61,305 bases of DNA, from the IMG/VR virus record IMGVR_UViG_3300037296_000138, positions 1 through 61,305 of that record. One strand, 5' to 3'. Shown piece by piece: positions 1-61,305 of the stretch. Origin of the DNA: a virus. A program made the position numbers and the translations under genes. Position 1 is the stretch's first letter. Every line of letters begins with the position of its first letter. A model generated the notes under the pieces. The model worked only from the letters and a program-made list of their open reading frames with translations. It was not told where the DNA came from and did no database searches.

Positions 1-1
1 C

Positions 2-70
2 TCTAATGACGACTTCATAAAGGAATTTGAGAAGCAGATCGACATAGCTAAGATGCTAGGTCTCATATAG
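2..70 (+). CDS. 3' end of an unidentified gene (partial)
   Basis: One frame is open from the window edge for 22 codons to a TAG at 68-70. The tail is charged (acidic then lysine-rich) and ends in MLGLI. It is too short to identify. It is called because it has the same strand and amino-acid make-up as real genes nearby, but it could be chance. Confidence 0.35.
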   Translation, partial: SNDDFIKEFEKQIDIAKMLGLI

Positions 71-242
71 ATATCCCAAATCTACAGTAGGGATAGTCTA
101 CAAATTATATATATATATATTAGATATTGCAAATGAATCGTGAAGCAAAAAATGATAGTTATGTTTCAAGGCAGTGTATATATGATCCGTCCCCAATTAC
201 TAAGCATACCCCCCCGGGGTTATCTTGAGCTCCTTACACTAC
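71..242 (+). other. AT-rich non-coding leader before the first early gene
   Basis: No open frame with a ribosome binding site is seen here. The stretch contains an alternating AT run at about 107-121 and a C7G4 run near 210-220. It ends directly at the hairpin promoter candidate at 243. It is probably the upstream region of the first early transcription unit. Confidence 0.5.
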
Positions 243-260
243 GCCGCCTTGCGGCTTTGG
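243..260 (+). promoter_or_regulatory. Hairpin promoter candidate for virion RNA polymerase (early promoter 1)
   Basis: The sequence is GCCGC-CTT-GCGGC-TTT-GG: a perfect 5-bp stem, a 3-nt loop and a T tract. N4 early promoters have the same layout (5-7 bp stem, 3-nt loop with a purine at the loop centre on the template strand, then T3-4 and GG). By that alignment transcription would start at about 259-260. It lies 37 bases before the first early gene. Two more copies occur at 887 and 3147. Confidence 0.75.
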
Positions 261-296
261 AGCGATCTTGCTCAGTATCATCAAGGATCTACTACT

Positions 297-641
297 ATGG
301 CATCTGCAATCAAGTCCGGCCACGCTGCAATCGTTGGCCTCTTCGACATGGCTACCCAGACCCTCGACTCTGGCTCCATGGGCATGGACATCCTCCATAC
401 CAAAGTGCGTGTAGCGCACGCTGCTGCTACCGATAACATCGAGGAGAAGCTCTCCATCGCTATGAACCAGTCCCGTCGCAACCTCGCAGAGGGGCACGCT
501 GAGTTCATCATCGACCAAGACGACCGTCTTGCGAGAAACCCTAAATTGCTCAGCAAATTCAATGAAGTTCTGCAACAATTAGAAAACGGCGGAGTCCCCA
601 CTACAAAACCAAAAACTGCTTCCAAGGCAAAAGCTGCCTAA
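297..641 (+). CDS. First early protein, unknown function (114 aa)
   Basis: The start at 297 is chosen because AAGGA lies 9 nt upstream; an in-frame ATG at 225 would place the promoter hairpin inside the gene. The protein is mostly helical, has no membrane segment, and ends in a Lys/Ala/Thr-rich tail of about 20 residues. It is the first gene after a virion-polymerase-type promoter, so it should be among the first phage proteins made. I do not recognise a family. Confidence 0.8.
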   Translation: MASAIKSGHAAIVGLFDMATQTLDSGSMGMDILHTKVRVAHAAATDNIEEKLSIAMNQSRRNLAEGHAEFIIDQDDRLARNPKLLSKFNEVLQQLENGGVPTTKPKTASKAKAA

Positions 642-656
642 GCCTCACCTAAAGCC

Positions 657-682
657 TATCCCTTGCATACGTGCGAGGGGTA
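657..682 (+). terminator. Hairpin downstream of the first early gene
   Basis: An 11-bp stem (core CCCTTGCA/TGCGAGGG) with a TACG loop lies 16 bases after the stop codon. There is no long T tract, so it may be a weak terminator or an RNA-stabilising end. Confidence 0.5.
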
Positions 683-886
683 GCGCTATTAAGTTACACT
701 ATTACACTGTGTGTTGGATGCTACCTAGCTACTAGGGTGTGATACTATAGCTCTGGTTACCAGGCTACATTATCCACACTCTTGCTGGATGCTACCGTGG
801 CACTGTGTGCAATGCTGTGGGTCTACTACTCTACTGCTTGCGTGTATTCTTCCAGCTCTGTTGGGTTACTCTTGCTTGGCCTTGCT
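683..886 (+). other. Non-coding stretch with short direct repeats
   Basis: No supported gene. GGATGCTACC occurs twice (716-725 and 787-796) among further CTAC-rich segments. The stretch runs into the second hairpin promoter. A 38-codon hydrophobic frame at 789-905 lacks a ribosome binding site and was not called. Confidence 0.45.
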
Positions 887-903
887 AGGCGCCTTGCGCC
901 TTT
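887..903 (+). promoter_or_regulatory. Hairpin promoter candidate for virion RNA polymerase (early promoter 2)
   Basis: AGGCGC-CTT-GCGCCT-TT forms a 6-bp stem with the same CTT loop and T tract as the hairpin at 243, followed by AGGATC. A second small palindrome, TCGAGA-TG-TCTCGA, lies at 918-931. It precedes the gene starting at 979. Confidence 0.75.
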
Positions 904-978
904 AGGATCAGCGCTTGTCGAGATGTCTCGATGAGTGAGAACTTGGTCCAAAATCAGATGTTAAAGGAAAATTACATC

Positions 979-1395
979 ATGGCACGTAACCTGTTTAAGA
1001 AGAACGAATCCGCAGCTGCTGGTAACAACACAAACGAAGAGACCAAGGTTAAGTCCTTGGTATGGGTGAATATTGGCGCGACCCTCAAGGTCAAGCAAGA
1101 AGATGGCACCATGGCCGATGAGTTCATCTCGATGCCTGTGGGCATTGCACTGGACACCCAGACGCCGATGGAGATCCGCGGCAAGAACAAAGCTTGGCAC
1201 CACAAGGTGCAGGCCAAGAACATGATCCTGCAGATGTTGCAGGCTGTTGGCGAAGAGCTTGAGCCCGGCGAAGGCGAGATCATCTCGGATCTGCAGATCC
1301 AAGTGTTCCGCAAGAACGATGCACCTGATGAGGCAGACGCTGGCGACAACGATCTGTTGGACCAGTTGTCCTCACTTGGTCGCGTTGTCGGCTAA
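979..1395 (+). CDS. Early protein of unknown function with acidic tail (138 aa)
   Basis: The start at 979 has AAAGGA upstream at good spacing; an in-frame ATG at 931 has none. The protein has a polar N-terminus, a middle part that looks like a beta-rich domain (residues about 25-110), and an Asp/Glu-rich C-terminus with a Leu/Val end. Acidic tails of this kind occur on DNA-binding helper proteins, but no family is recognised. It has its own hairpin promoter and its own terminator. Confidence 0.8.
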   Translation: MARNLFKKNESAAAGNNTNEETKVKSLVWVNIGATLKVKQEDGTMADEFISMPVGIALDTQTPMEIRGKNKAWHHKVQAKNMILQMLQAVGEELEPGEGEIISDLQIQVFRKNDAPDEADAGDNDLLDQLSSLGRVVG

Positions 1396-1412
1396 GCCGT
1401 TCTACAAATTTC

Positions 1413-1446
1413 AGGCCTATTGCTCCCAATCGGGGGCAGTAGGTCT
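1413..1446 (+). terminator. Strong hairpin terminator
   Basis: A 15-bp stem with three G-T wobbles and an AATC loop is followed by GTTATTT. It lies 17 bases after the stop codon of the preceding gene. Confidence 0.75.
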
Positions 1447-1528
1447 GTTATTTAATACCTAAAGACTAGATTCGGTGAAAGCATCATGTTTTGACCAAAG
1501 GTAGTCTAAAGCATAACTAGAGGTAAAT

Positions 1529-1702
1529 ATGGCATCTGTAGTAATCCAGAAGCACCATTATCAAGACCGTGGAACCAAGCGAATCAACGCTGAGGTTCTC
1601 ATCTTGGACTTCGACGACGAGGGCATCACATGCTCATACGTCCTTGAGGTCCATACCCAGATCACAACGATCAAACCCATGAAAACTCTGAAGGAGTATT
1701 AA
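1529..1702 (+). CDS. Small protein of unknown function (57 aa)
   Basis: AGAGG lies just upstream of the ATG. The protein is soluble in character, with a mid-segment of beta-type residues and the sequence DFDDEG near the middle. The stop codon is 3 bases before the next start, so it heads a run of tiny genes extending to 2208. No family is recognised. Confidence 0.65.
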   Translation: MASVVIQKHHYQDRGTKRINAEVLILDFDDEGITCSYVLEVHTQITTIKPMKTLKEY

Positions 1703-1705
1703 ACC

Positions 1706-1870
1706 ATGATCACCAAGCTCCTGTTGCTGCAGATCATTGCAACCGTTTTTGGTTGCCTCATGCTGATCATTGCGATCGGCTACATGAACACATTCCACGC
1801 GGGCATTGCCGCGGGGAGCATCTTTGTTGCTATGGGCATCTCCATAGCTAGAACCATTCGAGGAGAATGA
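1706..1870 (+). CDS. Small membrane protein with two predicted helices (54 aa)
   Basis: GAAGGAG upstream supports the start. Residues about 4-25 and 32-47 are strongly hydrophobic and separated by a short polar turn (NTFHAG), as in a helical hairpin in the inner membrane. The end overlaps the ribosome binding site of the next gene. Function is unknown; early phage peptides of this sort often act on host membrane proteins. Confidence 0.65.
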   Translation: MITKLLLLQIIATVFGCLMLIIAIGYMNTFHAGIAAGSIFVAMGISIARTIRGE

Positions 1871-1873
1871 GCG

Positions 1874-2008
1874 ATGAAAACTGTCCAAGCACCAACCCTT
1901 GAAGGGTTCTTCGAGTCTAGCCAGTTCGAAATCTATGGCATTGCCATGGCTGCGATCTTGGTGCTCGTAATTGTTAACTATGCGATCGACGCATTCATGA
2001 AGCACTGA
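1874..2008 (+). CDS. Small single-pass membrane peptide (44 aa)
   Basis: GAGGAG precedes the ATG. A polar N-terminal half is followed by one hydrophobic helix (residues about 22-37, rich in Ala, Ile and Val) and a short charged end. It is the third of four consecutive tiny genes with good ribosome binding sites. Function is unknown. Confidence 0.6.
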   Translation: MKTVQAPTLEGFFESSQFEIYGIAMAAILVLVIVNYAIDAFMKH

Positions 2009-2019
2009 GGAGATCTACC

Positions 2020-2208
2020 ATGTCCAAAGACAATGGATCCGAATTTGACGAGCCATCACCACTTGGCTCGTCGACACCTACTGATCGTGATCTCATGATC
2101 CGCTACCATATGGCTCTTCAGGCCATCATGGACCATTCAGCTGTCGGCGTCGCAGATGCTCAAGCCATGCGCAGCATCTCGAAACGCGCACTCGTCTACC
2201 TCACTTAA
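2020..2208 (+). CDS. Small soluble protein (62 aa)
   Basis: GAGGAG lies upstream of the ATG at ideal spacing. The N-terminus is acidic and disordered (Asp, Glu, Pro, Ser). The rest looks helical and contains two Met-rich turns. No family is recognised. Confidence 0.65.
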   Translation: MSKDNGSEFDEPSPLGSSTPTDRDLMIRYHMALQAIMDHSAVGVADAQAMRSISKRALVYLT

Positions 2209-2230
2209 CCCAACCCTAGGAGTCCAGACT

Positions 2231-2629
2231 ATGCCATTGTTCAATTCATCCACCGAGACCACCTATGACGCACTCGTTCGCAACCGTGTGATCGTCAACC
2301 GTCACACCCAGATCAGCATCTCTGATCTCGAGACCTTCAGCCCAGAGCAGCTCAATGCTCTGGAGGCGCAGATCAACACCGTGCGTGTGATGCGTGAGAG
2401 AGCCGCCAGAGAGGACCGTCAGGCCTATCTCGACTCACTGGTGGCCCGTGACAAGCTCATGAGCGTGTCGTGGGAGCAGCTGGCCCTGCTGTATCAGTTA
2501 GAGGGCATGATCCCGGGCACTGAACGGTGCAAGGATGCACGTCACAAGCCGCATCCGCGTGCTGTGGACCGCGAGCGCATCCTCAACGCACACCGTGAGG
2601 TGCTGACGTCCTACGATGTGCGCCGGTGA
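2231..2629 (+). CDS. Helical protein of unknown function (132 aa)
   Basis: The start at 2231 is supported by AGGAGT; the longer frame from 2156 overlaps the upstream gene and has no binding site. The protein is rich in Arg, Glu and Leu, with a long amphipathic helix (residues about 30-75) that could form a coiled coil. The Arg-rich, His-containing C-terminus suggests nucleic-acid contact, but this is only inference. Confidence 0.7.
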   Translation: MPLFNSSTETTYDALVRNRVIVNRHTQISISDLETFSPEQLNALEAQINTVRVMRERAAREDRQAYLDSLVARDKLMSVSWEQLALLYQLEGMIPGTERCKDARHKPHPRAVDRERILNAHREVLTSYDVRR

Positions 2630-2633
2630 ACGT

Positions 2634-3047
2634 ATGAGCCGGAGCCAAATGCACCAAGAGGTGAGCCCACCCAAAAACGCAATCACGACCTCCGAGGAGT
2701 TGCTAGTCTTAGCGCTCCTCGGAGCCACCACGTATACGATAGTCCAGGCAGGGCGCATGAGAGCTGTGAAGCTCACAGGTGTCCAAACATGGGAAACACT
2801 CAACAATGTGATACTGCCCAATCCAGCTCATGAAGAGCCAACTATGTGTTGGGTCGGAATTGATGAGCAAGGTAGACAAACCCATGGCTGCCTCAGTGAC
2901 ATCAACATCGACAGGCCGGCTCATGCCGGCAGAAGCAATCTACATTACATGTTTGCTGATATTGATGATGCATTCGCCTTTCAGGCAATAGCTGAGAAGA
3001 TATGGGACAAACACATGAGTAACCAGAACTTCAGCAGCTTTGTTTAA
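2634..3047 (+). CDS. Unknown protein (137 aa)
   Basis: The start is uncertain: ATG at 2634 lies 4 bases after the previous stop, and ATG at 2649 has a closer GGAG. A hydrophobic stretch near residues 20-38 may be a buried helix rather than a membrane segment. The C-terminal half looks like a compact alpha/beta domain. No known motif was found. A terminator follows. Confidence 0.6.
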   Translation: MSRSQMHQEVSPPKNAITTSEELLVLALLGATTYTIVQAGRMRAVKLTGVQTWETLNNVILPNPAHEEPTMCWVGIDEQGRQTHGCLSDINIDRPAHAGRSNLHYMFADIDDAFAFQAIAEKIWDKHMSNQNFSSFV

Positions 3048-3053
3048 TCTATA

Positions 3054-3080
3054 GCTCCTAGGGGATATGACCCTAGGGGC
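3054..3080 (+). terminator. Hairpin terminator
   Basis: A 10-bp stem (GCTCCTAGGG against CCCTAGGGGC, one wobble) with a 7-nt loop lies right after the stop codon. No T run follows. Confidence 0.6.
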
Positions 3081-3146
3081 ATAAGAGCCGACCGAGCGAT
3101 AGTAATTGAGTTCTTCTTTCGGTGTATCCAATCACTTTGTTATTGG

Positions 3147-3162
3147 GGCGCCTTGCGCCTTT
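3147..3162 (+). promoter_or_regulatory. Hairpin promoter candidate for virion RNA polymerase (early promoter 3)
   Basis: GGCGC-CTT-GCGCC-TTT is identical in stem and loop to the element at 888-903. A second hairpin with a 3-nt loop, GGGC-TTC-GCCC, follows at 3165-3175. N4 also has three early promoters. It lies 36-51 bases before the next gene. Confidence 0.75.
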
Positions 3163-3197
3163 GCGGGCTTCGCCCTGTGTAAATGGAGAAAACTACA

Positions 3198-3416
3198 ATG
3201 AGCAAACCCAAAAAACTTATCGTCACCCAAACCGGACATACTGACAAAGTCATGAAAGAGATGTCCAAATTCCATGGAACCACCGATCAAGAAATCGGAA
3301 CTGTCATCAGTGATCGTAACGCACGAGAATCTGATCTGAAAGCAGCCGGCTACAGCCGAGCTGCGAGAAGATCATTCTTCCACATGCTCAAGCAACAGAA
3401 GAAAGTGAAATTCTGA
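3198..3416 (+). CDS. Small basic protein (72 aa)
   Basis: The start at 3198 has GGAG about 9 nt upstream; an ATG at 3183 contains that binding site and is less likely. The protein is Lys/Arg-rich with a helical C-terminus ending in KKVKF, compatible with nucleic-acid binding. The stop overlaps the next start (ATGA type), implying coupled translation. Confidence 0.65.
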   Translation: MSKPKKLIVTQTGHTDKVMKEMSKFHGTTDQEIGTVISDRNARESDLKAAGYSRAARRSFFHMLKQQKKVKF

Positions 3417-3505
3417 TGAGCCAATTCCAATATGTAATGATGGTAATAATGTCTATCTTAGTAGGCATTCTTGCTATCCTAGACCTAGCAGGATTCATCC
3501 CATGA
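3416..3505 (+). CDS. Tiny membrane peptide (29 aa)
   Basis: The frame starts in the stop codon of the previous gene (TGATG) and ends overlapping the next start (ATGA). Residues about 6-27 form one hydrophobic helix rich in Met, Ile, Leu and Val. The double overlap and membrane character are the only evidence, but they fit the compact style of this region. Confidence 0.5.
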   Translation: MSQFQYVMMVIMSILVGILAILDLAGFIP

Positions 3506-3708
3506 TGCAGAAGATAATACGCTTCCTGAAGATCCAGATCTACGAGCTCTGGGAATGGTGCTTCACCGTGGCATTCGCCTATGCACTGCACAGCTTATGT
3601 GTGTGGATGAATGCACCACTGTGGATCGAGATCACCTTGATCTCAACTCTCGTAGCTGACCGCTACATCACCCTCGATAAAAGGAATAGCAAATCCCATG
3701 AGCAATAA
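3502..3708 (+). CDS. Small membrane protein (68 aa)
   Basis: The start overlaps the upstream stop. An amphipathic N-terminus (KIIRFLKIQIYELWEW) is followed by two hydrophobic segments (residues about 19-35 and 39-53) and a polar tail. It looks like an inner-membrane hairpin protein. Function is unknown. The end overlaps the next gene by 11 bases. Confidence 0.6.
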   Translation: MMQKIIRFLKIQIYELWEWCFTVAFAYALHSLCVWMNAPLWIEITLISTLVADRYITLDKRNSKSHEQ

Positions 3709-3994
3709 ACAAAAAGCAAATACTCCAGAACAGAAAGTCTGGACGCTGACGATCACTGAGTATGAGGGGCAATGCACCGGATTCTCAAGCTATGTCACTC
3801 TGCTGGCAATCTTCACTAAAGAACCTAGCCCAGCTCAATTGGCTCCGTATCTGGGTAATCACCTGTCCAGCACGATGGGCGAAGCCATCAGCCAGGTAAT
3901 ATCCCTGATTGATACAGGCCGCTATGCGCCCAGTGATCGTTATGATTTCGATCTCAACCACGTAATCTGCAACACACCTATTGAGGAAAAATAG
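3698..3994 (+). CDS. Unknown protein (98 aa)
   Basis: AAAGGAA lies about 10 nt upstream of the ATG. After a polar N-terminus the sequence alternates beta strand and helix, compatible with a small alpha/beta fold. Base composition is lower in G+C than in the polymerase genes downstream. No family is recognised. Confidence 0.65.
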   Translation: MSNKQKANTPEQKVWTLTITEYEGQCTGFSSYVTLLAIFTKEPSPAQLAPYLGNHLSSTMGEAISQVISLIDTGRYAPSDRYDFDLNHVICNTPIEEK

Positions 3995-3999
3995 AACCA

Positions 4000-4200
4000 A
4001 TGGCTAAATCAGCTTACCGCGGACAAGACGTCACTCGTGAATTGATCCGGGAAGAATTCCACAAAGGGAAATCCACAATCCTCAGTGGCCAGGATGCATA
4101 TACCTGGAACGATGCATGCAACAAGCTTGCCAAGCAGATGAAAGCTGAAGGCTTGAGCAACACTGCTGAGAAAGTCCTCGGCTACAAAGTCGAGGTATAA
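4000..4200 (+). CDS. Small helical protein (66 aa)
   Basis: GAGGAAAAA precedes the ATG. The protein is charged, helical and without membrane segments. It is spaced 5 bases from both neighbours' reading frames, in the same operon as the polymerase gene. No family is recognised. Confidence 0.65.
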   Translation: MAKSAYRGQDVTRELIREEFHKGKSTILSGQDAYTWNDACNKLAKQMKAEGLSNTAEKVLGYKVEV

Positions 4201-4204
4201 TCTC

Positions 4205-4540
4205 ATGTCAGTGAACCAATCTGTTCTATGTTATTTTGGATGGTTAGTCCCAACGACACCAGCAATGCACAAATGGGCAGAAGAGCTGGACTATAAAATG
4301 CCACACGGCGTCAAGCTAATTGGCATGGATTCCCAAGACATCGTCTTTGGGGCTCCAATCTATGATTCAGGCAATAACCGGTGGGGTCCACTGGAAGCTG
4401 ACAACGTGGCATTGAGCCAAGTGGAAATGTATAACCTCTTCGCCAAATGGTTCAACCAAGGCGGAGATATACTCCTACTCCGATTTGCGGAAGCACATTG
4501 GGGTCAGGAGAAATTCCACATCTTCATTGATACTTACTAA
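4205..4540 (+). CDS. Unknown protein (111 aa)
   Basis: The ATG follows the previous stop by 4 bases. The protein has several Trp residues and mixed alpha/beta character without recognised motifs. It ends 12 bases before RNAP1. Confidence 0.65.
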   Translation: MSVNQSVLCYFGWLVPTTPAMHKWAEELDYKMPHGVKLIGMDSQDIVFGAPIYDSGNNRWGPLEADNVALSQVEMYNLFAKWFNQGGDILLLRFAEAHWGQEKFHIFIDTY

Positions 4541-4552
4541 AAGGAAAATACG

Positions 4553-5404
4553 ATGAAAGCCGACGAAGCAGCTCAACTACAATTCGAAGAACTATACGAC
4601 AAGAACCAAACGATGAAGCGGCTACGATGCGAGTTTGATAATCAAGAGGTCTATGACCAATGCGAGAAGGCAGATATCCCATATGCCTTCGGCGTTGATC
4701 TCCTCTGCCAGATGGTTCTCCACAAGCGTGCTGCACCAGACGTCCTGGTGGGCATCCTGTGGCGCCACTTCGATATGATCGAGGATCCGGACAACCCGGG
4801 CATGGCGCTCTACGAGAACCCTTACCAGGCCTGCGCAGACGCACTGCTGCGCGCTGTCGACCATGACTTCGCTGATCTCACCAGCACCGAGACAACCCTC
4901 GTGCTGTGCAACGACGTTGATCAGGAGGTCTACGACGATCTCAACCGATTTCAGTATCCGCTACCGATGCTGGTCACGCCGGCCGAGGTCACCAACAACA
5001 AGCAGTCAGGCTACCTGAAGGTGCAGGGCTCCCTGATCCTGAAGAACAACCACCATGAAGATGACATCTGCTTGGATCACATCAACCGTGTGAACTGCGT
5101 CAAGCTGACCATCAACACGGACACCGCACAGATGGTTCAGAACCGCTGGAAGAACCTCGACAAGCGTAAGCCTGGCGAGGAGCATGCCGATCTCATGAAG
5201 CGCCGCAAGGCCTTCGAGAAATATGATACGACATCCCGTGATGTCATTGATCACCTCATGGTGTTCGATGACGAGTTCTACCTTACTCACCGGTATGACA
5301 AGCGCGGCCGCACCTACTGCCAAGGCTACCATGTGAACTATCAGGGCACAGCGTGGAACAAGGCAGTGGTTGAATTCGCTCACCAAGAGGTGTGTGAATC
5401 GTGA
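4553..5404 (+). CDS. N4-type middle RNA polymerase subunit 1 (RNAP1, gp15-like)
   Basis: This is the N-terminal half of a T7-like single-subunit RNA polymerase that in N4 is split into two proteins. The diagnostic motif is near the C-terminus: D249-K-R-G-R253-T-Y, followed by a Gln-Gly at 264-265, matching the D..GR.Y...PQG motif that contacts the RNA:DNA hybrid in T7 polymerase. Length (283 aa) is close to that of N4 RNAP1. The catalytic motifs A, B and C are absent here and are found in the gene at 6427. AAAGGAAAA supports the start. In N4 this enzyme transcribes the middle genes; here three small genes separate the two subunits. Confidence 0.9.
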   Translation: MKADEAAQLQFEELYDKNQTMKRLRCEFDNQEVYDQCEKADIPYAFGVDLLCQMVLHKRAAPDVLVGILWRHFDMIEDPDNPGMALYENPYQACADALLRAVDHDFADLTSTETTLVLCNDVDQEVYDDLNRFQYPLPMLVTPAEVTNNKQSGYLKVQGSLILKNNHHEDDICLDHINRVNCVKLTINTDTAQMVQNRWKNLDKRKPGEEHADLMKRRKAFEKYDTTSRDVIDHLMVFDDEFYLTHRYDKRGRTYCQGYHVNYQGTAWNKAVVEFAHQEVCES

Positions 5405-5622
5405 AGGACTTCAAAGATCACAGTAAAGTCCAATTCCTAGAAGATCGGTATGGATACCTCCAAACCTTTCATCGAAAGAAACAACGTGCTCTCTTCAAAT
5501 ATGGTAATCACGAATTCGTAAGATTCCTTGGAGACAAGGAGTTTTACGACGTGATGCCAGAAGGCACATATGTTAAATCCGTATGGAGGCTAATACCCAA
5601 TGAAACTGGTGGACATAGCTGA
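5401..5622 (+). CDS. Small basic protein inserted between the RNAP subunits (73 aa)
   Basis: The start is GTG overlapping the RNAP1 stop (GTGA). The protein is basic with a FHRKKQRALFKYG segment in the middle. Base composition is more AT-rich than the second half of RNAP1, suggesting a later insertion. It overlaps the next gene by 23 bases. No family is recognised. Confidence 0.6.
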   Translation: MKDFKDHSKVQFLEDRYGYLQTFHRKKQRALFKYGNHEFVRFLGDKEFYDVMPEGTYVKSVWRLIPNETGGHS

Positions 5623-5935
5623 TGGTAGATCCATCCGCATAATCTACAGTCGCCCTTGGACCAATTGGGCAAAAAACAAGCTGAGACATCTGAATCAAAA
5701 CAAGGTGCCTATCTCATTCCTTCACGAATGGAATTCAAAGATGGCAGCTTGTGTCTTATTGGATTCATTGGATGAAGACTTTCAACCAATACTATCCTTG
5801 AACTCATTCTATGAGCCTAAACCTATGGAAGAAAGGTATCTTGATTACATCAAGGAATTCCAACCCAAGCTTCAACGCTTCATCGACAGCAGAAAGTCTA
5901 GGAAATTCAGACTCATAAAGGGACGTGACTTCTAA
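5600..5935 (+). CDS. Unknown protein between the RNAP subunits (111 aa)
   Basis: GGAGG lies 10 nt before the ATG. The sequence has basic ends and a helical middle, and no known motif. The stop TAA overlaps the next ATG. It belongs to a three-gene AT-rich insert between RNAP1 and RNAP2. Confidence 0.65.
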   Translation: MKLVDIADGRSIRIIYSRPWTNWAKNKLRHLNQNKVPISFLHEWNSKMAACVLLDSLDEDFQPILSLNSFYEPKPMEERYLDYIKEFQPKLQRFIDSRKSRKFRLIKGRDF

Positions 5936-6402
5936 TGGCAATATCACATAGATACGGACCTGAGCTCACTCAAGAGCAAAAACGTCATCGCACTGCCATG
6001 AAGGAAATCTCCTACATGCAACGCTATTCAGGCAAATCAGCCTCAATAGCTATCGTTGACGAGTTCAATAAATATAATAAGGAGGGGAGACAGATGCTAA
6101 TCAACGATCCAATCACCAACAAAGTCCACTTTATATTCGGCTTCAATTGCTATCGCAGCTTCCTGCTAGATCGCATTAACAAAAAGGATAGCACTCTTCA
6201 CCGGAACCATCTGATCCAGGCTCTCGAGCTACTAGGGTCTGTATTGATTCTAAACGATGCCCATCCTGATTTGGATCCCCTATCCAGGCAGGAGAAGGAA
6301 AGACAAATCCTTCAAACTTCCTATGATAACCTAGCTAGTTATCTAGAGCAGAATACCTCAGAGCGATACCACGTTCGACACAACCGAAGCGAAGACGATT
6401 AA
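5935..6402 (+). CDS. Unknown protein between the RNAP subunits (155 aa)
   Basis: The start overlaps the upstream stop (TAATG). The protein is charged and helical and has no membrane segment. The C-terminus is rich in Arg, His, Asp and Glu. It ends 24 bases before RNAP2. The function may relate to the polymerase by position only. Confidence 0.65.
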   Translation: MAISHRYGPELTQEQKRHRTAMKEISYMQRYSGKSASIAIVDEFNKYNKEGRQMLINDPITNKVHFIFGFNCYRSFLLDRINKKDSTLHRNHLIQALELLGSVLILNDAHPDLDPLSRQEKERQILQTSYDNLASYLEQNTSERYHVRHNRSEDD

Positions 6403-6426
6403 TACACTTTCAAAAGGAACTTCCCC

Positions 6427-7650
6427 ATGGCAATGCAGAAATTCTCCCCGATCGACTACCTCAAGATTGACGTCGCCAACAACTTTGATGGTGACCTAGA
6501 CAAGCGTGACTGGGACCAGCGCATCGACTGGTTCAACCAAAACGAAGGCATGCTCACAAGCATCCTGACCGGCAACGACAAAGTCCTCAAGACGGCCGAG
6601 GAGCCAGCCCTGGTCTACGCAGGGATGAAAGCCTTCAAGGCTGCCGAAGCGGGTGAAGCCAGTGGCTACCCAGTGTCCCTGGACGCATGCAGCTCAGGCC
6701 TGCAGCTGTTCAGCGTGCTGGTAGGCTGTGAGGAGTCCGCTAAGCTCTGTGGCATCGTGGACATCGGCCACCGTGCTGACGCCTACAGCCTGATCTATCA
6801 GGCCATGGTCAAGGAGCTCAACGAGTCCTCCAAGATCTCCCGCGGTGACTGTAAGGACGCAATCATGACTGCGTTCTTTGGCTCCACTGCAAAGCCCAAG
6901 CAGATCTTCGGTGAGGGCAAGCTGCTAGACACCTTCCACAGCACCATGGAGCTCAAGGCTCCGGGCGCATGGGAGGCCAACAAGCAGATCAAGGAGCTCT
7001 GGAAGCCCTTCGCACTCAGCCACGACTGGGTGCTGCCCGACAACTATCATGTCCACATCGACGTGATGGATATGGAGGAGCAAGCGATCCAGTTCCTTAA
7101 CCGTCCCTACGTTGTCCAGCACAAGGTCAACCGTGGAACCAAAGAGGGACGCAGCCTCCAGGCCAACTCTATTCACTCTGTCGATGGCATGGTGGTTCGT
7201 GAGATGCTGCGCCGCTGTGGCTTCAGCCGTGAAGCGATCGTTCGCATCATCAATGGGCTAAACTCCAACTCGAAATCTACCCGCCGTGCATGTGACAAGC
7301 TCGTCATGAAGCTGTGGGCTCACTATGAGAAGACTGGATTTCTATCCACACGCATCCTGGACAACCTGGACCATGACAACATGGGTCACGTTGATCCTGT
7401 GCGTATCGTCCAGATGATCAAGACACTGCCAAACAAGCCCTTCCAGGTGCTCTCGGTCCACGACTGCTTTCGCTGCTTGCCCAACTATGCAAACGACATG
7501 CGGATGCAATACAATCAGATCTTGTCAGAGATCGCAGCATCCGAGATGATGACTTCCATTGCGACGCAGATCGCTGGTCAACAGGTCACCATCAACAAGA
7601 TGAAAGACCTGAGCTCTCAGGTTCTGGAAGCTAACTACGCTCTCAGCTGA
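6427..7650 (+). CDS. N4-type middle RNA polymerase subunit 2 (RNAP2, gp16-like), catalytic half
   Basis: All three palm motifs of T7-like RNA polymerases are visible. Motif A is LD86ACSSGLQ (T7: LDGSCSGIQ). Motif B is R139-x3-K143-x7-F151-G152, where T7 has Tyr639-Gly. Motif C is VH345D346CF (T7: HDSFG). The two catalytic aspartates are therefore D86 and D346. Length (407 aa) matches N4 RNAP2. It would pair with RNAP1 to transcribe middle genes. The Phe at the Tyr639 position is notable because that residue helps T7 polymerase tell ribo- from deoxynucleotides. AAAGGAAC supports the start; a terminator follows. Confidence 0.93.
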   Translation: MAMQKFSPIDYLKIDVANNFDGDLDKRDWDQRIDWFNQNEGMLTSILTGNDKVLKTAEEPALVYAGMKAFKAAEAGEASGYPVSLDACSSGLQLFSVLVGCEESAKLCGIVDIGHRADAYSLIYQAMVKELNESSKISRGDCKDAIMTAFFGSTAKPKQIFGEGKLLDTFHSTMELKAPGAWEANKQIKELWKPFALSHDWVLPDNYHVHIDVMDMEEQAIQFLNRPYVVQHKVNRGTKEGRSLQANSIHSVDGMVVREMLRRCGFSREAIVRIINGLNSNSKSTRRACDKLVMKLWAHYEKTGFLSTRILDNLDHDNMGHVDPVRIVQMIKTLPNKPFQVLSVHDCFRCLPNYANDMRMQYNQILSEIAASEMMTSIATQIAGQQVTINKMKDLSSQVLEANYALS

Positions 7651-7657
7651 TAACATC

Positions 7658-7687
7658 AAAACCGGCTCACTAGCGTGGGCCGGTTTT
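7658..7687 (+). terminator. Hairpin terminator after RNAP2
   Basis: AAAACCGGC pairs perfectly with GCCGGTTTT (9 bp, 12-nt loop). It lies 8 bases after the stop and works in either orientation by sequence. Confidence 0.8.
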
Positions 7688-7700
7688 CAATCCTCGATTC

Positions 7701-7710
7701 GTTTTTCGGG
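7701..7710 (+). promoter_or_regulatory. Repeated GTTTTTCGGG motif, possible middle promoter element
   Basis: This 10-mer lies 31 bases before the gene at 7741 and recurs at 30981-30990, 38 bases before the gene at 31028. Both are intergenic and close to a hairpin. A role as a promoter element for the RNAP1/RNAP2 enzyme is a guess. Confidence 0.3.
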
Positions 7711-7740
7711 TTAAGTAAACCTTCATAGAAAGAGAGAACC

Positions 7741-8457
7741 ATGCCAAAAAACACCCCAGCGATCATTCCGATGACGCAAACAGAGATGCAGGCTTACGTG
7801 CTGAACGGCACCATCCCTGCTCACTTTCCTGACGGCCTGCGCGAAGCCATGGGCAACGAAGCGATGCGCAAGTCGATCACCGATGGTATCGACATGGACC
7901 AGATGGACGGCGGCGCATTTGTTGAACGTGGTCCTGACCGGGACGAAGAATCCTTCAAGAAATTCATGGACGAAGTCTTTGGCGAAGACGAAGACGATGT
8001 CCGGACAAACATTGACGGCAAGGACGACTGCCCATGTCCAATGTGCTCGGCGCGCCGGGCAATCTTTGGATCCAATGATGTGACACCGAAGGTCAAACCT
8101 GACACCGGCGAGTCCACCACCAACACCAGCAACGATGTTGCTCCGCCTGAAGACGAACTGCCTGAATGGGCTGCCGGCCGGTATACGGGAACCATCATCG
8201 AGATGACCCAGCTGCAGACCCGTGACGGTCGCCGCGTTGGCAATGCCACTGTGTTTGACATCTCAGCCAATGCCTTTGGCGCCACAATCCATGTGGTGAC
8301 CGATGCTGGCAACATCATGTCGCTGTCCTTGAACGAGGTCTTGGAGTTCTTCCATGAGCCTGAGTATATCCTGCTGGATCTACCAAATAACGAGCAGGGA
8401 CATGTCAGCGAGATGATCAATGACTGGTATGCCGAGAAATACCAGCTCAACGCCTAA
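7741..8457 (+). CDS. Acidic protein with a CPCPMC cysteine cluster (238 aa)
   Basis: A GAAAGAGAGAACC leader precedes the ATG. Three parts are visible: a helical N-terminus, a long acidic middle (residues about 65-95, many Asp and Glu) leading to the C-P-C-P-M-C cluster, then a Thr/Asn-rich linker. The C-terminal domain (residues about 140-230) looks beta-rich. The three clustered Cys could bind metal, but a complete zinc site is not evident. No family is recognised. Confidence 0.7.
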   Translation: MPKNTPAIIPMTQTEMQAYVLNGTIPAHFPDGLREAMGNEAMRKSITDGIDMDQMDGGAFVERGPDRDEESFKKFMDEVFGEDEDDVRTNIDGKDDCPCPMCSARRAIFGSNDVTPKVKPDTGESTTNTSNDVAPPEDELPEWAAGRYTGTIIEMTQLQTRDGRRVGNATVFDISANAFGATIHVVTDAGNIMSLSLNEVLEFFHEPEYILLDLPNNEQGHVSEMINDWYAEKYQLNA

Positions 8458-8485
8458 TCCTCGACGACACCGGTCAACCCTATAG

Positions 8486-8509
8486 CCCTCTCACCTCATG
8501 GTGGGAGGG
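8486..8509 (+). terminator. Hairpin terminator
   Basis: CCCTCTCACC pairs with GGTGGGAGGG (10 bp, one wobble) around a TCAT loop, followed by TTATTC. Confidence 0.75.
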
Positions 8510-8533
8510 TTATTCAATTCCTTGGAGGCAACC

Positions 8534-8791
8534 ATGTTTGCTAAACTATTCACTACGACCCTTGGCCAATGCCTAGTCGAGACTGTCGACGGCGATGACG
8601 AGGACGGTAATTACCGCTTCGGTCTGCGCATTCGCTTGGACACTGTCCCACCATTCGAAGGCGTCACTGCCTGTATGGATTCTATCTTCAACTACGGCGA
8701 TATGGAATCTGGCGAGCAAGCCCGGGACAAGCGGTTCGAAGCATTCGACCAAGCTGAAGCCGATACGTTGGCTCTCAAAGGCGTCAGCTGA
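8534..8791 (+). CDS. Small acidic protein (85 aa)
   Basis: The start at 8534 has GGAGG 6 nt upstream; the frame is open further upstream but through the terminator. The protein is acidic and mixed alpha/beta. The stop overlaps the next ATG (TGATG). No family is recognised. Confidence 0.7.
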   Translation: MFAKLFTTTLGQCLVETVDGDDEDGNYRFGLRIRLDTVPPFEGVTACMDSIFNYGDMESGEQARDKRFEAFDQAEADTLALKGVS

Positions 8792-8976
8792 TGGAGCGCT
8801 TCTATTACGTCGATGACGTGAAGATGGAAGTCTATGTTCATCCCCAGCCTATGAACATCATTCCCAAGGATGTTCGTTTGCTTGGTTCAACCGACAATGA
8901 ACGCATCAAGATGGCAGCCGCTGCATTCCTTAAGCAGCAACCTGGCTATTCCATCTTCGATTACACGGGAGAGTAA
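8791..8976 (+). CDS. Small protein (61 aa)
   Basis: Translation is probably coupled to the upstream gene by the TGATG overlap. The N-terminal half looks beta-type, the C-terminal half helical. No motif is seen. Confidence 0.65.
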   Translation: MERFYYVDDVKMEVYVHPQPMNIIPKDVRLLGSTDNERIKMAAAAFLKQQPGYSIFDYTGE

Positions 8977-8980
8977 TTCC

Positions 8981-9559
8981 ATGCTCAAATTTAAAGTAGG
9001 CGACCAGGTTCGCCTTAACCGTGGCAAAACCAAGATGACTGTTCTGGGCTATACGCCCGCAGGATTGGCTATTGCCAGCTACCTCTCCGAGCTGAACTCA
9101 GACGATTTCAAATATCCGATGGCAGCTTATTCCACCCAACACCGTCCCGAATACGAATTCGTTGCCTGGGACGGTCATCCTCTAGCCCGAACACTGGATC
9201 AAATCATGACACCTAAAGAACTCTACAACATTGTTTACCCTGGCTATAACTCCACGGTGCAATACAACAAGATCGGCGAGACCGCCAAAGGTCTCCTCGT
9301 TCTTGAAAACGACCTTGGCAACGTCATGACGTTCGAAACACGCTATTGCGTCAAGGTCGAGATCAAGACCTTTGCTGCCAAAGTCGTAGGCGCCCACCAC
9401 ACTTGCCATTACGCCTTGGCTCATGGTGAGACCGTCGAGCAGAACGACCTGCTGATGTCCAAGTCAGGCAACCTGTATACCGTCACCGCGGTGGACACGC
9501 GTGCTCGCTCTGTGAAGAAGACCTTTGAAGGTCATCGCATGGTTCGCCAAGACCTCTGA
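8981..9559 (+). CDS. Protein with an N-terminal DUF2158-like (YodC) domain (192 aa)
   Basis: GGGAG precedes the ATG at 8981. The first 25 residues (F-x-VGDQVRLNRGKTKMTVLGY) match the pattern of the small SH3-like DUF2158 domain, whose function is unknown. A second basic-aromatic segment follows, and the region at residues 145-190 repeats the style (NDLLMSKSGNLYTV), perhaps a second small barrel. The stop overlaps the next start. Confidence 0.65.
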   Translation: MLKFKVGDQVRLNRGKTKMTVLGYTPAGLAIASYLSELNSDDFKYPMAAYSTQHRPEYEFVAWDGHPLARTLDQIMTPKELYNIVYPGYNSTVQYNKIGETAKGLLVLENDLGNVMTFETRYCVKVEIKTFAAKVVGAHHTCHYALAHGETVEQNDLLMSKSGNLYTVTAVDTRARSVKKTFEGHRMVRQDL

Positions 9560-9741
9560 TGCGGCTATACCGCGTCGTGGTCGACAACTATCTGGAACCA
9601 ATGGATCCCGCTCCCCATACCGAGAACGTGCATACGCATCGGATCGAGGGCGGTATCCTGGTTCTGATCGGTGTTGGTTTCACCCAATACGTCAAGCTCG
9701 GAGAGACTGATTTCGCCACTGTATCCGCTCAGGATCTGTGA
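9559..9741 (+). CDS. Small protein (60 aa)
   Basis: The TGATG overlap with the upstream gene suggests coupled translation. The sequence is beta-rich and mildly acidic without recognised motif. It overlaps the next gene by a GTGA. Confidence 0.6.
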   Translation: MRLYRVVVDNYLEPMDPAPHTENVHTHRIEGGILVLIGVGFTQYVKLGETDFATVSAQDL

Positions 9742-9941
9742 CTGATATCGGCTTCTGGGTGATGATAGCTGTCCTAGAATCCCACCCCAGTGAAGAGGCA
9801 TGCCGCGTGCGGCTGCCCATCGCTATCGAATACGCAGCAGAGCATGGCGACGAAGACGTCATCTTCTCCTGCGTCCCTGCCTCATTGGCACCCACAGAGG
9901 TGCTGCGACCCACACTTAGACCAAAATGGAATGCATTATGA
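9738..9941 (+). CDS. Small protein with GTG start (67 aa)
   Basis: The frame begins at a GTG overlapping the previous stop, and AGGA lies a few bases upstream. Residues 3-12 are hydrophobic. The content is otherwise helical and acidic. The end overlaps the next gene by ATGA. Confidence 0.55.
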   Translation: MTDIGFWVMIAVLESHPSEEACRVRLPIAIEYAAEHGDEDVIFSCVPASLAPTEVLRPTLRPKWNAL

Positions 9942-10561
9942 CTGACGTTCGCAATATGATCTGGATCCCCTTGTTCGGCGAAGCCCCCAAAGGCAAGGTT
10001 GACCTCTGGGTCAAAGACGACTCCCTGCCCAATGGTGGTGATCGTTTCCCTAACATGGAATTCCGCGAGGGCGATGCCAAACAGCCAAGCGACTGGTCCG
10101 GCGACATGCTCGACCTGTCCGACATGTCCTACGGCCTGGACGACGTGACACACTACATGTTCATCGCCGGCCCTGAGCCACTGCCTGAACCAACAGAAGA
10201 GCCTGAAGAGGTTGAGGATGAGTATAGTCCAGCCGGCCTGTCCGAAGCGCTGACCGAGGTGCGCGCCGAACTGCTGCTCAAGGTCCAGCAAGACCGCCTG
10301 CTCAAAGATGATGCTACCACGGTCTTCACCATCGGCTTTTCCGGCTATGGCGACAGCGGTGACGTTGACGAACTGTCCGGCGACGATCAGATTGACGCCT
10401 TCCTGCAGGCTGTCATGAAGGAGCATGTCCACTTCGATTGGTATAACAACGATGGCGGCGGCGGTGACATCACCTGGGACATCACCAAAGATGAAATCCT
10501 CATCAATGGCTACCAGAACGAAACCATCTCCAATTCCATCATGGCCGAGTTCGAAGTCTGA
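9938..10561 (+). CDS. DUF6878-like protein (207 aa)
   Basis: The start at 9938 overlaps the previous stop (ATGA). The C-terminal half (residues about 115-205) carries FSGYGDSGDV, a pattern I associate with the DUF6878 family found in alphaproteobacteria and their phages, followed by a Gly-rich DGGGGDITWD turn. The N-terminal half is acidic with a Pro/Glu linker at residues about 82-100. The molecular function is unknown. The next gene downstream but one shares the words YTIGFS, suggesting distant relation. Confidence 0.65.
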   Translation: MTDVRNMIWIPLFGEAPKGKVDLWVKDDSLPNGGDRFPNMEFREGDAKQPSDWSGDMLDLSDMSYGLDDVTHYMFIAGPEPLPEPTEEPEEVEDEYSPAGLSEALTEVRAELLLKVQQDRLLKDDATTVFTIGFSGYGDSGDVDELSGDDQIDAFLQAVMKEHVHFDWYNNDGGGGDITWDITKDEILINGYQNETISNSIMAEFEV

Positions 10562-10914
10562 TGTCCCATCCTCTGCAACACGCCATGTCCTCTGCAGCCT
10601 CCTTCGGGGGTGTTGCAGAGGATTACATCGATATCCATAATTGGTTCGATTGCACAAAAGCCCATGAGCCCACATTCCGTCACCGGGCTCTGCGGCACCA
10701 CACCCTTGGCATCTTCGAATGCGAGAAGGAATTCGGAATCTATATCACCAACTCGGATGGTAAAAAAGTTCCTGTTCGCGTCATCGGTGAGCAGCATGTC
10801 AAAGAAGACTTTTCTGGATTCATTCCTACTGTCCAGGATTGGCTCGAAGGCATCCCAGCTAAAGATTGGATGCGTCCTCGAGAGAAGAACATCACCACAA
10901 CCCAAATCCTTTAG
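10561..10914 (+). CDS. Unknown protein (117 aa)
   Basis: The start overlaps the previous stop (TGATG). The N-terminus has several His and Ala residues; the rest is mixed alpha/beta. No recognised motif. Confidence 0.65.
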   Translation: MSHPLQHAMSSAASFGGVAEDYIDIHNWFDCTKAHEPTFRHRALRHHTLGIFECEKEFGIYITNSDGKKVPVRVIGEQHVKEDFSGFIPTVQDWLEGIPAKDWMRPREKNITTTQIL

Positions 10915-10922
10915 GAGCTGTC

Positions 10923-11558
10923 ATGACTACCCTAGACCATGCTACATTTATACGTGATACTCGGAACCATAAGATGACGGTCCAATTGGATCAAGGTATC
11001 CACCGCCATTTGCGCTTTGCTAAGCCTGGCACCAACAACATGTATTTCAACTTGAACACATGGCCTGGGTTTATTTCAATCACCGGTGATATGGGAGACT
11101 ATGTCTTCCAGCGGACCAACGACATGTTTGAATTCATGCGTGATTCCAACATGCAAGGCAAGATCAACCAGCAATACTGGGCTGAGAAAGTCGTCGCCGA
11201 ATCCACCCAGTCCCCACGGATGCAATTCTCCAATCGTAAATTCAGAGAAGCTACGATCCATGCATCCGAGGATTGGGAGACCACCCTCAAGGAAGCTCCT
11301 GCTCTGCAAGCTGAATTGGAAAACGATGTCTATACCATTGGATTCTCCAATGAACACGAAGCTTACGAGTTCATCCAGGATTACATAACCAATGATGGAC
11401 GGCATTTCGAAGACTTCGACTACTCCCTCAAGGAATACGGATATCATTACACATGGTGCCTCCGTGCAATTGTATGGGGCATCAAACAATACGATCTTCT
11501 AAAGGAAGATCGGACCCAAGCTGATTACGATCGGCGTGTCCTAGCAGGAGAACTCTGA
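10923..11558 (+). CDS. Unknown protein, possibly related to the 9938 product (211 aa)
   Basis: TAGGAG supports the start at 10923. The C-terminal half has VYTIGFS followed by an acidic helix, resembling the FTIGFS region of the 9938 product but without the GDSG turn. The N-terminal half is rich in aromatic residues. No function can be given. Confidence 0.65.
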   Translation: MTTLDHATFIRDTRNHKMTVQLDQGIHRHLRFAKPGTNNMYFNLNTWPGFISITGDMGDYVFQRTNDMFEFMRDSNMQGKINQQYWAEKVVAESTQSPRMQFSNRKFREATIHASEDWETTLKEAPALQAELENDVYTIGFSNEHEAYEFIQDYITNDGRHFEDFDYSLKEYGYHYTWCLRAIVWGIKQYDLLKEDRTQADYDRRVLAGEL

Positions 11559-11785
11559 TGGCCGATTCATCTATGCAAGCCACGCTCAATAACTTTGAGC
11601 GTGAGTTTCTAAATGCTGAAACTACCTATGATCGTTGGCGCGTATTCCAGCGTGTTTCGGCCTGGGCTTCCACTGCATCCGAGCTGGCTGAAGAACGCCA
11701 AAAGGATTGCATTGCCTATCGCAAAGCCATCAAAGAGACCACCGCAGAGCTCGATCATCTGCGCAAAGAACTGGATGGGGATTGA
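11558..11785 (+). CDS. Coiled-coil-like small protein (75 aa)
   Basis: AGGAG lies before the TGATG overlap. The protein is entirely helical with heptad-like spacing of Leu and Ala, and strongly charged. It may oligomerise. Function is unknown. Confidence 0.65.
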   Translation: MADSSMQATLNNFEREFLNAETTYDRWRVFQRVSAWASTASELAEERQKDCIAYRKAIKETTAELDHLRKELDGD

Positions 11786-11788
11786 GCC

Positions 11789-12010
11789 ATGAACATCGGT
11801 ATCGAACGCAACACCGTCATGCCCATCGCCATCCAGGCATACTTTGCTCAGACGCAGCCGAGCCCGACTGAAGCACCCCATGCTCAGGAGATCCCACGGC
11901 AGACATTCCTGACTGCTGCAATGGCAAATCCACAGGTTGTGATCCACTTCGATGACATCCATGAGAGCCTATACCTGCGGTATGATCTGCCCAGGATACC
12001 TGTTCTTTAG
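11789..12010 (+). CDS. Small protein (73 aa)
   Basis: GGGGATT precedes the ATG. The sequence includes a Gln/Pro/Thr-rich stretch (residues about 18-38) and a short acidic beta-like end. It closes this operon before a terminator. No family is recognised. Confidence 0.6.
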   Translation: MNIGIERNTVMPIAIQAYFAQTQPSPTEAPHAQEIPRQTFLTAAMANPQVVIHFDDIHESLYLRYDLPRIPVL

Positions 12011-12088
12011 GACACAATCCGCTTGCTCTAGTTTGACTTTTCGTAAGATCAGTGAAACCATATTGCTTAGTTCAGACGTTAGTGTAGC

Positions 12089-12115
12089 AAGGTCGGCAGA
12101 TTGATTGCCGACCTT
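12089..12115 (+). terminator. Hairpin terminator
   Basis: AAGGTCGGCA pairs perfectly with TGCCGACCTT (10 bp, 7-nt loop). Confidence 0.8.
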
Positions 12116-12143
12116 TACCGCAACCCTTTAGAGGAATTTTATT

Positions 12144-12344
12144 ATGGCCCATGCCGAAGCAGACTTTGTCCACGCACCCCTTTCCAAATCCGGCACGGCT
12201 CCCTCTAAGCCAAACGTGCATGTTCTCCGGGCTGATCCCAAGAATCGCCCCGTTTCTGACGAACTGTATATCCCCAATTTCCAGTCGATCTGTGCCGCCA
12301 CGTTGGGCATGATCATCTTTCTGGCCTTGACCGGCTTCTGGTAA
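12144..12344 (+). CDS. Small tail-anchored membrane protein (66 aa)
   Basis: AGAGGAA supports the start. The first 45 residues are polar and rich in Pro, Lys and Ser. One hydrophobic helix (about residues 48-65) ends the protein with a Trp, a tail-anchor arrangement with the N-terminus in the cytoplasm. Function is unknown. Confidence 0.65.
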   Translation: MAHAEADFVHAPLSKSGTAPSKPNVHVLRADPKNRPVSDELYIPNFQSICAATLGMIIFLALTGFW

Positions 12345-12383
12345 GTTGTCAGCTTGGTTCTCGCTTTCATAGAGGAGAGAACC

Positions 12384-13052
12384 ATGAAAAGTGAAGAAGC
12401 CCTTGAACAGGAACTGCAAGACAAAGGTCTTACATTTCCACGAGTTACCCCAGGCATGTTGGACGACCAAATTGCCCGGGTGCTCTACCACGTCCCTGAA
12501 GACACAACGCTAACCATCTGCACGCTCGTCCTGCAGAACGGTTACACGGTCACCGCGGAATCCGCATGTGCTGACCCTCGCAACTTCGATCCCCAGATCG
12601 GCCGCGACATCTCCTACGAGAATGCGCGCAAGAAGATCTGGCAGCTGGAGGGCTATGCCCTCAAGTCGATGCTCACCAACTACACCGAAGACCTGTCCGC
12701 TCCCGAGCATGACATGACCCGCATCGCCAAGGTCTGTCACGAGGTCAACCGTGTCTGGTGCATGATGAACGGCGATTTCAGCCAGCCCAGCTGGACGAAC
12801 GCCCCACAGTGGCAGATCGACTCTGCTCTCTTGGGTGTCCAATTCCATATGGATCACCCCGATGCCGGCGACGCCGCATCACATAATTCTTGGCTCACCC
12901 AAAAGATCAACGATGGTTGGTCCTATGGTGAAACCAAGGATCCGGAACTTAAGCAGCATCCCTGCATGGTTCCATTCGAAGAGCTTCCCGAATTCCAACA
13001 GAAGAAGGATGCTCTATTCCGATCGGTGATTCACGCTTTGCTCCCCGGCTAA
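12384..13052 (+). CDS. Unknown protein (222 aa)
   Basis: GAGGAG supports the start at 12384. The middle part (residues about 45-130) resembles generic phage proteins with a 'YENARKKIWQLEGYALK' helix, a pattern I recall from phage Gp49-like/DUF-type proteins that modify host functions, but the match is from memory and weak. A strong terminator follows. Confidence 0.65.
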   Translation: MKSEEALEQELQDKGLTFPRVTPGMLDDQIARVLYHVPEDTTLTICTLVLQNGYTVTAESACADPRNFDPQIGRDISYENARKKIWQLEGYALKSMLTNYTEDLSAPEHDMTRIAKVCHEVNRVWCMMNGDFSQPSWTNAPQWQIDSALLGVQFHMDHPDAGDAASHNSWLTQKINDGWSYGETKDPELKQHPCMVPFEELPEFQQKKDALFRSVIHALLPG

Positions 13053-13078
13053 GCAGCTATCCCTAGTAGCACCGATCT

Positions 13079-13113
13079 AAAGGCAGTGACCCCTAATAGG
13101 GTTGCTGCCTTTT
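13079..13113 (+). terminator. Rho-independent terminator
   Basis: AAAGGCAG pairs with CTGCCTTT, with an inner CCCTA-ATAGGG stem, followed by TTTTTC. Confidence 0.85.
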
Positions 13114-13132
13114 TCTTTTTGAGGACATCAAT

Positions 13133-13444
13133 ATGCCAATACCTGATTACCAAGGCTTCGCTGCAGAAATCATGAAAGAGTGGTATGAGCACTGGGACGT
13201 AGAGTCCTCAGTTCTGATAGGCACCGCTGTCAAATATGGTCTCATTGTTCCTATTCCTGGTGGCTTCAATTCTGAAGTCCACACCCCAGATGATTCATAT
13301 CCTGAGCCGGGAGACACCTGGTACAAATCCAATTTCACCCCACCAATTCCCGAGGAGGAACTCCATGCCACAGAAGATTACTGTCGAACTTGTCCCCGAA
13401 ACCTCGTTCGGCAAAAATTTGAGAAGCCGGTTTACTCAGGCTGA
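13133..13444 (+). CDS. Unknown protein (103 aa) overlapping the HNH gene
   Basis: GAGGACATC precedes the ATG. The protein ends inside the next gene, with an 80-base overlap. The last 27 residues are Cys- and Arg-containing and differ in style from the rest, as expected when a frame runs on into a neighbouring gene. No function is recognised. Confidence 0.6.
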   Translation: MPIPDYQGFAAEIMKEWYEHWDVESSVLIGTAVKYGLIVPIPGGFNSEVHTPDDSYPEPGDTWYKSNFTPPIPEEELHATEDYCRTCPRNLVRQKFEKPVYSG

Positions 13445-13811
13445 TTGGGGTATCATCCGGCGCTACTGCTATCAGGAGAACGGCTACGTCTGCCAGCTCT
13501 GCGGCGGAGTAGGCCCACAGCACCCCGTAGAGGCCCATGAGACCTGGTCCTACGACATGGGCACACAAACCCTCGAGGACATCATGTGCCTGTGCCCTGA
13601 CTGCCACCTGGCCCACCATCCAGGCTTCGCTGCCACCATCGGCAAAGAGCAAGTCGCCCTGAGCCAACTGATGAAGGTCAACGAGTGGAGCAAAGCCCAG
13701 GCTATGCAGCACCACGATGATGCCTTTAAGATCTGGCAGGAGCGATCCAAGCGCAAATGGATCCTCGACATCTCACCCGCAACCAAGCTGCTTGCAGCTC
13801 TCAAGGAGTAG
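13365..13811 (+). CDS. HNH endonuclease-like protein (148 aa)
   Basis: GAGGAGG supports the start at 13365. The fold is suggested by two CxxC pairs, C-Q-L-C near residue 38 and C-P-D-C near residue 70, which would hold a structural zinc. Between them lies a His-rich segment (HPVEAHETW) and after them HLAHH, the usual layout of HNH nucleases. Such genes in phages act in packaging or as homing nucleases. It sits just before the ribonucleotide reductase gene, a common homing target, but no intron or intein is evident there. Confidence 0.7.
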   Translation: MPQKITVELVPETSFGKNLRSRFTQADWGIIRRYCYQENGYVCQLCGGVGPQHPVEAHETWSYDMGTQTLEDIMCLCPDCHLAHHPGFAATIGKEQVALSQLMKVNEWSKAQAMQHHDDAFKIWQERSKRKWILDISPATKLLAALKE

Positions 13812-13816
13812 ATCTG

Positions 13817-13903
13817 ATGAAGTTCACATGGCCTATGGCTATCCTTATCATCACCATTCTGCTGGTCACATTTGCTGGCCAGTGGATCGTCGAACTGATC
13901 TAG
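13817..13903 (+). CDS. Tiny membrane peptide (28 aa)
   Basis: AAGGAG occurs at the end of the upstream gene, about 10 bases before the ATG. After MKFTWP the peptide is one hydrophobic helix rich in Ile, Leu and Val. Function is unknown. Confidence 0.5.
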   Translation: MKFTWPMAILIITILLVTFAGQWIVELI

Positions 13904-13920
13904 ACAGGTCACGTTCATCT

Positions 13921-13956
13921 GCTAGAACCGTGGATTCTACATCATATGGTTCTAGC
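13921..13956. repeat. 9-bp inverted repeat upstream of nrdJ
   Basis: GCTAGAACC and GGTTCTAGC are perfect complements separated by 18 bases. It could be an operator or an RNA hairpin in the nrdJ leader. There is no T tract after it, so it is not an obvious terminator. It is too short for a cobalamin riboswitch. Confidence 0.5.
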
Positions 13957-13984
13957 AACCACCCAACCCCCCAAGGAAAGTGTT

Positions 13985-16321
13985 ATGTCAACTTTTACCG
14001 TCCCGATTGCTAAGCAAATCTGGGACCAGAAATATCGCTTCAAAGAAGCTGATGGGACACCCATCGACGATACCGTGGAAGACAGCTGGGACCGTATCTC
14101 TGGAGCCCTAGCCGTCGCAGAAGATTCTGGATCCAACGACAAGACCAACGTCGGCGCTGTTCTCGAACACGCCAACACGTTCTACAATGTCCTGTCAGAT
14201 TTCAAATTCCTACCTGCTGGCCGTATCACCGCCGGCGCCGGCACTGGCCGCCAAGTCACCCTGTTCAACTGCTTCGTGATGGGAACCATCCCAGACAGCA
14301 TGAGCGGTATCTTTGATATGCTCAAGGAAGCTGCGCTGACCATGCAACAAGGCGGTGGCATCGGCTACGACTTTAGTACCATCCGGCCGAAGAACGCTCT
14401 GGTCGAAGGCGTAGCTGCAGACGCATCCGGCCCGCTTACATTCATGGATTGCTGGGACGCGATGTGCCGCACTGTCATGTCTGCCGGCTCCCGCCGCGGT
14501 GCCATGATGGCTACAATGTCGGATAGTCATCCGGACGTTGAAGACTTCATCGTTGCCAAGCAAGAAGCCTCCAAGCTGCGCATGTTCAACATGTCGGTTC
14601 TAATCTCAGATGCATTCATGCATGCTGTGAAAACGAACCAATCGTGGGATCTGCACTTCACCGACAAGCACGGCGTCCGCACTGTCTACAAGACCGTCAG
14701 TGCCTTGAAGATGTGGAACGACATCATGGCGTCGACATACGATTTCGCCGAGCCAGGCGTCATCTTCATTGACCGCATCAACCGCAAGAACAACTTGAAC
14801 TATTGCGAGCTGATCGCTGCCACCAACCCTTGCGGTGAACAGCCTCTGCCACCCTACGGTGCCTGCCTTCTTGGCTCCATGAACATGGCCAAGTATGTGA
14901 AGCATCCCTTCACCGGCGCTTCTGTCATTGACTACCTCAATCTCGAGCGTGACGTGGCCACAGCCATCCGGATGATGGACAACGTCGTTGACGTCAGTCT
15001 CTTCCCTCTGGATGCACAGCGCGCCGAAGCCAAAGCCAAGCGTCGTCTGGGACTGGGTGTCACCGGTATCGGCGACATGCTGATTATGCTAGGTAAGGTT
15101 TACGGCTCAGAGGATGCAGCACAAATCGTTGATTCAGTGATGTATACCATTGCCCGGGCTGCCTACTGGGCATCAGTCGAGCTGGCCAAAGAGAAGGGTG
15201 CATTTCCACTCTTCGAAGCAGACGCCTATCTCCATGAGCACTCTGCTGTCATGGACATCTGCCGTGAGGATTCAGATCTCGAGGATGCTATCCGTACATA
15301 TGGTATCCGCAACGCTCTGCTGACCTCCATCGCACCCACCGGCACCATCTCGATGTATGCCGGCAACGTGTCCTCCGGGATCGAGCCTGTGTTCGCTTAC
15401 GAATACACCCGCAAGATCCTGAACAAGGATGGTAGCCACCGCTTCGAGGCTGTCACCGACTATGCCCTCAATGCTTATCGTCAGTTCTGTGATGACAACG
15501 GCATGGACGTTCCTGACGTGAACAACCTGCCGCCCGAGTTCGTATCGGCTCAGACCCTGCCGCCGGAAGCCCATATCCGTATGCAGGCTGCAGCTCAGAA
15601 ATGGGTCGACAGCTCGATCTCCAAGACCATCAACCTGCCCAAAGACATCAGCTTTGAAGACTTCAAGGCTGTCTACATGTCGGCATGGGACCAGGGCTGC
15701 AAAGGCTGCACCACCTACCGGCCAAACGATGTGACCGGTTCGGTGTTGATGATCAACGAGGAACCAAAGCCAGAACCCTTGGTCGCCCCTGAAGGCTTCT
15801 CTGGGGGTATTGCACCTCGTGTCGAAGATTTGCAGGGTCACACCTACAAAATCAAAATGGCGCACGACGATCCAGCCACCTATGTCACGCTGAACTATCT
15901 GGAAACAGACGGCGTGAAGAAGCCATTCGAGATCTTCATCAATTCGAAGAGCGTCGATCACTTCGTATGGGCGGTTGCTCTGACACGCACCATTTCGGCG
16001 GTCTTCCGTTCCTCACCAGATTCCACATTCTTGGTTGAAGAGTTGAAGTCTGTCTTTGATCCAAAAGGCGGCGCATGGATGGGCGGGAAGTATGTCCCCT
16101 CGATCATCGCAGCTATTGGCGGCGCCATTGAGCGCTTCATGCTGGAAATCGGTTATATTGATTCCCCAGCTGATGTCGTTCCCGCGGCAGCCGGCGAGAA
16201 TGACCCAACCATCGAGCGTGTTGGTGCTCCTGAGCTTTGCCAGAAGTGCCACAGTTCTAATCTCAAATTCGAGAATGGGTGTCCGACCTGTCTCGATTGC
16301 GGCCACAGCAAGTGTGGTTAA
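13985..16321 (+). CDS. nrdJ: Ribonucleoside reductase, adenosylcobalamin-dependent (class II)
   Basis: The enzyme converts ribonucleotides to deoxyribonucleotides for phage DNA synthesis. The catalytic motif N281-P-C283-G-E285-Q-P-L-P-P-Y-G is intact, as is the phosphate-binding APTGTIS segment. The N-terminal part has the expected 'FNCFV' Cys and the GGGIGYDFS loop. The C-terminus has a CKGC pair and a final four-Cys zinc-ribbon-like tail (CQKC...CLDCGHSKC) that would carry the redox cysteines. At 778 aa, with no small-subunit gene anywhere in the window, class II is the natural reading. AAGGAAA supports the start at 13985. Roseobacter N4-like phages are known to carry such genes. Confidence 0.92.
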   Translation: MSTFTVPIAKQIWDQKYRFKEADGTPIDDTVEDSWDRISGALAVAEDSGSNDKTNVGAVLEHANTFYNVLSDFKFLPAGRITAGAGTGRQVTLFNCFVMGTIPDSMSGIFDMLKEAALTMQQGGGIGYDFSTIRPKNALVEGVAADASGPLTFMDCWDAMCRTVMSAGSRRGAMMATMSDSHPDVEDFIVAKQEASKLRMFNMSVLISDAFMHAVKTNQSWDLHFTDKHGVRTVYKTVSALKMWNDIMASTYDFAEPGVIFIDRINRKNNLNYCELIAATNPCGEQPLPPYGACLLGSMNMAKYVKHPFTGASVIDYLNLERDVATAIRMMDNVVDVSLFPLDAQRAEAKAKRRLGLGVTGIGDMLIMLGKVYGSEDAAQIVDSVMYTIARAAYWASVELAKEKGAFPLFEADAYLHEHSAVMDICREDSDLEDAIRTYGIRNALLTSIAPTGTISMYAGNVSSGIEPVFAYEYTRKILNKDGSHRFEAVTDYALNAYRQFCDDNGMDVPDVNNLPPEFVSAQTLPPEAHIRMQAAAQKWVDSSISKTINLPKDISFEDFKAVYMSAWDQGCKGCTTYRPNDVTGSVLMINEEPKPEPLVAPEGFSGGIAPRVEDLQGHTYKIKMAHDDPATYVTLNYLETDGVKKPFEIFINSKSVDHFVWAVALTRTISAVFRSSPDSTFLVEELKSVFDPKGGAWMGGKYVPSIIAAIGGAIERFMLEIGYIDSPADVVPAAAGENDPTIERVGAPELCQKCHSSNLKFENGCPTCLDCGHSKCG

Positions 16322-16343
16322 TCACCTAGGAAAGGACATATCT

Positions 16344-16673
16344 ATGCCTGAACCAAAAGAAACCAAAGCCGAAGCATTTGCCCGGCTTGCTGAGAAACGA
16401 GTCCCGAATGCAGCTAATGCAATTCGCCTCGTCGGTCAGCTTGGTTCCTCTAACTACGAGGCATCTGCTCAAGGGATTACTGAAATTCAGCAATTCCTGC
16501 AGACCTCGCTGGACGAAGCAATGACTGCCCTCGGCGTCAAAGCTCGCTCCGGACCAACCGCTCCCGATTACAGCGGTCCAGAGTGGAAACTGGCAGACGA
16601 AGCCATGACTGCTCTGATCGAAAACGACACCGACGTGGCGCTGGCAAAGCTCAAAGCAGCTTTCGGCCACTGA
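16344..16673 (+). CDS. Helical protein of unknown function (109 aa)
   Basis: AAAGGA precedes the ATG. The protein is helical, beginning with a Lys/Glu-rich stretch and containing 'RVPNAANAIRLVGQLGSSNYE', a pattern seen in many phage and proteobacterial small proteins of unknown function. It lies in the same unit as nrdJ and ends at a terminator. Confidence 0.7.
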   Translation: MPEPKETKAEAFARLAEKRVPNAANAIRLVGQLGSSNYEASAQGITEIQQFLQTSLDEAMTALGVKARSGPTAPDYSGPEWKLADEAMTALIENDTDVALAKLKAAFGH

Positions 16674-16690
16674 CCACTGGTGCATTACAG

Positions 16691-16725
16691 AAGGGGAGGC
16701 GGGGATAATCCTCGTCTCCTTTTTT
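16691..16725 (+). terminator. Rho-independent terminator
   Basis: An 11-bp core stem (GGAGGCGGGGA against TCCTCGTCTCC) is extended by A/G-T pairs and followed by T6. Confidence 0.85.
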
Positions 16726-16765
16726 GCTGTCTAATTCTTCAATTCAATTCTCTAAGGAACACCCA

Positions 16766-17785
16766 ATGGAAATCACTGTCTCCCCAACCCAGCTCGCCGA
16801 AGAAATCATGGTCACCATCTCTGCAGGCCTCGTGCCCTATGTGACCTCTTCGCCAGGCATGGGTAAATCCTCGATCGTTGCCCAAGTCGCCAAGATGGGC
16901 AAACTGAAGATGATCGATCTTCGCCTCAGCCAATGTATGCCAGAAGACCTTCAGGGCTTCCCGATGCGCAATGGCGACAAGGCCACATTCACCCCGTTCG
17001 ACATGTTCCCGCTGGAAGGCGAAGAGATCCCCGAAGGCTATGACGGCTGGTTGCTGCTGCTGGACGAACTGTCCTCTGCCGGCAAGCAGACCCAGGCTGC
17101 AGCCTACAAGCTGATCCTCGACAAGATGGTCGGCTCCTACAACCTGCACCCTGCCTGCGCGATGGTAGCCGCCGGTAACAAGGCGTCTGACAAAGCCGTC
17201 GTCGTCAAGATGTCCACTGCGCTGCAGTCCCGTCTGGTTCACTATGAGCTGGAAGTCTCGCACCGTGACTGGATGGACTGGGCGATTGATGCTGGCATCG
17301 ACTATCGCATCACCGGCTTCATCGAATTCAAGCCGAACGCTCTGATGGACTTCAACCCTGACCACACGGACAAAACCTTCTCGTGCCCACGGACACTGGA
17401 AATGTTGAGCTCCCTGGTCATCGGCCGTGATGTCTCTAACGCCATTCTGCCCCGCGTTGCTGGAACCATCGGCAAGGGCCAAGGCGTCGAGTTCATTGCA
17501 TTTGCTGAAGAATTCGACCGGCTGCCAAGCTTCTCCAAGATCTGCACCGATCCGGATGCTGTCGAGGTTCCAAAAGAGCCATCGACCAAGTTCGCTACGA
17601 TCTCGATGCTGATGGAAAAGCACGCCGACGGTGATATGGATAACATCCTGAAATACCTGAAGCGCTTTGCGCCTGACTTCCAGATCATCTTCGCGCGCGG
17701 CGTGAATGCCAAATCCCCACGGATGCGGTCTGATCACAAAGGGTTCTCGCAATTCCTGCTGAGCATCCTCAACTCCCTGAAATAA
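16766..17785 (+). CDS. MoxR-type AAA+ ATPase (N4 gp24-like)
   Basis: The ATPase has a P-loop at residues about 28-36 (S-S-P-G-M-G-K-S-S) and a Walker B at about 92-100 (WLLLLDELSSA). Length is 339 aa. In bacteria and N4-like phages, MoxR ATPases work as chaperones with a VWA-domain partner, which is the next gene 12 bases downstream. The substrate in N4-like phages is unknown. AAGGAA supports the start at 16766. Confidence 0.88.
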   Translation: MEITVSPTQLAEEIMVTISAGLVPYVTSSPGMGKSSIVAQVAKMGKLKMIDLRLSQCMPEDLQGFPMRNGDKATFTPFDMFPLEGEEIPEGYDGWLLLLDELSSAGKQTQAAAYKLILDKMVGSYNLHPACAMVAAGNKASDKAVVVKMSTALQSRLVHYELEVSHRDWMDWAIDAGIDYRITGFIEFKPNALMDFNPDHTDKTFSCPRTLEMLSSLVIGRDVSNAILPRVAGTIGKGQGVEFIAFAEEFDRLPSFSKICTDPDAVEVPKEPSTKFATISMLMEKHADGDMDNILKYLKRFAPDFQIIFARGVNAKSPRMRSDHKGFSQFLLSILNSLK

Positions 17786-17797
17786 GGAACTGCCCCG

Positions 17798-18988
17798 ATG
17801 ACCGATTACGTTTTAGCCGACAAACTGCTGGACAAATCCAAGGGGCAGCTCTTCTTCCAGAAGGGCTCCGCCTTCCTTGGTGCCCTGCTGTGCCGCATGA
17901 GCTTCAAATGGGATCCAGAAATCCAGACTGCCCAGACCAACGGGGAAACCCTGATCTGGAATCCTGATTTCTTTATGTCGCTCGACGAACAGACCCGGGT
18001 GACAGTCTTGGCTCACGAGCTGTGGCATGTCGCCTTCCTGCACCCTGTCCGGGGCATGCACCTGGATGGGGAAACCTACAACATCGCTGCAGACCATGTG
18101 ATCAACCTGCTTCTCAAGGAGCACGGCTATTACATGGGAGGATTTCCATACGTCATGGATTCCAAATACAGCGGATGGTCGACCGAGAATATCTATGATG
18201 ACCTCGAGAAGCAGCAGAAGGCTGCTGGGAGCCCGCCTAAGCCCTGTAACGGGGGTGAGGGCGGTCTCGACGGAGACATCATCTACATTGGATCCAAAGG
18301 CTCTGGTGACGAGGACAAGGGCTCTGCCATGACCTCTCAGCAGGTCTCCAACATGATCTCCAAAGTCGTCGGTGCAACCACCGCGGCAAAAATGTCGAAG
18401 GAAGCAGGCCTGATGCCTGGGGAGATCACGCTGGTTCTGGAAAACTTCCTGAACCCGCAGCTCCCCTGGGAAGACATCCTGTTCAATTTCTTCAACGACA
18501 TGGTTGAAATGGAGCGGTCCTATGCACGGCCAAACCGTCGCTATACTGATCCAATCCTTCCGGGCGAATCAGCCCTGACCGGTCTGGAACACCTGATCTA
18601 CTATCTGGATATTTCTGGCTCTGTAACTGATCGGGACATCCTCCGGTTCAACTCCGAGGTGGCATTCATCCACAGCGAGCTCCGTCCACAGCGTCTTACC
18701 TTGGTGACATTCGACACCCAGATCCAAGACGTCTACGAGTTCGAACAGGATGACACCTTTGAGAAGATCGTGGTAACCGGCCGAGGCGGCACAGACCTGC
18801 ATGAAGTTTACAAGCATGCTGCGCTGCACAAGCCCAACGCCATGATCATCTTCACGGACCTCTACGTGTCCATCCCACCGCAACCCCCTGCTTGCCCTCT
18901 TGTGTGGATCTGTCTCGACAATGCCCGGGCAGAAGTCCCATATGGCAAGCTCATCCACATGACTGAGGACAAGAAACGATATGAGTGA
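17798..18988 (+). CDS. DUF2201-type metallopeptidase-like domain with VWA domain (N4 gp25-like)
   Basis: Two domains are visible. The N-terminal part has H73-E-L-W-H77, an HExxH zinc motif in the setting typical of DUF2201 proteins. A Gly-rich linker near residues 145-165 follows. The C-terminal VWA domain has the metal-binding D271-I-S-G-S motif and a later TGRGGTD loop and FTD strand. It pairs with the MoxR ATPase upstream. A chaperone or metal-centre assembly role is inferred from other MoxR-VWA pairs; whether the HExxH is catalytic is not known. Confidence 0.85.
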   Translation: MTDYVLADKLLDKSKGQLFFQKGSAFLGALLCRMSFKWDPEIQTAQTNGETLIWNPDFFMSLDEQTRVTVLAHELWHVAFLHPVRGMHLDGETYNIAADHVINLLLKEHGYYMGGFPYVMDSKYSGWSTENIYDDLEKQQKAAGSPPKPCNGGEGGLDGDIIYIGSKGSGDEDKGSAMTSQQVSNMISKVVGATTAAKMSKEAGLMPGEITLVLENFLNPQLPWEDILFNFFNDMVEMERSYARPNRRYTDPILPGESALTGLEHLIYYLDISGSVTDRDILRFNSEVAFIHSELRPQRLTLVTFDTQIQDVYEFEQDDTFEKIVVTGRGGTDLHEVYKHAALHKPNAMIIFTDLYVSIPPQPPACPLVWICLDNARAEVPYGKLIHMTEDKKRYE

Positions 18989-19328
18989 AAATGTATTTAC
19001 CTTTGGCTGGATCGGGCAACTGCTCGTTCCAGTCCCCGAGGATGACCATGATTCGGTCTCCGAAAACCTGGATCAGCACAGCCTAGGTATCAACTATGAA
19101 GGCACGCTGATCTATCAGACCACCAAGGAAGGTGACCTGACTGAAGACTTTGGTATGAACGTCATGCCAACTATCTTCATGCACCATTTCACGGCCGCCT
19201 GCCGTGAAGCTAACCAGCATGTCATCAACAATACCTGCCGGCAGTTCGCCGACTTCTGGTATAATGGTTCCGACGCGAGCCATAACGACATCACGCTGGA
19301 GCAGTATCTGAAGCTGATCCATCCATGA
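18981..19328 (+). CDS. Unknown protein (115 aa)
   Basis: The start overlaps the VWA gene by 8 bases and the end overlaps dcd by 4. The protein is acidic with beta-type N-terminus and a helical C-terminus. The Met-rich 'MNVMPTIFMHHF' segment is characteristic but unassigned. Confidence 0.65.
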   Translation: MSENVFTFGWIGQLLVPVPEDDHDSVSENLDQHSLGINYEGTLIYQTTKEGDLTEDFGMNVMPTIFMHHFTAACREANQHVINNTCRQFADFWYNGSDASHNDITLEQYLKLIHP

Positions 19329-19774
19329 TCATCAACGGAAAGTCTTTGCTAGAGATTGAACCAGTAGCACCAATGCTGACCGAAAAGCGCAAGTTCCACG
19401 GCCTATCCTATGGCATGTCGGAAGCTGGCTATGACATTCGGATCAAGCAGGAGGTCTGGCTCTATCCTGGCAAACGCTTCTCGCTGGCAAGCTCCATCGA
19501 GAAGTTCCGCATGCCGATCGACTTAGTTGGGATTGTCCATGACAAGTCCACCTGGGCGCGGCGTAAGCTCAGCGTGTTCAACACAGTGATCGAGCCAGGC
19601 TGGGTAGGTTTCCTCACCCTAGAGCTGGTCTATCACGGCTGGCGGCCTCTGCATATTCCGGCTGGCATCGGTATTGCTCAGGTGATCTTTCACCAGACTT
19701 CAGACGACATGCAGTATACTGGCAAATACCAGAATGCTGAAGACCGTCCGCAGTCCCCAATCCTGGAAGGATAA
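19325..19774 (+). CDS. dcd: dCTP deaminase family protein
   Basis: The enzyme deaminates dCTP to dUTP (or directly to dUMP in bifunctional members) and feeds thymidylate synthesis. The conserved block S75-x3-R79-R80 ... T87-V-I-E-P-G-W-x-G-x-L-T-L-E100 contains the usual Ser, Arg and catalytic Glu. At 149 aa it is shorter than bacterial Dcd (about 190 aa), mostly at the ends. The next gene is thyX, which would use the dUMP. No separate dUTPase was found, so a bifunctional role is possible. Confidence 0.85.
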   Translation: MIINGKSLLEIEPVAPMLTEKRKFHGLSYGMSEAGYDIRIKQEVWLYPGKRFSLASSIEKFRMPIDLVGIVHDKSTWARRKLSVFNTVIEPGWVGFLTLELVYHGWRPLHIPAGIGIAQVIFHQTSDDMQYTGKYQNAEDRPQSPILEG

Positions 19775-19777
19775 ACC

Positions 19778-20725
19778 ATGTCATCTAAAGACGATATGTT
19801 CGCCAAGATTATTCTCGGCTCGATCGGTGCCACAAACATTCCGATCTATTCAATGCACTGGCACTACCCCCGGCCCATCCATGGCGAAGTCATGACCCAC
19901 AAGGATTTCAGCCGGAACGCTCGCAGCTCCCGTGCTGTGCCTGTGCGGACCATGCTGAACGAGGTGCGAACCAATCCATACGTGCCTTGGCACTGGGGAG
20001 CCAACCAGAAGGGTATGCAGGCCGGCGCCGACAACAGCACTCTGGTGTCTATTCCAACTGAGACAGGTGGTATTCACGACGTAACCCGTGAAGACGCTTG
20101 GCGTAGCGCATCGCGCGCTGCGGCTGCCCATGCAGAAGCGTTCATGGACGCCGAATACCACAAGCAGAACCCAAACCGCTTGCTGGAACCCTTCGCTTGG
20201 ATCGACACCCTGATCACAACCACCAAGCTGGCCAACTTCATGAACCTTCGGGATCATGCGGCTGCCGAGCCTCACTTCCGTGATCTGGCTCAGATGGTAA
20301 AAGAAGCCGTCGATAACCACGGCGACTGCGACTATCTCGAAGACAACGAGTGGCATCAGCCATACATCAACAAAGATGATCATCTGGAGGCGTTGCGTCG
20401 TTTCCCCAATGACTTTGATGCTGGTTCTGCTTGGCTCAACAAGATCTCCTCGGCGCGCTGCGCACGTATCTCCTACAAGCCGTTCGGCGATGGTGATGCG
20501 TCCTACGGGGCAGAGCTTGAGCGCTATGACATGCTGGCCAACGGCGATGCTGTCCATGCCAGCCCGTTCGAGCATCAGGCCAAGCCAGACACACGGGTTA
20601 TCTGCCCTATGACTGGGCAAGCTGAGCGATGGGAAAACCCTGGCCTACACCGCAACCTGACGGGCTGGATACAGAACCGTGCTCTGATCCAAGGCGAATA
20701 TGTGAAGGATGTCTGGCATGGGTAA
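19778..20725 (+). CDS. thyX: ThyX-like flavin-dependent thymidylate synthase, motif order permuted
   Basis: The enzyme would methylate dUMP to dTMP using FAD and methylene-folate. Two hallmark motifs are present but in reverse order compared with classical ThyX. THKDFSRNARSSRA at residues 40-53 resembles the RHRxxSxNExSGRY motif, with the first Arg as Thr and the second as Lys. The SARCARISY...HASPFEH block, normally at the N-terminus, is at residues 225-266. Length is 315 aa, longer than the usual 220-260. Context (dcd before, P-loop kinase after) supports a role in dTTP synthesis. Activity is inferred. Confidence 0.75.
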   Translation: MSSKDDMFAKIILGSIGATNIPIYSMHWHYPRPIHGEVMTHKDFSRNARSSRAVPVRTMLNEVRTNPYVPWHWGANQKGMQAGADNSTLVSIPTETGGIHDVTREDAWRSASRAAAAHAEAFMDAEYHKQNPNRLLEPFAWIDTLITTTKLANFMNLRDHAAAEPHFRDLAQMVKEAVDNHGDCDYLEDNEWHQPYINKDDHLEALRRFPNDFDAGSAWLNKISSARCARISYKPFGDGDASYGAELERYDMLANGDAVHASPFEHQAKPDTRVICPMTGQAERWENPGLHRNLTGWIQNRALIQGEYVKDVWHG

Positions 20726-21272
20726 GGTCACGGTCATCATCGTCAACGGTCAACCCGGCGCCGGCAAGGACACGTTCATTGATTTTGCAAATCAGCAAAT
20801 CACCCAAGTGGATAAAAATATCTTTGTCAAATCCTACAGCTCGATCGACATTGTCCGAGACAATATTGAGTATTTTGGCGTGGATATTACTCTTAAGACC
20901 CAAAAAGATCGGGATCTTATGTCCAACATAGGTGACCTTCTTGAAGAGCACTCTGGTATTCGCTCCAATCTATGTCATCAAAAGATTGCATCTTGTGTCC
21001 AAATACCACGACCTTCCGTTTTGTTTCTTCACATTCGTGAACCAAAGCTTATCCAAAAGGTAATAGATGCATATAAGGATGTTGTGTACGTGGATTTTAT
21101 CCGCGTTCAGATCAAATCTGATCGCGCACTAAATATTACATCCAACCATTCGGACGCTAACACCGATGATATGGAATATGATTTCGTTGTGAATAACAGC
21201 GGAACCAAGGGTCAGCTATACGATCAGGCCACGGACCTGCTCAGATACGCTCGCCTGTTTTCAGGGATGTAA
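20718..21272 (+). CDS. P-loop nucleotide kinase-like protein (184 aa)
   Basis: The start at 20718 overlaps thyX by 8 bases and has AAGGA upstream. The P-loop GQPGAGKDT lies at residues about 11-19, in the form typical of nucleoside or deoxynucleoside monophosphate kinases. Position after nrdJ, dcd and thyX supports a dNMP kinase role, which is inference. The gene is noticeably more AT-rich than its neighbours and uses A/T-ending codons, suggesting separate origin. Confidence 0.72.
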   Translation: MGKVTVIIVNGQPGAGKDTFIDFANQQITQVDKNIFVKSYSSIDIVRDNIEYFGVDITLKTQKDRDLMSNIGDLLEEHSGIRSNLCHQKIASCVQIPRPSVLFLHIREPKLIQKVIDAYKDVVYVDFIRVQIKSDRALNITSNHSDANTDDMEYDFVVNNSGTKGQLYDQATDLLRYARLFSGM

Positions 21273-21276
21273 TACT

Positions 21277-21307
21277 TCACCACCCGGAGATTTTCTTCGG
21301 GTGGTGA
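21277..21307 (+). terminator. Hairpin terminator
   Basis: TCACCACCCG pairs perfectly with CGGGTGGTGA (10 bp, 11-nt T-rich loop) just after the kinase stop codon. There is no T tract downstream. Confidence 0.65.
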
Positions 21308-21349
21308 GATCCTCCATCAACAAAGAACTTCAATTTAAGGAATATGGCT

Positions 21350-22153
21350 ATGCGCCTCACACTTTCATCTTTTGCAGCAATCGCCCTCATGGCGTTTGCC
21401 GGTTCCGCATACGCGGATGACCTGACTATCGCCACTGGCAAGGAGGGTGGCGGCTATGACGCAGCAGCTCGCACCGCGGCAACCAAACTGGCCCAGCGCG
21501 GCCATGTAGTAGAAGTCGTCAATCTGAACGGCTCCGACGAAATCACCCTGGCGGTCTGCTCCGGCAATGCCACAGCTGGTTACACCCAGATCGACGCAAT
21601 GGATGCGCGCGCCAAAGAAGGCTGCAACCTGCGTCCACTGTCGAACTATGGTAACGGCGAATATGCTGTGATCCTGTTTCCACCTGACAGCGATCTTGAT
21701 GCGCTGGATGACCTGACCTCGGCGAACGCTGTGTTGGTCGACACGATTGGCTCCGGCACATCCCTATTCTGGGACACCATTGTGCGTATCGAGCAAACTG
21801 ACGGTTCCGGCGATGACTGGTCTGAAGCCCGTGCGGTCAACGATCCGCTGGCAATGGCCGAACCTCTGGCCAACTTTGGTGACATCGACGCAGTCATCAT
21901 GGTTCGCACTGAAGACAGCTCCGACATCAGCAATCTGGTCAGCCGTGGCTGGAAGATGGGCGAACTGTGGGATCGCCAGATCGACGATTACGAATTCAAC
22001 GGCAAGCCGCTGTATGAAGTCGAAAAGAAAACCTTCACCATCAACAGCCGCAAAACCAAAGCCTACACCTACAAGGTGCTCAGCTTTGCCGTGACCACGG
22101 AAGCTACTTCCCGTGACCGCGAATTGTTCGCTGTTCTCGCAGGGTCTATGTAA
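21350..22153 (+). CDS. Secreted solute-binding protein, TAXI/TRAP-like
   Basis: The N-terminus is a classic signal peptide: MR, a hydrophobic core of about 15 residues, then AYA-DD as cleavage site near residue 23. The mature part begins LTIATGKEGGGYD and continues with a VNLNGSDE segment and 'AGYTQIDAMDA', the layout of TAXI-family TRAP solute receptors (TG..GG.Y, then T.GS.EN). A later DTIGSGTS loop also fits. No transporter membrane subunits are nearby. It stands alone between two hairpins, as a separately expressed cassette. ATG at 21350 is preferred over 21344 because AAGGA is then 8 nt away. Ligand and role are unknown; membership in the type 2 periplasmic-binding superfamily is likely, TAXI itself less certain. 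Confidence 0.7.
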   Translation: MRLTLSSFAAIALMAFAGSAYADDLTIATGKEGGGYDAAARTAATKLAQRGHVVEVVNLNGSDEITLAVCSGNATAGYTQIDAMDARAKEGCNLRPLSNYGNGEYAVILFPPDSDLDALDDLTSANAVLVDTIGSGTSLFWDTIVRIEQTDGSGDDWSEARAVNDPLAMAEPLANFGDIDAVIMVRTEDSSDISNLVSRGWKMGELWDRQIDDYEFNGKPLYEVEKKTFTINSRKTKAYTYKVLSFAVTTEATSRDRELFAVLAGSM

Positions 22154-22177
22154 TCCAACATAGGCTCGCTTGCCGGT

Positions 22178-22201
22178 GTTCCTTCGCAGGTGCGAAGGAA
22201 C
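22178..22201 (+). terminator. Hairpin after the solute-binding gene
   Basis: GTTCCTTCGCA pairs with TGCGAAGGAAC (10-11 bp) around a very short loop, 24 bases after the stop. No T tract follows directly. Confidence 0.6.
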
Positions 22202-22206
22202 CGTTC

Positions 22207-22222
22207 GGCGCTTCGCCCCTTT
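22207..22222 (+). promoter_or_regulatory. Possible degenerate virion-polymerase-type hairpin
   Basis: GGCG-CTT-CGCC followed by CCTTTATT has the same CTT loop and T tract as the three early promoters, but only a 4-bp stem and two extra C residues. It lies about 100 bases before the H-NS-like gene. It may be a decayed or weak promoter. Confidence 0.3.
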
Positions 22223-22320
22223 ATTCCATTTGCAATGTCATTGATTTAATGTATTCAAGCTGAGCTAATTGGAATGTCCACGGCATAACGCCAGACTCAA
22301 TTGTAAAAGAAAGAAGAACC

Positions 22321-22680
22321 ATGGAACAATCACCCAACGATAAGCTGCAAGCTATGATCCGAGAACGCAACAATCTGGATGCAACGATTGCAGAGGCGCA
22401 AGCCACAGCCAAAACCGATGCGATCCAGTCGATCAAAGATCTGGTCACCATCAATGACCTGACCCAAGACGAAGTCGTCAAAGCTGCATTCCCAGGCAAC
22501 CGCGGCCGCAAGCCCAAAGGCACAGCTGCCAATGGCGTCACAACCCGCGTTGCTGCTGAACCGAAATACCAAAACCCCAGCGACACGACCCAGACCTGGA
22601 CCGGCAAAGGCCGTCAGCCAAATTGGTTCAAAGAACTCGTCGCCGGCGGCACTGATCCGGAAACTCTCCTGATCGCCTAA
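22321..22680 (+). CDS. H-NS family (HvrA-like) DNA-binding protein
   Basis: The N-terminal 50 residues are a charged helix suited to dimerisation. RGRKPKG at about residues 61-67 resembles an AT-hook linker. The C-terminal part has the H-NS signature: KYQNPSDTTQTWTGKGRQPNW (the core TW-T/S-G-x-GR-x-P-x-W is kept) followed by a short helix ending in LLIA. H-NS proteins bind AT-rich DNA and silence or organise it; HvrA is the Rhodobacter relative. In a phage it could counter host silencing or control phage genes. AGAAAGAAGAACC precedes the ATG. Confidence 0.85.
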   Translation: MEQSPNDKLQAMIRERNNLDATIAEAQATAKTDAIQSIKDLVTINDLTQDEVVKAAFPGNRGRKPKGTAANGVTTRVAAEPKYQNPSDTTQTWTGKGRQPNWFKELVAGGTDPETLLIA

Positions 22681-22792
22681 CCCATTTGGGGGCTATCAGC
22701 TCACTCGTGAGGAAGCTAATACCTTCTAAGAATCGGGACCAGTCGGCTCGATCCTCCAAATAAGCCCCTCAGCATCTGCTGGGGGGTTTTTT
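22681..22792 (+). terminator. Structured leader ending in a strong terminator
   Basis: The terminator is CCCCTCAGC-ATCT-GCTGGGGGG-TTTTTT at 22765-22792. Upstream, GGGGGCT at about 22687 can pair with AGCCCC at 22763-22768, which would disrupt the terminator stem, so attenuation is conceivable. A tRNA-like reading of the region fails at the T arm. Confidence 0.7.
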
Positions 22793-22852
22793 CATCTGAG
22801 GTCATCCCTTACAGCAATGGGATCTATCCACAAATGAGAGAGCAGAACCATC

Positions 22853-23041
22853 ATGGATGACATCGACACAGCACAAGAGCTGCAGGAGCTCGTGTTGCGA
22901 AGAACCCTAGAGACCCAACGCCAGAGAACAGAAATTCCTTTTTCTGGTGTTTGCCTGTCTTGCGAAGAACCAATAACCAAAGGCCGCTATTGTGATTCTA
23001 CCTGTCGGGAGGATCATGAAAGTCGCCGCAAACGTAAATAG
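22853..23041 (+). CDS. Small zinc-finger protein (62 aa)
   Basis: The C-terminal half has C-L-S-C, then C-D-S-T-C 10 residues later, with a trailing REDHESRRKRK tail, the layout of small zinc ribbons that bind nucleic acid or RNA polymerase (TraR/DksA-like or DUF2116-like). The N-terminal half is a charged helix. It overlaps or abuts the helicase gene. Confidence 0.7.
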   Translation: MDDIDTAQELQELVLRRTLETQRQRTEIPFSGVCLSCEEPITKGRYCDSTCREDHESRRKRK

Positions 23042-24344
23042 AATCGGTGATAGTATGCCCCTAAACCTAGGCCAAGAAGCAGGCGAACAAGCCATCTTCC
23101 AATTCCTCCTCTCCCCCGACCCAGAATTCCGTCTATCAGGCGGCCCGGGCACCGGTAAGACATTCATGATGAAGCACGTCATGGACAATGTCATGAAGGA
23201 ATACGAATTGAGCATGCAGCTCCTAGGGATCAAACCTAAGCTGAACTCAGTGCAACTGACTGCCACCACCAACAAGGCGGCCGAAGTCCTGGAACAGGCA
23301 ACGGGGTATCCTGCATCTACAATCCACAGCTTCCTGGGATTGAAGATCAAAGTGAATTTCAGCACCGGCAAGACCTTTGTCGAGAAGCGCACAGATTTCA
23401 AAACCCATTCCGGCGTGCTCCTCTTCGTAGAGGAAGCCTCGATGGTAGACACCCAGCTGAAGGAATTCATCAACGAAGCGATGGATGACACCTGCAAGAT
23501 CATCTACGTCGGTGACCGGTATCAGATGGCTCCCATCACCGAGGACGTCAGCCCTGTCTATTCCGACATCACCAGCAACTATTTCGAGCTCACTCAGCCC
23601 GTCCGTAACGCTGGTCAGCCGGCCTTGGTCGCTCTCTGTGACCAGATGCGCCAGACAGTGATCTCAGGCGTCTTCCAGCCCATTGCAGAGGTGCCAGGGG
23701 TTATCGACTTCATCGACGATGATGGGCTCCAGCACGTCCTCGACACAGCCTACCTGGACGAGAACGTCGACAGCCGGATCCTCTGCTATACGAACCATCG
23801 GGTCGGGCTCTACAACGAGTATGTCCGTGACCTGCGGGGCTACCCTGAGACCTTCACCGTCGGTGAGCTGCTGATCAACAGCACGAACATTGCGGTAGGG
23901 AAATCAGGCCTCAAAGTCGAGGAGCAATACCGTGTCACCAAGGTAAATACCTCGCCTCAGATGGTCGAAATCACTGACGAGGAAAGCCTCAAGTGCTACA
24001 GTATCACCATCGTCAAAGAGGGCTCACAGCTGTTTTTCGAACAGACATTTCTGATCCCCGTCAAGTCCGACGAGAAGAAGAAAATGATGAACCGTCTGAA
24101 GGCAGACCGTAACTGGCAGGCCTTCTACTATCTACAGAACCAATTCCCGGACCTACGTCAAAAGGATGCTTCGACGGTCTGGAAAGCCCAGGGCTCCACA
24201 TTCGATAATGTCATCGTCGATCTGCCCAACATCAGCACCTGTAAGGACTTCATGCAAGTCGCTCGGATGCTGTTCGTCAGCGTATCTCGCCCCCGCAATC
24301 GCATCTACCTATACGGGGACATTGATCCGCTTTTCTTAATCTAG
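23016..24344 (+). CDS. SF1 DNA helicase, Dda/RecD-like (N4 gp37-like)
   Basis: Motif I is SGGPGTGKT, motif Ia QLTATTNKAA, motif II LLFVEEASMVD (Glu in place of the usual first Asp), and motif VI LFVSVSRPRNRIYLYGD. The Q-motif-like LNLGQEAGEQ is near the start. These are the marks of a Dda-type 5'-3' helicase used in phage replication. GGGAGG lies 3 bases before ATG 23016, inside the zinc-finger gene; ATG 23055 is an alternative with a weaker site. It heads the replication operon with the DNA polymerase. Confidence 0.85.
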   Translation: MKVAANVNRIGDSMPLNLGQEAGEQAIFQFLLSPDPEFRLSGGPGTGKTFMMKHVMDNVMKEYELSMQLLGIKPKLNSVQLTATTNKAAEVLEQATGYPASTIHSFLGLKIKVNFSTGKTFVEKRTDFKTHSGVLLFVEEASMVDTQLKEFINEAMDDTCKIIYVGDRYQMAPITEDVSPVYSDITSNYFELTQPVRNAGQPALVALCDQMRQTVISGVFQPIAEVPGVIDFIDDDGLQHVLDTAYLDENVDSRILCYTNHRVGLYNEYVRDLRGYPETFTVGELLINSTNIAVGKSGLKVEEQYRVTKVNTSPQMVEITDEESLKCYSITIVKEGSQLFFEQTFLIPVKSDEKKKMMNRLKADRNWQAFYYLQNQFPDLRQKDASTVWKAQGSTFDNVIVDLPNISTCKDFMQVARMLFVSVSRPRNRIYLYGDIDPLFLI

Positions 24345-24353
24345 GAGGCCATC

Positions 24354-24851
24354 ATGTCTAACCCATACCTAGCTCTCCTGGACCCATTGATTCACTCCTT
24401 GATGGGTCCAGAACACAAGCGTTTTCAGGGCATCGCAAACGATCTCGTGAAGAAGAACCATCGCCTCGGCAACGGGGAGTTTGGATTTTACTTCATGGGG
24501 AAACGCTACACGACTCACCATGCAGACTTCCTCGTCGGCATGACCTTGCCCAACATCCACCCCGAGCTTATAGAGGACGTTCGGTTCCTCATTGCAGACA
24601 TCGAAAAAGCCGAGCGGGATACGAAAAAGCTTTCCCAATCGCTGTCCGTTGTCCTACCAAAATGCAGCACGAACCAAGAAGTCCGGGATACTCTTCCGGA
24701 GGTATTTATTCGTGACGTTCCGGTATTGCGATCACTCGAGCGCAAACATCCGGAAGGTTTCATTTTGGAGAAGTTCCCTATGCTGAAACGGCAATACGAC
24801 AAAGCAGTCGAGATCGCTGAATACTATATGGCCAGCAAGTTGGTCTACTAG
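24354..24851 (+). CDS. Unknown protein in the replication operon (165 aa)
   Basis: AGGAGG lies just upstream of the ATG. The sequence is mixed helical with basic N-terminal half and no clear catalytic motif. It lies between the helicase and the DNA polymerase, spaced by 9 and 1 bases. Confidence 0.7.
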   Translation: MSNPYLALLDPLIHSLMGPEHKRFQGIANDLVKKNHRLGNGEFGFYFMGKRYTTHHADFLVGMTLPNIHPELIEDVRFLIADIEKAERDTKKLSQSLSVVLPKCSTNQEVRDTLPEVFIRDVPVLRSLERKHPEGFILEKFPMLKRQYDKAVEIAEYYMASKLVY

Positions 24852-24852
24852 G

Positions 24853-27489
24853 ATGCATTACATCACGTTTACGGAGCCAGAACAGCTGACCTACGACATT
24901 GCTATTTTGGCTCCAACTCTAAACTATGATTCGATGCTCGAGAATTACGTGAAGCCATTCCTCCCTCACATGATGGAAAAGGTAGTAGCGTTTGATCTAC
25001 ATAAAGCAGGAAAGCGGACTCCAGTAGCGACCCAGAAAGAATACCTGGAAGATCTGTTGCCCGCTCTCATTCACCTCAAAGTCAAATACCTGATTGTAGC
25101 TGACGCTGAGTATTTCAAAACCCTGACCAAAAGCGGATCGGTGGACAAAGCCCTAGGCTATGTTCTGCCAAGCATCGTGGGCGACTTCCAAGTCATCTAC
25201 GTGCCCAATTACGGTCAGATCTTCTATGACCCAGATAAGACCAAGGCCAAGATCACCCAGTGCATGACAGCTTTGGTCGATCACGTGAATGCCAGCTACG
25301 TCGATCCCGGCACCGGGATTGTCCGTCATGCCGAATACCCGATGAATACAGAAGATATTGCAGCAGTGCTGCAACGTCTATTGGACATGAAAGTTCCATT
25401 GACTGCAGACATCGAAGGATTCGGATTGAAGCACTATGAGTGTGGGATCGCTACAATCTCATTCGCATGGAATAAGCATGAGGGAGTAGCATTCCCTGTC
25501 GACATTCGGGAAGCCTACGGGCCTCTTGAACCAAATGTCGAGCACGAAAGATTCTTTAACGTAGAAGTGCGAGCACTTCTGTTAGATTTCTTTCGCAAAT
25601 ACAAGGAAAATATGACGTGGCATAACATTACATTTGATGTTTATGTTTTGGTGTATCAGCTGTTTATGGAAGACCTTCTCGATACTGAGGGTCTCCTGGA
25701 TGGTCTGGACGTCATGCTATCCAATTGGGATGACACCAAGCTCATCACCTATTTGGCCACGAATTCATGTGCTGGAAACAAGCTCGGACTGAAACCTCAA
25801 TCCCAAGAATTCACCGGCAACTATGCCGAGGAAGACATTAAGGATATCCGGAAGATCAAGATTCAGGATCTGCTGGAATACAACCTCATCGACGCCCTTG
25901 CTACTTGGTTCGTAAAAGAGAAGCACTGGGACACGATGATCGAGGACCAGCAGGAGGAGATCTACCAAGGCCTCTTCAAAGACGCTGTGGTGGACATCGT
26001 CCAGATGCAGCTGACCGGTATCCCCTTCGACAGGGGTGAGGTCATCAAGGTGCAGAACGAGCTCCAGGGCGAGCAGGATGCCGCTGTGGCAGCCATGCTG
26101 AACACCCAGACCCTTGGCTCCTTCGTTCATGAGATGCGTGTCAATCACGTCATCAAAAAGAACAAGGAGTATAAGAAAAAGGTCATCACCCTGGCTGACG
26201 TAGATCCAACCAAGATCTGCTTCAATCCGGCCAGTGCTCCCCAGCTTCAGGAGCTCCTCTACGGCAAGCAATACATGGCACTTCCAGTCTTGGATCTCAC
26301 CAAGAGCAAGCTCCCTGCCACCGGCGCGGAGACCCTGGAGAAGTTGATCAACCACACCAACAACCCTGACGAGGTTGCGTTCTTGAAGGCGCTCATCGAA
26401 TACAAATCGGTGGCCATCATCTTGAACACCTTCATCCCGGCCTTCCTCCGGATGCCTATGGCGCCGGATGGTCACTACTACCTCTATGGTTTCTTCAACC
26501 TGGGGGGCACGGTGTCCGGCCGGCTCAGCAGCAACGATCCAAACCTACAGAACATTCCTGCTTCAGGAGCCACTAAGGCTAAGAAGCGGATCGCTAAGAT
26601 GATCAAACGGTGTGTCAAAGCACCCAAGGGCTTTTTGTTTTGCGGGCTCGATTTTGCATCCCTAGAGGATCGGATCTCTGCTGTTACAACCCGTGATCCT
26701 ATGAAGCTCAAGGTCTATACCGACGGCTTTGATGGTCACTGCCTTCGGGCACATGCCTACTTTGGGGACAAGATGCCTGACATCATTGGCACCTGTGTCC
26801 AGAGCGTCAATTCTATCGACAAGCTCTACAGCTCCTTGCGCCAAATGAGTAAGGCACCAACCTTCGCGCTGACCTATCAGGGAACCTATATCACCCTGAT
26901 GGCAAACTGCGGATTTTCGGAGGAGTTGGCCAAAGAGATCGAAGCCCGCTACCACGAGCTCTACGTCGTATCTGACGAGTGGGTGGCAGGTAAAATCAAC
27001 CAAGCAGGGAAAGACGGATATGTCACCGGAGCCTTTGGCTTGCGGGTCCGCACACCTTTGCTTAAGCAGGTGATCTTGGGCAACCGAGTCACCCCCTTCG
27101 AGGCGGCTGCTGAAGGACGCACCGCGGGCAATGCACTGGGTCAATCCTGGTGCTTGCTCAACTCCCGAGCTGCATCCGAATTCATGAAGAAGGTTCGGAA
27201 AAGCATCTACCGGCTGCAAATCAGGCCATGCGCTCATATCCATGACGCCCAGTATTTCCTGATCCCGGATGACATGGAGGTCATCACCTGGATGAACGAA
27301 CATCTAGTGAAGGCTGTCCAATGGCAAGAACACCCTGACATCGCCAACGATGATGTCAAACTGGGTGGGGAGCTCTCGATCTTCTACCCTGACTGGTCCA
27401 CCGAAATGACGATACCGAATGGTGCCGATCAGACAGAAATTGAAACCCTAGCGACTGAGCATTTCGAGAAATACTGCATCGCTGCATAG
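24853..27489 (+). CDS. DNA polymerase, family A with 3'-5' exonuclease (N4 gp39-like)
   Basis: This is the phage replicative polymerase. The exonuclease domain has D186-x-E188 (ADIEG), an ExoII WHNITFD segment and ExoIII YNLIDA, so proofreading should be intact. In the polymerase domain, SGRLSSNDPNLQNIP precedes motif A (LD600FASLED). Motif B is RQMSK-APTF-ALTYQG, with YQG in place of YG, as I recall from other phage enzymes. Motif C is H797-D798. Length 878 aa resembles N4 polymerase. The first third of the gene is more AT-rich than the rest. Confidence 0.93.
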   Translation: MHYITFTEPEQLTYDIAILAPTLNYDSMLENYVKPFLPHMMEKVVAFDLHKAGKRTPVATQKEYLEDLLPALIHLKVKYLIVADAEYFKTLTKSGSVDKALGYVLPSIVGDFQVIYVPNYGQIFYDPDKTKAKITQCMTALVDHVNASYVDPGTGIVRHAEYPMNTEDIAAVLQRLLDMKVPLTADIEGFGLKHYECGIATISFAWNKHEGVAFPVDIREAYGPLEPNVEHERFFNVEVRALLLDFFRKYKENMTWHNITFDVYVLVYQLFMEDLLDTEGLLDGLDVMLSNWDDTKLITYLATNSCAGNKLGLKPQSQEFTGNYAEEDIKDIRKIKIQDLLEYNLIDALATWFVKEKHWDTMIEDQQEEIYQGLFKDAVVDIVQMQLTGIPFDRGEVIKVQNELQGEQDAAVAAMLNTQTLGSFVHEMRVNHVIKKNKEYKKKVITLADVDPTKICFNPASAPQLQELLYGKQYMALPVLDLTKSKLPATGAETLEKLINHTNNPDEVAFLKALIEYKSVAIILNTFIPAFLRMPMAPDGHYYLYGFFNLGGTVSGRLSSNDPNLQNIPASGATKAKKRIAKMIKRCVKAPKGFLFCGLDFASLEDRISAVTTRDPMKLKVYTDGFDGHCLRAHAYFGDKMPDIIGTCVQSVNSIDKLYSSLRQMSKAPTFALTYQGTYITLMANCGFSEELAKEIEARYHELYVVSDEWVAGKINQAGKDGYVTGAFGLRVRTPLLKQVILGNRVTPFEAAAEGRTAGNALGQSWCLLNSRAASEFMKKVRKSIYRLQIRPCAHIHDAQYFLIPDDMEVITWMNEHLVKAVQWQEHPDIANDDVKLGGELSIFYPDWSTEMTIPNGADQTEIETLATEHFEKYCIAA

Positions 27490-27502
27490 AGAAAGGCCAA
27501 CC

Positions 27503-27796
27503 ATGGCAGTTCAGAAACAACACCACTTCCTGTTCTCTTCGACGCTGGTTTACACCCGCAAGGAAGACGACAGCGAAGTCCGCCGGCAGAAGTCCAAACC
27601 CTTCAATGCCATTGTCACCACCGGCACCAAGCTCGTGACCTATGAGCTGATGGACCGCGCACGCAAAGCGATCCTACAGCGCGCCTGGGACGAGATGGGT
27701 GTGCCCATCGACGACGTGCTCGATTACCACGTTCACAACTTCTCCTACATGGGGCTGATGTCCTCGGAAGAGTTCAACGGCCGCAAAGCCAGCTAA
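27503..27796 (+). CDS. Small conserved-looking protein in the replication operon (97 aa)
   Basis: GAAAGGCC precedes the ATG, 13 bases after the polymerase stop. The protein is basic at the N-terminus with an alpha/beta pattern. N4 has a small gene at the equivalent position. Function is unknown. Confidence 0.7.
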   Translation: MAVQKQHHFLFSSTLVYTRKEDDSEVRRQKSKPFNAIVTTGTKLVTYELMDRARKAILQRAWDEMGVPIDDVLDYHVHNFSYMGLMSSEEFNGRKAS

Positions 27797-27806
27797 GGGG
27801 AAAACC

Positions 27807-28793
27807 ATGAAACAGGGCATCACCAACAACTCAGGCTTCAGCCTATCCATGGCTGTATGGCTCGCTCACGATGACTATGATGGTCCATCGGAAGCAGCGC
27901 CACAGGGAGAGGTGATCTCGGTCACCACCTTGCTGGTCCCAACTCGTATCTTCGTGCTCCAGCAGCGGCTCCCAGAGGGCACAGGGCTGCCTGACGTCAC
28001 AGACCGTATCGCGGCTCGTTTCGGACAGGCTATCCACGCTGACATCGAGAAGACCTGGCGCCAGCACTATGCCACGGCAATGCGCAAGCTGGGTATGAGC
28101 CAGAAGATGATCGACAAGATCCGGATCAACCCGGAGAAGGTCGAGCCTGGTGAAATTCCTGTTTACCTGGAGCAACGCTACTATCGCGTTTTCGACGGGG
28201 TCGTAATCTCGGGCAAGTTCGATGAGATCATCAACGGACAACTGAACGATACCAAGACCTCGTCGACCTATTCCTACATGAATGGAACCAACGAAGAGAG
28301 CCACACGAAGCAGCTCAGCGCCTATCGTTGGATCTCCCCTGAAAAGGTCACTTCTGAAATTGGCAACATCAACCATATCTTCACAGATTGGCAGCGGATG
28401 ATGACCAAGCAGAACCCGAACTACCCCAAGCATCGGGTGACCGAGGTGTCCTACCAGCTGCAAAGCTTGAAGGAGACTGAATCCTGGATCAAAGCCAAAC
28501 TGGATGAGATCCGCGCCAACGTCGACCTCCCCGAGGAGCAAGTCATCCGCTGCACGCCTGACGAGCTGTGGATGTCTCCCCCGCAATACAAATACTATGC
28601 TGATCCGGCCAAGGCTGACTTGGGCGGACGGTCCACCAAAAACTGCGATTCTATGCAGGAAGCAATGACCCACATGGCGACCAAGGGTAAAGGCAAGGGC
28701 AAGATCATTGTTGTCCCGTCTGAACCCAAGCGCTGTGGCTACTGCCCTGTCTACGAGATCTGCACACAGAAAGACGAGTATTTCCATGATTGA
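27807..28793 (+). CDS. PD-(D/E)XK nuclease-like protein with C-terminal Cys cluster (N4 gp42-like)
   Basis: A nuclease core is suggested by GKFDEIINGQLNDTKTSS at about residues 136-153, matching the G-x-x-D ... D-x-K pattern of Cas4/RecB-type exonucleases. The C-terminus has C-G-Y-C-P-V-Y-E-I-C, with further Cys upstream (near residues 250 and 278), which could ligate an iron-sulfur cluster as in Cas4. It lies between polymerase and primase genes and overlaps the latter by 8 bases. Function in replication or end processing is inferred. Confidence 0.75.
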   Translation: MKQGITNNSGFSLSMAVWLAHDDYDGPSEAAPQGEVISVTTLLVPTRIFVLQQRLPEGTGLPDVTDRIAARFGQAIHADIEKTWRQHYATAMRKLGMSQKMIDKIRINPEKVEPGEIPVYLEQRYYRVFDGVVISGKFDEIINGQLNDTKTSSTYSYMNGTNEESHTKQLSAYRWISPEKVTSEIGNINHIFTDWQRMMTKQNPNYPKHRVTEVSYQLQSLKETESWIKAKLDEIRANVDLPEEQVIRCTPDELWMSPPQYKYYADPAKADLGGRSTKNCDSMQEAMTHMATKGKGKGKIIVVPSEPKRCGYCPVYEICTQKDEYFHD

Positions 28794-30924
28794 TCTGACA
28801 ACTGTATCCCACCATCCGGCGATTGAAGAACTCGTAGACGTGCTCTGCAACAAGACCCAGAACACCGATCGGGGTTTCTTCCGTGTCGAAGTGGCATACT
28901 TCCTTGCGAAGATGGCAGGCACCATGCGTGCCTCCATCCTGACCGAAGACCGGGGCGAGATCCCGGTCAACGTCTATGCGCTTGCGCTGGGCACCTCCGG
29001 CTATGGTAAGGGCCACAGCGTCCATATCATCGAGAACCAATTCATGAGCGGCTTCAAACGCCGGTTCATGGAGGACACCTTCAACGTGATCTCTGATGGT
29101 CACCTCTGGAAGATGGCACTCGAGCGGGCGGCGATCTCCGGTAAGGAGGAGCAGGCTGAGAAGGATTCCCTAGATAAGGAATTCATCCAGGCTGGTAACT
29201 TCACTTTCACGTTCGACTCCGGCACTGCTCCCGCGGTGAAGCAACTGCGCCACAAGCTGCTCATGGCAGACGTCGGTGCAATCAACCTGCAGATCGACGA
29301 GATTGGTTCCAATCTGGTCGGCAACACCGAAGTCCTGAACGTGTTCCTTGAGCTCTACGATCAGGGGATGGTCAACAACAAGCTGACCAAGAACACCACC
29401 GAGAACGTGCGCGGCCGGGAGATCGACGGTAAGACACCGACGAACGCTCTGCTGTTCGGCACCCCGTCCAAGCTCTTGGATGGTGGTATCGTCGAGGATA
29501 ACTTCTACTCGTTCCTCGATACGGGCTACGCCCGCCGGTGCCTGTTTGGTTGGGGCCAGGAGCAGCGCAACACAGACGATGCAACACCTGCTGAAATCTA
29601 CGCGCGCTTGGTTTCTGGAACCAACAAGACGACTACGACAAAATGGTCCACTCACTTTTCGTTGTTGGCCGATCCGGCCAAGTTCGGATGGGAAATGACC
29701 GTTGACGACGTGGTTGGCATCGAGCTGCTGACCTACAAAATTGAATGTGAACGGCACGCTGCCACCTACCCAGAGCACGAAGAGATCCGGAAGGCAGAAA
29801 TGTCCCACCGGTATTTCAAAGCTCTGAAGCTTGCCGGCGCACTGGCATTCGTAGACGAGTCGTCGGAGATCGAAATGGATCACCTGCACGCGGCTATGAA
29901 ATTGGTGGAAGAGTCAGGCGAAAGCTTTCAGCGCCTGATGACCCGCGAGAAAACCTACGTCAAATTGGCTAAATATATCGCGGCCACCAAAGAAGATCTG
30001 ACCCATGCTGACCTGTTCGAGGCATTGCCTTTCTACAAAGCGAGCCAGACAGCACGGACAGAGATCATGACCTTGGCTACGGCCTGGGGCTACAAACAGA
30101 ACATCATCATCCAGAAGACATTCGTCGATGGTATTGAGTTCTTCCGTGGCTCCACTCTTGAGGAGACCAATCTCGACGAGATCCTCATCACCTACTCGGA
30201 CCATTTCGCATATAACTATGTGACCGAGCGGGCTCCATTCGCATCCCTGCACGAGCTGACCCAAGCGCCAGGCATGAATTGGACCAACCACGGTTTCCAG
30301 GATGGTCACCGGTTGGAGGAGAAGGTCATCCCTGGATTCAACATGATCGCTATCGACGTCGACGGCGGCGTAGATATGGAACAGGTCCACGAGCTCATGA
30401 AGGATTATACTTTCATGACCTATACGACCAAGAGCCATACCGATGGCGATCACCGTTTCCGTCTGATGATCCCGATCAGCTATGTGCTGGAACTGGATTA
30501 TGACGACTACAAGGAGTTCATGAATTCGTTCATGGAATGGCTCCCCTTCACCAGCGACGAAGGTGCCAATCAGCGCTCTAAGAAATGGGAAACCTATGCC
30601 GGCGGCACCTACCACTCGAACGAGGGCTTGCTCCTCGATCCTCTTCGGTTTGTCCCAAAGACAACGAAGAACGAGCAGCACCGTGAATCCATGGGGCAGC
30701 TGGAAAGCTTGGACAATCTGGAACGCTGGTTTGCAGGGCGCATCGCCTCGGGCAACCGGAACAACCAGATGATCAAGTTCGCCTATGCTCTGGTGGACAG
30801 CGGGATGACGCTCCATGAAGTCGAGCAGAACGTGATCGCCTTCAACCAAAAGCTCTCGAACGGTCTGACCGAACAGGAGCTCCGTAGCACCATTTTCCAG
30901 AGTGTTGCGAAGCGTTATGACTAG
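28786..30924 (+). CDS. Helicase-primase fusion, DUF3987-like ATPase plus archaeo-eukaryotic-type primase (N4 gp43-like)
   Basis: The start at 28786 overlaps the upstream stop by 8 bases. The N-terminal half has a P-loop-like G69-TSGYGKGHS and a Walker-B-like LQIDEIG, resembling DUF3987 helicase-like ATPases. The C-terminal half has ID524VD526GG and, 25 residues on, SH551-TDGDHRFRLMIP, the DxD ... sxH layout of AEP primases. The end is helical (FAYALVDSGMTLHEVEQNV), like a PriCT domain. N4 gp43 is needed for replication. The primase role is inference from motifs. Length 712 aa. Confidence 0.78.
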   Translation: MIDLTTVSHHPAIEELVDVLCNKTQNTDRGFFRVEVAYFLAKMAGTMRASILTEDRGEIPVNVYALALGTSGYGKGHSVHIIENQFMSGFKRRFMEDTFNVISDGHLWKMALERAAISGKEEQAEKDSLDKEFIQAGNFTFTFDSGTAPAVKQLRHKLLMADVGAINLQIDEIGSNLVGNTEVLNVFLELYDQGMVNNKLTKNTTENVRGREIDGKTPTNALLFGTPSKLLDGGIVEDNFYSFLDTGYARRCLFGWGQEQRNTDDATPAEIYARLVSGTNKTTTTKWSTHFSLLADPAKFGWEMTVDDVVGIELLTYKIECERHAATYPEHEEIRKAEMSHRYFKALKLAGALAFVDESSEIEMDHLHAAMKLVEESGESFQRLMTREKTYVKLAKYIAATKEDLTHADLFEALPFYKASQTARTEIMTLATAWGYKQNIIIQKTFVDGIEFFRGSTLEETNLDEILITYSDHFAYNYVTERAPFASLHELTQAPGMNWTNHGFQDGHRLEEKVIPGFNMIAIDVDGGVDMEQVHELMKDYTFMTYTTKSHTDGDHRFRLMIPISYVLELDYDDYKEFMNSFMEWLPFTSDEGANQRSKKWETYAGGTYHSNEGLLLDPLRFVPKTTKNEQHRESMGQLESLDNLERWFAGRIASGNRNNQMIKFAYALVDSGMTLHEVEQNVIAFNQKLSNGLTEQELRSTIFQSVAKRYD

Positions 30925-30962
30925 CATTCGCTAGGCATAAATGCTAAATCTCTAGTCCAACC

Positions 30963-31005
30963 TGGGGCCAAGTGGATGCTGTTTTTCGGGCAACATTTGG
31001 CCTCA
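30963..31005 (+). promoter_or_regulatory. Long-loop hairpin containing the GTTTTTCGGG motif
   Basis: TGGGGCCAAGTG pairs with CATTTGGCCTCA (12 bp, two wobbles); the 19-nt loop contains GTTTTTCGGG, also found at 7701-7710. It lies in the 103-base gap before the RecA-like gene. It may be a regulatory RNA structure or promoter. Confidence 0.4.
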
Positions 31006-31027
31006 TAATCACCCTGAAAGGAAACCT

Positions 31028-31756
31028 ATGTCAGATGACATTAACGACCAGTTGGTCTTGATCTCAGGTGAATCGGCAACCGGCAAATCAGCAAGTCTTC
31101 AGCACATCCCGAACGGAGAACGGGTCATGTATCTGAACTGCGAATCGGGCAAACGCTTGCCCTTTGCCAACAAGTTCGATTCCTACAAGATCACAGATCC
31201 TCTGCAGGTCTATGAGGCGTTCGCTCACGCCAACCAGAACCCCGACTACGACGTCATCGTGGTCGATACGCTAACCTTCCTCATGGATATGTATGAGTCG
31301 ACCTACGTGATCGATTCTGAAAATACCATGAAGGCCTGGGGCGACTATGCTCAGTTCTTCAAGAACCTGATGCAGGTCTACGTTGCACCCAGCGACAAGT
31401 CGGTGATCTTCTTGGCTCACACCCGGGAAGACCATGACGAGAAGGCTATGCGGATGAAAACCGCGGTGCCCATCAAAGGGGCTCTGAAGAACAACGGCAT
31501 TGAGTCATATTTCTCTACCGTGGTCGCCACCAAAAAAGTGGAGATCAAGCACCTCGAAGATCAAGACCCTGCCTTGTGCCGGATCTCCGATCATGACCGG
31601 TTGCTAGGCTACAAGCACGTCTTCCAGACACAGCTGACAGCCGATACAATCGGTGAGCGTATTCGTTCCCCTATGGGTTTGTTCAACACGAACCAAGCCT
31701 TTATGGACAACGATGCCAACCTCCTGCTGGATCACCTGAAGGGCTACTACGCCTGA
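31028..31756 (+). CDS. RecA-fold ATPase, Sak4/AAA_24-like (N4 gp44-like)
   Basis: The P-loop is SGESATGKSAS at residues about 13-23. Walker B is YDVIVVDTLTFLMD. 'VIFLAHTRED' is a RecA-type sensor strand. At 242 aa without extra domains, it fits the Sak4 group of phage recombinases that cooperate with a phage SSB. The next gene is the SSB candidate. GAAAGGAAA supports the start. Confidence 0.78.
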   Translation: MSDDINDQLVLISGESATGKSASLQHIPNGERVMYLNCESGKRLPFANKFDSYKITDPLQVYEAFAHANQNPDYDVIVVDTLTFLMDMYESTYVIDSENTMKAWGDYAQFFKNLMQVYVAPSDKSVIFLAHTREDHDEKAMRMKTAVPIKGALKNNGIESYFSTVVATKKVEIKHLEDQDPALCRISDHDRLLGYKHVFQTQLTADTIGERIRSPMGLFNTNQAFMDNDANLLLDHLKGYYA

Positions 31757-31793
31757 TCCGGCAACCACTTCCCCAACACAGAAAGAGCTTACC

Positions 31794-32534
31794 ATGAGCA
31801 ACAATGCTTTTGCTTCACACTCCACCGAAGGCTTCGAAAAAGAGAAGGACGTCCTGGGCGGCGGAGGCACAGTGCCCTCCAACATCTACAAGGCGACCGT
31901 CGAGATGGCCTATGTGGTTAACGCTTCGGCGTCCAAGTCCCAGGGTGTTGCTTTCATCCTGAAGCTGGACAGCGGCATGACAGTCCGCGAGACCGTCTAT
32001 GTCCTGAACCGCCAGGGTGAGAACACCTATCCTGACAAGAAGGATGCAACCAAGAAGCACCTGCTTCCCGGCTGGCAGACCATCGACTCCCTCTGCATGA
32101 TGGCCACCGGCCTCGGCCTGACCGATCAGGACATGGAAGAGAAATCCGTTCTGATCTACGACTTCGATGCAGGCAAAGAAGTCCCCAAGAAGGTTCAGGT
32201 CATCACGTCCCTGCTGGGCAAGGAAGTCGGCGCTGCGATCCTCGAGCAGACCGTCGACAAGACCAAGCAGAACGAGTCCACCAAGGCTTACGAGCCAACA
32301 GGTGAAACCCGTGACGAGAACACGGTCGACAAGTTCTTCCATGCCGACACGATGCGCACGACCTCCGAATGCATCGAAGGCATCGACGAAGCCATCTTCG
32401 CTCCAAAGTGGTTGGAGAAGAACGAAGGCAAGAAGAAGAACAAGTCCAAGGGCAAGGCTGGCAAAGCCGGTGCTCCAGGTGGTGCCGGCGGCGGTGCGCC
32501 TAAGCCAAAAGAGTCCTTGTTCGGTAAGAAGTAA
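31794..32534 (+). CDS. Single-stranded DNA-binding protein (N4 gp45-like)
   Basis: Position (after the gp44-like gene), size (246 aa) and a beta-rich core fit the N4 SSB. The C-terminus is Lys/Gly/Ala-rich (residues about 208-240) and ends in SLFGKK, not the acidic tip of bacterial SSB. The N4 SSB also activates late transcription by host RNA polymerase, so this protein may switch on the minus-strand genes. Identification rests on context and general similarity from memory. Confidence 0.7.
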   Translation: MSNNAFASHSTEGFEKEKDVLGGGGTVPSNIYKATVEMAYVVNASASKSQGVAFILKLDSGMTVRETVYVLNRQGENTYPDKKDATKKHLLPGWQTIDSLCMMATGLGLTDQDMEEKSVLIYDFDAGKEVPKKVQVITSLLGKEVGAAILEQTVDKTKQNESTKAYEPTGETRDENTVDKFFHADTMRTTSECIEGIDEAIFAPKWLEKNEGKKKNKSKGKAGKAGAPGGAGGGAPKPKESLFGKK

Positions 32535-32543
32535 AAACCTAAG

Positions 32544-32573
32544 AAGGCTCCTGTGATAAGCGGGAGCCTTTTT
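32544..32573 (+). terminator. Rho-independent terminator doubling as ribosome binding site
   Basis: AAGGCTCC pairs perfectly with GGAGCCTT (8 bp) and is followed by T5. The 3' arm contains GGGAG, 8 bases before the ATG at 32575, so the hairpin would both end the SSB transcript and hide the next binding site in read-through RNA. Confidence 0.75.
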
Positions 32574-32574
32574 C

Positions 32575-33666
32575 ATGTTGCTATCTCTACCCACTCGAGT
32601 CCAGATCACTAAGAAAAAATTCTTTGCCCTGAACTTGAACCACTATCGCAACACCCACTTCACGCAGCTGAACAATGCAAAGATAGCATTCAAATCTGCG
32701 GTCCAGAAACGTGTATGTGCCCTACCAGAATTGCACGGTCAGATTCACTTCACCTATATCCTTTATCCTAAGACCCGTCAGAAATGCGATGTCGCCAATG
32801 TCTGTTCGATCGTAGATAAATTCTTTTCAGATGCTCTGGTTGAGTTTGGTATTATACCAGACGACAATTACGATCACTTGCCTCAAGTGATTTACCAGTT
32901 TGGATCCATAGATAAGGCTAATCCCCGTGTTGATGTTTTGATAGAAACATATCCAGATTACCTCGCTCGAATCACTCAACCCCAAATCAAGGAGCAAGAT
33001 CCTATGCAGATCACTCTCAACGAAACCGAGATCAAACGTGCCATCTCCGAGTTCATCACGAACCGGATGGAAGTTGATCTGAACACCAATGTCGACATCG
33101 ACCTGAAGGCCACCCGTGGCTCCGAAGGTTTCACGGCGTCGTTTGATGTTCTCCCGCGGGTCAAGCACACCGAAGCCCGTCTGTCCGGCGAGGCCCAGGT
33201 GGCTGCCCCTTTGGACAAACCGTCGGAGACCTCCAACGTGGGCTCTACCGCGGATACGCCAGAGCCCGTGAAAGCAGCCCCCAAGGCTGTGGCGAAGTCT
33301 TCTTTGCCAGCTACGAAGCCTGTCGCAGAGCCCTCGACCACTGAAGAGGCTCCTGCAGCCGACAAAGAGGTCGCTGGCACCACGACGAAAGCTTTTGCTG
33401 GTCAGTCGTCCGGTGAGAAGCCAAAGAGCCTGTTCGCCGCCAAGGCTGCAGCTCAGGAGGCTGAACAGCCGACCGAAGAGTCCGAAGCCAACATCTCCTC
33501 CGGGGATGAACGCACGGACCCTACCGAAGCTGCCGACACTCCGATCCCTTCGGAGCCTTCGACTGAAGAAGTCGATGAGACCGAGCAGCAGCAAGAAGAA
33601 GAAGAAGATGCGCCAGCACCCGAGCCGGCCAAGAAGCCACTGTTTAGCTTCGCCAAGAAGGCCTAA
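32575..33666 (+). CDS. RusA-like resolvase domain joined in frame to an acidic low-complexity protein
   Basis: Residues 1-135 resemble RusA Holliday-junction resolvases: KC-D72-V-A74-N75 ... D81 ... P-D96-D97. The usual second Asp (D-x-D-N) is Ala. From Met144 (base 33004) a different protein seems to begin: MQITLNETEIK, a short alpha/beta domain to about residue 200, then a long Ala/Pro/Glu/Ser/Thr-rich acidic region ending in LFSFAKKA. AAGGAG at 32989-32994, 9 bases before that Met, is a strong internal ribosome site. So this may be two genes sharing a frame, or a fusion with a second short product. The tail ends in SLFAAKA and LFSFAKKA words similar to the SSB tail SLFGKK. Confidence 0.7.
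   Translation: MLLSLPTRVQITKKKFFALNLNHYRNTHFTQLNNAKIAFKSAVQKRVCALPELHGQIHFTYILYPKTRQKCDVANVCSIVDKFFSDALVEFGIIPDDNYDHLPQVIYQFGSIDKANPRVDVLIETYPDYLARITQPQIKEQDPMQITLNETEIKRAISEFITNRMEVDLNTNVDIDLKATRGSEGFTASFDVLPRVKHTEARLSGEAQVAAPLDKPSETSNVGSTADTPEPVKAAPKAVAKSSLPATKPVAEPSTTEEAPAADKEVAGTTTKAFAGQSSGEKPKSLFAAKAAAQEAEQPTEESEANISSGDERTDPTEAADTPIPSEPSTEEVDETEQQQEEEEDAPAPEPAKKPLFSFAKKA
33004..33666 (+). CDS. Possible separate product from internal start (220 aa)
   Basis: Same frame as the entry above, beginning at Met144. The site AAGGAG lies 9 bases before this ATG. The protein would have a small N-terminal domain (about 55 residues) and a long disordered, acidic tail. Listed separately so that the alternative is recorded; both products could be made. 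Confidence 0.5.
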   Translation: MQITLNETEIKRAISEFITNRMEVDLNTNVDIDLKATRGSEGFTASFDVLPRVKHTEARLSGEAQVAAPLDKPSETSNVGSTADTPEPVKAAPKAVAKSSLPATKPVAEPSTTEEAPAADKEVAGTTTKAFAGQSSGEKPKSLFAAKAAAQEAEQPTEESEANISSGDERTDPTEAADTPIPSEPSTEEVDETEQQQEEEEDAPAPEPAKKPLFSFAKKA

Positions 33667-33851
33667 TGCGCCAGTTCGCAAAAAACGTTAAGATCTTTCT
33701 CGTGATCTTAGCGTTGGCTGCGGCAGGTGCAGTGATCTACGCCGCTGTCGCAGCCGCCATATTCCTCATAGTCCCCATCGCTATCATTGCGGGACTATGG
33801 TTCGTGGCAAAGGTCTTCGCCTACGAGGATCCAGACGACAAGCCTCCCTGA
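33666..33851 (+). CDS. Small membrane protein (61 aa)
   Basis: The start overlaps the previous stop (TAATG). Two hydrophobic helices (residues about 10-29 and 31-50, Ala/Ile/Val-rich) are followed by an acidic end, DPDDKPP. It is an inner-membrane hairpin protein of unknown role. Confidence 0.65.
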   Translation: MRQFAKNVKIFLVILALAAAGAVIYAAVAAAIFLIVPIAIIAGLWFVAKVFAYEDPDDKPP

Positions 33852-33870
33852 GCATTTCTAAGCTCTAATT

Positions 33871-33905
33871 AAAGCTCCCCCTGATTTATTAGGGGGAGCT
33901 TTTTT
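33871..33905 (+). terminator. Rho-independent terminator
   Basis: AAAGCTCCCCCT pairs perfectly with AGGGGGAGCTTT (12 bp, 8-nt loop) and is followed by TTTT. Confidence 0.9.
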
Positions 33906-33920
33906 ATATGTGAGAACATC

Positions 33921-34475
33921 ATGAAAAATAAACGTGGCACTTCAATAATGCGACCTGAGTCGATGGTTAAATTGACCCAACAGAATTCAGAGCGGATGCA
34001 TCAAACCAAAATGCAGAAGGTCAGATTGGGAACACCAATCCTAAATCATAGCTTCTCTGTTGTCTGGGGATACTTCGCCAAGGATATGGAGATCAATGAA
34101 ATGAAACCATATCCATTCACAACAGCATCCCGATTGCTGGGCGTTGATTCTATCGACGAACGAACAGATGCAGACGAAAATCAATATATGGGAACCAGAT
34201 CAGATAGGGAAACTGCTATCATATTCACTGATGGTATCTGGCATGTTAGTTACGACACCATCCAGAAAGACCTCAGCGAGTGTGCAGATTTTATCATGTC
34301 ACCTGTGTCCGGCCCTGAATCGGTTTTCAACATGCTGACTGTGCTCTTGCAGGACAAACGGTTCACCACATATGCGCAGAATAGCGGGTTTGATTACCGC
34401 GGTGATACCACACCGTTGGGTCTACTCAAGACCTACTACGACACCTATGCCCATACCGATCGTCGGAGAACGTAA
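33921..34475 (+). CDS. Unknown protein (184 aa), last rightward gene
   Basis: The frame opens at 33921 after GAGAACATC. The N-terminal 30 residues are basic; the rest is alpha/beta. Composition is AT-richer than average here. It is the last plus-strand gene before the convergent late block. No family is recognised. Confidence 0.65.
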   Translation: MKNKRGTSIMRPESMVKLTQQNSERMHQTKMQKVRLGTPILNHSFSVVWGYFAKDMEINEMKPYPFTTASRLLGVDSIDERTDADENQYMGTRSDRETAIIFTDGIWHVSYDTIQKDLSECADFIMSPVSGPESVFNMLTVLLQDKRFTTYAQNSGFDYRGDTTPLGLLKTYYDTYAHTDRRRT

Positions 34476-34509
34476 AAGCCCTACCGGGAGTCCAATCCGG
34501 TAGGGCTTT
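34475..34509. terminator. Bidirectional terminator between convergent gene blocks
   Basis: AAAGCCCTACCGG and CCGGTAGGGCTTT are perfect complements (13 bp, 9-nt loop), with A and T runs at the ends in both directions. It lies between the last plus-strand gene and the end of the minus-strand virion polymerase gene. Confidence 0.85.
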
Positions 34510-34575
34510 CCTGTCATGCCATCGTCATCGCCCTAATCGAGAATCACCCCAACAATCAGAACACCTCATATATAA

Positions 34576-37500
34576 TCAATTGAAGAGATTATACCAGGGG
34601 TTAAGTGACGGTGCCCGCTCGAGCATGCTCAGGCCAATGGATCCATCCAAACGACCACCGGCCCAGACCGATGCGAAGTTGTCTGTGATCGGCGAACCAA
34701 TCCCAATATCCGGAGTGACCATCGGGAACAGGAACGTGCTCATCAGGGCGCGCGCTGGGTTATCAATGATCATCCGGCGAGCCACCTTCATCGAGCGGAT
34801 CTTAAATGCCCAGAACCAAGTGGCTCCCATCTTCTCAGCATAGGTCCGGGTCCGGCCTGGCAGCAGGTTAAAGTTCACGAATTCACTGAACACCTCGATC
34901 AGTGCTTCGTCTGCAGTCTTGCCCTTCTTCTGGATCAGGTGATCGTAGTAGATCGCCTTGGCAACGAAGTCGCCATACTGCACCGCTTTAGAGAGACCCT
35001 GGAACAGTGCCGTGTCCTTGGTCAGCAGCAGGTTCTTACCCACCACCTGCACACCGTCAGGCATCTTAGCCACTGCAGCTTCGAGCCAATCCACATACTT
35101 GCCCTGGGTCAGAGCCTCATCCACGTCTGTGACGCCCTCAGAGATGGTAGAGAAGGCACCGGCTTCGATCAGCGGGTGAATGCTCATCCGAGAATTGGCG
35201 TCCTGTAGGGCCGTCTTACGAGCCTCCAGGCGCTTGAGCACATGCGGCAGATTTGTCGACGCAGCAATCTCAGCATCCAGCTCGATGATCTTCTGCACGT
35301 TCTTTAGATATGCGTCGATCTCAACCAGCTTGGTCCGTGTGCCTTTGGCAATAAATACTGGATCCACACCAGAAGCTACCAGCTGCAGGATGTTCGATGC
35401 GGCGTTCATGGCCGGCACGAATACCGAGCGGATCACGATGGTCTGCTTGGCAACCGTCACAGCTGTCTGAACCGTCTTCTCCGCGGTGACCAGATACTTG
35501 AAGGCGTTGGCGCCAAACATGACTGTCGTCGTATCCCGGATAGCAGATGCAACCCGCTCATCCATCCGAGTGTCCCCGGTGAATGCATCAGCCACAGACG
35601 GATCACGGTATCCCACAATGTTGTCGATCATGTCCTTACGGACCATGAACTTACCATCAGGATAGTTTTCCTTGATGTAGTTCTGCATCTCGATCGGAAC
35701 AGCAGCCCAAGAATCACGGTATACAGCGTCCTTCATCTTTGGATTGTTGAGCCAGATATACTCACCCATCCGCTTGTCTTTCTGATCCTTGAGCATGATC
35801 TCAAGGGACCGATCGACCAGCATCTCGTTATACTCTTGTGCCAGCTTCTCCTCGTTTTGACGGCCGGCCCAAGCCCCAATCATTTCGCCCAGATTGGTGT
35901 TCTTGTTCATTGAGACCAGGACGTCGTTATCGACCCCAAACTCATATGCTACAACCACACCACCCTGGCCGAATACTGGCAGCATGGCACCTTCTACGAT
36001 GCCCTGCTTATTTGTCATCTTGATGCGATCATTGAGATGACCGGCTTCCTTGCCGAGGACTGAACCAGCAGTCAGGCTGCCCAACGTGCGGCCAGTCAAA
36101 GGATCAACCCCATTCACCGAAGTCTGCACGGTCTGCATAATCCCCTGGGAATATGTATTCCGGCCGGCCACCGACGAGAAGTAGTAGGACCGCTTGTCCG
36201 CAGCATACGAAGACCCGATCGAGTTATGCGCGCGCAGCTTCGTGTAGCCACGCTGCATCATTGTGCTGTGCTCGGAATCCTTGGCCAGAACCAAGCTGAG
36301 ACCACCCTGGCTCTCCGATGGGATGTGCCCTTTCCAGCCATTCAGCTCGGCTTCCACCGTGTTGATTTTGGCATGCTCTGCAGTGCGCAGGGTATCCAGA
36401 TAGTGAACCATGAACTCGAGGGCTTCGCTCTCGTTCTCGATCAGGTCTGACATCATCTTGCGTTCATTGGTGCTCAACCGATCTAGTGCATAGAGGCTCA
36501 CCAGCTTGTCGATCAGATCCACGATTGTATCGTCGGACAGATCAATAGCCTTCTTCTCGAGCTTCTCGTTCAGCAGCATAGAGATTGCATTGGCATTGCG
36601 CAGCTGGTTCACAGACGAGCCCTTGCCCATCATGTGATCAGCCAGCTCACCACCCTTGCGCTGATACTCCTTGAAGATGGCTGCCGGCACCAATGCCTTC
36701 AGCTTACCTTCCATGCTGGAGATCTCTGTCGCCAGCACTGCAGGGGTCTTGATCATCTTCATGAGCGAGGACACCTGGTAGCCGCGCAGAGCAGCCAGAT
36801 CCGACTGACCCATGGCCTTGAACATCGCTGTCCACTGGCCTTCGGAGACCTTACCCTTGAACTTAGATTTGAAGATCTTAGGCAGCGTTTCCCGGAATGC
36901 CTGACGCACCGCGGAGACCTGAGCCTTCACCTTGTCGACCAGCAGATAGACCGAAGCGTTCTCGTCAGTGATGCCGATGATCTCACCGATCATGTCCCGC
37001 ATAGGCTTCCACATGTTTGAGTCATTGGTCAGGGAGATCACCTCTTTGCCAAGCAGCGCACCGCGCTCCTTGTTCAGCAAAGCGGCTACCAAGCCGGCGC
37101 TCTGATACAAGCTTTTGGTTGCAACATTCTTCGCCGATTGAGCCTTCCGATCAGAGAAGGAACCAACCCACTCGGTAGCCGTTTGCAGGGCCAAGGAAGC
37201 TTTGCCGTCACCGCGGGAGAGCATCTCCTGGCTCTTTGCCAGCACATAGTTCTCCGCCTGGTCCTCAAGTGAGCTCAGCTTCACAGCCAGCTTATCAAGG
37301 GCGGCCGATACATTCTTGTTCTTGGTTCCCTCATCAATGCTCATGCCCAGCGCAGTCATGCCGGAATTTGCAACCGATGTGAGGAAACCATCCACACTTG
37401 TTGTGTCGACGTCCAGTGCTTTCGGCATGTCGATCTTCTCGAGCACCGCGCGCAGCTTCTCGTTGGTCTGGCTCAGAGCCACAAACGATGTCAGCAGGTT

Positions 37501-40500
37501 GGACACACCCTCCTTGTTGGAGCTGTTCTTGTCGAGCAGCGTCAAGGCGTTGAACAGGGTCTGAGCACGGACGTGTTCGTCATCCACCTCAGATGCCTCG
37601 TTCTCCATGAAGACGGTGTAATCCTGGTTCTCCAGGAATTCGTCATAGATCTTCTGGACCCGCAGCATCGACGTGCTGTCGATCTCCAGGTTAGCCTGTA
37701 GGTTGGCCTGGATCATCATGAACGCCTGCTTCTCCTGCATCGTCATAGCGAAACCAGCGGCTGCCAGCCGGTCCACAGTCTCCACAGACTGCTTTAGGTA
37801 GACCTTGGCTTCATCCTTGATGATCGCATCCTTGGATTTCAACCGGCCGGCCAGCTTGGTCCGGTAGTTGAAGATCATCTTGGATAGGCGCTCGTTGTTC
37901 GCTGGATTGAACCCACCTAGGGTCTGGTTCAGCGTCATCGAAGCATCCACCTGCAGGTTACCTTTGCCAATCTTGGTGGAAGCCAGGACGTTGGTGTTGA
38001 ACAGGATGTTCGACCACATGTCCCGCTTTTCGAAGCCCATCAGGCGACGCATCAGCTCTAGGGTTTTACCTACCAGTTGAGCCATAGGATTACGCACCAC
38101 AGTCTTCTCTGTGATGTTGATCAGGTTCTGGTTGGTCAGGGTCCAGGCCATGAATTCGTTCAGCGCCACAGTGGCCTGCTCGTATTCAGTCAGGCTCTCA
38201 TTATCCAAAGCCTCAGCGATTTGGTTCTGCACGTTCCGGATGATGATGCCTTCACGAGGGGAAGCGATCTCTGGATCGAACCGCATGAATTCATCCATCA
38301 GCACTTCGAGCCGGCGCACAGCATCACGATCCTGCTTCGACAGGGTCTCAGGGTTCATATAGTAATTGTAGACTTTGTGCATCGTGGTGGCGTGAACCAA
38401 CTCGTGCAGCACAGTCTCTGCAGAGATATTGGATACCCACATGGTATTCGTGCCCATGTCCATCTGGCCCAGCTCCAGATCTGGATTGCCGGATACCTCA
38501 CGGAGGTCTGCCTTGGAACCAAACACGATCGACATATCCCAGTCGACAGATTTCCGAATTGCTTTCAGCACTTTCTTCTGCTGATCATTCAGGCTCGAGC
38601 CCTCACTCTCAAGCATCTTGAGCAGGGTGGCGCCATCCATTTGGACGATGCTAGTATCCTCAACCTTATTGCCGAATTCCTCGATCAGTTTGGTGAATTT
38701 GGTGCTAGGATTCTGAACCAGAGTTGCCTCTTTGGTCAGCTTACGCAGCTCCTTCTGGTACATGACGTTCATCTCATAGACGAGCTCTTCACCATCAGGC
38801 TTACGGATCCACCGACCCTCATGAGTGTGGGGTGTCTCTGTCGATGCCATGTGATCCACGGAGAAACCCAGCTGCTTCATGACATTCTTGCGAGCCTGGA
38901 TCGACGTAGCATTGTATTTCAGCTCTTCGCCTAGCTCTACGATGAGCTTTTCAAATGCATTCTGACCCAGCTCAACCAGCTCAGCCTCGATAACATCATA
39001 CTTGGCTTGAGCTGTCTGCACAGCATCACTGCCCTTGGTGCCTGTGGTTCCAACCAGAGTAGCCCGGGCAGCCTTTAGACGAACCAAGGTGTCACGCAGC
39101 ATTTCGGTGCCGTCATATTCCTTGAATGTACCGATCAGCGTTTCGATTGCTTGAGCACTCTGGATGTTCTTATGGCCGCCGATACGCAGGAAGGCTTGAA
39201 AGCTATCCGATGCATCCTGAGCAGGGTTGGTCAGCCAGCCCTTCGTCACAGCTTCGTTGATCAGGTATCCGTATTCCTTCATCATGTTGGCGGCCAACTC
39301 GACACCGTCAAACACCGGCAGGGACTTCGCAGGGAAGTTGTCACCAGCGTAAATGTTGTTGATCATCAGGCCGTCACCACGGTTCTGAACCAGGTTAGGC
39401 GAAGCAGCCACACCCGGGTCAGATGGCGCCGCCAGGGACACCTCTTGACGGTACTCACCATTCAGACCCCGGGAGATCGAATACTGGCTGTTCTTCATTT
39501 CAGACAGACCCAGGTGGATCGACTGATCATCGTTCTCAATGATCGGAGCAAACTCCTGCAGGCTCAGCAAGATGCGATCATAGTCAGCCTTGGAGAGGAT
39601 CTCGCTAGGCAGCAGCTTACCAGATTTCCGCTGAGCAGCAGTCTCTTCGTCGATGGCCCGAGCGAACTTCTCGATCAGGACAGCGCCTTGGATCTGCGTA
39701 GCCTGCTGGATCATCTTCGTTGTGCCGATGGTTGCACCCATCATATCATCAATGGCTTCGACCATAGAATTCGTGAATAGGTTCTTCACCAGGCCGCTGA
39801 ACTGGTCTGTTTGATCCTTGTTGAATTGGAAATTCACCACATCGCCCATGTCGGAAATGCTCAAACCCTTCTGGTTCGAGAAGGACTTCCAGGATCCCTC
39901 GACCTTGTAGACCACATTGCTGGTCAGGGTCTGCAAATCCTCCATGATCTCAGGGTAGTTCTCGAATATCGGCAGATCCTTCAGCGTGGCTTTAGGGTTG
40001 GTCACCCGCAGCTCACCAAGGTCAGACATCTGAGCGTAGATCTCACCCATCAAAGCGTCAGCCACGTTGTTGTTGATGCCCTGCGCACCCGAACCATAGA
40101 CCTTGATGGTCAGAGGGTTCTTCAGGATGCCACGGCCAATGATCATCTCATCACCATCGAAGGTGACTTCACCGAATTTCTCCAGGAAGCGGATCATAGC
40201 CTCGTTCACAGGGGCGATCTTTGGATTCTGAGCCAACACATCACGCTGGTTGGTTAGGAGCTCACCGAGCTTTACCGCGGCATGCTGATACAGGTCCGAC
40301 TTGTCGACCGTCTGCACATGTTCGTTGAGGGTCCGGTTCTTCTTGTTGAAGAAGAGGCCGCCCTTGGCCAGCAGCTCCAGTTGATCAGTCGTGAACATTC
40401 CCGCCATAAAGTGAACCATAGCGTTGATGGGGCCGTCGGTCTTACCGTCAGCCTCGATCGAGAGGTTGTGGGCAAACTTGCTCAGAGCCTCACCACCAGT

Positions 40501-43500
40501 GATCTTTGCAGCCTCATATTGAGCCACTGCAATCAGGGAATGTATCGTCTTGTCGCTGGTGTTATTGCCAACCACAGCCTCGATACGAGCGTAGATCGCA
40601 TCAGACATTTCGCCGCCTTCAGCCTGCCACTCTTGGATCGCTGCAATGCCGTCACCGAATTCTTCGTAGATCTTCTCACGAACGGTGGCGATTGCATCGT
40701 CACGATAGACCTTCTCGGTCTTCACCAGACCAGAAGACTGAGCCACAGTCATCCAGAAGTCGCCGGCAGCCTCACCATTTTCATCGGTCATATCCAGGAT
40801 AGCATCCGTGGATACAAAGATCTCCCGAGCATGCTTGCTGTTCTGGGGGCCGAAGCCTTCCATCATCAAGCGACCTACCTTTGAGAAATAGTAGTCGTAG
40901 AATATTTTCACTTCACTGGGATCTTTGCCAGCCATCTCAGCGTGATCCATCAGCGCCTTGTGCTGCAGCATCACGTTGTTGAAGCCCATCTCGTTGGACA
41001 TATTCTTGCCAGTCACCGAGCGCAGATGGTTCTTGTTCATCCGCTTCAGCTTGTCTTCAGTCAGGTCGATCGAACCAAGCAGACGGTTATACCTGCCTTT
41101 GCCCATGGCATCCATCAGAGCAAACATCGGCTGGTTCACACGATACTCAATTGACCGGACGTTGTTCTTCACCTTCTTCTCGAAGGCGCTCAACATGCTG
41201 AATTTGTTCCGCTTCTGGCTCTTGGTATCCTTGTTAGGAATCCGATCGAAGAAGAACCGTGGGTCAGCACCAGGCGTCGCAATCCGGCGGATGATGTCCA
41301 CCCCATTGCCCAGCATCTCAGCGTTCTTCACGTTCTCATCAGTCTGTGGGTTGATCATCGTCAGCTCACCAAAGGTCTTCTTACCGTCGATACGGGAAGG
41401 CATTGGGTAGCGCTCCTCGGTCAGCAGGTTGCCACGCTTCTGCATGACGAAGATCATCTCAGCAGCCACCGAGTGCGCGATGCCCATGGTGTCGCTCATC
41501 GTCACAGAGTCGTCAGCTGTCACACCCCAGAATTCCATGATAATCCGGCCGAGTTCTTCCTTCGCATTGACCACGGACACACCGGAGTTGATCGCGTTGA
41601 TCAGGCTCTCAGTGACCTGGTTCTCTTGGATCCCAAAGGACTTGGCGATGCGCTCTGCGTTCTGGAAGCTCTTGCTGGTGGCGTTGGTTGCCCAATGCAC
41701 AGCAGCCAGTGCAGCCTGTTCAATTAGACGCTGGTCATACATTCCAGTTTCTACGTTGAAGATCTGAGCAGTGCGAAGACGAGTGAGATTACTCTCATCA
41801 CCTTCCTGCTTTAGAATATCACGGACAGTATCTTTGCTTTCGCTATTCCATTTAGCATTCAGCCGCATGTTCATATCTTTGATGATCTGAGGCACATGCT
41901 TATTAATGATGTTTTCAGCGACCTTCTTTGTTTGGTCGTTAATAGTTTCATCTGCAGCCAATAGACCCAAGAAACCAGCAACAGGCTTTACGAAATCTGT
42001 AATAGTAGATTTGGATTTATCCGTCATCTTGAATGCACGGATAAATTTGCTGATCCCATTGGTCTTCACCAGAGGGATCGTTGTCATGTCGATCTCGATG
42101 GAGTCCTGATCAAGCAGCACAGGCTCATAGCCGATTGCCTTGAACGCAGCCTTGTTGGCATCCCGCTCCATTGCAATGGCAGCAGGGTCCATCAGGTTTT
42201 TCGGATAGACTTCACCATTGTTGATCTGACGCACATGCTGGAATTCATGCTCAATGATGAATTCAATATATGTATTCAGACCTGAGTCTTTCATGAACTT
42301 CTTGAAATGCTCAACGTCCATTTGCTCAAATACGACAGCCTTTTGATCGGAAGTGGTTTCACCATTCCCGTCCAAATAAGTCATACCTGCATTGTAATCA
42401 GCTTCAATCTTATCCAGATCTACGCTGATTGTCTGACGGGAAGGGGAATAGGCAGCCATGCTACCTTTCCGAGTTTCCACAACCAGCTTGGTCTTCTTAC
42501 CTTTCAGGCGCTCCTGGAATTTGGCAATCACAGGATTGACCACAGGCTCAGCGGGAGTGGCTTCAGCCTCATCCTTTGCAGCAGTGCGCTTGGCTTTCAG
42601 GTCAGCCTGGAACTGAGCAGCTTCCGCGGCAGCAGCAGCACGACCCTTCTTACCCTTGGCCCGGGGCTTAGCCTTCAGAGCGGCAGCCTCAGCCTCAGCT
42701 TTGGCCTTTGCCTCAGCTTCTGCTTCTGCATCTGCCTTGGCTTTGTCAGCAGCAGCTTTCTCCTCTGCGGCCTTATCATCGGCAGCTTTCTTATCAGCCA
42801 CAGCCTTGTCTGAAGCAGCCTTCTTGGCTTCAGATTCGGCCTTGGTCTTGGCAGCAAATGCAGCAGCGTCAGCAGCCGCCTGTTCAGCATTCTTGTTGGC
42901 GGTGTCGGCCGACGGAGTGGACGAGCCAGGCTTGCCCTGCGTAGCCACCCGATTGATGGAGCTGCTATCCAGCCGGACACCCACGTTGATGACATCGCTC
43001 AGGGGAACCAAATCACCGAGCGGCTTGCCATTCAGATCACCGAACATAGCATTCAGATTGTTATACATGGAGACCAGAGCCATGGCTTCCACGTAGATAC
43101 CCTTGGCCAGTTCGATCGAGCCCGGGCTGTTCTTGTGGACCTGGATCACACCAGCAGATTTGTGATCTTTAGGCAGCATGATACCATCAGGAGACAGGTT
43201 CGAGAACCGGACCTTGTCACCGCTGCGGACAGATTCGTTGATCGCTGCAACCTTGTTCATGTGCGATTGGGCAAACATACCCAGGTGCTCCAGAGAGTCC
43301 TTGGCTGTCACCATTTCGCCGAACCGGTTCTTGATCGGCTTACCTTTGGCAATCAAGGATTGGATAATGTCAGAGTGGAAATCACTGATCGACCGGCCAT
43401 TCACCTTTTTGCCCTTGGAGCTCTTCCGCTCAGAACCTTCAACCATGATCTCGTCACGGACTTCCAGCCAGGTCTTGCTGACCACTGGATCCTTGTTGCT

Positions 43501-45804
43501 GGCTTTGCCGGCAGGAGAATTGTTGATCTTGTCTGCAGCTTCCTGAGAGATCTTCACCTTCAGGTCAGCGACTTTGTTGATCTCACGAGCCAAGTCACCG
43601 GCCAGCTTCAGGTTACGAGCAGCATCATCTGTGAGGGTGATCTTCCCCTGCACACGCTGGTCCATGATGATGTCGATCAAGTATGGGTTCACACCACCCG
43701 GGTTGGCCACAGACATCGACTGGGCTTCACGCACGACGTCAGGAGTAACCTCTGGCAGGTCATCTGGGTCTTGGTTCATCTGAGCTTCTTGCGCAGCCAC
43801 CAGAGCCGAAATGAATTTCGGGTTCTGAGAGATCGCCATGAGCTCTTCTTTGACGTTCAGCATCTTCATCTTGATAGGAGAGTCATCAGGCATAGATGCG
43901 ATTTCTGCCGGCAGATCCGCCACAGCAAATGCAGACAGCTTCATCACTTCGTCAAACAGATAGAGCGCAGCGCTTTGGTTCTCGGCAGGGGACAGCTTAC
44001 CAGCGTCGATAGCATTGACGATGTTACCCATCCGGTTGATCCGGTCAGTTGGCTGAGTTGGGTTACCATCACCCTCATCTTCGATGATCGAGATCTTTGA
44101 CACCGCGGCAGGAATTGCAGCGACTTCATCTTCAGCCATAGTAGTGATCGCCATCAGCTCATTGGAGATCACCTCCTTGCGCGCCTTCAGCTCAGGACTG
44201 TCTGGCTTGATCCCGTTGTCGAGGTCTTCCGACACCTTCGCGCGCAGAGCATCAAACGTATCATTGACGTTAGTCCGCACCGAACGAATACGCTCGGTGG
44301 TAGCCTTATCGCCGACAGTGCTCTGATCATCCCAGCCTTTACGGATGTTCTCCATGCGCTTGTCTACAGCCTGGCCCGCACGCTGTGCTGCAGCCTTGCT
44401 CACGTCGGTCACGATCTCAGCAGCCAGTCCTGAGCCCTGAGTTACGCCTGCCATCCCCAGGCCGCCCACAGCGCCCTCTACGAAGGCTTCACCGACACCA
44501 TCCATTGCAGACCGGCCATCATTGGCATTCTCGATCACAGCACGGTTAGTCGACAGCTCGCCTGTGGCTCCCTGATAGGCTTCCTCGAGGGTCTCACCAG
44601 CGATAGCCTTCAGGGCTCCAGTCTTGGAACCAACAGCGAATGGCGCCGCTTCAAACTTAGACATGGCAGCACCACCCAGCAGGGCGGGGCCGAATTGTTT
44701 AACGGCACCGGACATACCAGTCTCGCCGGCCAACTCGTTACGGGCACCTTCTGGGGTCTCACCGTTCTCGATCAGCTGACGATACCGTGGCGAATTCACG
44801 GCCAGGTCTTCATGGCTCATAGCCAGGATCTCTTGAGCCGCCTGGGTGTAAACCCCGGAGGATTCAGTTCCGGCAATTGCAGCGGCTACCGCGGGGCGCA
44901 CATACTGCTGCTGGGTTGCCACTTTAGCAGCCAGGCTTTGCTCTGCAGTGACCAGTCGGCTACCCATCTTGATAGCAGTCTTCTTGGCTAGATTTGCAGC
45001 GATAGCAGATGGAGCCAATGAACCAAGGCCACCGGCAGCGGTCTGCATGGCATTGCTAGGGTTGTCGATTGTAGAACCAAGCATATCCATCACGCCACGG
45101 CCGAAACCTTCGAACGAGGCTTCCATCTCCGATTTGCCGGATGTCAGGGACTTGTCAGACTCAGTGGTTGCACGGTTCTCGTTGGCATCCAGCGCATCCA
45201 TCAGTTGCTGGCTTTCAGTATTCTGACGGGTGCCTTCGGACTGGCTATCTAGGAACGCACCGCTCACAGCAGCAGTAGCCTTGGCAATCTGGGTGCCGGC
45301 CTTGTCTGACAGGATGCCTACACCAGCTGCAGCGATACCGCCGGCAGAGTTGATTGCCCCACCAACAATAGATGCCGAGGTATCCATTGCCAGATCTTCA
45401 AAGCTGACTTCGGTATTCAGGGTGTCATCAAAATCGCGCTCAGCCTCAAACATACGCCAGTTCTGATCAGCAATCTCTTTGCCATATTTACCGACCAGCT
45501 CAGCATAATTCATTTCGCTCTGGTCACGCACAAACTGAGCACCACCCAGATCATTACCATTCCGCTTTGCAGCAACCACTGTCCGCATGAAATCTGGTTC
45601 AGCAAACATCTTGCGAGCCATCTCAACATCTTGTGCTTGGTTCTGCTGGGGGGTGGGAGCGGGCACATTCACCTTGGCAGCGGCGGCCCGGGCGATAGGG
45701 GAACCATCAGAGAAATCTGACAGATTGACTCCAACCAGCGGCTGCGGTGCAGGTGCAATACCCAGAGCTTTACCAATTTGGTCGAAATCAGATGCGTCAG
45801 ACAT
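34576..45804 (-). CDS. Virion RNA polymerase (N4 gp50-like), 3742 aa
   Basis: The N4-like hallmark protein is carried in the capsid and injected to read early genes. The single-subunit polymerase core is identifiable: SKVG-R1645 followed by FGPQNSK (the TxxGR...PQ element), motif A AD1786GKTDG, motif B R1891-x3-K1895-x7-Y1903-G, and motif C VFD2166GV. Spacings (141, 117 and 263 residues) are close to those in the N4 mini-polymerase. An Ala/Lys/Glu-rich linker lies at residues about 968-1068. Two HExxH motifs flank the core: H1186-EFQ-H and H2467-ELV-HATTMH. The remaining N- and C-terminal parts are large, helical and unassigned; in N4 the C-terminal part is needed for packaging. Start 45804 has GGAG; a TTG 5 codons earlier is less likely. 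Confidence 0.93.
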   Translation of the reverse strand: MSDASDFDQIGKALGIAPAPQPLVGVNLSDFSDGSPIARAAAAKVNVPAPTPQQNQAQDVEMARKMFAEPDFMRTVVAAKRNGNDLGGAQFVRDQSEMNYAELVGKYGKEIADQNWRMFEAERDFDDTLNTEVSFEDLAMDTSASIVGGAINSAGGIAAAGVGILSDKAGTQIAKATAAVSGAFLDSQSEGTRQNTESQQLMDALDANENRATTESDKSLTSGKSEMEASFEGFGRGVMDMLGSTIDNPSNAMQTAAGGLGSLAPSAIAANLAKKTAIKMGSRLVTAEQSLAAKVATQQQYVRPAVAAAIAGTESSGVYTQAAQEILAMSHEDLAVNSPRYRQLIENGETPEGARNELAGETGMSGAVKQFGPALLGGAAMSKFEAAPFAVGSKTGALKAIAGETLEEAYQGATGELSTNRAVIENANDGRSAMDGVGEAFVEGAVGGLGMAGVTQGSGLAAEIVTDVSKAAAQRAGQAVDKRMENIRKGWDDQSTVGDKATTERIRSVRTNVNDTFDALRAKVSEDLDNGIKPDSPELKARKEVISNELMAITTMAEDEVAAIPAAVSKISIIEDEGDGNPTQPTDRINRMGNIVNAIDAGKLSPAENQSAALYLFDEVMKLSAFAVADLPAEIASMPDDSPIKMKMLNVKEELMAISQNPKFISALVAAQEAQMNQDPDDLPEVTPDVVREAQSMSVANPGGVNPYLIDIIMDQRVQGKITLTDDAARNLKLAGDLAREINKVADLKVKISQEAADKINNSPAGKASNKDPVVSKTWLEVRDEIMVEGSERKSSKGKKVNGRSISDFHSDIIQSLIAKGKPIKNRFGEMVTAKDSLEHLGMFAQSHMNKVAAINESVRSGDKVRFSNLSPDGIMLPKDHKSAGVIQVHKNSPGSIELAKGIYVEAMALVSMYNNLNAMFGDLNGKPLGDLVPLSDVINVGVRLDSSSINRVATQGKPGSSTPSADTANKNAEQAAADAAAFAAKTKAESEAKKAASDKAVADKKAADDKAAEEKAAADKAKADAEAEAEAKAKAEAEAAALKAKPRAKGKKGRAAAAAEAAQFQADLKAKRTAAKDEAEATPAEPVVNPVIAKFQERLKGKKTKLVVETRKGSMAAYSPSRQTISVDLDKIEADYNAGMTYLDGNGETTSDQKAVVFEQMDVEHFKKFMKDSGLNTYIEFIIEHEFQHVRQINNGEVYPKNLMDPAAIAMERDANKAAFKAIGYEPVLLDQDSIEIDMTTIPLVKTNGISKFIRAFKMTDKSKSTITDFVKPVAGFLGLLAADETINDQTKKVAENIINKHVPQIIKDMNMRLNAKWNSESKDTVRDILKQEGDESNLTRLRTAQIFNVETGMYDQRLIEQAALAAVHWATNATSKSFQNAERIAKSFGIQENQVTESLINAINSGVSVVNAKEELGRIIMEFWGVTADDSVTMSDTMGIAHSVAAEMIFVMQKRGNLLTEERYPMPSRIDGKKTFGELTMINPQTDENVKNAEMLGNGVDIIRRIATPGADPRFFFDRIPNKDTKSQKRNKFSMLSAFEKKVKNNVRSIEYRVNQPMFALMDAMGKGRYNRLLGSIDLTEDKLKRMNKNHLRSVTGKNMSNEMGFNNVMLQHKALMDHAEMAGKDPSEVKIFYDYYFSKVGRLMMEGFGPQNSKHAREIFVSTDAILDMTDENGEAAGDFWMTVAQSSGLVKTEKVYRDDAIATVREKIYEEFGDGIAAIQEWQAEGGEMSDAIYARIEAVVGNNTSDKTIHSLIAVAQYEAAKITGGEALSKFAHNLSIEADGKTDGPINAMVHFMAGMFTTDQLELLAKGGLFFNKKNRTLNEHVQTVDKSDLYQHAAVKLGELLTNQRDVLAQNPKIAPVNEAMIRFLEKFGEVTFDGDEMIIGRGILKNPLTIKVYGSGAQGINNNVADALMGEIYAQMSDLGELRVTNPKATLKDLPIFENYPEIMEDLQTLTSNVVYKVEGSWKSFSNQKGLSISDMGDVVNFQFNKDQTDQFSGLVKNLFTNSMVEAIDDMMGATIGTTKMIQQATQIQGAVLIEKFARAIDEETAAQRKSGKLLPSEILSKADYDRILLSLQEFAPIIENDDQSIHLGLSEMKNSQYSISRGLNGEYRQEVSLAAPSDPGVAASPNLVQNRGDGLMINNIYAGDNFPAKSLPVFDGVELAANMMKEYGYLINEAVTKGWLTNPAQDASDSFQAFLRIGGHKNIQSAQAIETLIGTFKEYDGTEMLRDTLVRLKAARATLVGTTGTKGSDAVQTAQAKYDVIEAELVELGQNAFEKLIVELGEELKYNATSIQARKNVMKQLGFSVDHMASTETPHTHEGRWIRKPDGEELVYEMNVMYQKELRKLTKEATLVQNPSTKFTKLIEEFGNKVEDTSIVQMDGATLLKMLESEGSSLNDQQKKVLKAIRKSVDWDMSIVFGSKADLREVSGNPDLELGQMDMGTNTMWVSNISAETVLHELVHATTMHKVYNYYMNPETLSKQDRDAVRRLEVLMDEFMRFDPEIASPREGIIIRNVQNQIAEALDNESLTEYEQATVALNEFMAWTLTNQNLINITEKTVVRNPMAQLVGKTLELMRRLMGFEKRDMWSNILFNTNVLASTKIGKGNLQVDASMTLNQTLGGFNPANNERLSKMIFNYRTKLAGRLKSKDAIIKDEAKVYLKQSVETVDRLAAAGFAMTMQEKQAFMMIQANLQANLEIDSTSMLRVQKIYDEFLENQDYTVFMENEASEVDDEHVRAQTLFNALTLLDKNSSNKEGVSNLLTSFVALSQTNEKLRAVLEKIDMPKALDVDTTSVDGFLTSVANSGMTALGMSIDEGTKNKNVSAALDKLAVKLSSLEDQAENYVLAKSQEMLSRGDGKASLALQTATEWVGSFSDRKAQSAKNVATKSLYQSAGLVAALLNKERGALLGKEVISLTNDSNMWKPMRDMIGEIIGITDENASVYLLVDKVKAQVSAVRQAFRETLPKIFKSKFKGKVSEGQWTAMFKAMGQSDLAALRGYQVSSLMKMIKTPAVLATEISSMEGKLKALVPAAIFKEYQRKGGELADHMMGKGSSVNQLRNANAISMLLNEKLEKKAIDLSDDTIVDLIDKLVSLYALDRLSTNERKMMSDLIENESEALEFMVHYLDTLRTAEHAKINTVEAELNGWKGHIPSESQGGLSLVLAKDSEHSTMMQRGYTKLRAHNSIGSSYAADKRSYYFSSVAGRNTYSQGIMQTVQTSVNGVDPLTGRTLGSLTAGSVLGKEAGHLNDRIKMTNKQGIVEGAMLPVFGQGGVVVAYEFGVDNDVLVSMNKNTNLGEMIGAWAGRQNEEKLAQEYNEMLVDRSLEIMLKDQKDKRMGEYIWLNNPKMKDAVYRDSWAAVPIEMQNYIKENYPDGKFMVRKDMIDNIVGYRDPSVADAFTGDTRMDERVASAIRDTTTVMFGANAFKYLVTAEKTVQTAVTVAKQTIVIRSVFVPAMNAASNILQLVASGVDPVFIAKGTRTKLVEIDAYLKNVQKIIELDAEIAASTNLPHVLKRLEARKTALQDANSRMSIHPLIEAGAFSTISEGVTDVDEALTQGKYVDWLEAAVAKMPDGVQVVGKNLLLTKDTALFQGLSKAVQYGDFVAKAIYYDHLIQKKGKTADEALIEVFSEFVNFNLLPGRTRTYAEKMGATWFWAFKIRSMKVARRMIIDNPARALMSTFLFPMVTPDIGIGSPITDNFASVWAGGRLDGSIGLSMLERAPSLNPWYNLFN

Positions 45805-45824
45805 AGGGGGATTCTCCAAAAGAT

Positions 45825-45847
45825 CAGGGGGACACTAAGCCCCCCTG
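45825..45847 (-). terminator. G-rich hairpin before the virion polymerase gene
   Basis: CAGGGGG and CCCCCTG pair perfectly (7 bp, 9-nt loop). It lies between the lysozyme-like gene and the virion polymerase gene. Similar G/C-run hairpins occur at 51733 and 53480. Confidence 0.5.
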
Positions 45848-45893
45848 TGTTTCACCACCTCTATATCAAAGGCACCTATTGATGCCAGAGAGA

Positions 45894-48341
45894 TTATTGG
45901 CCCAAGTCTGGCAGCGCATTAACCATTTGATAGCGCATACCCAGTTCAATACGGGTATCTGCCATGATCCGATCAGCCACTTCTTTCTTCAGTGCTGCAC
46001 CTTCAGCTGGTGTTTTAACCTGCAACGCTTTGGTCAGTAGAGTTTCATCCTGTTGGATGTAATTCTGAGCTGCTTCCAGTGCTGCCTGACGAGGTGCGGC
46101 TACCGCGGCAGATTGAGCTTGTGCTGCTGCGTCAAAAGCTGTTGCACCCGGGGCAACTGCATTGCTGCCCCCACCCGGACGAGCTGTTGTCCCAGCACTC
46201 CGAGACATAGGCCCAGCCCACAGGTCGAGGTTCATCATACCCTCTGCACCAGGGTTACTTGCAGAACGGTTAGAACCATCCACCGCGGCATCTCCCGACG
46301 GTGCAGCTTGGGGAGAAAGAGGAGCCATACCAGGGACATTACGATCCGTGACGGTCTCCATCATCTTGTTCCAGGTCTGCTCGGCATGGCCGATGTCTTT
46401 CGACTGACCATTCATCTGATAGTCTTTGTTGCCAAAGCCATCGACGTTGATCCGCTGCATGCTGGTGTCAAAGTCAGACCGCAGAGCATCCATTGTCGAA
46501 GTGATCCGACCTGCTTCACCCTGAATCCGGGATGCATTCTGAACTGCTTCTGGAGCATACAAACGCGAACCACGCTTGATAGCTTCTTCAACATCCATCT
46601 CAATTTTGCTGGCGCCGAAGATGTTCTCTGCTGGTATCCAGGTGTCAGCGCCCTTCATCGTATCAGCGATCAGCTGCTTCGCATCTGCTTCAGTGATCTG
46701 CACACCGTCAGCACGCAGACGTTCTGTGACCGAGCTCACAGCATCAACGATGTCACCGGGGTCGTTATACAGCTTATCGCCGTAGACTTCTTTCATCTGC
46801 AGACCCAGATCTACTGGGTTCTCAGTGTCACCGTAGTTCTGCTGAGCCTGGCTCTGAGCCCGGAGCGTTTCGTTGGAGCCAACCGAGCTGTTCATCTGGG
46901 CAGTAAAGTCGTCAATGACTTGCTGACCTTCAGCCATACCTGGAACAGAATATGGATTGCTGTTCACACCTGGGACGTTGCCGGCCAGTGTATTTGGTTT
47001 CTCTAGGATCCCATATGCCAGATCTTTAGCCTGAGCATTCAGCCCAGAATTGGCAATTACCGCACGGCGCTCTTCATCATTGATCGCATTGCCGAAGCCC
47101 TGATCAATGAGGTTCTGTGCAGCTTTACCATCGTCGATACCCTGCAGCTCGGTTTCCCAACCAATTTGAGCGCGCTGCTGAGCGATCTCTTGGGTCCGGT
47201 TTGCATCACGCGTGTCGATGCCAGTGTCCCATGCATTGAAGACATCGTCGTTCATGGCTTTGACTTGGGCAGGCGTGATCATAGCACCTTTGGGGATGTT
47301 GATCTTACCAGCAAATTCACCAGTGCCCTGACGTGTTCCAGTCTGTCCCGGGGCAACACCACCGCTCGTCCCACCAAAGCGAGACAGCATCGAGTTGGCT
47401 GTAGCAAAGCGTTCAGCTGCTTCGCCCTCGTTTGGCTTGTTATACCCGGCAAATTTCCATGCTTCGTTCATCATCTGCTGAGCTTCTTCGACGCTCTTAG
47501 CACCCTCTAAACGACGGATCAGGTCTGGATCTTCTTGCATGAAATACGAGGCTTGTGCCTGTGGAGACATGTCCCCACCGGTATACGCCACCATATCGGT
47601 ATAGCGTTTGTCACGCAGCGACATGTAGCCGCCAGAGGTTCCCTCTACGCCGCTCTCGCTTGGATCAGACCATGTGCGATTGCCATTCTTTGGGTCGAAC
47701 CCACTCTCACGCTGGACCGTGGCAGCCACGGCCGCCAGACCAAACGGGTTAGTCAGACCACCTTTTTGGACAGTCCCCATGAAGCCGTTGAACGTATCCC
47801 CATGCTGAACCTGGCCCCCTGCTTGACCCATAGGGTTACCGCCAAAGCCGTAATTTCCACCTCGAGCATTGATGTCAGCATCGTTGAACTGACCGGCCAA
47901 CGGATACATATCGTCTTCAGACTGGATATTCCGATCATGGGTCTGCTGTGTCCGACCATCCTGCGTGCGCAGCATGTCAGCCTGGGTGTTACGGTAACCG
48001 ATCTGTGATCCCGTGTTGTTGTTGTTCATCCGAGCCGTGTCCATGTCCATGCCACGGCCACGAGTGCCCATGATGGTTGCCATAGCTTCAGGCGTGATGT
48101 TATTCGGATCGATCTTCATTGCAGCCAGAGCTGCAGCTGCTTCCTCATCCGATCCTACATTTGCCAATGGCAACAGCGCCCCATTGCTGAGGCGTTGCTT
48201 CTGGCGTTCTCCGGCACGGCCTAGGCCGCCGGACAGTGTGCCCATGGCCTGTTGCCAAGCATCACCGGCTCCAGCCATCAAGCGAGCAGACGCAGAGAAA
48301 TCTGGGGCTGCTACTTGGTTCCAATTCAGTCGATCGACCAT
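45894..48341 (-). CDS. Virion protein with tail-lysozyme-like domain (815 aa)
   Basis: AGGAGAA precedes the ATG. Residues about 180-320 look like a phage tail lysozyme (lysozyme-like fold): an 'AAVAATVQRE212SGFDP' helix with the catalytic-type Glu, then SGGYMSLRD and a helical end. Gly/Asn/Gln-rich flanks and a low-complexity region near residues 690-760 separate it from an amphipathic C-terminus. By position it corresponds to the N4 internal virion proteins (gp51/gp52 region). It probably opens the peptidoglycan during DNA and polymerase entry; this is inference. Confidence 0.75.
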   Translation of the reverse strand: MVDRLNWNQVAAPDFSASARLMAGAGDAWQQAMGTLSGGLGRAGERQKQRLSNGALLPLANVGSDEEAAAALAAMKIDPNNITPEAMATIMGTRGRGMDMDTARMNNNNTGSQIGYRNTQADMLRTQDGRTQQTHDRNIQSEDDMYPLAGQFNDADINARGGNYGFGGNPMGQAGGQVQHGDTFNGFMGTVQKGGLTNPFGLAAVAATVQRESGFDPKNGNRTWSDPSESGVEGTSGGYMSLRDKRYTDMVAYTGGDMSPQAQASYFMQEDPDLIRRLEGAKSVEEAQQMMNEAWKFAGYNKPNEGEAAERFATANSMLSRFGGTSGGVAPGQTGTRQGTGEFAGKINIPKGAMITPAQVKAMNDDVFNAWDTGIDTRDANRTQEIAQQRAQIGWETELQGIDDGKAAQNLIDQGFGNAINDEERRAVIANSGLNAQAKDLAYGILEKPNTLAGNVPGVNSNPYSVPGMAEGQQVIDDFTAQMNSSVGSNETLRAQSQAQQNYGDTENPVDLGLQMKEVYGDKLYNDPGDIVDAVSSVTERLRADGVQITEADAKQLIADTMKGADTWIPAENIFGASKIEMDVEEAIKRGSRLYAPEAVQNASRIQGEAGRITSTMDALRSDFDTSMQRINVDGFGNKDYQMNGQSKDIGHAEQTWNKMMETVTDRNVPGMAPLSPQAAPSGDAAVDGSNRSASNPGAEGMMNLDLWAGPMSRSAGTTARPGGGSNAVAPGATAFDAAAQAQSAAVAAPRQAALEAAQNYIQQDETLLTKALQVKTPAEGAALKKEVADRIMADTRIELGMRYQMVNALPDLGQ

Positions 48342-48365
48342 TTTGCTATTCTCCTAGGCTGCCAA

Positions 48366-48941
48366 TTACAGCTTGTTCTCGTTGTAGTAGGCGTCGACTT
48401 CATCCATGCTGCGGCCCTCGGCCATGAATTCAGCTTGGGTCCGGCCCTGCAGAGTCGTGTTATAGCTCTGCTTCTCGTTCGCCAAGTTCTCCTGATAGGA
48501 GGCCTTGTTGAATGCCAGAGTTTCTTTGGCCAGCTTCGTCTGCTGCCAGGAGCTCCACAGAGAACCAATGGTAGCCAGGCCATCTGTGATTGTCCCGAGC
48601 CCATCAAAATTGAATGTGCCGTCGGAGTTCTTGAACATGTTGCCGTTTGACACAGCATCTGCTGGAGCCACAGGCGTGGTGGCAATAGGTGCCTGTGGTG
48701 CCTGAACACCCACACCAGCGATGTCAGTGCCAGAAGGCATCGTCAGAGCCTGGGGGGTCATTGCAGCCACAGGGTTGGGCATCGCCAGGTTTGCCCCAGC
48801 AGTCTGCCCCATGGAGAAGCCGCTCACACTCTGTGGCTGAGCAGTTCCCGCCATAGGCACAGCGCCCATATTGGCGGTTTGCATATTGCCGGTCCAGTTC
48901 TGCATCGCCATAGGGTCGACGTTACCATATCCGAGGTTCAT
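48366..48941 (-). CDS. Virion-block protein of unknown function (191 aa)
   Basis: AAGGATAC precedes the ATG. The N-terminal 100 residues are low complexity (Met, Gln, Pro, Ala, Thr), the C-terminal third is a charged helix. It lies between two structural genes and is likely a virion protein, possibly internal. Confidence 0.65.
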   Translation of the reverse strand: MNLGYGNVDPMAMQNWTGNMQTANMGAVPMAGTAQPQSVSGFSMGQTAGANLAMPNPVAAMTPQALTMPSGTDIAGVGVQAPQAPIATTPVAPADAVSNGNMFKNSDGTFNFDGLGTITDGLATIGSLWSSWQQTKLAKETLAFNKASYQENLANEKQSYNTTLQGRTQAEFMAEGRSMDEVDAYYNENKL

Positions 48942-48953
48942 AATCGTATCCTT

Positions 48954-51707
48954 CTATTCGCCGCCCTTCGGAAGCGTGAGGTTCATTTCGGTGTAATCAT
49001 AGATCATCGAGAAGCTTAAATCTATCATGTCTGAACCAACCATAGTGGTTCGATTGATGAAGTCCGTAGGGCTCTCATAATCATAGCGATCAGTGGCTTT
49101 GGTGAATAACATGGGATCCAAGACGATACCCGAGTTTAGAAATTCAGAAGTTAGCTTGTCGATCTCTTCCGATTGTTTCTCATATTCTTCCTTAGCTTCC
49201 GCCATGGCATCATATGTTTCGAGGATCTCTCCTCTTGCCCATGCTCCATAAGCGTTTGCTCCGACATTTGCCAGCTGCATGATGTTTTCCATTCGCATCA
49301 TAGAGCCCCAATTCATACCCAACTGACCGTTGGTTGCCATATTGGTTAGGCCGTTCATTGCAGCGAATGAGACAAAGGCAGCAATCACTCCACCCCATTT
49401 GGCGCCAAATAGCTTTGTGCTGATCGAGCTAATAATACTGGTCAGAACCATAGCAGCGATGGCATTCACCGCGGCACCTACAAGTAAGGCCGTGGTTCCA
49501 GATAAGCCTAGCGCACCACCCACGATGGTGTTGGCCCCTAGGATACCTCCAGTCACTGCGCCGGCAGGAGCAAAGTAAACCGTGATCACCGCCACAGCGA
49601 TCACCAGGATGATCTTGAAGATACCCTTCTGCCACCACTTTTGCTTCACCACCTGATAGCAGTTGAAGACGATCAGGACGTTTGTCGTCGTCAGCTGTGT
49701 CGAGGAGATGATGCTCATCTCACGCAGCGTGGGGTAGTGCAGTGGGATCACCAGACCAGATTCATCGCTGTCAGCCATAGCCTCCTTGGAGTCGATCGTT
49801 ACAAACTTGCCACCATAGACATAGTTCTGATGGATCAACCCACGGATAGTCAGCCGACGGTATGTGGTGTCGCTATCCTGGTAATACATATACATTACGT
49901 GAATAGCATTATCTTCAAACTTCTTTAGCATCCCGTCTAAGCCGCTGGTGCTTCCGATTTCATCCCGCCATTCATCGCTAGGACCATGGGAGATCCAGTA
50001 ATCACCCTGTTTGGCTCCGGACTTGCCTTTGCCGGTGAACAGCTCTTCGTTAATTGTGACCCAATTGATACGGACGTCATATGACTCTGTTCGACTATCC
50101 TTGGATTGAATTTGGATCGTGCTCACGACAGGCTCTGTCAGATTGATTTTAGACGGAGATGGTTCACCATAGCGTGTGCTATTCTCGTCAGCTTGTTGAG
50201 CCAACCAATCCTCGTAATCTGCCAACCGGTCAGCATGATTGTCTTTGTCAATAATGAACTGCTCATAGTCCTGTGTGCTGGTTGACTGAAAGGGGATCAG
50301 GTTCTTAAAGAACCGATACATGTATTCTTTACCTGCGTCGTCTTTGGCATTCAGAGACACCCCATATATCATATAAGCATAGTCGATATCGTCGATCGAT
50401 TCATTATCGTCGAGGTCATTCAGGATTTCGGTCATCGTATCACCAGTTGCTTTACGATAAGCAGCATTCACCTTCTCATAGAATTCCTCGTCATATTCTT
50501 CCATGGGATTAATAAGGTTCTCCCAAAAACTACCACCTGTTCCATTTGCAGCATCTCGAATGGAGCGGTTTTTAATCCGCAGTGGGATCATCGGGAAGAA
50601 TTCTTGAAGAGGATCTGAGGCGTCTACCTGCAGATCATTGATCGCTGTCCGGCTGCCACCCAGCTTGTAGACCATGATCTTATACTCGCCGACCCGCTGA
50701 TCAGGATAGACATAGTAGTAATCCTCCCGGACCTTATCCCGGTAGCCTAGTTCCTCAGTGGTGACCGTCGTCATTGTGGTCTTGATGGTTCCATCACCCA
50801 GGGTCTCATCGACACTTGTCACGACCTCTGTAGGCTTGGCCCAGGCCACGTTACGGATGCGGTAGGACTCGACGATGCTTCGAGGACGATCGCTGTTCTG
50901 TGTGCCCTCATACGTCGAGCCAGAGTAGATCTCCCGGGTGTTATCAAAGGTAACCTGGCTGGTGGTCACAGAGCTCGTGGTCTCATCAGGACGGCCATCA
51001 GAATACGTGATCAGCTCATCAGTGGTCTCGTTCAGATCCATGATGCCAGAGCTCGTAGAGACGCTCTCGGACAGGACGTATCCGGCCGGCACCGGCGGGA
51101 CACCCACACCGTCGTAGAACCAATCGCTCTCCACACCCTCAACCACAGCGGATTGCTCCTCGGGCTTAGAGAAATAGTAATAGGCGATCGCATAGTCTTT
51201 GTTCTTATTGTAGCCAGTTGCCGGAATCACTTCGGTGGTTGTGTCTTCATACTGGATCGTGATTTCAGAATTGGTCTCGGAGTAATCCGCAGTCCATTCT
51301 GTATTGATCAGATCAGGGTAATTTGCATAGATGTGTTTCTCAGCAAAATAGAAATAGTTCGCAGCCTCAATGAATGCTTTTTGAACCACAGTCGTTAGAC
51401 CGGTTGGTGCAGGAAATTCATCTTGAATTACAGAGCTGGGAATAGGGTAGCTGGAGCTGATCGAAGCTACCGGCATACCAATGTCATAATTATCTTTTGC
51501 CCAACGAAAGAACCGGCGCTGTTTCATGCCGGGGCCATTCAGGTGAGCATTGACGATTGTCTCGCCGAGTCCCTTATTTGGATCTCCACCTAGGATCGCA
51601 CCGATCGTAGTGGTCTTCAAATAGTTCGGCCGATTGTCTTCATCACCAGCTAGATTGTAGATTACCGAGGAAACGTAGGTGGTCTTTTTGCTGCTGAACA
51701 ATCCCAT
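48954..51707 (-). CDS. Large virion protein with membrane-like segment (N4 gp54-like, 917 aa)
   Basis: GAGAG precedes the ATG. Most of the protein is polar and Thr/Tyr/Asp-rich. Residues about 690-800 hold several hydrophobic, Ala/Gly/Val/Ile-rich segments able to span a membrane, followed by a helical tail. Position and size match N4 gp54, a virion component. Such segments in ejected proteins can form a channel in the host envelope; that role is inferred. Confidence 0.7.
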   Translation of the reverse strand: MGLFSSKKTTYVSSVIYNLAGDEDNRPNYLKTTTIGAILGGDPNKGLGETIVNAHLNGPGMKQRRFFRWAKDNYDIGMPVASISSSYPIPSSVIQDEFPAPTGLTTVVQKAFIEAANYFYFAEKHIYANYPDLINTEWTADYSETNSEITIQYEDTTTEVIPATGYNKNKDYAIAYYYFSKPEEQSAVVEGVESDWFYDGVGVPPVPAGYVLSESVSTSSGIMDLNETTDELITYSDGRPDETTSSVTTSQVTFDNTREIYSGSTYEGTQNSDRPRSIVESYRIRNVAWAKPTEVVTSVDETLGDGTIKTTMTTVTTEELGYRDKVREDYYYVYPDQRVGEYKIMVYKLGGSRTAINDLQVDASDPLQEFFPMIPLRIKNRSIRDAANGTGGSFWENLINPMEEYDEEFYEKVNAAYRKATGDTMTEILNDLDDNESIDDIDYAYMIYGVSLNAKDDAGKEYMYRFFKNLIPFQSTSTQDYEQFIIDKDNHADRLADYEDWLAQQADENSTRYGEPSPSKINLTEPVVSTIQIQSKDSRTESYDVRINWVTINEELFTGKGKSGAKQGDYWISHGPSDEWRDEIGSTSGLDGMLKKFEDNAIHVMYMYYQDSDTTYRRLTIRGLIHQNYVYGGKFVTIDSKEAMADSDESGLVIPLHYPTLREMSIISSTQLTTTNVLIVFNCYQVVKQKWWQKGIFKIILVIAVAVITVYFAPAGAVTGGILGANTIVGGALGLSGTTALLVGAAVNAIAAMVLTSIISSISTKLFGAKWGGVIAAFVSFAAMNGLTNMATNGQLGMNWGSMMRMENIMQLANVGANAYGAWARGEILETYDAMAEAKEEYEKQSEEIDKLTSEFLNSGIVLDPMLFTKATDRYDYESPTDFINRTTMVGSDMIDLSFSMIYDYTEMNLTLPKGGE

Positions 51708-51732
51708 AGGACACTCTCAAATGTAGGGTGGT

Positions 51733-51754
51733 GGGGAGGAGTTTCCCCCTCCCC
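51733..51754 (-). terminator. G-rich hairpin
   Basis: GGGGAGG pairs perfectly with CCTCCCC (7 bp) in the gap between two structural genes. No T tract follows, so it may be an RNA-processing or stability element. Confidence 0.45.
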
Positions 51755-51760
51755 TATTGA

Positions 51761-52849
51761 TTATGTCCCGAGGTTGCTTCCCTCGCGGATGGATTGCAGG
51801 ACCGCATTGATCTCTGGGTTTTGGATCTCATTTGGTGGATCCAAGGTTTCCAGAATGGTCTTCTGCGTCAGCCAAGCATCCATGAACATCTTGGCAACCT
51901 TATACTGGTTGTCTTTGACATAGGACTCGATCTGCTGGTCATACAGATCTTTCTGCTTACCCGAGGAGCCTTTGACAATCGCACCATCAGAGCGAGTATC
52001 TAGGGTCTGCGAGCGTTGCACTTCGCCTTGCTCTTCGATCAGGATCTTCTGCGCCGGCAGGATAGAGGCCAGCGTATAGGTCTTGGTCGCCACGTCTTTC
52101 AGCAGGCCGTCCCGTTGGGCAGGCAGCAGATTGTCCAGATTATATTCGGAAGTCTCATACTGGCTCTTCAGGATGAAGTCCGTCTGATAAATCGTCTGGC
52201 GCTTCTGCTCAGGCAGGATGTTGGCAGTCTGGTAGACAACCTGTTCTTCCTGCTTGCCAATCATCGAGGTCTGGGCAGTGGCTTGATCCAACTGCTTCAG
52301 GATCAGTTCATACTGACCGTCGGCGTTGGCCAGCTGCATCTTCGTCAGAGCGAAGTCTGCTTCCGATTTCTGAGCCCCAAAATAGGCCATCTGAAGCTCT
52401 GCTTTGGTGACAGCCAGCTGAACCCGTGCAGTGACCGCTTCGATCTCTGCGCGCCGTGCCTGGAGCTGTGTCATGATCGCAGACCAGTATGCCTGATCCC
52501 GGCCCAGCAGATACTGGGTGGAAGTGCTCAGGGCAGCCGTCGTCAGCGAGATATAGGTTTTGGAATACTCGGCACCAGTTATCCGGCCCCGGTCATACTC
52601 TTCTTTGAGGTGCGCCTTCATGGATTCCATGACAACGTCGAACGTACCTGGACCGCCTACGACACCGGTGGTCAGATCATCATTCGTCAGCTTGTTGACG
52701 CTGGAGTAGAGCTCACCTGTTGCATCCGGCAGCTCGTAATCAGTGCCGCTCAGGTCAATCGCTGGAAGGTTGAAATCCTCGCCCAGAATCTCATAGAGAT
52801 TCTGAGCAAGTTCCACACCACCAGAGTCGGAGATTGGTGCAGTGGGCAT
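51761..52849 (-). CDS. Structural protein (N4 gp55-like), 362 aa
   Basis: GGGGGTC precedes the ATG. The central part (residues about 110-260) is a long helical region rich in Gln, Ala and Leu, with repeated 'LPAQ...' and 'ILPEQK' turns at roughly 15-30-residue spacing, suggesting a repeated helical unit. Position two genes downstream of the capsid gene fits N4 gp55. The role is probably in the virion. Confidence 0.7.
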   Translation of the reverse strand: MPTAPISDSGGVELAQNLYEILGEDFNLPAIDLSGTDYELPDATGELYSSVNKLTNDDLTTGVVGGPGTFDVVMESMKAHLKEEYDRGRITGAEYSKTYISLTTAALSTSTQYLLGRDQAYWSAIMTQLQARRAEIEAVTARVQLAVTKAELQMAYFGAQKSEADFALTKMQLANADGQYELILKQLDQATAQTSMIGKQEEQVVYQTANILPEQKRQTIYQTDFILKSQYETSEYNLDNLLPAQRDGLLKDVATKTYTLASILPAQKILIEEQGEVQRSQTLDTRSDGAIVKGSSGKQKDLYDQQIESYVKDNQYKVAKMFMDAWLTQKTILETLDPPNEIQNPEINAVLQSIREGSNLGT

Positions 52850-52852
52850 CTA

Positions 52853-53446
52853 TTAGACCCCCACGCGCTCGGCAGCGCCTTGGACTTCAGCCAGCTCTTT
52901 GAGCTCCACCGCGGTGAGAGGCGGCAGGACGTTCAGCGTGTATTCGGGAACGATCCGCGTCTTCACGTCGATCTGGCCATTCTTCTTGACAGTCCGGATG
53001 TCCTGATACCGGCGCTCTTTCAGCTCATCGAACAGCACTTGCGGGATGTGATAACCATTTTCGGTTGCTTCGCCGAAGGGAATAAACTTCCGGACGGTGC
53101 CCAGCATGCCGGAAGCCACAGTGACGATTTCGCCCTGCAGGTCGCGCTTCGAAGGATTCTGGTTGTAGATCTGGCAGCGAACCAAAGCCATAGCTTTCTT
53201 CTGGATCCGTTTGCGCTTCTGCTGGACGGTCTCTACCGCGGGGATCTTATCCTCGTCGCCGGCAGCAGTGGTGTCATCGGAATCAGGTTTGCCCTCGAGT
53301 TTGTCATCAATCTTTTTGCGCAATGCATCGACGCCAATACGGCTCGAATACTGCAGACCCATGATGTCAGCACGCTTTTTCAGCGATGCCAATTCAGCTT
53401 CGGGGTTGTTTTGGGGTTCGTCGGTTTGGTTCTCGTCGGAGGCCAT
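52853..53446 (-). CDS. Protein with N-terminal HeH/SAP-like helix pair (197 aa)
   Basis: AGGAA lies upstream of the ATG. After an acidic start, residues about 19-50 (LKKRADIMGLQYSSRIGVDALRKKID) fit a HeH/SAP-type DNA- or protein-binding helix pair. An acidic linker follows. The C-terminal part (residues about 85-185) is an alpha/beta domain. It lies directly after the major capsid gene and may be a minor head protein. Confidence 0.68.
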   Translation of the reverse strand: MASDENQTDEPQNNPEAELASLKKRADIMGLQYSSRIGVDALRKKIDDKLEGKPDSDDTTAAGDEDKIPAVETVQQKRKRIQKKAMALVRCQIYNQNPSKRDLQGEIVTVASGMLGTVRKFIPFGEATENGYHIPQVLFDELKERRYQDIRTVKKNGQIDVKTRIVPEYTLNVLPPLTAVELKELAEVQGAAERVGV

Positions 53447-53479
53447 TTGGATATTCCTAGGTTACATTTCATAAGTAAA

Positions 53480-53503
53480 GGGGGGAGGATTTCTCCACCC
53501 CCC
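53480..53503 (-). terminator. Terminator after the major capsid gene
   Basis: Reading the minus strand, GGGGGG-x-GGA pairs with TCC-x-CCCCCC around a short A-rich loop, followed by TTTACTT. It lies 20 bases beyond the capsid stop codon. Confidence 0.7.
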
Positions 53504-53522
53504 TCTAGTTCATATCTGAAGC

Positions 53523-54701
53523 TTACTGAGTGGCAAGCGTCTTGATCAGTGCCAGACGTTCCGGGCGCAGGATCATGGTGCCGTAATACCATTTGATCGA
53601 GCTGAAACCGGTTTCGCCATATGGGTCAGCGCGGTCAGCAGTTTCCTTGCCAGGCATCTTCGTGGTGATCTTGAATTTCACCGTTTTGCCGTCGGTCTGG
53701 AAGCCGATCGTGGTGAAGGATTCAGCACCAACAACCAACATCGGGTAGACGTTGTATTTGTCGTTGGTCTCACGATAGCCGTCGTTGGTGACAACGTCAG
53801 CGCCGACAGCGGACCAATGCAGCATCTCGGGAACAACCACGATGCGGAACTGATCGATCGTCCCGATCTCGCCGTTCATGATCGTGCCGGCATCGGCATA
53901 CTGGTGAGCGTGGATGAATGCTTTGTTGCCAAAGGAGTCAACCATCTTGTTCAGCATGATCTGCAGCTCGGTGCCGACATACATGACGCGGCCGGAGTTG
54001 ATCGTCTTGGTATCAATCATCCGGGAGCCGGTGATATACTTCGACTGCTTCGGCGTGCGGTTCTCGTCGAGAACAACAGACAGGCGCATCAGGTCATCGT
54101 GGGTCACAACAGAAGGTGTCGCGCCATCTTCGCCGGTCATCGTCACGTTGGAGACAGACTCGCCCGTGTAGAGCACTGTGCCGGCACCATAGAGCAGGTC
54201 AGCCTGCAGAACGGCTTCGGTCAGCTGAGTCGCACCGGTGACCATCTCGCGGGACAGGTGGGAATACAGATCTTCGTCGCTGTCGAAATCGAACGATTCC
54301 TGAGTGAACTCGGTGAAGAAACCAAACTTTGTGATGGAGCCAGAACGCTCGATACGCGTAAAGCCAACACGGTTCACACGGCCGCCGGTCTCGGTCAGAG
54401 TTGGCATCTTGCCAGTGATCAGGCCAACGTCCTTGCTGGAACCATACAGGTTACCATCGGCAATGGTCGCGCCGGAAGCGTCGATACCCTGGTCGTTGAT
54501 GTTCCGGTCATCCAGCAGCGGAATGTAGTGGTAGACCTTGATCTCTTTGCCGAAGTGCTTTGGCATGGTCATGACGTCGGCCATCGGCATGAAATACATT
54601 TCACGCTTGGCTTCGATCAGGGCTTTCTTGTGCCAGAAGAAGGTCTCGAACTGAGCGCCAACCGTCGAATTCGTGGTGGGTGGATCGTTATACTGGTGCA
54701 T
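53523..54701 (-). CDS. Major capsid protein (N4 gp56-like), 392 aa
   Basis: Length matches N4-like capsid proteins (about 400 aa). The start has AAGGAA. The N-terminal part (residues 20-60) has the '[21 protein letters not shown]' helix typical of N4-type capsid proteins; the rest is beta-rich with '[17 protein letters not shown]' in the spine-helix region. It sits between a scaffold-like gene and a minor head gene and is followed by its own terminator, consistent with high expression. Confidence 0.85.
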
Positions 54702-54710
54702 CGTTTTTCC

Positions 54711-55988
54711 TTACAGACGCTTAGCCATACTGGCGTTTTTCTCGAAGTCCTCGTCCGACATGGACAGGGGATTGAATTCCTGAGCGGCGCGCTTGGGAGC
54801 GGTGCGCACAGGGCTTGCAGCTTTTGCTTTATCCGCATTGGGATCAGCGGCTGGCTTGCGGGGGGCTGAACGAGTCTCGAGCACTTGGCGTTGCTGCGGA
54901 GGAGGAGCCGCTTGGGCTTCCTGTGCAGGTGCCGCTTGCTGTTGCAAACGTCCGTCTTTGCTCATCTGCTGTCCAACAGCGTAGTAAGCATTCAGGTAGG
55001 GCACATTCGCGTAGTTACCCAACATCTTCTGGCGTTCTACTTCACCGGAGATCTGGTCGAATAGACCGGATTCTTTGTGAGTGGTAATGACGCGGAGAAC
55101 TTTCGGGTCTGTGTAAATGGCTTGCTTGGACTCCTTATCCCAGTTCTTGTGGATGATAGCAATAGTATCTTTACCGGCATCCGTTTCATTAAGTTCCCGA
55201 ATGGTATCGTTGAATACCATCTGCTCCTGGGACACGGAGTATTCGCCAGGTTTGTAGCCAGGCTCAACAGTCGTATCAATGTCGAGGGGATCAATACCGG
55301 AATCAGCAATCAGCTTCCGGATAGCTTCTGGATTCTTTTTGCTGAGGTCGATCAGATAGGTCAGCTTGTCTTCATTCAGCAGACCCTGGTTCTCCAGCAT
55401 CTGCATCATACGAAGATTTGGAGCCAAGGCCTGCAGCTTCTTGGTGTAATTAGCACCCATCTGCATCAGCTGAATTGCCTCTTCAGGCGAATTCACATTG
55501 ACGTCACGGCCATTCGCTTTGAACGGCTTCATGATCTCTTTGTATTTGGCTTCATAATCTACCGCGGGAGTCTTCTCTTCCTCCTTGGCTTCGGCCGCCG
55601 GCTTATCCCCAGGTTTGCCTTCAGCAGGCTTTTCCTTTGGATCAGCTTTTACTTCCGGCTTTTTGGGAGCAGGCGCATCGTCATCATCGCCGAGGGGATT
55701 CCGCTCTTCGGGATCATCAGATCCTTCCACAGCTGGTTTGCCTTCATCCCCTTCGTCTTCGTCGGGGTCTTCGTTGCCTTCGGCTTCCGCAGCTTCGGCA
55801 GCGGCATCCAGAGCAGCTTGTTCATCAGCAGCAGCTTGAGCTTCGTCAGCAGCTTTTTGTTCTGCATTGGCCTGTTGCTCCTGCTCTTGTGCCGATGGAT
55901 CTTCTTGCGAAACGACCTCCTGTTCAGGAGGCCGTTCCATTTTTGCGATGTCATCATCAGACATGTTTTCGTAATCTAGGTCAGCCAT
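54711..55988 (-). CDS. Scaffold-like acidic protein (N4 gp57-like), 425 aa
   Basis: The first 150 residues are extremely rich in Glu, Asp, Ala, Pro and Lys and must be disordered. A helical middle (residues about 165-330) and a basic C-terminus ending near a 'LSMSDEDFEKNASMAKRL' helix follow. This architecture just upstream of the capsid gene is typical of head scaffolding proteins. The start overlaps the previous stop. The role is inferred from position and composition. Confidence 0.75.
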   Translation of the reverse strand: MADLDYENMSDDDIAKMERPPEQEVVSQEDPSAQEQEQQANAEQKAADEAQAAADEQAALDAAAEAAEAEGNEDPDEDEGDEGKPAVEGSDDPEERNPLGDDDDAPAPKKPEVKADPKEKPAEGKPGDKPAAEAKEEEKTPAVDYEAKYKEIMKPFKANGRDVNVNSPEEAIQLMQMGANYTKKLQALAPNLRMMQMLENQGLLNEDKLTYLIDLSKKNPEAIRKLIADSGIDPLDIDTTVEPGYKPGEYSVSQEQMVFNDTIRELNETDAGKDTIAIIHKNWDKESKQAIYTDPKVLRVITTHKESGLFDQISGEVERQKMLGNYANVPYLNAYYAVGQQMSKDGRLQQQAAPAQEAQAAPPPQQRQVLETRSAPRKPAADPNADKAKAASPVRTAPKRAAQEFNPLSMSDEDFEKNASMAKRL

Positions 55989-56371
55989 TAGCTGTCATCC
56001 CCCTCGAAGTCATCGCCGCCGGTGGTCACTGAACCATCCTCTTCGTCGCGGAGTTCTTGCAGGGTGTAGCCAGACGATTCGATCTCGGCAGCAGCTGTGC
56101 GGCCCAGCAGGAAGATGTTCTGGAAGAACCGCTTCAAGGCGCCGGTGCCCTTCAGGTCATTCATGATCATCTCTTGGCTGTCAGCATGATGGGGATCACC
56201 CACCAGCAGGCCGAGGCGTGCGGTTTCAGTTTCGAAATAGCCTTCCATAATCAGCTTCCGGAAGTCCGGATTGCGGGAAAGGCGATCGGCCATTTCAGCC
56301 TTCTCGACCAGGTGCCGAGCGTGCTCGATGGTCAATTCGATTTCTTCGATATCTTGTGCGATTTGAGACAT
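55988..56371 (-). CDS. Small head-region protein (N4 gp58-like), 127 aa
   Basis: GAGGAAAC precedes the ATG. The protein is helical in the first 90 residues, with a very acidic tail (DEEDGSVTTGGDDFEGDDS). It lies between portal and scaffold-like genes. Function is unknown; assembly is likely. Confidence 0.7.
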   Translation of the reverse strand: MSQIAQDIEEIELTIEHARHLVEKAEMADRLSRNPDFRKLIMEGYFETETARLGLLVGDPHHADSQEMIMNDLKGTGALKRFFQNIFLLGRTAAAEIESSGYTLQELRDEEDGSVTTGGDDFEGDDS

Positions 56372-56387
56372 GGTTTTACCAGTTTCC

Positions 56388-58625
56388 TCAGAGGTTCATT
56401 GCAGGGTTCAGAGCTGGATCTTGGCGTGGGTCGAATTGCTGAGATCCAATGTTCTGGGCGGCGGGTTGTGGTTGTGGGCGCTGGCGCGGTGCATCCAGCA
56501 TCTTGCTGAGTTCGTTATATCCAACAGCAGCTTCGACATTAGGACGCCCTTCACCAACCTTGTTCGGCTTCAGAATTCCCTTGGTCACTTCAAGGGACTG
56601 GTTACCTTTTGCCTGAGCAGCTTGCTTTTGCAAGTCCCGTTCGTGATTAACACCAGTCGATTCATTCTGAGCTTGCACAGATTTCATATCTGCATCGGCC
56701 TGAGCTTCCATCGTTTTGGCAGCATTCAATTCAACTTCAGACTGTAGCTTGGCCAATTCGGCTTGCTTGATCTGCAGTTCCAACTGCTTCATCTGCTCAA
56801 CCATTGGATCAGGCTGTGGCTCGAAACGAATGATCTGTTCAGCCAATGTAGGCATGCGCTTCAAACGAGCAATCTCGGATAGAATCATGCGGCTCATGGA
56901 TGGATCCATATTTGGACCCATGGTCTGAAGCATGAATCCTAGATCCTTGGCTTTCTGCTCATCGACTTCGGCAGTCGCAATATCGACCTGCAGGTCAAAG
57001 TTACCTTTCAGATCTTCACGACGGACCTTCACGAATTTCTTGTTCGTGACCCGGATAGTTTCCTCTTCGGAGAAGAACAGGGCATTCATGGCCATGATCT
57101 TATTACCGATGTCCGTCATGCCTTTGGCCAGACGGCGCAGGATGTTCATCTCACGCTTGGAGGAGGCATCCAGCACACCGCGAATACCGGCCGCCACATC
57201 ACCATAGGCTTCCCCAGACACACCGCCGGCAAAGCTTTTCACACCTGTGAGAGCCTCTGCTTCTTGGTTCTGGAGCTGCAGCATGGTCAGTGCCGAGTTC
57301 GGGATCTCAGGATACTGGTGCATGAACGTCATGACCCGTGGGTCTTGACCAGGGTTATATTCGTAGTCCTGGCCGTTCTCAAACTTGCGTCGGTTGGTGA
57401 CGTCCATGAAGCCCTTGGCAAAGCCGGTCTGAGAGTTCGCAGAGCGAGCCATCAGGTCGATCATACCGCGGGTGACAGCACCCAGGATCTTCTGGTTATC
57501 TTCCAGAATCTCTGCGTCCGGCTCACCGAAGACTTCCCGCTTCTTGGGCAGGTAGTTGACCACGACGAACGGAGGCTTCTCATCCGGGTAGGGGGACTCC
57601 TCCATCCGAACCAACACGTTACCGATCCAGGTAGCGGAGATTGGCTTCAGGATGTCGTCCCCGTCGATGTCATGCCAGCCCCAGTATTCGTAGGCCACGA
57701 CCTTCTTCTTCAGCTCGTCACGTCGCTCGAAGTCACTGGGTGTCTCGGTGGCATGGTCAGGTTGAGCCAACACAGACTGGGAGGACCAGAGCACTTGGTC
57801 GAGGTTCGTATACCGTCCGTCCTTGATCAGCTCCGCTTTGGAGGTCTCATAGGAAACGATAATGAAGCCAGCCTTCTCGTAGTCGCCCTCGCACGAAGGG
57901 TCGATGAAGACGTTGTCCGGATGCATGATCTGGATCGTTGGCTTGTTCTCAGTGATCCGCTCTTCTTCGACTTCTTCCTCGCCGCTCTGCTGGGCGATGA
58001 CAGGTACGCCCTTCTCGATCGAGTATTCCACCGCGGCACGGATGTCAGGCAGCAGGTCCAGATAGGCGTTGGGGTTGGTCTCTTTCAACTCCATCGCATC
58101 CTGGATCATCTTCATCTCTTCATCGGATTCGATCTCGAGATAATCGTAGATAGGCTGGATGATCTTATCCATGACCGTCGTGCGTTTCCAGCCAAGACGC
58201 ACAATGCATGTGCCCTCGTCGACTGTGGTGCGGACAAATTCGTCGATGAATTTGACCTTGTTAATCTTGGTGTTGAACTGCCAATTCAGGACCAGCTCGT
58301 TCTGCTTTGAAGCTTCGTCGTCTTCAAATGTAGTTGGCGAGACTTCGAATAGCTTTTCGGAACCAAGGAAGGGCTCAGACAAAGCCGAATACCGCCACTC
58401 AGCCTGGCGCCGAATGAGCTTGGGCTGGACAGAGGACCGGCCCTTGGTTTTCTTCGGCTTGGAGGCACCATCTACATTCCGAAGATTGTTCCAGCGAGTA
58501 ATCTGAGCGATCTGCGCATCGTGGGATGGCTTCGTAGCATCAAGATCGGCTTTGAGATCCAACAGAGTTGGTTCCTTTTTCCACTCTGTCAGCGGCTTGT
58601 CTTGAAGCGTCTTGATCTCATTCAT
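56388..58625 (-). CDS. Portal protein (N4 gp59-like), 745 aa
   Basis: The portal forms the DNA gateway of the head. Size is close to N4 gp59. The N-terminal third has the 'NNLRNVDGASKPKKTKGRSSVQPKLIRRQAEWRYSAL' style of N4-like portals, an acidic crown segment near residues 200-240, and a long Gln/Glu/Ala-rich C-terminal helix (residues about 610-680) suited to the barrel. The start at 58625 overlaps the spanin stop in ATGAATGA; upstream in-frame ATGs at 58640 and 58667 lie inside the spanin gene. Confidence 0.85.
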   Translation of the reverse strand: MNEIKTLQDKPLTEWKKEPTLLDLKADLDATKPSHDAQIAQITRWNNLRNVDGASKPKKTKGRSSVQPKLIRRQAEWRYSALSEPFLGSEKLFEVSPTTFEDDEASKQNELVLNWQFNTKINKVKFIDEFVRTTVDEGTCIVRLGWKRTTVMDKIIQPIYDYLEIESDEEMKMIQDAMELKETNPNAYLDLLPDIRAAVEYSIEKGVPVIAQQSGEEEVEEERITENKPTIQIMHPDNVFIDPSCEGDYEKAGFIIVSYETSKAELIKDGRYTNLDQVLWSSQSVLAQPDHATETPSDFERRDELKKKVVAYEYWGWHDIDGDDILKPISATWIGNVLVRMEESPYPDEKPPFVVVNYLPKKREVFGEPDAEILEDNQKILGAVTRGMIDLMARSANSQTGFAKGFMDVTNRRKFENGQDYEYNPGQDPRVMTFMHQYPEIPNSALTMLQLQNQEAEALTGVKSFAGGVSGEAYGDVAAGIRGVLDASSKREMNILRRLAKGMTDIGNKIMAMNALFFSEEETIRVTNKKFVKVRREDLKGNFDLQVDIATAEVDEQKAKDLGFMLQTMGPNMDPSMSRMILSEIARLKRMPTLAEQIIRFEPQPDPMVEQMKQLELQIKQAELAKLQSEVELNAAKTMEAQADADMKSVQAQNESTGVNHERDLQKQAAQAKGNQSLEVTKGILKPNKVGEGRPNVEAAVGYNELSKMLDAPRQRPQPQPAAQNIGSQQFDPRQDPALNPAMNL

Positions 58626-58887
58626 CAGATTTACTTTCATCAGGGGCTTCGCACCGGCCGGCAGCAATGCAGATCGTCGCCAGCTTATTGTGGGCAGCCA
58701 GAAGGCTGGAGGTATTTGCTAGATAGCCATTACCTAAATCACCAACTGTATTCAATGCTCCTGAATAGACAGGCTCAGGTTCGAACACGCTATTTGGAAG
58801 GCCCTCCAACACTAGATTGGGTGTCGCGCATCCGCTCAACAGTGTTCCGAAAAACATCAGAGAGAGGAGTATCATATTCTTCAGCAT
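58618..58887 (-). CDS. Outer-membrane spanin subunit, Rz1-like lipoprotein
   Basis: A signal peptide with lipobox LLSG-C near residue 19 marks a lipoprotein. The mature part is short (about 70 aa). The gene overlaps the Rz-like gene by 98 bases in another frame, the usual Rz/Rz1 arrangement. It would join the inner-membrane partner to disrupt the outer membrane at lysis. The mature part is not notably Pro-rich, unlike lambda Rz1. Confidence 0.75.
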   Translation of the reverse strand: MLKNMILLSLMFFGTLLSGCATPNLVLEGLPNSVFEPEPVYSGALNTVGDLGNGYLANTSSLLAAHNKLATICIAAGRCEAPDESKSDE

Positions 58888-59107
58888 TGGTCAGTGCCTC
58901 CTGCAGCTGGCCTAACTGGAGGACCAGGATTTCATTTTGCTCTTGTAGATCTTCAGCCAGTTTGGCGGCGGCCTGATAAGCCTCGATCCGATTCTCTAAG
59001 CTGGTCACAGCAATAGAAAGCCCGAGGGCTTTCTGCTTGTAGAACATGGCTGCCCCTCCCAGGGCAACCACGCCTGTGAATGCTAATGCATACAGGTATT
59101 TCATCAT
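58790..59107 (-). CDS. Inner-membrane spanin subunit, Rz-like
   Basis: A single N-terminal membrane helix (residues about 5-22) is followed by a long coiled-coil-like periplasmic segment rich in Glu, Gln and Leu (residues 30-75) and a polar tail. This is the classical i-spanin layout. The start overlaps the endolysin stop (TAATG). Confidence 0.75.
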   Translation of the reverse strand: MMKYLYALAFTGVVALGGAAMFYKQKALGLSIAVTSLENRIEAYQAAAKLAEDLQEQNEILVLQLGQLQEALTNAEEYDTPLSDVFRNTVERMRDTQSSVGGPSK

Positions 59108-59757
59108 TACATGAACTGCTTCTTCATCCGCTCACGGAGGATGTCCCCCACGATGATGGGGCTGGATACCTTGTCCATATCAGGCAGGACAGCGAAATCC
59201 CATTTACTATTCTGGGTGATGCCCAGAGTCGGCTGGATCTCAGCATGGCTCAGTGTCGAATAGCGGGACACCGGAATGTCAAAATCACGGCAGTGCTGTG
59301 CAGTCCGGGCCAGCATAGAGTCGATCATCTCCCAGTTCAGTGGGGAATCCCCCCAGCTAAATGGATAATCTTTAGCGCCACGCATAGCAGCCACAGCCTC
59401 ACCAATAGCCCCTGTATTGGCGTTGAGCGTGTGAGAAACACCGACAGAGCCAGCACGATAATCAGCTTGGTGTTCAGGACGAGCGCCACCATCGTATGAG
59501 ATACCTTGGAAGTCACTTACACCATTGTAGTAGGAAGCGATCTCAGTCGAGACCACGTAGCCCGAAGCAGTCCAGTGCCAGTGGACACGGTGCAGCCCAG
59601 AGGCGTGGAACAGCTGGCTCTCATACTTGACGCACTTGGCCGCCTTAGCAGCCAGCACAGCAGCGTCAGTGTTGCGGCCACGGATACCGTCGATGCCCTT
59701 GGGATCGAACCCCAGGGCAGCGCAGCGGGCTTGTAGGTCACGGACGGTATATCCCAT
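59107..59757 (-). CDS. Endolysin, N-acetylmuramoyl-L-alanine amidase-like with peptidoglycan-binding N-terminus
   Basis: The first 38 residues (LQARCAALGFDPKGIDGIRG) form a peptidoglycan-binding repeat. The main domain has HWHWTA near residue 60, SHTLN near residue 107, and LSHAEIQPTLG ... KWDF near residues 165-185, resembling the zinc His residues and end motif of the Amidase_2 family. The N4 endolysin is instead reported as a muramidase, so the lysis module differs. It lies in a run with holin and spanin candidates. Confidence 0.78.
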   Translation of the reverse strand: MGYTVRDLQARCAALGFDPKGIDGIRGRNTDAAVLAAKAAKCVKYESQLFHASGLHRVHWHWTASGYVVSTEIASYYNGVSDFQGISYDGGARPEHQADYRAGSVGVSHTLNANTGAIGEAVAAMRGAKDYPFSWGDSPLNWEMIDSMLARTAQHCRDFDIPVSRYSTLSHAEIQPTLGITQNSKWDFAVLPDMDKVSSPIIVGDILRERMKKQFM

Positions 59758-60257
59758 CAGAGAAGATCCTTTTCATCAATTACTTGGAAAATGTTGCTCT
59801 GCACACACCGGCGGGCAACAGGGATATCCCAGATACCCAGCACGACTGTGTGGCAGGTGTCGATGTAGTATGAGCCCGTGTCAAAGCCTCGCGCACGAGC
59901 CTCAGCCATCTGTTTTTGTCCACCCATCCACCAGGTCAGCAGGAGAGGCTCAGGGAGCTTCTTCCCAGGGCCATAGATGAACGTGCCCTCAGAGTCAGCT
60001 GAATAGATCAGCTCACCGTTGGTGCGCCGTATATCGACTGTGAAGTAGCCCCGGAACTCCCGGAGCACTTCACGATGCACGACCATGGTAATTGGTTCAC
60101 CCACCAAATTCAGCGGAGAGACCTCGACCGTTTCAAGATGGATCCAAATACGATCCATCAAGAGGGATGGCACGAAGTAGAAAAAACAGATGAGTATAAC
60201 CATCCACGTCATCGGTGTGTTGCGGTTCGAGAGCGTTTGACGTGTCACGGTGTTCAT
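59757..60257 (-). CDS. Membrane-anchored protein of unknown function in the lysis block (166 aa)
   Basis: The start at 60257 overlaps the upstream stop (ATGA). One hydrophobic segment (residues about 17-35, 'WMVILICFFYFVPSLL') anchors the protein; the remaining 130 residues look like a beta-rich periplasmic domain with two Cys. It may be a second lysis protein or a regulator; this is inferred from position only. Confidence 0.65.
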   Translation of the reverse strand: MNTVTRQTLSNRNTPMTWMVILICFFYFVPSLLMDRIWIHLETVEVSPLNLVGEPITMVVHREVLREFRGYFTVDIRRTNGELIYSADSEGTFIYGPGKKLPEPLLLTWWMGGQKQMAEARARGFDTGSYYIDTCHTVVLGIWDIPVARRCVQSNIFQVIDEKDLL

Positions 60258-60538
60258 TGTCCGAGCCTTTTTTGTACGAGGCCTTTCACGAAGGGCACAT
60301 CGGAAATCATTGCGGATACAGTTTCCAACGCCAGGAACCCTAGTGCTGTGACTAGGATCCCTGTGATGGTCAGACTCCAACCGATATAGGCGGTCAGATC
60401 TGGTGCGATGCTGAAGCCAAAGCCAGCGGACGCAAGCGTAATCAGGAACCGAGATTTGAAAGGCTTCTCTTCATTGCTCTGAAAAACGTAAACGGCTGCA
60501 GCCATGATGGCGACATAAAATTCGATAGGTTTGTTCAT
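60254..60538 (-). CDS. Holin candidate (94 aa)
   Basis: Three hydrophobic helices (about residues 7-20, 33-50 and 53-75), short size and a basic C-terminus fit a holin. It lies upstream of the endolysin in the same direction. No family signature is certain. Confidence 0.7.
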   Translation of the reverse strand: MNKPIEFYVAIMAAAVYVFQSNEEKPFKSRFLITLASAGFGFSIAPDLTAYIGWSLTITGILVTALGFLALETVSAMISDVPFVKGLVQKRLGQ

Positions 60539-60558
60539 GGTCTGCCTCAGCTACCTGA

Positions 60559-61305
60559 TTACAATACTGCCACTGAGCGAACGCCTCCGTTTACATCCTC
60601 TAGGTCATCCACTTGCCAATCTGCATCGGTAAACGGGTTGGAATCCCAGATCGTGATAACTCGGCTTTCATCCCGCGTGGTTTGGTCAAACTGGTCTTTG
60701 TTGACGCCATTCTTTCGCAGGTAGCCCTGGACCCGTAGGCCAGAGTTGTTATCCACATATCGCATAGACTGAACCAAAGCGCGAATGCCAATTGGTGAAT
60801 TAGCGCCCACATAGTCAGAAAAGTCACCAGCAATGCGTGCGTTCAACTGATCCGTGGAGATACCAGAGCCGGTATCTTCATCTGCAAGGGACTGCCATGT
60901 GCCATTCCATGTGTTCTCGGTAGCATCATCCACAGGCGACATCGTAGCCAGACGAGCACCCAACAGTGGTTCACCGTCAGACATCATCATCTCGGATATA
61001 GCAAATTCACAACTACCATCACGATGGAATGGGTGTGTGAAGCTAACTTTACCGATGTTCTTCTTACGAGTGTCTGGATAACTAAAGACATACTGTAGGA
61101 TGCCGTTAACGTAGAATTTCAGATAGTGGTTTACACCATCTTGTTTCACATTAATCGTATAAGTAACCATTTCACCTTCTGGGAAGAATCCCATGATGTT
61201 ACCACCGGTCAAGTAGCTCTGATCACTAATCTGCATCAATACGTTTGAGAAGTTTGTAGTGACGAGGAACGAAGCTAGACGAGCACCATTAACATCGTCA
61301 ATTCG
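60559..61305 (-). CDS. C-terminal part of a tail or appendage protein (partial)
   Basis: The frame is open to the right window edge, so the start lies outside. The visible 248 residues are beta-rich with a LamG/lectin-like stretch (TYTINVKQDGVNHYLKFYVNG, then KKNIGKVSFTHPF), suggesting a carbohydrate- or receptor-binding module. It precedes the lysis genes. In N4-like phages, tail appendage genes lie on this side; the exact identity is not certain. Confidence 0.65.
   Translation of the reverse strand, partial: RIDDVNGARLASFLVTTNFSNVLMQISDQSYLTGGNIMGFFPEGEMVTYTINVKQDGVNHYLKFYVNGILQYVFSYPDTRKKNIGKVSFTHPFHRDGSCEFAISEMMMSDGEPLLGARLATMSPVDDATENTWNGTWQSLADEDTGSGISTDQLNARIAGDFSDYVGANSPIGIRALVQSMRYVDNNSGLRVQGYLRKNGVNKDQFDQTTRDESRVITIWDSNPFTDADWQVDDLEDVNGGVRSVAVL

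Follow-up and report, generated by a model that had tools for sequence, protein, structure and literature searches.

An orphan TAXI-like protein of an N4-like phage, a predicted periplasmic amino-acid receptor from a family spread over unrelated phages

The TAXI-type TRAP solute-binding proteins (TIGR02122) include the glutamate receptors VcGluP (VC0430) and TtGluBP. In VcGluP the ligand is contacted by residues Y45, S75, Q93, E125, Y200 and M201, among which Y45 and Q93 are dominant, the exchanges Y45A and Q93A leading to a 213- and a 990-fold loss of affinity, respectively; only 78% and 54% of TAXI proteins have an equivalent of Y45 and of Q93, respectively (PMC11574862). TAXI receptors can moreover pair with the unrelated permease GltS (PMC12344293). 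In phages, the annotation 'TRAP transporter solute receptor' is carried by proteins of Ruegeria phage RpAliso, Rhodobacter phage RcXuper and Ralstonia phage RP12; the literature found on such proteins consists of annotations and contains no functional study, and no description of the protein was found in papers on MD18, DSS3Φ8, N4-like roseophages and N4-like auxiliary genes. A preliminary description of the locus had stated that no role is described in this phage group, which fits the literature found, although the three homologues named above are already annotated.

The gene analyzed here is located in a stretch of 61,305 nt, hereafter the window, that comprises positions 1 to 61,305 of the virus record IMGVR_UViG_3300037296_000138. 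It encodes an N4-like DNA polymerase and two RNA polymerase subunits of the N4 type (PHROG 2166 and 2051). A 3742-aa open reading frame (34576-45804, minus strand) is comparable in size to the N4 virion RNA polymerase, which it would represent according to its size and position. Judged by this gene content the phage is N4-like, as had been proposed. The features of the gene region, in which comparison was made with a sister N4-like contig (L001), are the following:

20709 to 21272, plus strand: neighbouring gene encoding a dNMP-kinase-like protein (PHROG 139, 6.8e-7)
21276 to 21308, plus strand: upstream hairpin of 15 bp without T-tract, absent from the sister phage
21337 to 21341, plus strand: ribosome-binding site AAGGA, at which the DNA similarity to the sister phage begins, to end at the stop codon of the following gene
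21350 to 22153, plus strand: coding sequence (267 aa) of a PHROG 6856 family member, the orphan TAXI-like periplasmic binding protein
21350 to 21415, plus strand: signal peptide of the Sec/SPI type, predicted by eye, cleavage after AYA
22178 to 22201, plus strand: downstream hairpin of 10 bp without T-tract
22321 to 22680, plus strand: neighbouring gene encoding a protein with the H-NS C-terminal domain (PF00816, 3.5e-15)
22762 to 22789, plus strand: intrinsic terminator after the H-NS-like gene, the nearest one with a T-tract on this strand

The ATG codon at 21350 is preceded by the AAGGA motif at a distance of 8 nt, whereas an alternative ATG at 21344 is only 2 nt away from the same motif and is replaced by TTG in the sister phage. 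The spacing and the TTG codon favour position 21350, so that the product most likely comprises 267 aa. Inspection of the N-terminus (…AFAGSAYA/DD) revealed a basic n-region, a hydrophobic core and an AxA site but no lipobox cysteine, and these features, along with their conservation in relatives, point to a Sec signal peptide as in TAXI proteins and agree with the clear signal peptide noted before. The dN/dS ratio of 0.077 in comparison with the sister phage indicates that the gene is maintained by purifying selection.

The preliminary description had placed the gene alone between two hairpins, in a cassette of its own. Both hairpins are real, since they are more stable than shuffled sequences (z -3.6 and -3.3), but such structures are commonplace in this phage, with about 18 hairpins with stems of at least 9 bp between the called genes of the window. 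As the DNA similarity to the sister phage spans only positions 21337 to 22153, the hairpins are outside the conserved part, and the view that they define a cassette was rejected. The region around the gene yielded no match in Rfam, and the two hairpins are therefore not a known RNA element. The sister phage contains its own terminator-like hairpin with a T-tract 3' of the binding-protein gene. Concerning the neighbours, the dNMP-kinase-like gene has a GC content of 0.43 compared with about 0.53 for the phage and is likely a separate acquisition; the H-NS-like protein has a counterpart in the sister phage. Further apart, the segments 1874-2006 and 11995-12114 of the window, outside or at the edge of called open reading frames, are 83% identical to the sister phage and are possible conserved regulatory elements.

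The deduced protein belongs to PHROG 6856, a family filed under 'unknown function', according to a significant full-length profile match (E 1.7e-17) in which residues 3-240 align with positions 1-246 of the 288 in the profile. The TAXI profile TIGR02122, by contrast, gave an E-value of 0.0017 and 17.3 bits against a cut-off of 84.35 bits; in a reverse profile search host TAXI receptors were matched at 1e-9 to 1e-12. Pfam provided no significant match, and searches of PDB sequences with the protein or an early profile detected no TAXI protein, so that the relationship was settled only by structure comparison and alignment of the ligand pocket. An AF2 model built from the window and related-locus sequences (pLDDT 76, pTM 0.70, low confidence over residues 1-23 in the signal region) showed a type II periplasmic-binding fold, and its six best PDB matches were all TAXI structures (4ddd, 9ibo, 1us4, 8s4j, 9ibp and 8u79), including glutamate-bound VcGluP and TtGluBP. 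The best match had an E-value of 4.6e-12 and a probability of 1.00; the TM-scores of 0.5-0.6 perhaps reflect a different domain angle in the model and the closed crystal forms. In a phylogenetic tree, 15 family members form one group apart from the TAXI receptors (support 100/99). The closest neighbours of the N4-like pair in this tree are an isolate prophage (L024) and Mu-like elements, but the joining branch is long and the depth there is unsure. The earlier assignment to TAXI/TRAP-like receptors thus holds for the fold, but the protein misses the family cut-off and, as described below, has lost the C-terminus.

For comparison of the pocket, an L-INS-i alignment was used in which the VcGluP numbering was checked against the PDB sequence. 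The aligned set of 20 proteins consists of 18 phage or prophage members, three of them in prophage or Mu-like elements, and two chromosomal members from Mangrovicoccus, and it takes in Vibrio T5-like phages, Vibrio phage YC, Noxifer, EBPR siphovirus 2 and Achromobacter phage Motura. The equivalent positions in the window, with residues numbered in the 269-aa form, are assigned by this alignment:

21455 to 21457, plus strand: codon of Y38, equivalent to VcGluP Y45
21533 to 21535, plus strand: codon of S64, equivalent to VcGluP S75
21587 to 21589, plus strand: codon of Q82, equivalent to VcGluP Q93
21659 to 21661, plus strand: codon of E106, equivalent to VcGluP E125
21749 to 21757, plus strand: GSG motif (136-138), equivalent to VcGluP 154-156

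The residues Y45, S75, Q93, E125, D95 and G156 of VcGluP are kept in all 20 family members. The contacts to the ligand side chain differ in the Rhodobacterales group, in which S40 is replaced by K/Q, V44 by G, Y46 by D/E, H123 by G and Y200 by M/L. Accordingly, the ligand may be other than glutamate, and a loss of binding is conceivable; the simplest reading of the alignment is that recognition of an α-amino acid would be kept with an altered side-chain preference. The Lys/Gln at S40 and the Asp/Glu at Y46 found in most Rhodobacterales members could, as a matter of speculation, accommodate a zwitterionic side chain, for instance the one of diaminopimelate. The C-terminal segment with the motif PLHPGA, present in nine of nine TAXI proteins, is found in none of the 20 members, one of which (L011) ends at a contig edge. 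If the segment serves to dock to the permease, its absence would be suggestive of a loss of docking.

A search with the TRAP membrane component profile TIGR02123 gave no match in the whole window record or in the sister record, and no transporter gene of any kind adjoins the gene in the window. The annotations of the phage loci read show no TRAP permease next to the gene, and none is beside any of the 20 aligned members in the stretches read. These data bear out the earlier statement that transporter subunits are missing, and together with the lost TAXI C-terminus they indicate that the protein probably works as an orphan. A tentative explanation is nutrient feeding, by which a host transporter (TAXI-TRAP, GltS or another one) would be loaded with amino acids during infection and the gene would act as an auxiliary metabolic gene. 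The conserved amino-acid pocket, the many TAXI receptors and permeases of Rhodobacterales such as Mangrovicoccus and the pairing with GltS mentioned above are consistent with it, whereas the missing C-terminus in all members argues against it. In addition, a search of the Rhodobacteraceae MAG G004, which carries a Mu-like element with a family member, detected no TAXI receptor at 1e-5 and, as to TAXI-type permeases, nothing but a weak match under the cut-off, which is weak negative evidence because the completeness of this MAG is not given. Finally, since a single phage clade spans hosts as varied as Vibrio, Pseudomonas, Achromobacter and Rhodobacterales, the protein is unlikely to dock to one particular permease. 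The more specific proposal of the preliminary description, a TRAP receptor feeding a host TRAP system, is not substantiated, in view of these observations and of the missed TAXI cut-off.

The breadth of the family became apparent from a search with the Vibrio-type member, by which 307 phage records, including jumbo phages, were matched (Vibrio 293, Pseudomonas 4, Agrobacterium 2, Sinorhizobium 2, Achromobacter 2, and others). As most of the Vibrio records are near-identical isolates, there are about nine independent lineages, and the family is spread over about nine unrelated phage groups. Six siphoviruses of Ruegeria, Phaeobacter and Rhodobacter encode proteins that are 40-44% identical to the window protein; DSS3Φ8 is CbK-like (PMC4961962), and this affiliation was extended to the other five by size and gene order. 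A family member is also present in the isolate prophage L024. In Mu-like elements of Rhodobacteraceae (L010 and L020) the gene is flanked, in a moron-like manner, by a small-terminase-like gene and the gene for the large terminase. Two species of Mangrovicoccus contain chromosomal orphan copies between alr and an aminotransferase gene (L021 7914-8741 and L022 7914-8741), and among 393 genomes of the same order a full relative was detected only in Mangrovicoccus, besides one fragment at 6e-21. No plasmid homologue was found. In Achromobacter phage Motura (L068 4971-7796) the gene adjoins genes for homospermidine synthase and glutathionylspermidine synthase, and in two Vibrio phage lineages it adjoins a gene for the 'secreted protein' PHROG 301 (L064 4619-4927, DUF1523-like; L009 5906-6253). 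A secreted protein of the DUF1523/PHROG 301 type (PF07509) was rejected as a general partner, since it was not detected in the window, in the sister phage or in most carriers.

That the protein is structural or virion-associated appears highly improbable. The position between head-packaging genes in the Mu-like elements would suit such a role, which is opposed by the signal peptide, the conserved pocket and the location of the gene: in the N4-like phages it is surrounded by genes for replication and nucleotide metabolism, and in the CbK-like stretches read it is away from head genes.

The sister phage encodes a binding protein with 88% identity to that of the window (dS 0.94), whereas flanking and core genes are 45-81% identical with dS values from 1.6 to saturation (neighbours 45-75%, dS above 2.4). 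Examples are the dNMP kinase (48%), thymidylate synthase (59%), ribonucleotide reductase (74%) and a putative capsid protein (81%). Among the other called genes, a comparable closeness to the sister phage is confined to members of the following block:

59107 to 61170, minus strand: right-end block encoding an endolysin, a 166-aa membrane-anchored protein, a holin-like 94-aa protein and a 203-aa protein

In this block, the endolysin (93%, dS 0.54), the holin-like protein (90%, 0.89) and the 203-aa protein (89%, 0.63) are highly similar to their counterparts, and the 166-aa protein is less close (79.5%, dS 1.96). Apart from the latter, the block (59107-61170) has the appearance of a recently exchanged lysis block in a genome that is for the most part 45-75% identical to the sister phage. 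Homologues of the 166-aa and holin-like proteins were not found among 50,697 phage records. The contrast in identity and dS indicates that the binding-protein gene was exchanged, or retained after an exchange, over a period similar to that of the lysis genes, a shared pattern that may only reflect swapping of host-range or accessory genes.

Genes for rII, membrane or SPFH proteins accompany the gene in several carriers. In the sister phage (L001 6904-10805) it is directly followed by rIIA and then rIIB (PHROG 2979 and 2886), and in CbK-like phages by genes for two-helix membrane proteins and for an SPFH protein. The immediately following gene in CbK-like roseophages (L003 5820-7354; also L004, L005 and L007) specifies a small protein ending in the conserved motif RPVRALxLAY, after which the two-helix membrane proteins and the SPFH/band 7 protein are encoded. 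In the prophages L020 and L024 the stop codon overlaps the start of a predicted membrane protein of 40 or 55 aa, such short open reading frames being unproven.

These neighbours, the exchange pattern common to the lysis cassette and the lysis inhibition reported in N4 (Schito 1967, as listed among the references of PMC4193335) are compatible with a ligand-dependent periplasmic regulator of lysis timing or superinfection, the bound form of which would contact a holin, a spanin or another membrane protein. This role is possible and we regard it as tentatively as nutrient feeding. It draws on gene neighbourhood and exchange pattern, and the link to lysis is thus one of guilt by association: the window contains no rIIA or rIIB between the binding-protein gene and the H-NS-like gene, the associated neighbours vary among lineages, and in other phages the gene is found among nucleotide, tRNA or structural genes. 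We lean slightly towards regulation rather than feeding because of the lost C-terminus, the host breadth, the company of lysis and membrane genes and the exchange pattern.

Superinfection exclusion, by which a host inner-membrane channel or receptor would be occupied and blocked against other phages, is an unlikely role. It would accord with the predicted periplasmic location and with family members in prophages, but does not need the invariant pocket residues, and no receptor link was found; the earlier suggestion that the protein occupies a host transporter or receptor thus gained nothing from the analysis.

Taken together, the protein is, with good support, a secreted, ligand-binding orphan receptor, and its action in the periplasm by either the feeding or the regulatory route is somewhat favoured. 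It would be a soluble 'Venus flytrap' protein descended from TAXI-type glutamate receptors, the pocket of which may still hold an L-amino-acid-like ligand by its amino and carboxyl groups. Following synthesis in the infected cell and export by the Sec pathway, it would capture an amino acid in the periplasm, whereupon the bound form would either hand the ligand to a host secondary transporter or, in a ligand-dependent manner, act together with membrane proteins that control lysis or superinfection. A more far-reaching and rather doubtful reading is that PHROG 6856 comprises phage-specific periplasmic ligand sensors, in which an amino-acid receptor without transporter docking was repurposed to read a periplasmic or cell-wall-derived amino acid and to adjust lysis timing or lysis inhibition. 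If the protein does sense a nutrient or cell-wall product, the timing of lysis by marine phages would be tied to the amino-acid state of the host.

New in this analysis are the pocket residues kept in all members along with the lack of PLHPGA and, in the stretches read, of an adjacent TRAP permease, the occurrence of the family in about nine unrelated phage groups, the exchange pattern relative to the sister phage and the rIIA/rIIB genes following the gene in that phage. Accordingly, a widespread family gains a fold, a prediction of its ligand class and a pocket that can be tested, and the question is posed why unrelated Gram-negative phages keep an amino-acid receptor without a transporter.

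A comparison with the known systems delimits the position of the protein. With the TAXI-type TRAP proteins VcGluP and TtGluBP it has the fold, the signal peptide and the residues Y45, S75, Q93 and E125 and the GSG motif in common, but about 50 C-terminal residues are gone, the side-chain part of the pocket is altered, the score misses the cut-off of the family and the TRAP membrane component is missing. BP0403, which works with GltS, is likewise a TAXI receptor without a TRAP permease, and the equivalent Y/Q pair is key to glutamate binding, but unlike the phage protein it is an elongated dimeric lipoprotein translationally coupled to gltS. Within PHROG 6856, to which proteins of Vibrio, Pseudomonas (Noxifer), Achromobacter (Motura) and EBPR phages belong, the N4-like version falls into a Rhodobacterales clade whose pocket shows the sequence GK(x)GGGYD. 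The 'TRAP transporter solute receptors' of the CbK-like siphoviruses RpAliso and RcXuper, within the identity range of 40-44%, are likewise orphans, although their genes, unlike that of the window, are followed by those for small membrane proteins and the SPFH protein. The Mangrovicoccus homologue is 43% identical and has the same truncated form, but is encoded on the chromosome outside any recognisable prophage. The T4 protein RI, finally, is unrelated by descent and would resemble the proposed regulator in its mode of action.
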